The translations under genes and the position numbers were made by a program. A DNA stretch of 20,943 nt from a virus, in IMG/VR virus record IMGVR_UViG_3300035698_027396, positions 1 through 20,943 of that record. One strand, 5' to 3'. Of the stretch, positions 1-20,943 are shown in pieces (within the stretch, counting starts at the first letter, position 1; every line of letters begins with the position of its first letter). A model generated the notes under the pieces. It ran no database searches, was not told the DNA's origin, and saw only the letters and a program-made list of their open reading frames with translations.

Positions 1-324
1 AGCACTTTCAAAAAGTCGTATATTATCACGACGAAAGACGGCGTAAAGGCCACAATTAACCGGGCCGAGATTCGGGCCGCTCAGGTTGCGCTTGCCTCAA
101 TAGGCCCCACGACCGGCTCAATCACTCTAAGTACATCAAGTCCATATCTTGATGATATGCTGAAGCGCAAAGAAGATGGCACATGGCTCAAATATGGCCA
201 GAGTAATGCCGATGTAATGGACGCCTTGCGCGCAGCTGTATCTGAGTGTTCGGACTTAGTGGTGGTGCTCGACAAAACGAGCGACGAAATGATAGAAGTC
301 CGGAAAATGGCTAGGCAGAAGTGA
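1..324 (+). CDS. RNase H-like fold protein, 3' part (5' end outside window)
   Basis: The reading frame is open from the first base to TGA at 322-324, giving 107 visible residues. The pattern resembles the second half of RNase HI: an NRAEIRAAQVAL helix (matching the NNRxELxA helix with the catalytic Glu), then a strand and turn SITLSTSSPYL where RNase HI has T-DS-xY, then a Trp and an N-x-D-helix, and a C-terminal helix DEMIEVRKMAR where the family has a catalytic Asp. The Asp expected in 'TDS' is Ser here, and the last catalytic position looks like Glu, so the site is degenerate and activity is doubtful. The stop overlaps the GTG start of the next gene as GTGA, which suggests translational coupling to the polymerase. 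The fold assignment is my reading of weak motifs; the missing N-terminus prevents a firm call. Confidence 0.5.
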   Translation, partial: STFKKSYIITTKDGVKATINRAEIRAAQVALASIGPTTGSITLSTSSPYLDDMLKRKEDGTWLKYGQSNADVMDALRAAVSECSDLVVVLDKTSDEMIEVRKMARQK

Positions 325-2030
325 TTTGGCTGGAAATTAAGACCAAAGCAGCGACTGAATTTAAAAAGCGCAAATTAGGGAATGAATATCTCGAGCGTCT
401 CCGATACGAATTAAAAGAGATTGAAAAGCAGGGGTCTGAAAATTATTGGATCGGGCTCATTGAATCGGGTCAACAATTCGAGCACAATACCAGCGGGCTC
501 GTAATTGCTTGGCTGCTCGGAATTACACCTATCGACCCGATAGCAGACGGTATTGACCACAACATCGAGTACCAGCCGGATTTCCCCGACGTAGACATCG
601 ATTTCCTGCCCTTCGCACGCGATCCCATCAAGCGATATGCTGCCGAAAAATATGGCGACGAGAACGTATGTAGCATTGGTACATGGCTCACCTTCAAACC
701 AAAGCTCGCCATCAAAGATGCAGCAAGAGCTTTGGGAAAGGGAATCAAAGAAGCCAACGCACTCACAGTCGACCTGCCCGATGAGTTTGATGACTTCGAG
801 CGAGAAGACGCGCTAAAAGAGTATGAAACAGTAAGGACATACGCCGACCAATTCCCAGATGTTATAGATCTAGCATATAAATTGGTCGGGCGCATCAAGG
901 CACGTGGTAAGCATGCTGGTGGTATTATTATTGCGAGTGTGCCGATCAAGGACTATATTCCACTCACATATAGTGGAAAAGCTGGAAATAAGCAGTGGAT
1001 ATCAGCATGGACAGAGGGCCGGCACACACAACTGTCGAAGATGGGCTTTGTCAAATTCGATTTCCTTGGGCTTCGAACTTTGTTATACTGCTACAACGCC
1101 GAACGTCTGATTGAAAAGAAACGTGGGCATAAGATAGTCTGGGATATGGACCCGGAGGCCAACCGCTGCGGTTGGGTCGATATTGATGGCGAGCGCGAAA
1201 TGATCGCCTTCGACGATAAGCCCGCACTCAAAATAGCGAACGACAATAAGACCGAAACTATCTTCCAGCTTGACACGCATCTCGCGAAGAGCATCATCTC
1301 AAAGGGCGGTGTCAAATCATTCAATGACATCGTCGCCTACACCAGCCTCGGCCGCCCTGGCCCTCTACCAATGGTGGACGTCTATATCAGACGTCGAGAC
1401 GGGCGAGAATCGTGGCGCGAACTAGAAGATCCCGAAATCGCGAAGATCCTCACGGACACACACGGAATTATTATTTTCCAGGAACAGCTAGCCGATATTT
1501 GGAGGGCCAAAGCCGGGTTCACTGTTCCAGAGGCCGAAGCCGCACGAAAAGCGGTGGCGAAGAAATGGGAGGACAAACTCAAGCCGATTGAACAAAAATG
1601 GCTCGAGGGCGCTTCCAAAACCATGGGCCGGACATCTGCCGAAAAATGGTGGGGTCATATGGTTACTTTCGGCCGCTATGCATTTAACAAATGCCTAAGC
1701 AAAGATACAGTATTAGAGGATTCTGTAAGCGGGGCTACCGACTCAATCGAGAATTGGGCGCAGAGACTAAATAACGGATGTGATTTATTTCTGCGATCGA
1801 CAGATGGCAATGAAGAATTCGACAACAAATGCGTAGCCATCCACGACAATGGGGAGATGGACATATATGAAATCACATTTGATGATGGGACAACACTAAA
1901 AGCAACAATCAATCACCAACTAAAATGCACAGATGGACAATTTCACACAATTGCCGAGATTATCGACAAAGGATTGGAAATCAAGCCGTCTTTGCATAAA
2001 TGTGCAGAACCGGCCGAGATCCAAGGATAG
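321..2030 (+). CDS. dnaE: DNA polymerase III alpha (DnaE-like), N-terminal half fused to N-fragment of a split intein
   Basis: Residues 1-457 are the palm region of a C-family replicative polymerase. Visible motifs are PDFPDVDIDF (the two catalytic Asp), a GKHAGGIIIA segment, KFDFLGL (third catalytic Asp), LGRPGP, and IIIFQEQLADI followed by an ARKAVAKK helix. The extein ends at YAFNK (codon at 1689). From Cys458 (1692) the protein becomes an intein N-fragment of 112 residues: block A CLSKDTVL, then YEITFDDGTTLKATINH with the block B TxxH. The protein stops there, so it is not a complete polymerase; the rest lies in the 3498-4673 gene. The N-terminal PHP domain of bacterial DnaE (about 270 residues) is absent, and the GRGS/AGS segment is replaced by QFEHNTSG. 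The GTG start at 321 overlaps the upstream stop, with an AGG a few bases upstream. Confidence 0.93.
   Translation: MIWLEIKTKAATEFKKRKLGNEYLERLRYELKEIEKQGSENYWIGLIESGQQFEHNTSGLVIAWLLGITPIDPIADGIDHNIEYQPDFPDVDIDFLPFARDPIKRYAAEKYGDENVCSIGTWLTFKPKLAIKDAARALGKGIKEANALTVDLPDEFDDFEREDALKEYETVRTYADQFPDVIDLAYKLVGRIKARGKHAGGIIIASVPIKDYIPLTYSGKAGNKQWISAWTEGRHTQLSKMGFVKFDFLGLRTLLYCYNAERLIEKKRGHKIVWDMDPEANRCGWVDIDGEREMIAFDDKPALKIANDNKTETIFQLDTHLAKSIISKGGVKSFNDIVAYTSLGRPGPLPMVDVYIRRRDGRESWRELEDPEIAKILTDTHGIIIFQEQLADIWRAKAGFTVPEAEAARKAVAKKWEDKLKPIEQKWLEGASKTMGRTSAEKWWGHMVTFGRYAFNKCLSKDTVLEDSVSGATDSIENWAQRLNNGCDLFLRSTDGNEEFDNKCVAIHDNGEMDIYEITFDDGTTLKATINHQLKCTDGQFHTIAEIIDKGLEIKPSLHKCAEPAEIQG
1692..2027 (+). 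other. Split intein N-fragment (IntN, 112 residues)
   Basis: This is the part of the upstream polymerase gene that encodes intein rather than polymerase. It opens with Cys directly after the conserved extein sequence FNK and has the block A pattern CLSKDTVL. About 70 residues later come block B features: YEITFDDGTTLKATINH, containing T-x-N-H, followed by a DGQFHTIAEIIDKGLEI segment typical of the strand and helix after block B. No endonuclease domain is in this frame and no C-terminal HN motif is present before the TAG. In class 1 inteins Cys1 and the block B His carry out the first acyl shift. The fragment is somewhat longer than known phage-type N-fragments such as gp41-1 (about 88 residues). 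Confidence 0.88.
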
Positions 2031-3468
2031 AGTCGTTGCTATATGCAGTGGGTGCAACAAAAAACGCGATATTATATATGCAGAGCTTATTCGCTCAATT
2101 AACAAGCAATCTAAATATACCGAGAATTACGTATGTCCAACATGTTTGTTTGCTCTAGATACATATAAAGATGCTCTAAAAAAGCGATCAGTAGCCGCAC
2201 TGCCTAAAATATTGAATGGCGCATCTGAACGGTCCAAGGGCTTGTGGAATGATCCACAATATGCCGCAAAATGTCGAGCTGCATCCTTGGCAAAGTCGCG
2301 TTCTGCTGAGTTTAAAGCAAAATGCTCTCAATCAATGAAAAATAAATTTGCCAACGACAAAGAGTATGTTGCTAATATTAAAAAGGCACGGAAAAATTAT
2401 TGGTTAAATGACAAATATAAAAATGATAGGGCTTGGGACACGGAACAGTTCATCAAAGCAGCGAAAGCAGTTCACGGCGACATATACGATTATGGGTTGT
2501 CTCAATATGTTAACACAAAAACAAAAATCATAATCACGTGCAAAAAGCATGGCCCATTTAAACAAAGGCCGAGCCATCATTTAATATACAAGAATGGCTG
2601 TCCGAAATGCGCGTTTGAAATAACAGAATCACGCGGACAACTCGAGCTTAGGGAGTGGATATCGTCAATTATACCTTCAACTGTAATCTCTAATGAAAGG
2701 AAATTTGGCTTAGAATTTGATATTTTTGTGCCAGATCACGACCTAGCCTTGGAATACCATGGCGCGTTCTGGCATTCATTCTGCAGCACCGAAACCGCCG
2801 GCCAGAGAAGAAAACACAGCCGCAAGGCCGATCTCGCCTTAAAGCACTCAATTCAATTACTGCAGTTTTTTGATTATGAGTGGCACAACAAAAAAGAAAT
2901 TGTTCAATCGATGATTAAACATCGATTGAATATGTCGCCAAATAGATATTATGCAAGAAAAACTAGTGCTGTACAAATGTCGCCCAAAATGGCGAAAGTG
3001 TTTTTTAACGAAAACCATTTAATGGGGCATTGCAATGCCCAAATATATATCGGCCTCGAGTGTGATGACCAATTTATTTCTGCTATGTCATTCACAAATC
3101 GCGGACCACATTATGAAATGATAAGATATTGCAACCGATTAGAATCGCATATCTCTGGTGGTATGTCAAAATTAGTTGCATTCGCGAGAACCATTGGCGT
3201 CGACAGAATCCTATCATATGCCGATAGGCGATATTCACAAAATAATTGCTACAAAGGCGCCAATTTTAAATTGATTGGTAGCACAAATCCGGGATATTTT
3301 TATTGGTATAGAAATCAGATATATAACAGAATGAAATTTCAAAAGCACAAATTACACAAGCTCCTCGATAATTTTGATAACACAAAAACAGAAGCTGAGA
3401 ACATGTTTTCTGCTGGATTTCGCCGTATTTGGGATGCTGGACACTATAAACTAATGTCTGAATGTTAG
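1933..3468 (+). CDS. Free-standing homing endonuclease, Vsr/EDxHD type, between split intein halves
   Basis: Up to 511 residues in a frame different from both polymerase halves. Domains in order: a four-Cys zinc motif (C38/C41 and C68/C71); NUMOD-like repeats around residues 95-165 with patterns such as KGLWNDPQY; a segment at about 170-228 of the kind seen in phage nucleases (FIKAAKAVHGDIYDY, then C-x2-HG-x-F and GCPKC); a nuclease core at about 235-320 with FDIFVPDHD, LALEYHGAFWHS and IQLLQFFDYEW; then a C-terminal domain with SYADRRYS and GYFYWYRN. The core resembles Vsr-type/EDxHD homing endonucleases, with Asp263 and His281 among likely catalytic residues. The start is uncertain: ATG 1933 overlaps IntN by 98 bases and lacks a clear ribosome site, and GTG 2002 is an alternative. 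It is probably a DNA cutter that spreads the intein into empty dnaE alleles (inference). Confidence 0.87.
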   Translation: MDNFTQLPRLSTKDWKSSRLCINVQNRPRSKDRVVAICSGCNKKRDIIYAELIRSINKQSKYTENYVCPTCLFALDTYKDALKKRSVAALPKILNGASERSKGLWNDPQYAAKCRAASLAKSRSAEFKAKCSQSMKNKFANDKEYVANIKKARKNYWLNDKYKNDRAWDTEQFIKAAKAVHGDIYDYGLSQYVNTKTKIIITCKKHGPFKQRPSHHLIYKNGCPKCAFEITESRGQLELREWISSIIPSTVISNERKFGLEFDIFVPDHDLALEYHGAFWHSFCSTETAGQRRKHSRKADLALKHSIQLLQFFDYEWHNKKEIVQSMIKHRLNMSPNRYYARKTSAVQMSPKMAKVFFNENHLMGHCNAQIYIGLECDDQFISAMSFTNRGPHYEMIRYCNRLESHISGGMSKLVAFARTIGVDRILSYADRRYSQNNCYKGANFKLIGSTNPGYFYWYRNQIYNRMKFQKHKLHKLLDNFDNTKTEAENMFSAGFRRIWDAGHYKLMSEC

Positions 3469-3497
3469 TATTTAAAAGTACAAATCGGGCCTGATTC

Positions 3498-3608
3498 ATG
3501 AAGATTAAATCAATCAAGTATGCTGGTCGTGGTCGCACATTCTCGCCAGAGATGGAAGGCCCGCACCATAATTACAAAACCAACGCGACCGGGCCAATAC
3601 ACAAGAAT
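3498..3608 (+). other. Split intein C-fragment (IntC, 37 residues)
   Basis: The first 37 codons of the downstream polymerase half. It has the block F look (RTFSPEMEGPHHNYKT) and a block G ending GPIHKN, with the terminal Asn directly before Ser, the +1 extein nucleophile. The size agrees with natural C-fragments of phage-type split inteins such as gp41-1 and NrdJ-1 (about 35-40 residues). The residue before Asn is Lys rather than the usual His, with a His one place earlier. Together with IntN it would form one Cys1/Ser+1 class 1 intein. Confidence 0.87.
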
Positions 3609-4673
3609 TCACACACCTCGGCATATTCCGTCATCATTTATCGCTCGTTGTGGCTAAAAGCACATTACGCTGCCGAATGGTGGGCTGCAGTACTGTCAGA
3701 TTGTGGGCAAAAGAAATTAACCAGGTATATGGGCGTGGCGAAGCTCGAGGGGGTCAAGTTTGGCCCCATTGAGGTCAACAACCTATCTGCCAAGTTCACT
3801 ACGAGCAAAAACACCGTTCTTCCCGGTTTGTCTATGATTAAAGGCATCGGGGACGGCCAAGCTGAAGCAATAGCTGCGAGTGCTGAGTATTACAAGTCGA
3901 TGGAAGAATTTATCGACAAGCACGGTTCTTCAAAGACGATTCTCGAGCGGCTAATAAAACTAGGCGGATTTGATAAAATCCAGAGGAATCGAAAAGCTCT
4001 GTGGATGTGGTGGGTCTACAAATACGGCAACGATAAAGTCGCCACGAAACTCAGGCGTTCGATACGATGGTCGCTACGCTGGCCTATGAATAAGATTAAT
4101 GCCGAGCGCAAGAGGCAGGCTGACCATTATTTTACAGAATATTCGAATCGAAAGAAAACTCCGCCGAAAATCGCCAATTGGGCTCCTACCCATCCGACGT
4201 CAGAGCTCGTGACGTTCTCCGAAGATTTCGACCAATCGACAGCGGAGTATAAATGCTCGCAGAAAATTGACCCGAAATTCAGCGACATTCTGAGACTTTT
4301 CCCAATCAGTTTCGCAATCAAGGAAATTCTACACTTCGAGATTGAATATCTCGGATTCTATTGGCATTCGCCCATGGAAATGTATCAAGTCCATAAAGCG
4401 AGCATCGAAGACGCGAAACAGATGGGCGTTGTGGAGTGTGTCATCGAGAACGTCGAGGAGCGCAAGACTCCGAGAACGAAATATAAGGTCTTACATGTAA
4501 TTGATGGGGTTCAGACCGCAAAAATCATGGTCTGGCAGACGTCAATCGACAATAATGACCCTGAATTGCTGAAGGCTGGTAAAGGTATTATCGCAAGAGT
4601 GCTGTGGAACGCTAAATATAAGAGCTTTACTTTGGCCAAGGGCAGCAGGATTCGGCCGCTCAAGGAGATCTAA
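3498..4673 (+). CDS. dnaE: DNA polymerase III alpha (DnaE-like), C-terminal half preceded by split intein C-fragment
   Basis: Residues 1-37 are an intein C-fragment ending IHKN; residue 38 is the Ser that starts the C-extein. The extein opens SHTSAYSVIIYRSLWLKAHY, the fingers segment that normally follows FNK in DnaE. Then come YAAEWWAAVLS, a tandem helix-hairpin-helix region (PGLSMIKGIGDGQAEAI, later LIKLGGFD), the segment EIEYLGFYWHSPMEMY, and a C-terminal OB-like region with VECVIENVEERKTPRTKYK. The extein part is about 354 residues, so the two halves rebuild a polymerase of about 811 residues, shorter than cellular DnaE (about 1,160) because the PHP domain and probably the C-terminal tau-binding part are missing. 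TGA at 3492-3494 lies just upstream in this frame, so ATG 3498 starts an independent cistron. The stop overlaps the next ATG (TAATG). Confidence 0.92.
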   Translation: MKIKSIKYAGRGRTFSPEMEGPHHNYKTNATGPIHKNSHTSAYSVIIYRSLWLKAHYAAEWWAAVLSDCGQKKLTRYMGVAKLEGVKFGPIEVNNLSAKFTTSKNTVLPGLSMIKGIGDGQAEAIAASAEYYKSMEEFIDKHGSSKTILERLIKLGGFDKIQRNRKALWMWWVYKYGNDKVATKLRRSIRWSLRWPMNKINAERKRQADHYFTEYSNRKKTPPKIANWAPTHPTSELVTFSEDFDQSTAEYKCSQKIDPKFSDILRLFPISFAIKEILHFEIEYLGFYWHSPMEMYQVHKASIEDAKQMGVVECVIENVEERKTPRTKYKVLHVIDGVQTAKIMVWQTSIDNNDPELLKAGKGIIARVLWNAKYKSFTLAKGSRIRPLKEI

Positions 4674-5104
4674 TGCTTATAATCGAAGGTGGCAAGCCCA
4701 TCGGAGTAAAATGCGATCTAAGTGGCGTAGAGCTCCGAGAAGAATTTACATATTTCTCTATTGAAGGCTCAAAAATATCTGTTAACGTAGCGGCCAAAAC
4801 AACCGTTCCATCCGCCGAGGAGGAATTGGATTTAGATATTTGTGAGACCGAATATGATCTGATGCAGAAAGCAATGCAGAAAGCTGCTGGCATTAAAGCA
4901 TCGGCTACAGCCATAAAATGCGACATCAGTGGGCGCGCAATGGCCAACCGATTCGATTATTGGCATATTGTAGTTAGCCAAGTAGATGTCAATGTGCGGG
5001 ACGAGGCCAATCCGGTACAGACCAATATGCGCATTGCAGATATCAACATCTGCAAAGAAGTATTTGATAGGCTTGTTGCCAAGCAAAAGGAGATGAAGAA
5101 ATGA
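4673..5104 (+). CDS. Unknown protein made of two tandem copies of one small domain
   Basis: 143 residues of unknown function. The protein is an internal duplication: residues about 12-70 and 81-140 align, each with KCD-[LI]-SG near the start (Cys14, Cys83), an aromatic stretch (FTYFSI / FDYWHI), an I/V-x-VNV strand, and a D-[LI]-[DN]-IC motif (Cys57, Cys127) followed by a helix. The Cys-D-x-S-G and I-C elements look like half-worn zinc-ribbon knuckles with only one Cys each, so the metal site may be lost or shared between copies. The start is well supported by AAGGAG at 4662-4667 and by the TAATG overlap with the polymerase gene. The next gene overlaps as ATGA. I see no membrane segment or signal peptide. 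Confidence 0.8.
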   Translation: MLIIEGGKPIGVKCDLSGVELREEFTYFSIEGSKISVNVAAKTTVPSAEEELDLDICETEYDLMQKAMQKAAGIKASATAIKCDISGRAMANRFDYWHIVVSQVDVNVRDEANPVQTNMRIADINICKEVFDRLVAKQKEMKK

Positions 5105-5385
5105 GCGAATCACCTTACGATATGATCGACATTATCGTCAATGGCGAAGAGATAAGGGCGAGGCCCACAGAATTCGAAATGGACGACGACGATATGCCTG
5201 TCAGTGCGACTTCGTGGGAGACAACGTGTCCCACCTGTTCGCAGCTGTTGAAGTTCTACGCAGCGGATGTCCATGCCGACGGGTCGGTATTGTGCGCATG
5301 TTCTCCAACACCGCAGGATGTAGAAATTGACGAAGAAACCGAGAAGAAGCTGGCACAACTAGTTGATGATTTTGACGACGAATGA
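5101..5385 (+). CDS. Small acidic zinc-ribbon protein
   Basis: 94 residues. The N-terminus reads SPYDMIDIIVNGEEI, then an acidic stretch (EMDDDD), then a probable zinc ribbon with CPTC (Cys43, Cys46) and CAC (Cys65, Cys67), and a very acidic C-terminal helix. The function is unknown. The SPYDxIDIxxNG N-terminal motif recurs in the small gene at 7274-7495, which suggests a shared domain. It overlaps its upstream neighbour and the downstream oxidoreductase-like gene as ATGA at both ends, so it belongs to the coupled string behind dnaE. A role as adaptor or regulator would be a guess. Confidence 0.75.
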   Translation: MSESPYDMIDIIVNGEEIRARPTEFEMDDDDMPVSATSWETTCPTCSQLLKFYAADVHADGSVLCACSPTPQDVEIDEETEKKLAQLVDDFDDE

Positions 5386-6290
5386 AATTCATCCTCGGTA
5401 GTGGTATAATCGGGCTTCTCGCCAAAGAGATTCTTGGCGATGAATATGAAATAATCCCGTATAAGAAGTCTAGATATTACAGCTTTAAAGCGCCGCTAGC
5501 CGACCATTGGATTTCCGTGTCCGATAAGGTCGATAAGGCTCTACTTGGCACACCAACTACTGAGGCGATTTCTCGAGCTTATTCGGTTTGCGGAGATTTG
5601 GTGTGGGCCGACACTCCATGGCTCAAAGCAAATTATATCGACAAAGTGTATGGCCAACCAATGCCGACAGTCTCGACTAATTTGTCCCCAACTATCCTTG
5701 TGTCCACTATTTCCGCTAACGATCTATACGAGCGGCTTGTCAATAAACACTGGGAAGAACTGATAGAATCCAAGAAGAAATACGGGGAGCTAAAATCCAT
5801 AGATGCCGATGAATGCCGAATTACAACAACCACGGGTTTCGAAGGGTCATTCGAAGCTGTGGAATCAACTATACCACTGCCGTTGCTTCGCGGCGTCCTC
5901 AACACCGAAACAACGGACTTATTGGCTCGCGATGTATACGCATATTGCATCCAATCACCGGGCATTGACCTCGAAGGAGCCACACAGGTCTTAGTCCCAG
6001 AGAGCGATCTCCCGTTCTATAAGGTCAATAAGGTCGGCAACCAGACATACGTCTTTTATTGTTTAGATCCAATACATACACCACATCAGTTCTTCGGGGC
6101 TCTTATCAACGGATTTTTCAAGGTAATCAATAACGAAACCGGCGCCTACGGCACTTTGTTGAAGGATTTTATTCCGATTGGTGATCCAGTAACCAAGATT
6201 GGTGATAACATTCGGTGTCATGGCAGTCTTGGTTGTTGGGATGATGCTGTTGATATCGGCACCGCAATCTTGAGGCTGTTGAAAATCTGA
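5382..6290 (+). CDS. FAD/NAD-binding oxidoreductase-like protein (amine oxidase / UDP-galactopyranose mutase-like)
   Basis: 302 residues. The N-terminus MKFILGSGIIGLLAKEIL is a dinucleotide-binding beta-alpha-beta start with a G-x-G-x-x-G pattern. A central strand EAVESTIPLPLL resembles the 'V-x-STIPLP' segment of flavin-dependent UDP-galactopyranose mutase and amine oxidase-like proteins. The C-terminal IRCHGSLGCWDDAVDIGTA resembles the FAD-binding G-R-[FY]-G-x-W end of the same group. It is shorter than those enzymes (about 370-450 residues), so substrate and activity are open. It sits between a zinc-ribbon gene and a small unknown gene, with ATGA and TGATG overlaps. Phage flavoproteins of this general kind occur in some thymidine hypermodification pathways, but nothing else here shows such a pathway. 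Confidence 0.68.
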   Translation: MKFILGSGIIGLLAKEILGDEYEIIPYKKSRYYSFKAPLADHWISVSDKVDKALLGTPTTEAISRAYSVCGDLVWADTPWLKANYIDKVYGQPMPTVSTNLSPTILVSTISANDLYERLVNKHWEELIESKKKYGELKSIDADECRITTTTGFEGSFEAVESTIPLPLLRGVLNTETTDLLARDVYAYCIQSPGIDLEGATQVLVPESDLPFYKVNKVGNQTYVFYCLDPIHTPHQFFGALINGFFKVINNETGAYGTLLKDFIPIGDPVTKIGDNIRCHGSLGCWDDAVDIGTAILRLLKI

Positions 6291-6661
6291 TGTCGCTGAT
6301 TGAAGATATAATCGAAGTTTCTAGCAAGGAGCTGAAAGAGCAGATCGAACGAATGACAGGCGTCGAATGCTCTCTGCACGAAACAGAATATGGTTTTTGT
6401 GTTGTGTCGAAGACCCTCCAATCACCAGATATTAAAGTTGGTATATCTCCAACCAATATTGGCAGCGTTTCGTATCATGATTCGACAGTGCCAAGAATAT
6501 TTATTGATAAAGATAACGGGATTCTAGTCGAACGCGTCGATGAACGCTTCCAATTCGACGATCCGGATTGCTTTGCGAAAGCGCTACACCGGTTTATAGC
6601 TGTTTATTGCGCCAATAAGCGCATAATTAATAGATTGAAAGATTTCAGGGTGCCAGAATGA
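6290..6661 (+). CDS. Unknown protein, 123 residues
   Basis: I do not recognise this protein. It begins with an amphipathic helix (LIEDIIEVSSKELKEQIERM), followed by a mainly beta middle (YGFCVVSKTL, VPRIFIDKDNGILVERVDE) and a C-terminal helical part (CFAKALHRFIAVYCANKRII). There are no membrane segments and no metal motif. The ATG overlaps the stop of the oxidoreductase-like gene (TGATG) and its own stop overlaps the glycosylase start (ATGA), so it is certainly part of the operon and probably translated by coupling. Confidence 0.75.
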   Translation: MSLIEDIIEVSSKELKEQIERMTGVECSLHETEYGFCVVSKTLQSPDIKVGISPTNIGSVSYHDSTVPRIFIDKDNGILVERVDERFQFDDPDCFAKALHRFIAVYCANKRIINRLKDFRVPE

Positions 6662-7293
6662 GGTGGCACCAAAGAGCATCGATGATGTTGGAGCCGCTTC
6701 GCTCGGTGTGTATGAACTGTACGATGTGTCCGCTTGGTAGGGCGAAGCACGTTCATAACAACAAGCCATTAAAAGAGTATCGCGTATTCAGTACGATGAC
6801 CCCAAGCAAGTTTGTTGTTTTGGGGCAAAATCCTGGATATAATGAATGCGTGCAAGGGAAGGTATTTGTTGGCGATGCGGGTAAGAATCTCAACAAAGAA
6901 ATAGAGAAGCACGGGCTGACTCGTGATTCGTTCTATATTTCAAATGCAGTAAAATGTCATACGCCAAAAAATCGTGCACCGCAATTTGAAGAAGCAAGTG
7001 CTTGCGCCAGTATTCTTCGTCTCGAGTTATCTATCTTGCGTCCGCTTCTAGTCGTCACACTTGGCGCTTCGGCGCTCGATATTATGTGCCCGGGTATTAA
7101 ATTGTCTGAAGGACTCGGCCATGCCGTCGAATCGAAGTCATTCGGCGTCAAGGTGCTGCCGATATATCATCCATCTCCGCGTAATCTCACTATTCAGGCC
7201 AGAAGGAATCGCTTTGAAAAAGATATCCGAATTCTTTGTAAATTAGTGAATAACCTGAAGGATAAATACGAAGGTGTTCTCAAAGACCTTTAA
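6658..7293 (+). CDS. Uracil-DNA glycosylase, 4Fe-4S (family 4/5-like)
   Basis: 211 residues, close to the usual size of the family. Cys18, Cys21 and Cys24 near the N-terminus with Cys100 (NAVKC) and Cys116 offer the four ligands of the iron-sulfur cluster of family 4/5 enzymes. The uracil-pocket motif appears as LGQNPGYNE (residues 55-63; GEAPG in typical family 4), followed by GKVFVGDAGKNL, the ISNAVKCHTPKNRAP segment, a TLGASAL strand and HPSPRN (171-176) as the second active-site motif. The enzyme removes uracil from DNA and starts base excision repair. The changed first motif makes exact substrate preference uncertain. Its presence suggests the phage genome is not uracil-substituted (inference). 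It overlaps the upstream gene as ATGA. Confidence 0.87.
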   Translation: MRWHQRASMMLEPLRSVCMNCTMCPLGRAKHVHNNKPLKEYRVFSTMTPSKFVVLGQNPGYNECVQGKVFVGDAGKNLNKEIEKHGLTRDSFYISNAVKCHTPKNRAPQFEEASACASILRLELSILRPLLVVTLGASALDIMCPGIKLSEGLGHAVESKSFGVKVLPIYHPSPRNLTIQARRNRFEKDIRILCKLVNNLKDKYEGVLKDL

Positions 7294-7495
7294 TATACAA
7301 ATACGCGGGCAGAATTTCCTACTCTCGCCCTACGATGCAATTGACATCAAGTTCAATGGTATATTAATATACACAATAAACGACGACCAGACATTGCAGA
7401 AATTTATAATCTACCAAAAGTGCCATTGTTTATCCGACATATTTCGGAAGCACTGCCCTGACGAGGTTGATGTGAACATTCGGGTCGCCGTATGA
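7274..7495 (+). CDS. Small unknown protein sharing the SPYDxIDIxxNG motif
   Basis: 73 residues from GTG 7274, overlapping the end of the glycosylase gene by 20 bases. There is no convincing ribosome site, so the start is weak. The reason to keep it is the segment SPYDAIDIKFNGILI, which matches SPYDMIDIIVNGEEI at the start of the 5101-5385 protein in 9 of its first 12 positions (SPYD, IDI, NG). The remainder (KCHCLSDIFRKHC) has three Cys. Its last 66 bases overlap the convergent minus-strand gene at 7430-7894. It could be a real divergent paralogue, a remnant, or a chance frame. Confidence 0.42.
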   Translation: MFSKTFNIQIRGQNFLLSPYDAIDIKFNGILIYTINDDQTLQKFIIYQKCHCLSDIFRKHCPDEVDVNIRVAV

Positions 7496-7894
7496 GAACC
7501 TCAGCTTCTCGATCACGTTTTTCTCTTTGCGGAGCGCAACAGCGATCACTGCGTCATCATCATGAAATCGGATTGTGGCAACATTCTCATCTGGTGTTTT
7601 GTTGTCCCAGTCTTCCGACCCAACAGTCCAAAGCGGCTTGACGACGCCTAATTCAAGCAGACCGAGAGTATCAAAAACTTTGTAGCAGAGCTTATCATTT
7701 TTATAGATGCCCATATGGTTTGTGGCATTTGCAAAATACTGGACGTCACGCGCCTCGAGCTCTAGGAGAATCAAGTACCCAAGTATTTGCCCTTCCGACG
7801 CCTCCCCTTTAATTTGGAGCATTTCCATATATTGCTCGGGTATTGATGCCGACACATTGAGCGCTTTATGGCTATTAGTGATACTATATGTCAT
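7430..7894 (-). CDS. Unknown protein, 154 residues
   Basis: Second gene of a two-gene minus-strand unit; its start overlaps the end of the upstream gene by 11 bases. I do not recognise it. Visible parts are a KALNVSASIPEQYMEMLQIKG start, a helical middle with LGYLILLELEARDVQYFA, and a beta-rich end (NVATIRFHDDDAVIAVALRKE). There is no signal peptide, membrane segment or Cys motif. It overlaps the small plus-strand frame 7274-7495 tail to tail. The partner gene looks like a DNA-binding protein, so a regulatory pair is possible but not shown. Confidence 0.65.
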   Translation of the reverse strand: MTYSITNSHKALNVSASIPEQYMEMLQIKGEASEGQILGYLILLELEARDVQYFANATNHMGIYKNDKLCYKVFDTLGLLELGVVKPLWTVGSEDWDNKTPDENVATIRFHDDDAVIAVALRKEKNVIEKLRFSYGDPNVHINLVRAVLPKYVG

Positions 7895-8282
7895 TCCCGA
7901 ATCTCACGAAAAAATAATTGGGCTGTTTCTTGACGGTCTTCTTGCCAAGTGTCCACACATCATCCTTGCGCAAATAATTCCGAAACCTCACTAGAAAGCC
8001 GGACAATTGAGACTTTCCGATACCAATATTCTCCATCAATTCATCTCTCGAAACGTATATATTATCAGTTCCTAGCCTCTCCTCAAAAATAATCCTGAGA
8101 TTGGACATTTTGGTGGCCCACTTATCACGCTCACGTTCGGCTTTGCTTTTTTGCGGCCTCAAACTACTTAATTTGTCGGCGTCTACAATGATCGGTTGGT
8201 CAGTCATCGCACGTATTCGCCCTTCAATGTCAATATTCGAGCCGACCTCGACAATCTCAATCTTCGATTTTTTATCGCTCAT
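7884..8282 (-). CDS. Probable winged-helix-like DNA-binding protein
   Basis: 132 residues. The N-terminal third is charged and probably flexible, with a KSKAERERDKWATKM basic helix. The C-terminal part reads VSRDELMENIGIGKSQLSGF, a plausible helix-turn-helix (ELMENIGI / KSQLSGFLVRFRN), followed by DVWTLGKKTVKKQPNYFFVRF, which could be the wing. That is my structural reading rather than a family match. The gene starts only 11 bases from the divergent plus-strand gene at 8294, with a G-rich stretch (GGGGG) before ATG as a possible ribosome site. It could regulate the surrounding island (inference). Confidence 0.62.
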   Translation of the reverse strand: MSDKKSKIEIVEVGSNIDIEGRIRAMTDQPIIVDADKLSSLRPQKSKAERERDKWATKMSNLRIIFEERLGTDNIYVSRDELMENIGIGKSQLSGFLVRFRNYLRKDDVWTLGKKTVKKQPNYFFVRFGNDI

Positions 8283-8293
8283 GGAGACCCCCG

Positions 8294-8983
8294 ATGAATC
8301 TGTCCTCTAAATGCATCCTGTGCGGCGGCGAAAGCGAGTTAAATACCGCAATGACCGTAAAGCACAATGATGCGTCATATTCTGTATCTGTATGTACAGA
8401 TTGTGAAGACGATGCGACAATGAAGGCTATCAAAGGAAAAATTGATGAGCATGGGAATGCAATGAAAGCATTCCTCGAGCAGGCAGCTGCTCTCGGCATG
8501 GACCCGGCAGTTTTACAGGCGGCAATGACCGGCCAATCGCCTGCCCCGAAACCAGCCCCCCAGGCCGTCGCGGCAGAACCAGAGGTGGCACCGCCCACCG
8601 GCATGAGAACACAAAAAGCTCGTAGACCAAATGCTCCTATACCACCACGGCTACTCGACGAAAATGGCGAACGAGTCGGCAAACAGGAAATCTGGCAGAA
8701 AGAAAATCAGGTTTTGGGCGCGCCTCAATCCGGCGACAATCCTGAAGGCCGTATCCCGATTGTGGTCCCGAAAGTAGAAGTTGGTAATACCGGCACAACC
8801 AGATATACTATTACTAATTTTACAGACGCAGACTTGCAGCGAAGAGCAAAAGGATTGCAGCGCGCCGGCACATCAGAATATCAAATCTGCCGAAAATGTA
8901 ATGGCTCAGGATTGATGGCCCATGGCACCAAAACCATCACGTGCGACCAGCCGAATTGCAACGATGGACTTATATTAGACTAG
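8294..8983 (+). CDS. Protein with two Cys-pair zinc modules joined by a proline/alanine linker
   Basis: 229 residues of unknown function. An N-terminal module has C-x2-C at 7/10 (CILC) and 34/37 (CTDC). After a helix comes a Pro/Ala-rich linker (about 80-105), and the C-terminus has a DnaJ-type zinc module, CRKCNGSG (199/202) and CDQPNC (217/222). Such two-ended zinc proteins usually bind nucleic acid or protein partners. GGAG at 8283-8286 supports the ATG at 8294. It is the only plus-strand gene between two minus-strand groups; its start is 11 bases from the divergent gene and its stop overlaps the convergent 8980-9192 gene by 4 bases, leaving no room for separate promoters or terminators. 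Confidence 0.78.
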   Translation: MNLSSKCILCGGESELNTAMTVKHNDASYSVSVCTDCEDDATMKAIKGKIDEHGNAMKAFLEQAAALGMDPAVLQAAMTGQSPAPKPAPQAVAAEPEVAPPTGMRTQKARRPNAPIPPRLLDENGERVGKQEIWQKENQVLGAPQSGDNPEGRIPIVVPKVEVGNTGTTRYTITNFTDADLQRRAKGLQRAGTSEYQICRKCNGSGLMAHGTKTITCDQPNCNDGLILD

Positions 8984-9192
8984 CGCAGCTCTGACCGCTT
9001 GCGCTCTAGATCAATGATCGGTATTGGGCCCTGCTTCGTGGTCTGCAATTTTGAATGACCACACTTGGCGCATACCCATTTGATGTTGTATTCAATGCCC
9101 TCGGCATGCTTCCCAAGCAACATACTACCGCGATTACATTTTGGACAGTGCATATTGCGTTCTGAATTATCGCGACGAATCTTAATTGTCAT
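8980..9192 (-). CDS. Small zinc-ribbon protein, 70 residues
   Basis: The protein has a classic zinc-ribbon pattern: HCPKCNRGSMLLG, then WVCAKCGH about 25 residues later, flanked by basic residues and ending in a charged tail (ERKRSELR). Zinc ribbons of this size in phages are often small DNA- or RNA polymerase-binding factors, but nothing here fixes the role. Its ATG overlaps the stop of the 9189-9578 gene (ATGA), making it the last gene of the minus-strand run that starts at 10630. It converges with the 8294 gene, overlapping by 4 bases. Confidence 0.72.
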   Translation of the reverse strand: MTIKIRRDNSERNMHCPKCNRGSMLLGKHAEGIEYNIKWVCAKCGHSKLQTTKQGPIPIIDLERKRSELR

Positions 9193-9578
9193 ACGGGCGG
9201 TTTCCCCGCCCTCGTCGGGCGCGGCCGGCGACTTTGGCCGGTCAGCTGACCCTCACTATCGTCCCATGAACCCTTGCGGCTGGTCCCAGATTCTTGGCTG
9301 GCACCATCCGGTGGCATATTGAAGAAATCACGATGCCTGGGATTTCTAGGTGCGCCTGTGCTCACGCCATCAGAACGACCCTTTGGATCACCAGCGTGTG
9401 GTGTTGTGTCATCCGGGGGCTCTGTCTTATTTATAATATCATCAAGAGGAGCATTAGTATCAGCAACGGCTGTTCCTGTCGCTGGGCCGGCGTGCCCGGT
9501 TGCTGCAGTCGGGTTTCTCATCTTCCCGAGGAGCTTCTTTATGTCAGGCACACCTTCATGGAGCTCGTTGAGCCGCAT
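9189..9578 (-). CDS. Low-complexity, probably disordered protein
   Basis: 129 residues from ATG at 9578, chosen because it overlaps the stop of the upstream gene as TAATG; a longer form would need a TTG at 9590. The N-terminus (MRLNELHEGVPDIKKLLGKM) can form a helix. The rest is rich in Gly, Pro, Asp, Thr, Arg and Ala with no hydrophobic core, and the tail is basic (SRRPRPTRAGKPPV). I do not recognise a family. An intrinsically disordered adaptor or nucleic-acid-associated tail is possible. Its stop overlaps the next gene's ATG. Confidence 0.6.
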   Translation of the reverse strand: MRLNELHEGVPDIKKLLGKMRNPTAATGHAGPATGTAVADTNAPLDDIINKTEPPDDTTPHAGDPKGRSDGVSTGAPRNPRHRDFFNMPPDGASQESGTSRKGSWDDSEGQLTGQSRRPRPTRAGKPPV

Positions 9579-10054
9579 TACTTCGGCCAAGGGCCGCCGC
9601 CTGTGTGGGGGTCTTCCTTCTTAGGCGTGCGTTTGTCCGCGTTTCTCGTCATATCAGCGATTTCGGCAATATTAGGGTTCCAGCCGGAATCCTTTTCGCC
9701 AGGTTTCGTTTTTAGTTCATTAATTAATGAATCTACAGCCTTCATGGCCGATTCGATTTCTAATGTCGGGACCGCTCTGTTCTTGAGTTCTGTTTCCATT
9801 GCCAGCTTGAACGTTGGGTGGTCCAAATACTTGTATGAGTGAACCTGATAGAAAGCCGATGTTAATGATTCGAAGAATGGAGACGCCGCTACCTTGACGG
9901 CAAACGAATCATCGATCCCTTCCCACCTGAATTGAGATGTGTGGGAGGTTTCTTCTGGCTCTGCTTTTAACCCGAGGCGAGCTTTTTCTTTTAGATGGCC
10001 CGAAATTGCTTCCAGGATAGCCCGCTCGTCTTTGCTTAGGTTTACCCTTGGCAT
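9578..10054 (-). CDS. Unknown mainly helical protein, 158 residues
   Basis: I do not recognise this protein. It begins MPRVNLSKDERAILEAISGH, then carries a central segment with several aromatics (FFESLTSAFYQVHSYKYLDH), long amphipathic helices (LEIESAMKAVDSLINELK), and a charged, Gly/Pro-rich tail (KKEDPHTGGGPWPK). It has no Cys motif and no membrane segment. It lies in the minus-strand run after a 63-base gap (10055-10117) that contains an inverted repeat, so it may have its own promoter. The next gene starts on its stop codon (TAATG). Confidence 0.65.
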   Translation of the reverse strand: MPRVNLSKDERAILEAISGHLKEKARLGLKAEPEETSHTSQFRWEGIDDSFAVKVAASPFFESLTSAFYQVHSYKYLDHPTFKLAMETELKNRAVPTLEIESAMKAVDSLINELKTKPGEKDSGWNPNIAEIADMTRNADKRTPKKEDPHTGGGPWPK

Positions 10055-10091
10055 TATGTCAATCCCGCTGGTAATATATCACTATTATTAC

Positions 10092-10106
10092 TTTTGCCCG
10101 GCAAAA
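10092..10106. promoter_or_regulatory. Inverted repeat in the minus-strand intergenic gap
   Basis: TTTTGCCCGGCAAAA is a near-perfect 15-base palindrome (arms TTTTGC / GCAAAA). It lies in the 63-base gap between the minus-strand genes ending at 10118 and starting at 10054, about 40 bases before the latter's ATG, with AT-rich sequence on both sides. It could be an operator or a weak hairpin. There is no T-run that would make it a clear terminator. Confidence 0.3.
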
Positions 10107-10117
10107 TGACGATAATA

Positions 10118-10630
10118 CTATGCCTTGTGCCTTGTATGTTTTTTACAAGGTAATTCGATTTTCTTGTCGGTTTTGATACCGCTCGAATACACGCAAGGGC
10201 CCCATCCCTCTACCCAGCATCCTTGATGTCCTGGGTCAGAATTGGTATGGGGGAGTTGTGAGACCCCCAATTTTGGGTTACATCCCATAGCCTCAAATAA
10301 TTGCTTCGGGCAACTGCATACTACTTTGCCCTTGATTCTAACTTTCAGGGATTTATCCAATAATGTTACGACTTCGTCGCAAGTCTTTTTATGGTTGGTG
10401 TATGCGAATCTTTTGTCGAATACGCGGCCACAATGGCATTGGAATTCCTTGACCGCCTTTTTACCATTACAAGTCTTTTTGTGGTTGGTAAGGGCAAATG
10501 CTTTGGTGAATTTTCGCCCACAATCGCATTCCCATTCGGCTTGCTTTGGCCCACTACACGATTTAATATGTAATGTTCTTCCGGATTCAGAATTAAAGTC
10601 AGCCCGATGGCATTTGGGACAAGGTTCCAT
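10118..10630 (-). CDS. Tandem C2HC-type zinc-finger protein
   Basis: 170 residues. Three finger-like units follow each other: CPKCHRADFN...HIKSC, then CDCGRKFTKAFALTNHKKTC, then CHCGRVFDKRFAYTNHKKTC. Each has two Cys, a spacer of about a dozen residues, and His-x3-Cys. Fingers two and three are clear duplicates, also visible in the DNA around 10385-10425 and 10470-10510. The C-terminal half has further Cys (CSCPKQL, GCW, PCKKH) that could form another metal site. The look is like eukaryotic C2H2/C2HC DNA-binding fingers and suggests nucleic-acid binding. Its ATG at 10630 faces the divergent gene at 10663 across 32 bases, and no clear ribosome site is visible. Confidence 0.75.
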   Translation of the reverse strand: MEPCPKCHRADFNSESGRTLHIKSCSGPKQAEWECDCGRKFTKAFALTNHKKTCNGKKAVKEFQCHCGRVFDKRFAYTNHKKTCDEVVTLLDKSLKVRIKGKVVCSCPKQLFEAMGCNPKLGVSQLPHTNSDPGHQGCWVEGWGPCVYSSGIKTDKKIELPCKKHTRHKA

Positions 10631-10662
10631 AAAACTTAGATACGCAGACAGTAGATAAAATA

Positions 10663-11079
10663 GTGACTGAATTCAATAGTCTAGATGTTGTCCAACTAAC
10701 CACGACCAAAAACGTGGAGTTTATGTCCGGTCCTAAAGGCCAGACGCCGAATCCGAATTATTATTGGTCTATTGTTGGGTTTATTGACGGCCAAGCAATA
10801 CTGTCGAAAGAAGGCACAATCATAAAAGCCCCAATGAGTGATATCAGGCGAGTGGGAGAATCCGGCGTAGATCATGTTATGAAGCGCCTCGCGGCAGTCA
10901 ATAAAACCAATTATATCGATGTGGTTAACCATGTATCTCAGATGCTTGAGATATCACCTACACGTATTAAGTCAATTATTAGGCGATATCACATCCCCAA
11001 TCGAGCAACAGATCAAAATCAACTCGAGCGTATAACAGATCGAGTAAAAGAGATATTAGAAGCTTCCGGAGGAATGTAA
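10663..11079 (+). CDS. Unknown protein upstream of recA, with SH3-like N-part and possible helix-turn-helix
   Basis: 138 residues from GTG 10663. The N-terminal part is beta-rich (YYWSIVGFIDGQAILSKEG, then IIKAPMSDIRRV), reminiscent of small barrel domains. The C-terminal half is helical, with YIDVVNHVSQMLEISPTRIK and SIIRRYHIPNR, which could be a helix-turn-helix. I do not recognise a family. It is first in the plus-strand run that contains recA and the helicase; its stop is two bases before the recA start, and the recA ribosome site lies inside its last codons, so the two are probably cotranscribed. Confidence 0.68.
   Translation: MTEFNSLDVVQLTTTKNVEFMSGPKGQTPNPNYYWSIVGFIDGQAILSKEGTIIKAPMSDIRRVGESGVDHVMKRLAAVNKTNYIDVVNHVSQMLEISPTRIKSIIRRYHIPNRATDQNQLERITDRVKEILEASGGM
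11068..11073 (+). promoter_or_regulatory. Strong Shine-Dalgarno site for recA
   Basis: GGAGGA lies 8 bases before GTG 11082, inside the end of the preceding gene. It decides the GTG start of recA and predicts efficient translation. Confidence 0.7.
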
Positions 11080-11081
11080 AA

Positions 11082-12158
11082 GTGGCAGATCGCGAACAGA
11101 GGGCAAAAAAGAAAACCAAAGTTAACATGTCTCTAGATGATGCCATTAAAGCAATCCACAAAGAACACGGTTCCGACGCAATTATGACTGGTAATTATGC
11201 ACGCAAGGACCTCCTCGTCGTACCTACAGGGGCTCTAACGCTTGATTTAGCGCTTGGGATTGGTGGTTATGCTAAGGGGCGCGTGATTGAGATTTATGGG
11301 CCCGAAAGCTGCGGCAAAACGACCATGGGCTCGCACGCCATCGCCAATTGTCAGAAACTTGGGTGGGATGCGGCATTGATTGATATCGAGCATTCATTCG
11401 ACCTACCATATTCTGAGGGCCTCGGCGTCGACATCGAAAAACTGTTCATTTCCCAGCCCTCGAGCGGTGAAGAAGCCATCGATATTGCTGAAAAATTGTG
11501 CTTAGGTGGGATCGACCTAATCGTGATCGACTCGGTTGCGGCACTGACTCCGCAGGCCGAAATTGATGGAGATATGGGCGATAATGTCATGGGTGGTATT
11601 CCCAGAATCATGAGCAAGGGCCTGAGAAAACTTGCCCCGCTCGCCCACAAGAACGATGTGATGATTATCTTCATCAACCAGATCCGAATGAAGATTGGGG
11701 TCATGTTTGGGAGCCCGGAAACTCAACCCGGTGGCCGAGCTTTGAAATTCCATGCTTCGCAACGTATCGACATTAGACGAACTGGCCCGATTAAGGAGGG
11801 CGATGTGGTTGTTGGCCATTCCATCAAGGCCAAGGTCGTTAAGAGCAAATGTGCTGCACCATTCAAAGAGGCCGAATTCGACATCATTTACGGTAGTGGG
11901 ATTGACCAGTCGAAGTGCATTCTTGATTTGGCTGTCGACATGGACTTGGTCGATAAGAAGAGCTCCCATTATACTTTCGACATCGACGGAGAAAAGATCA
12001 AAGCAAACGGCGCTCACGCGGCGGCCAGTTTACTGACGGACCGGCCTGCTTTCCGCGACAGTCTCTACCAAAATATATTAGGCACAAAATTGCCGCACTT
12101 ATCAGCCGATAAGCCGGAAAGATTGGAAGAGCAAGACGATGCCGAACCCAGCGACTAG
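11082..12158 (+). CDS. recA: RecA recombinase
   Basis: 358 residues, the normal size of bacterial RecA (about 350). Walker A is GPESCGKTT (73-81), the catalytic Glu is Glu103 in IDIEHSFD, and Walker B is DLIVID (145-150). Loop L1 is MGDNVMGGIPRIMSKGLRKL and loop L2 starts INQIRMKIGVMFGSPETQPG, nearly identical to bacterial RecA. The acidic tail (LEEQDDAEPSD) is also typical. The protein forms filaments on single-stranded DNA and drives strand exchange; in a phage it would support recombination-dependent replication and repair. Close likeness to cellular RecA rather than to T4 UvsX suggests host-derived ancestry (inference). The GTG start is set by GGAGGA 8 bases upstream. The next gene starts inside its last 20 bases. 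Confidence 0.97.
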   Translation: MADREQRAKKKTKVNMSLDDAIKAIHKEHGSDAIMTGNYARKDLLVVPTGALTLDLALGIGGYAKGRVIEIYGPESCGKTTMGSHAIANCQKLGWDAALIDIEHSFDLPYSEGLGVDIEKLFISQPSSGEEAIDIAEKLCLGGIDLIVIDSVAALTPQAEIDGDMGDNVMGGIPRIMSKGLRKLAPLAHKNDVMIIFINQIRMKIGVMFGSPETQPGGRALKFHASQRIDIRRTGPIKEGDVVVGHSIKAKVVKSKCAAPFKEAEFDIIYGSGIDQSKCILDLAVDMDLVDKKSSHYTFDIDGEKIKANGAHAAASLLTDRPAFRDSLYQNILGTKLPHLSADKPERLEEQDDAEPSD

Positions 12159-12480
12159 CCCTGGATACTCTATAAGTGATGTTGTTTACCTTAGGGCCTC
12201 AGCAGCGTTAGGCTATCTCGAATCATATCGCGTGGACGGAATCGTGTATGATGAGATCACGAGCGCCTGGAAATACCGCATCGACATAACTGCTGCGCAA
12301 GGCGCCGGATTTACGGTTGGGCACACAAATGACTTGCGCGCTGAGCGTATCTTGTATTTCACTGAGTCGGAACTTATGACCGGCTGTGACGCGATGACCC
12401 TGGTTGAGACCAACCTTACATCGAGACTCGCGCGGATACAAGCCCAAATGGTGGAATCTGGTTGTGACCAAACAGGATGA
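12139..12480 (+). CDS. Small beta-rich (SH3-like) phage protein
   Basis: 113 residues. The segment YSISDVVYLRASAALGYLES, followed by YRVDGIVYDEITSAWKYRI, has the alternating pattern of a small beta-barrel, as in phage SH3-like proteins of unknown role. The C-terminus is helical (LVETNLTSRLARIQAQM). It overlaps recA by 20 bases and the helicase start by 17 bases; GGAAGAG about 8 bases upstream supports its ATG. There is no known link between this family and recombination, so position alone should not be used to assign function. Confidence 0.68.
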   Translation: MPNPATSPGYSISDVVYLRASAALGYLESYRVDGIVYDEITSAWKYRIDITAAQGAGFTVGHTNDLRAERILYFTESELMTGCDAMTLVETNLTSRLARIQAQMVESGCDQTG

Positions 12481-13750
12481 AACACCTTTCGAGAATCAAG
12501 AGCACGCAATTGTGGCGCTGGCTCTTGATTCTCCCGATTTCTTCATTTCTGTAATCAATCACATCAAACCCTCGTTGTTTAAGCACTTCGAGACGAAGCT
12601 TATAATCGGCATAATCAATGATGTTTTTGAGCGGCACAATGTTATACCTACGCGAGAAATCGTAAACGCAGAAGTAGCCAGAGTATTAGACACCGACTCA
12701 GACTACAAATCGGTTGAAGCACTCTTACAGCGAAGGTCAGACCCCCGTGAGATCCCGGTCATAAAAGAAACTATTATTGATTGGGCAAAGAAGCAGCAAT
12801 TTGGAATTTTGTATAGCGATGAAGCCCATAAAGCGTGGAAAGCCGGAGACTACGATACTCTGTCCGAAATCGTAGAAAAGGCCCAAAAGATAACAGACGT
12901 CACATTGGACGGTCTTTGGTTTTTCGACCAAACGAGCTATCTGTTTATGAGGGACAAATCCAAGCATTACAGCACTGGATTTCCCTCGCTCGATACATTC
13001 ATGGAGGGCGGCCCGACGAAGCAGGAAGTATTCCTATATATGGGGCCAACAAATAGCGGCAAGAGTCTCTATCTCGTGAACTCGGGAATCCAGGGCGTGA
13101 AGGATGGGTACAAAGTCCTACACGTTACATGCGAAACGTCAAAGCTCAGGATCCAGCAGCGCTATGCCGGCGCGATATCAAACATCCCGATCCGAGAACG
13201 ATTTAACCACCGCCAGGCGGTTGAATCACAGATCTCGAAATTCAAGATGTCCTATACCGGCGACCTCGCAATATTTGAATATCCGCCTGACGAAATTTCA
13301 GTCAACGAAATTCATCAACTCATTTCGACCCTCAAGCGGACCAAGGGCTGGCAACCAGACATTATTGTCATTGATTATCTCGACCTTCTAGTTTCTCGGC
13401 GCGGTCGCAAGGATGATGATGATTATTCACAGCAGAAACGGATCGCGACCGAAATACGCGGTTTGGCCCAAAAAGAGAACGTAGTGATATTCACTGCAAC
13501 CCAAACCAACCGTGGTGGGGCGATCAAGGGCAGCGGAAATATCAAACTAGACAGCATCTCTGAATCATGGGGCAAAGCCTTCGCGCTCGATTATATCGTT
13601 ACAATCAACTTCGATGAGGAAGAACGAGCCCAAGGTGTCAACAGACTATATATAGTTAAAAATAGAAACGGCGACGTTTTCAAGACAATCGCGGTGAGTG
13701 TGAATTATCCCACCACGAAGGCGTTCGAGTCTGAACTCCCAATAATCTAG
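12464..13750 (+). CDS. Replicative DNA helicase, DnaB-like
   Basis: 428 residues from GTG 12464 (a longer form from TTG 12404 is less likely because it would overlap far into the previous gene). The N-terminal domain (QEHAIVALALDSPDFF ... HFETKLIIGIINDVFERHNVIPT) has the helical pattern of the DnaB N-domain. The RecA-like core has Walker A MGPTNSGKS (about 193-201), a segment LHVTCETSKLRI after it, Walker B DIIVIDYLDLL (about 299-309), and the sensor TATQTNR. It unwinds DNA at the fork as a hexamer and usually works with a primase; no primase is visible here. It sits between recA and the polymerase-like gene, consistent with replisome function. Confidence 0.92.
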   Translation: MTKQDETPFENQEHAIVALALDSPDFFISVINHIKPSLFKHFETKLIIGIINDVFERHNVIPTREIVNAEVARVLDTDSDYKSVEALLQRRSDPREIPVIKETIIDWAKKQQFGILYSDEAHKAWKAGDYDTLSEIVEKAQKITDVTLDGLWFFDQTSYLFMRDKSKHYSTGFPSLDTFMEGGPTKQEVFLYMGPTNSGKSLYLVNSGIQGVKDGYKVLHVTCETSKLRIQQRYAGAISNIPIRERFNHRQAVESQISKFKMSYTGDLAIFEYPPDEISVNEIHQLISTLKRTKGWQPDIIVIDYLDLLVSRRGRKDDDDYSQQKRIATEIRGLAQKENVVIFTATQTNRGGAIKGSGNIKLDSISESWGKAFALDYIVTINFDEEERAQGVNRLYIVKNRNGDVFKTIAVSVNYPTTKAFESELPII

Positions 13751-13759
13751 AGAGTACCC

Positions 13760-14239
13760 ATGCCGAAATATAATTACTGCTGTGAAGCGTGCACAGTGGG
13801 TGATTTTGAAAAAAGCGACGTTGATGGGCTAACTATCTTCGTTTCGAGCAAAGAACCTGACTTCCGGAAATTCCATCTCGTTTTTGAGCTCATTCACGAT
13901 ATGGAAGACAAAACCAAGAAATTATGCCCAGTATGCGGCAATAAGGTCGGCAAAACCTTCGAAGGCAGCAAAATTACTGGATATGTCCGTGGCGATGGGT
14001 ATTTAGACAAGGTTGGTGCGAGGCGAGACATGAACCTCTATCGCCTCGAACGCGAAGATCCATACGCTAGCATGCGCCAACCGGGCGAAGTTGATGATAT
14101 GAAGCAAAAACTTCGTAATGCCGGAAAACACAACGAATTAAAGGGCGAGAAGTATAAAGAGGCCAAGATTGAAAAAGAAGCCAGTAGGCTCACTGGCGAA
14201 AAGCTTGGCAAAAAGAACACGACCATAGACTACGAGTGA
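13760..14239 (+). CDS. FmdB-like zinc-ribbon protein with a charged helical tail
   Basis: 159 residues. The N-terminus MPKYNYCCEACTVGDFE fits the FmdB-type zinc ribbon (M-P-x-Y-x-Y-x-C-x2-C), but the second pair, CPVCGNKVG, comes about 45 residues later, so the ribbon has a long insert. The C-terminal third is highly charged (about 110-159), rich in Lys and Glu and likely helical or disordered. The function of such phage proteins is unknown; zinc-ribbon proteins often mediate contacts with nucleic acid or polymerase. It lies nine bases after the helicase stop. Confidence 0.72.
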   Translation: MPKYNYCCEACTVGDFEKSDVDGLTIFVSSKEPDFRKFHLVFELIHDMEDKTKKLCPVCGNKVGKTFEGSKITGYVRGDGYLDKVGARRDMNLYRLEREDPYASMRQPGEVDDMKQKLRNAGKHNELKGEKYKEAKIEKEASRLTGEKLGKKNTTIDYE

Positions 14240-14263
14240 GGCGCGTCGAACCAGCAGTATTTT

Positions 14264-15448
14264 ATGCCCGTGATTTACATTTGTACTGCCTTCGACGATA
14301 GCGACCAGATAACGCCCCGTCCGCTGATTAGCTTAATCGACAATGACGGTAAGCTTGAGCTGCTTCCAATGTACATGAAGGGCACTGGGGTCAAGCTACA
14401 AAAAGTGTACGACAATATAGCCAAGATTAACAATCTCTTTGGCCAGGGAATCGTTTATGCCAACGATTTCAAATCGCACATTTACGCTTTTAATGTTGGC
14501 GGACATAACAAAGTATTCGCTGATCCAACGAAAATAACCCTTCAGTCGAACGATATAAAGGGCGCAGCCGGCGAGCTTGCTAGGCATATCAAAAATTTCA
14601 AAGCTCGCAAACCACAAGCGTGGCAGGCTCTTCTGGCGAATGCTCATAATGCTTATCTTGAGCTCGAATTACGTGGTTTCGATAACGGAGTTAGGACAGT
14701 ATATCCAAGATATTTCGAAACTGGGCATGGAAGAACGGCAGCTAAAACATTCGACAATGGCCGCGTGTGCAAATACTCCATCCAGAACGCAACCAGCAAA
14801 TACAACATTCAACAAACCCACAGGATGCACAACCATTTCATCCATCTAGACTGGATTTCGGCCGACATGAGAATGATTAGCATCATGTCTGGCGATGAGA
14901 AACTCCGGGACTCTTTCAAGCATTCAGACCCATACACGGTTGTGGCAAAAGAGACCGGCGAAGATAGGAATGTTTGCAAGATCAAATTGCTCGAGGCCAT
15001 TAACAGTCTGCAATATAATAGCCCGCGAGTTAATATCTTCCCAACACTCGGAAAATGGATGGAGCAGACGGTAGAGCAAATCGCCAGAAATGGGTATTCC
15101 GAAACAATTCTCGGACGGCGAATTTATCTGAAGGATACAAAGAAATCGGACGACTACGACAAGATGAAATCGGTGTTCAATAGATCAGTGCAGGGCGGGG
15201 TTGCTCACGCAATGCAACTAACGATACATAAGTTGGTGAACAAGATATCAGACAACGTGCTGGCCGAGATTCACGACTCAGTAATTATGACTTCTGATGT
15301 ACACATGGCAAAGAAAATTATCGAGTACTCTGTTGGGATTATGACGCGTCCATTCGGAAAATTAGTTGACGGCGATCCGCTATTTCCAGTAGCCATAAGC
15401 ATTGGCAAACACTGGAGAGAATGGAAGAAGGTCAAGGAGGTTCGGTAA
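14264..15448 (+). CDS. Family A (Pol I-like) DNA polymerase, compact and divergent
   Basis: 394 residues. Motif A is HLDWISADMRMISIMSGD (Asp196; canonical D-Y-S-Q-I-E-L-R), followed by the expected D-P-Y segment. Motif B is degenerate: R235 and K239 remain, but the canonical Phe and Tyr positions of the O-helix read Leu and Asn. Then TILGRRIYLKD, FNRSVQGGVAHAMQL and motif C IHDSV (His337, Asp338) follow in order. Before motif A, SIQNATSKYNIQQTHRM matches the 'NLQN-P-R' region. No exonuclease domain is present, and there is barely room for a full thumb. Both catalytic Asp remain, so activity is possible. The steric-gate Glu of motif A is Asp. It could be a gap-filling or translesion polymerase working beside DnaE (inference). 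Confidence 0.8.
   Translation: MPVIYICTAFDDSDQITPRPLISLIDNDGKLELLPMYMKGTGVKLQKVYDNIAKINNLFGQGIVYANDFKSHIYAFNVGGHNKVFADPTKITLQSNDIKGAAGELARHIKNFKARKPQAWQALLANAHNAYLELELRGFDNGVRTVYPRYFETGHGRTAAKTFDNGRVCKYSIQNATSKYNIQQTHRMHNHFIHLDWISADMRMISIMSGDEKLRDSFKHSDPYTVVAKETGEDRNVCKIKLLEAINSLQYNSPRVNIFPTLGKWMEQTVEQIARNGYSETILGRRIYLKDTKKSDDYDKMKSVFNRSVQGGVAHAMQLTIHKLVNKISDNVLAEIHDSVIMTSDVHMAKKIIEYSVGIMTRPFGKLVDGDPLFPVAISIGKHWREWKKVKEVR
15434..15440 (+). promoter_or_regulatory. Shine-Dalgarno site deciding the start of the UvsY-like gene
   Basis: AAGGAGG lies 7 bases before ATG 15448. It rules in that ATG over an in-frame start 27 bases upstream. Confidence 0.7.
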
Positions 15449-15903
15449 TGTCCATTTTTGATGAACTCCCGGATGAAATTGCCGAAACAATAGTCAGGCT
15501 AAAGTTCATGCTTCCGAACGGTCCGATAGACCGAGATTTCAGGCCGGATGTACAGATTGATTACGACGCACTCGAAGAACAGCTAACCGAAACGCCGGCT
15601 AGCTACGCGTTCTATTCTGTAATTCTTGCCGAAGCCAGGGCGGCCTCGGCAATGATTAAGCGGGCTCTACTGCGCCGAAAATCGGTAGTGGCCGCCGAAT
15701 TACTCAATAAGGCTGATGGAAAACTTAGAAGATCAGATCTCGAGGACTTAATCGAGGGTGATGACGAAGTGCTAAAGCTAGATTCTCGTCTCATCAGGGC
15801 AGAACGAACCGTCAGCAAATTATTTGGCATAGTCGAGGCAATGCGGATGAAATCCGATCATCTGCGTTCCTTAGCTGGGTTCAAAAAGCAAGAAATGATC
15901 TAG
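15448..15903 (+). CDS. UvsY-like recombination mediator
   Basis: 151 residues from ATG 15448, which overlaps the polymerase-like stop (TAATG). T4 UvsY is 137 residues. The layout matches: IDYDALEEQLTETPASYAFY near the start, an AEARAASAMIKRALLRRKS helix, a mid-protein D-E-V-L-K-L-D segment (T4: D-V-L-K-V-D), and a helical end with R-S-L-A-G-F-K-K. UvsY helps load the recombinase onto single-stranded DNA covered by gp32. The position directly before a gp32-like gene and in the same operon as RecA supports this reading. The match is by pattern and context, so I hold it as probable rather than certain. If right, it is a mediator paired with a bacterial-type RecA instead of UvsX. Confidence 0.62.
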   Translation: MSIFDELPDEIAETIVRLKFMLPNGPIDRDFRPDVQIDYDALEEQLTETPASYAFYSVILAEARAASAMIKRALLRRKSVVAAELLNKADGKLRRSDLEDLIEGDDEVLKLDSRLIRAERTVSKLFGIVEAMRMKSDHLRSLAGFKKQEMI

Positions 15904-15959
15904 AAACTAAAAACGTATTTCACGACGTGGCGAAAGCCGAAAATGGAGCAAGTTAAAAA

Positions 15960-17027
15960 GTGGCAAATTACGACGATCTACTGAGCAAAGTAAGAAAGCG
16001 CATTCAGCAAAAGGAAGGGTCAAGGACCCGCGACCCCGGTGAGTGGAAGCCCCCGCGCGTCGAAGGCGACATGTCATTGGAGTACAAGTTTATTGTGCTT
16101 CCGCCTCTGTCGCTTGGCGACAAGTGCGCGTCTGGCGAGTCCAAGACGGAGATGCAGGGCTTGTATTTCCACAGGGTCGGCATCCACTGGATCGAAAACC
16201 GTCCGTACACGTGCCCCCGAATCCAAGACGAGACCGATTGCCCGATCTGCAAGATCGGCTTCGAGCTCCTCAGGGAAGCAGGCGATGACAGGGCGCAGCG
16301 GCGCGAGATCGCGAAGATCTACCTGCCTCGCGTGGCGCATGTCGTGAACGCGTACTTCCCGGATTTCCCGAATACGCCGGCCGAGCTAAAAGGCAAGGTG
16401 ATGTACATCCCGGTCACTCAGAAGACTATCTACGATAAGTTGAATGAGTGCCTGAACCGGGACAAGGGTGACGCGGTGGGCGACACACCCGAAGAGCGCC
16501 AAGCATACGGCTTCTTCTACATGCCTGAACAGTCCTACGTGTTCAAGCTCGCGGTAAGGGAAAAGGGAGGCTGGAACGATTACAGCGAGTCCAAGTTCCT
16601 AGCCAGCACCGGCGGGCCGATTGTGGCCGGCGAAGATGGCAAGATCGATAAGATCGCGGTCGCGAAACTGATGCTACAGAGGCACGACCTCAGCACCAAG
16701 TTCGACGATCCGAACATGGATGAGCTCGACAAGCTCGCCAAGAAGATTCTGAATCCCGAGGGCGAGTCGGAATTCGATGAATCAGAAAGTGCTTCGACGC
16801 CCGCGCCCAAGCCCGCGCCCAAGCCGGCACCAACACCGACACCGACACCGACGCCCGAGCCGACGCCCGAGCCGACGCCCGTGGTAACGGAAGCCCCGGA
16901 GCCCGCAACCGCTTCGATCCCTGAGCCGACGGACGATGCGCCGACGGCAACAGAAGAGAAGGTCGCGAGTACCGTCGAAGATGAAGACGACTACTCCGAG
17001 ATCCTCAAGGAACTCGACCTCGATTAA
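15960..17027 (+). CDS. Single-stranded DNA-binding protein, gp32-like
   Basis: 355 residues. After a basic N-terminal region, the core holds a zinc site with a His (71 or 76) and Cys85, Cys94 and Cys97 (CPRIQDETDCPICKIG), the same order as T4 gp32 His64/Cys77/Cys87/Cys90. A long Pro/Thr/Ala linker (from about 280) leads to a strongly acidic end, EDEDDYSEILKELDLD, the usual partner-binding tail of such proteins. The protein coats single-stranded DNA during replication and recombination. The GTG start is preceded by GGAG at 15944-15947, a long spacing. The gene is clearly richer in G/C-ending codons than its neighbours (16201-16260 has 36 of 60 G+C; 17221-17280 in the next gene has 21). A strong hairpin follows its stop. 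Confidence 0.88.
   Translation: MANYDDLLSKVRKRIQQKEGSRTRDPGEWKPPRVEGDMSLEYKFIVLPPLSLGDKCASGESKTEMQGLYFHRVGIHWIENRPYTCPRIQDETDCPICKIGFELLREAGDDRAQRREIAKIYLPRVAHVVNAYFPDFPNTPAELKGKVMYIPVTQKTIYDKLNECLNRDKGDAVGDTPEERQAYGFFYMPEQSYVFKLAVREKGGWNDYSESKFLASTGGPIVAGEDGKIDKIAVAKLMLQRHDLSTKFDDPNMDELDKLAKKILNPEGESEFDESESASTPAPKPAPKPAPTPTPTPTPEPTPEPTPVVTEAPEPATASIPEPTDDAPTATEEKVASTVEDEDDYSEILKELDLD
16799..16880 (+). repeat. Coding tandem repeats: Pro-Ala-Pro-Lys and Pro-Thr/Pro-Glu units
   Basis: The DNA has short tandem units: GCCCGCGCCCAA twice, ACCGAC/ACCGACACCGAC, then GCCCGAGCCGAC units. In the gp32-like protein they encode PAPKPAPKPAPTPTPTPTPE, the linker between the DNA-binding core and the acidic tail. 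Such repeats can vary in copy number by slippage. Confidence 0.75.
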
Positions 17028-17034
17028 ATCCTCC

Positions 17035-17064
17035 TGCCCCCGCGCTCGTGAGGGCGCGGGGGCA
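17035..17064 (+). terminator. Long GC-rich hairpin with GUGA (GNRA) tetraloop after the single-strand binding protein gene
   Basis: GCCCCCGCGC (17036-17045) pairs perfectly with GCGCGGGGGC (17054-17063). Inside, T-G and C-G pairs close a GTGA tetraloop (17048-17051), and T17035-A17064 extends the stem to 13 pairs. It starts 8 bases after the stop of the gp32-like gene. The sequence after it (AATCTGTATAAT) has no long T-run, so it may act as a partial terminator or as a 3' end protecting an abundant messenger. Confidence 0.6.
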
Positions 17065-17088
17065 ATCTGTATAATAGGAGAGATCGCG

Positions 17089-17991
17089 ATGTATGACCAT
17101 CTGCTCATTGATGGTAGAAATTCGTTGTATCGAGCTATATATGCCGGGCGAAACGATAAATCATTCAATCACGACAGGACCGACTACTTCCTGATTCTTC
17201 TGAAATTCATACACAATTATTTATATAAATTCAAGCCCAAGAATATTCATATTTTTTGGGATGACAGCACCGATCGTGTCTGGCGAACGAAAGTATTGCC
17301 TGACTATAAAGCTGGCAGGGCTAGAGACGCAGACGTCACAGCAGAATTACGACGCCAGACGAAGCTTGCCATCAAGATATGCTCACAAATGGGTATCAGG
17401 CACTATTTTAGGAGAGGCCAGGAAGCTGACGATCTGATCTATGCGTTCTGCCGCCAAACCCACGAGAAGTGCTTGATTGTCTCGAGCGATGCCGACTTCA
17501 AGCAAATTCCGTATCGAATAAAGTCGGTTGATATTTACAACCCACTGCGGAAGACTGGTAATGTCGAACCTGTCCTCGATTACGACGTTGCTGTCTTTAA
17601 AGCGCTCAGTGGCGATAAATCAGACAATATAGCTGGATATTGCCGAATTGGTGATGCCCATGGCAAAAGGTTGTCGAACAGCCTAGGCGACCGGATCGAA
17701 TTTTTAGATTCCAATAAAGCGGTTGTTCTTGAGTCGAAGCAGAAGAGAAAAGTCGGTGACGAACTGTTCCGGAAGAATCTTTCAATCATCGATCTAAGCT
17801 TATCGCCACACATATTGTCTAATATAATGTATATCGATCGTAGTCTTATCATCAAGCCGAAATTCAACTATGAAAAAATTATTAGGCTGCTTAGGAAACA
17901 TAAGGTGTCGGGGGTGTTATCTGTCGCGGATAAATATATTGTACCCTTCAAAATCTTGACGAGGCATCATGACAAAACCACGGTCCACTAA
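17089..17991 (+). CDS. 5'-3' exonuclease / flap endonuclease (PIN domain)
   Basis: 300 residues from ATG 17089, with AGGAGAG at 17076-17082; a longer frame would run back into the gp32-like gene. Motifs of the family appear in order: LLIDGRNSLYRA (Asp8), FWDDSTDRVWRTKVLPDYKA (the metal and arch region), GQEADDLIYAF (112-120), CLIVSSDADFKQ (Asp134, Asp136), and LSGDKSDNIAG (Asp176, Asp179), followed by a helix-three-turn-helix, YCRIGDAHGKRL. The enzyme removes RNA primers and 5' flaps in lagging-strand synthesis, like T4 RNase H or T5 D15. Its neighbours (single-strand binding protein, PD-(D/E)XK nuclease) fit. The next gene starts within its last 23 bases. Confidence 0.88.
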   Translation: MYDHLLIDGRNSLYRAIYAGRNDKSFNHDRTDYFLILLKFIHNYLYKFKPKNIHIFWDDSTDRVWRTKVLPDYKAGRARDADVTAELRRQTKLAIKICSQMGIRHYFRRGQEADDLIYAFCRQTHEKCLIVSSDADFKQIPYRIKSVDIYNPLRKTGNVEPVLDYDVAVFKALSGDKSDNIAGYCRIGDAHGKRLSNSLGDRIEFLDSNKAVVLESKQKRKVGDELFRKNLSIIDLSLSPHILSNIMYIDRSLIIKPKFNYEKIIRLLRKHKVSGVLSVADKYIVPFKILTRHHDKTTVH

Positions 17992-18517
17992 ACCAGGTAA
18001 AGGTGGTGTCAAATCGCGACGAAAAGGCAAGAAGTACGAATATCGTGTTGTAGATCTACTGAAGAAGCTCACAGGCAAGAAATTCAGGCGCGTCCCGTCG
18101 TCTGGGGCTTTCAACAAAACTGGCGGTGTTGTAATTCATGAGCATGTTTTTTCTGGCGATGTAATTTGTGAAGATGACACATTCAGATTCAACGTTGAGG
18201 CCAAAAACCGCAAAGATATGAGCCTGACGGCCTTGTTGAAGAATCCGAAGAGCGCAATAATAACTAAATGCTGGCGGCAATCCGTAGAAGACGCCGAGGC
18301 CCATGATCTGTGGCCGATGCTCATGTTCAAGCCCAATTATTCCGACGACTGGGTTTGTGTACCACACGATATGGCTGTGAATTATTTGGGCCTGAACAAA
18401 GCAAATCGGCTTGACGTCATGGTTTTTGAAGAATGCGGATTGCCGAATATGACTATTGTGGATTGGAAGGAATTCGCATCAACAATTGACCCGTTGGTAT
18501 TGTTCGGGAAAAGTTAA
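17969..18517 (+). CDS. PD-(D/E)XK nuclease, possible Holliday-junction or recombination nuclease
   Basis: 182 residues. A basic start (TKPRSTKPGKGGVKSRRKGK) precedes a helix, KKYEYRVVDLLKKLTG, then RRVPSSGAFNKTG, VFSGDVICEDDTFRFNVEAKNR and a helix with CWRQSVEDAEAHDLWPML. GD-V at about 57-59 and the E-A-K at about 75-77 form the D...ExK core of the PD-(D/E)XK fold, and the alternating strands match. Phage members with this layout are often called Holliday-junction resolvases or recombination nucleases; the exact substrate cannot be told from sequence. It overlaps the flap exonuclease gene by 23 bases and follows it in the operon. Confidence 0.72.
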   Translation: MTKPRSTKPGKGGVKSRRKGKKYEYRVVDLLKKLTGKKFRRVPSSGAFNKTGGVVIHEHVFSGDVICEDDTFRFNVEAKNRKDMSLTALLKNPKSAIITKCWRQSVEDAEAHDLWPMLMFKPNYSDDWVCVPHDMAVNYLGLNKANRLDVMVFEECGLPNMTIVDWKEFASTIDPLVLFGKS

Positions 18518-18520
18518 AGT

Positions 18521-18688
18521 ATGGCATGTGGCGGCTGCGGCAGAAACCGGAAAATCCAGATCCGGTCCCCAAACGACAAATGCCCCAGATGTGGGGCAAC
18601 ACTGCGTAGAGTATATAAGTACGACGCGCGATCGCGCACAAATCGCAAATCATTGAGCTGTACTAGGTGCACCTTCAAGAAACAATGA
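18521..18688 (+). CDS. Very small zinc-ribbon protein, 55 residues
   Basis: ATG 18521 begins 3 bases after the nuclease stop. The protein starts MACGGCGRNRK and later has CPRCGATLRR and SCTRCTFKK, three Cys pairs in all. The last two pairs are spaced like a zinc ribbon, and the surrounding residues are strongly basic, which suggests nucleic-acid binding. The next gene's ATG overlaps its stop (ATGA). The function is unknown. Confidence 0.7.
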   Translation: MACGGCGRNRKIQIRSPNDKCPRCGATLRRVYKYDARSRTNRKSLSCTRCTFKKQ

Positions 18689-19041
18689 TATATTGGTTGT
18701 TAACCGTAGTGGCCGTGGAGGCTACTGTGGAAATAATTACGTCGAGCGCATTGTTTGAACCATTTCATATGTGGTTAGGCCATCGGACTGAGAAGAGCAG
18801 ATTAGCGGCTTTTGTGTCTGGCTTGACAAACTGTGGATATTGTATGTCGGTCTGGGTGGCTGCTTCTTTGGCTTGGGCTCTCCCAGAAATTGCCCCGTAC
18901 GTGATCATCGACATTTTGATAAAGACATTCGCAGTACATAGATTGTCGAATCTATGGCACGAAATCATAACGCGTATATTAGATCGTATGCCAATTCTAT
19001 TGGCGTTTGTGAGGACCGATGACGGAAAATCCCGAGACTGA
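18685..19041 (+). CDS. Membrane protein, DUF1360-like
   Basis: 118 residues from ATG 18685, chosen because it overlaps the stop of the zinc-ribbon gene (ATGA); an upstream GTG would only add six residues. The N-terminal segment IYWLLTVVAVEATVEIITSS is hydrophobic, and a second stretch follows FVSGLTNCGYCMSVWVAASLAW. The C-x2-C-x-S-V-W pattern is that of the DUF1360 family of small membrane proteins. A third hydrophobic part is near YVIIDILIKTFAVH. The role in phages is unknown. It overlaps the following gene by 23 bases. Confidence 0.68.
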   Translation: MIYWLLTVVAVEATVEIITSSALFEPFHMWLGHRTEKSRLAAFVSGLTNCGYCMSVWVAASLAWALPEIAPYVIIDILIKTFAVHRLSNLWHEIITRILDRMPILLAFVRTDDGKSRD

Positions 19042-19384
19042 AAACACTTCAGTTGTGGTTGAGAATTTAAGCGATATCCACGCTGCAATAGCGCCATTCG
19101 ATCCCGTAAAGAAGGCCACTATCAGGCAGCTTCTGATTGATGGGCTCGATGTTATTAGGGCCAGAATAGAACAATTGGACGGCAAGTCCGACGTCGAGGC
19201 TATTTATGGCGGATACAAGCCGGCCGCGATCCCAGACCAGGCTAAAGCCCCGTTTTGGCGTGCCGACAGTATCATCAAGCACCGGCTTGATGGCGAGCGG
19301 CAGACGCTGAAAATAATCTGGCGCGTGCCCGAGGGTGTATATGAGTGGGATCCATACACAAACGAATTGAACAAACGTGCTTGA
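19019..19384 (+). CDS. Unknown soluble protein, 121 residues
   Basis: ATG 19019 lies inside the end of the membrane-protein gene, with TGAGGA just upstream as ribosome site. The N-terminal third is helical and acidic (PVKKATIRQLLIDGLDVIRA). The C-terminal part is beta-like, with TLKIIWRVPEGVYEWDPYTN. I do not recognise a family and see no motif that assigns a role. Its end overlaps the start of the small membrane-protein gene at 19377 by 8 bases. Confidence 0.65.
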   Translation: MTENPETENTSVVVENLSDIHAAIAPFDPVKKATIRQLLIDGLDVIRARIEQLDGKSDVEAIYGGYKPAAIPDQAKAPFWRADSIIKHRLDGERQTLKIIWRVPEGVYEWDPYTNELNKRA

Positions 19385-19550
19385 CATACTTATCGTAGGG
19401 ACCGCTTTGGCTAGTGTCTGGTTCTGGGCTCACTCGCTCCTGAACAAACAATATGGCCTAAGTGGCAGCACCACCAAACGCTGGCTGTGGATTATTGTGC
19501 CACAGGGTATCGTAATCGCAGCGGCGATGTCTGTATTGGGATGGTTCTGA
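19377..19550 (+). CDS. Small two-span membrane protein, 57 residues
   Basis: From GTG 19377 to TGA 19548-19550. Two hydrophobic segments, LDILIVGTALASVWFWAHSL and WLWIIVPQGIVIAAAMSVLG, are joined by a short polar loop (KQYGLSGSTTKR). The stop overlaps the ATG of the next gene (TGATG), and the start overlaps the previous one, which supports a real gene even though no clear ribosome site is seen. Size and topology would suit a holin-like or accessory membrane protein, but no lysis gene is beside it, so that is only a possibility. Confidence 0.58.
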   Translation: MLDILIVGTALASVWFWAHSLLNKQYGLSGSTTKRWLWIIVPQGIVIAAAMSVLGWF

Positions 19551-19846
19551 TGGAAACAACGACTGGCCTCGCTAATTATAGTCAAATCGCAATATGGACC
19601 CCGCAAATCGGCGATGTTGTCATGTACAACGGAGCTTTTGTTCACTGGATCGGAATTGTCGTAACTCTTAACGAATTAGAGGTGGGTGTAGTCAAGCATA
19701 AGCTGCCGCTTCTTCTGTTGTCTATGACTCCCACCGACGTTAAGAAAAGCGCAAAAAAATTAGATCTGACCAAGATGCGCCGGTCAAGAAATGGTACTTA
19801 TGCAGTCTGGCAGGAACATGGAAACCAAAAGCTCTGGTTCGTTTAA
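19550..19846 (+). CDS. Small beta-rich protein, 98 residues
   Basis: ATG 19550 overlaps the preceding stop (TGATG), preferred over a frame starting earlier at 19487. The segment IAIWTPQIGDVVMYNGAFVH, followed by WIGIVVTLNELEVGVVKHKL, looks like a small SH3-type barrel. The second half is basic (VKKSAKKLDLTKMRRSRNG) and ends YAVWQEHGNQKLWFV. I know no function for it. Its general pattern recalls the small protein at 12139-12480, though I see no clear sequence match. Confidence 0.68.
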   Translation: METTTGLANYSQIAIWTPQIGDVVMYNGAFVHWIGIVVTLNELEVGVVKHKLPLLLLSMTPTDVKKSAKKLDLTKMRRSRNGTYAVWQEHGNQKLWFV

Positions 19847-20417
19847 TCCGGATATTTTATCCTATCCGCCGATTCTAGAACTCAAGGATGTGCCGGAATT
19901 AGACCAAAAGTTCGTCTATGTGATCGATGGGTACGATTTAAATGGGCTAGCGGCGGTTGTGTGGCGGGCTGAGGACGACTCTTGGCACGCCAAATTTGGT
20001 GATTGGGACGGGAATCCGGTAAACCCAGTGTCGCATCACGAGCTTGTCGACCGTTTTATGGCCGAATATTTCGCAAATATTATCACGGTCATGAAGACCA
20101 TTGCGCTTCCACAGGCTCAATATTATTTTTCTGATGGCTCTGAGCTTCTGCTGGTCGATCTTCGGCTGTCGTTGAATAAGATGGCCGGCCCAGGAATGCT
20201 AACTGAACTGTTTGGCGACGTCGTCCCGACCCAAAAGGCAATTGGCAGCCCAATCATCTTAGATGAAGAAAATATGCCAAAAATCATTGACGGCACCGAT
20301 AAATATGGTTCAGACCTCATTATTAAAACCTCTGCGTTCAAAACTATGAATAGAGATAACAGTTTGTATCCGCTATACGCGAGGGTGCCCCGTGACAATC
20401 AGGATTCAAGAAAATAG
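19818..20417 (+). CDS. Unknown protein, 199 residues
   Basis: Start taken at ATG 19818, preceded by AGGA at about 8 bases and overlapping the previous gene by 29 bases; a longer frame could begin at 19791. Visible parts are PPILELKDVPELDQKFVYVI, a W-rich middle (VVWRAEDDSWHAKFGDWDG), a helical stretch (ELVDRFMAEYFANIITVMK) and beta segments near YYFSDGSELLLVDLRLSLNK. There are no membrane segments or Cys motifs. I do not recognise the family. It overlaps the next gene by 26 bases. Confidence 0.65.
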   Translation: METKSSGSFNPDILSYPPILELKDVPELDQKFVYVIDGYDLNGLAAVVWRAEDDSWHAKFGDWDGNPVNPVSHHELVDRFMAEYFANIITVMKTIALPQAQYYFSDGSELLLVDLRLSLNKMAGPGMLTELFGDVVPTQKAIGSPIILDEENMPKIIDGTDKYGSDLIIKTSAFKTMNRDNSLYPLYARVPRDNQDSRK

Positions 20418-20943
20418 CGAATTCGAAACTGGCCCAGACGGGGTCTTTGATCCTTCTGTGACTGGGCGTTCGGTCCCAGACCTCCCAAAGCCAGCCCCAA
20501 CGCAGGCAGCCGACGCCGCACCGGTTGCCCCTTCTGTTAATGCATCAGATTTGGGGGCGCTAAGCAGACTTCAGAACCTCGCTGCTGGGCACGAATACGC
20601 GAGTGAAGCATTAAACATTCTTGGGAAAGCCGTCTCACATATGTCGATGGGCGGGATGAACGTCGATAGTAATTCAGACGGAGACAACGACGTTAGAACT
20701 GTTCAGGGCGCCATTAACGAGATCGTGAATTCGGTCCAAACCACGATGGACGAAATGGCACCAAAGGATGGCGAAGCACAAGAATGGTATAACCTCTGGA
20801 ACGCTCAACAGGTGACCGCAATCGACGCGTTAACCGGCGGCGAGACCGCACCCGCCGGCGATTTGAGTGGGGCTGTTGATGACGCCGTCGGAGAGCTAGC
20901 TCCGGAGCTCTCGGAGCTGCCCGCCCCCGAAGCAGCCCCAATA
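20392..20943 (+). CDS. Ala/Pro/acid-rich unknown protein, 5' part (continues beyond window)
   Basis: The frame opens at GTG 20392, inside the end of the previous gene, and is open for 184 codons to the last base. The N-terminal 60 residues are low in hydrophobics and rich in Pro and Ala (LPKPAPTQAADAAPVAPSVN). A helical middle follows (ALSRLQNLAAGHEYASEALN), then NDVRTVQGAINEIVNSVQTT and EEAQEWYN-type acidic helices, and the end is again Pro/Ala/Glu-rich. It could be a structural or scaffold-like protein, but nothing proves it. Confidence 0.6.
   Translation, partial: MTIRIQENSEFETGPDGVFDPSVTGRSVPDLPKPAPTQAADAAPVAPSVNASDLGALSRLQNLAAGHEYASEALNILGKAVSHMSMGGMNVDSNSDGDNDVRTVQGAINEIVNSVQTTMDEMAPKDGEAQEWYNLWNAQQVTAIDALTGGETAPAGDLSGAVDDAVGELAPELSELPAPEAAPI

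Follow-up and report, generated by a model that had tools for sequence, protein, structure and literature searches.

It is very probable that the viral DNA examined here carries a fractured tailed-phage dnaE, in which a split intein inserted at FNK/SH (the slash marks the insertion point) has been opened by a free-standing EDxHD/Vsr-type nuclease gene, with the polymerase halves joined by trans-splicing and the nuclease serving in homing. The stretch analysed, referred to as the window, comes from a virus record and consists of one metagenomic contig 20,943 bases long. At the level of sequence, the locus comprises two half-genes, two intein halves and a nuclease gene, and in relatives the corresponding site is cleanly empty.

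All elements of the break lie on the + strand. The N-extein (321–1691), comprising the palm and fingers of a DnaE-like DNA polymerase III alpha subunit, closes at ...MVTFGRYAFNK with base 1691, and the same frame (DnaE-N, 321–2030) continues with CLSKDTVLEDS..., the opening of a 112-residue intein N-fragment (IntN, 1692–2030) that has Cys1, a block B reading TINH, coding sequence from 1692 to 2027 and a stop codon at 2028–2030. The DnaE-C ORF (3498–4673) begins with MKIKSIKYAGRGRTFSPEMEGPHHNYKTNATGPIHKN, a 37-residue intein C-fragment (IntC, 3498–3608) ending in ...GPIHKN, whose last Asn occupies 3606–3608 and is directly followed from base 3609 by SHTSAYS, the start of the C-extein (3609–4673). 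These boundaries agree to the base with a preliminary description of the same DNA, which had the polymerase frame running to FNK and on into a Cys-initial intein fragment that stops at 2030, and a gene from 3498 opening with an intein fragment that ends in Asn before SHTSAYS. That description also placed a separate endonuclease gene after IntN. The gene, which encodes 511 residues (1933–3468), is indeed free-standing, but rather than coming after IntN it begins within it: from the ATG at 1933, the gene shares 98 bases with the IntN coding sequence, in a different frame. Its GC content of 0.39, against 0.47–0.49 in the exteins, is consistent with a separate origin. No clear Shine-Dalgarno sequence was seen upstream of the nuclease and DnaE-C starts, which is a point against our preferred explanation; scanning the break for promoters and terminators returned more sites than shuffled sequences did, yet no convincing element. 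The overlap, the F-block Ser, the penultimate Lys and the Mom-family domain considered below were absent from the preliminary description, as were the three breaks at the same residue elsewhere and the recognition of a DnaE type without PHP domain and GRGS motif.

IntN is identified by profiles and structure, and IntC by alignment with inteins of the same site, a leave-one-out HMM and co-folding with IntN. Specifically, the intein-profile search proposed with the preliminary description was borne out in public profiles for IntN, which matches TIGR01445, the intein N-terminal region, at 3.9e-5, exactly at the model cut-off, and NF007079, a DnaE model ending in a split intein, at 7.7e-8. IntC alone has no match in Pfam or NCBIfam, which weighs against the preferred explanation. 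HMMs built without the window sequence and run on all window ORFs ranked each half first (IntN 1.3e-8, IntC 0.0037). Taken as one string, the joined halves match the Npu and Ssp DnaE inteins, and the alignment with Npu (2keq, E 7.6e-8) spans the join between IntN and IntC. A match of IntN to phrog_21652 was discarded as weak (0.03) and inconsistent in position.

The nucleophiles and anchors of splicing are intact, namely Cys1, the TxxH motif of block B (TINH), the block-F His, the terminal Asn and Ser+1. Two helper positions are non-canonical, with Ser in place of the F-block Asp and Lys in place of the penultimate His. The Npu intein itself has no penultimate His, and at the same insertion site in other viruses this position is Cys in L006 and Ser in L016, L041 and L078. 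The two helper residues normally assist splicing (PMC7765530), and we have counted both substitutions against it.

Structure prediction of the pair, another check proposed at the outset, supports the same reading. The AlphaFold2 input was a translation of 1392–3908 in one frame, each stop being kept as a residue. It comprises, in order, the N-extein, IntN, a nonsense linker of about 490 residues, IntC and the C-extein; in the accompanying alignment, which is shallow, relatives were aligned to the real parts using extein anchors. These anchors replaced a first alignment in which IntC was stacked on IntN, plausibly owing to the internally repeated intein fold. The nonsense linker is unfolded in the model (pLDDT about 24–46), the IntN core and first IntC strand reach about 76–88, and Foldseek ranks DnaE inteins highest. 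Both halves (model residues 138–204 for IntN and 701–726 for IntC) superimpose on 4kl5, a structure of the Npu DnaE intein (Z 9.6, rmsd 3.2 over 90 aligned residues), in a model that is poor overall (pTM 0.32) and of low confidence at the end of IntC. IntN and IntC are thus predicted to assemble into a single intein fold.

The flanking sequences read as one polymerase. The N-extein matches Pfam DNA_pol3_alpha (8.2e-37) and DNA_pol3_finger (4.5e-33) as well as phrog_405 (7.6e-97), and the C-extein, the DnaE C-terminal part, matches Pfam HHH_6 (6.1e-14) and again phrog_405 (6.3e-31), the latter match starting at DnaE-C residue 37. Joining the exteins gives FNKSHTSAYS, which the preliminary description called the expected DnaE motif, and tblastn alignments of the in silico spliced sequence with uninterrupted dnaE genes show no gap at the junction, for example with LR756511 (28% identity, E 2.7e-96, about 770 residues aligned). 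A search for relatives whose gene is intact, made as a further check, showed them to be contiguous exactly at FNK/SH: in Streptomyces phage Nanodon, whose dnaE is uninterrupted, the N and C matches abut with no base between them, and about 50 loci are contiguous at the site. When viral contigs were scanned with DnaE-C or DnaE-N as single queries, no close relatives emerged, a further point against the preferred explanation. The family phrog_4335, whose match to DnaE-C starts at residue 1, was entertained as a known split C-half and dropped, as dnaE is uninterrupted in the phages inspected for it (nickie, ZY21, RHph_X66 and RHEph10). The window DnaE lacks a PHP domain at its start as well as the G-x-GRGS motif that nearly all relatives possess. 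The motif is also absent from L015, L017 and L063, among others, and L015 and L017 lack it yet are uninterrupted at FNK/SH; its loss is therefore a trait of a polymerase subgroup and not damage from the intein. With the motif missing, it is nonetheless uncertain how active the ligated polymerase would be.

It is informative to examine the same site across viruses. We examined 80 dnaE loci from viral contigs for their state at FNK/SH; for scanning, an alignment of two DnaE sequences worked, one of nine being too diverse. Most of the 80 are contiguous, among them L015, the closest relative (GFNL/SHATAY). Three others, L016, L041 and L078, are fractured at exactly this residue, with gaps of 1293, 1394 and 1403 bases and a common layout of an IntN with a stop, one nuclease ORF, and an IntC opening the second half; in L041 and L078 the nuclease gene begins before IntN has ended, as in the window, and the first intein residue is Ser1 and not Cys1. 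The nucleases of the three loci are EDxHD-like but differently built from that of the window: they give weak Vsr/DUF559 matches, are found by the nuclease-domain profile of the window at 0.0085, 2.5e-4 and 7.8e-6, respectively, and carry no Mom domain. An inline mini-intein occupies the site in the phage MT835601 (142 residues, Pfam intein 2.9e-10) and in Rhodococcus phage Peregrin. FNK/SH is hence a recurrent intein site, with empty, inline and fractured states at one residue.

The product of the gene in the break is assigned to the EDxHD/Vsr type because PHROG matches, a profile match and structure agree, upholding the original proposal of a free-standing Vsr/EDxHD endonuclease. The ORF matches phrog_559 at 6.7e-80 and phrog_3339, annotated as 'homing endonuclease', at 3.4e-77; no nuclease family in Pfam or NCBIfam matches the window nuclease directly. 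A profile of seven relatives run against the PDB has one significant match, 3r3p ('Mobile intron protein', 1.4e-4), which we take to be the EDxHD enzyme I-Bth0305I. That enzyme is named as the EDxHD structure in PMC3943268. The nuclease core lies at about residues 231–334 (2623–2934), where 40 aligned sequences share D263, E274, H281 and K298 without exception and H295 with few exceptions, and its structure matches 3hrl with Z 13.0. Upstream, at about residues 170–227 (2440–2613), there is a putative CapR/DUF723-like zinc-type repeat, a domain type described in PMC12350094; the window gives a weak CapR match (0.11) and the homologue in phage PA5oct a DUF723 match of 1.7e-6. The PA5oct protein is the closest published homologue (36.6% over residues 167–503), and its gene lies between two DNA polymerase ORFs, with intein halves visible in polB. 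By gene names taken from reading the sequences, members of this nuclease family also interrupt polB in L104 and L110, which is likewise fractured, and a terminase gene split by an intein in L139 and L140. Proteus phage PM2 was not counted as a further case, its homologous nuclease being outside the split uvsX.

The nuclease has a C-terminal domain (residues 336–511, 2938–3465) that we assign to the Mom family, whose GNAT fold serves in DNA modification, on the basis of hhalign, PHROG and Foldseek results; in the nuclease the domain may still modify DNA or may only bind it. The model of the nuclease has pLDDT > 90 over most of residues 170–511, and its C-terminal GNAT fold finds phage Mu Mom (8bv8, 2.8e-6) as the best Foldseek match. 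The entry 8bv8 is an inactive Mu Mom mutant with S124 changed to Ala. With a structural aligner, many other GNATs score equal to Mom, so the fold alone is insufficient to single out Mom. It is the profiles that do so: hhalign against the Mom family gives a probability of 97.6 and E 3.8e-12, the window domain matches the Mom-like phrog_1384 at 4.2e-7, and Pfam Mom PF25680 is found in 9/17 relatives (best 4e-9), the window's own domain not being among them. Judged on these similarities, the domain belongs to the Mom family. The equivalents of Mom H58, E108, R111, D149 and Y159 are conserved; that of S124 appears not to be, its column, in a gapped part of the alignment, holding Thr in 20/40 sequences and Ser in 4/40.

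We propose that a mobile intein at FNK/SH was broken, at the usual insertion point for a nuclease, by a homing endonuclease gene. The two halves would be translated separately, and IntN, with a charge of -13, would associate with IntC (+5); the corresponding charges in L016 are +16 and -11. Charge complementarity was set aside as proof of pairing, as it fails in L041 and L078. Trans-splicing would then remove the intein and join ...RYAFNK to SHTSAYS, yielding the peptide ...RYAFNKSHTSAYS... within a ligated product of about 457 + 354 residues. The nuclease would cut the intein-free dnaE of co-infecting phages, and repair of the cut would copy the IntN-nuclease-IntC segment into the break.

The most substantial alternative, which we regard as improbable, is that the intein has no splicing activity and that the DnaE pieces assemble non-covalently or the gene decays, with selection only on the nuclease. 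The non-canonical F-block Ser and penultimate Lys would fit such a loss, as would the missing GRGS motif together with a second polymerase on the contig, encoded by a short PolA-type ORF, that could replicate the phage; moreover, NrdA of phage Aeh1 is known as a split enzyme made of two separate proteins (PMC3653736). Against this, all four splicing nucleophile/anchor positions are intact, exteins and intein halves are all open and alignable over their full length, and the two halves fold together in the predicted structure. Nor does the GRGS loss point to decay caused by the break, given its absence from the uninterrupted L015 and L017.

Homologous EDxHD nucleases are known from phage introns (PMC12350094), but splicing at the RNA level, by a group I or II intron with a homing endonuclease, is extremely improbable here: with E values up to 1 allowed, the window matches no Rfam intron family, and both edges of the break read as intein halves with the correct blocks and keep the polymerase frame. 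It is scarcely credible, too, that the arrangement is an assembly artefact or a chimera of two dnaE genes. Although only one metagenomic contig, of 20.9 kb, represents the window, three independent contigs are broken at the same residue, and an artefact would not be expected to produce a complementary IntN and IntC.

It is also worth considering how the dnaE favoured here, with its presumed trans-splicing, relates to systems already described. Dassa et al. in 2009 reportedly described a class of fractured genes that combine split inteins with homing endonucleases of the Vsr-like/EDxHD kind, and our definition of the class is taken from citing papers and general knowledge. The class is cited in PMC6892783 and PMC12350094. 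As in its members, a split intein interrupts the gene of a DNA-metabolism enzyme, and a Vsr-related nuclease gene stands free between the halves; the differences are the host gene, dnaE, and the site, FNK/SH. With two intein-bearing ORFs, a nuclease gene between them and intact relatives, the window is a further, well-supported example of this already known class, to which the preliminary description had assigned it. In the Pseudomonas jumbo phages MIJ3 and PA5oct, which are closely related, polB has a homologous nuclease and the same order of N-half, nuclease and C-half, but the host gene is PolB and the intein begins with Ser1; for MIJ3 the split PolB intein with its nuclease has been reported, the nuclease being called HNH (PMC6892783). 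The inline inteins of MT835601 and Peregrin share the insertion at FNK/SH but lie in one continuous gene without a nuclease gene. The cyanobacterial Ssp and Npu DnaE inteins share the fold, the split point, similar half sizes and the dnaE gene; they are inserted three residues further upstream, before CFNKSH, have no nuclease gene between their halves, and carry a penultimate Ser where the window has Lys.

Fusions of Mom with a REase-fold nuclease in jumbo phages, noted in 2021 by Iyer and colleagues (PMC7824862), likewise combine a nuclease and a Mom-family domain in one chain. They differ in the role proposed, restriction-modification, and the words intein, homing endonuclease and Vsr are absent from the text of that paper; the present analysis connects these fusions with the homing endonucleases of fractured genes, and this makes the restriction-modification reading testable. 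We consider it doubtful that the window nuclease both cuts the intein-free dnaE of rival phages and marks adenines of its own phage; if it did, a selfish element inside a fractured polymerase gene would carry its own restriction-modification logic in a single chain.

Within protein engineering, these loci supply new natural split inteins, two of them with Ser1. For the biology of these phages, a single dnaE residue is found with empty, inline mini-intein and fractured states and with at least two nuclease architectures, a series that can serve to ask how inline inteins give rise to split ones and whether it is the nuclease gene that causes the break.

The free-standing EDxHD/Vsr-type homing endonuclease encoded between the dnaE halves of the window belongs to a large family whose C-terminal part is a Mom-family domain, a DNA-modifying GNAT domain (positions 2938-3465 in the window; also in the comparison loci L095 and L101-L180). 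Within this domain, the equivalents of the phage Mu Mom residues H58, E108, R111, D149 and Y159 are conserved, and that of S124 is not.

In two terminase loci (L139:2384-3559 and L140:1529-3712), the gene is split close to the N-terminal end of the intein, such that the greater part of the intein is encoded on the second ORF, a layout resembling the atypical splits of the AceL-TerL type. A nuclease of the same family as that of the window lies upstream of both split terminases, and L140 carries an additional intein-like insert with a nuclease downstream. In Proteus phage PM2 (L099:1-1997), an IntC-like stretch opens an ORF annotated as a "recombinase" (UvsX), upstream of which lie a gene for a homing endonuclease and an ORF whose annotation reads DNA repair protein; this arrangement is possibly an unannotated fractured uvsX.

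The DnaE of the window (region concerned, 321-600) belongs to a phage subgroup, with L015, L017, L046, L047 and L063, that lacks the GRGS motif; the window protein lacks the PHP domain as well. The same contig encodes a short PolA-family polymerase (394 aa; 14264-15448) whose motif C reads HDS rather than HDE, the usual sequence. In several phages, for example Pseudomonas phage nickie (L011:6001-7089), dnaE appears to be fused to a uracil-DNA glycosylase domain; in the window this enzyme has its own gene (6658-7293; Pfam UDG, 6e-26).

Further inteins in phage dnaE include a break within the PHP-domain region (L079:4281-6388) and an intein C-terminal-like stretch immediately 5′ of the palm DxD motif (L087, ~6857-7025), with possibly another so placed in L086 (~4051-4170). 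Gordonia phage Wojtek (L009:3305-4108) has an inline intein containing an HNH-like nuclease (CxxC...CxxC), inserted at most one or two residues from the FNK|SH site. At FNK|SH itself, the split DnaE inteins of two viral contigs (L041:4460-4786 and L078:8393-8704) have Ser1 replacing Cys1, making them candidate tools for cysteine-independent splicing.
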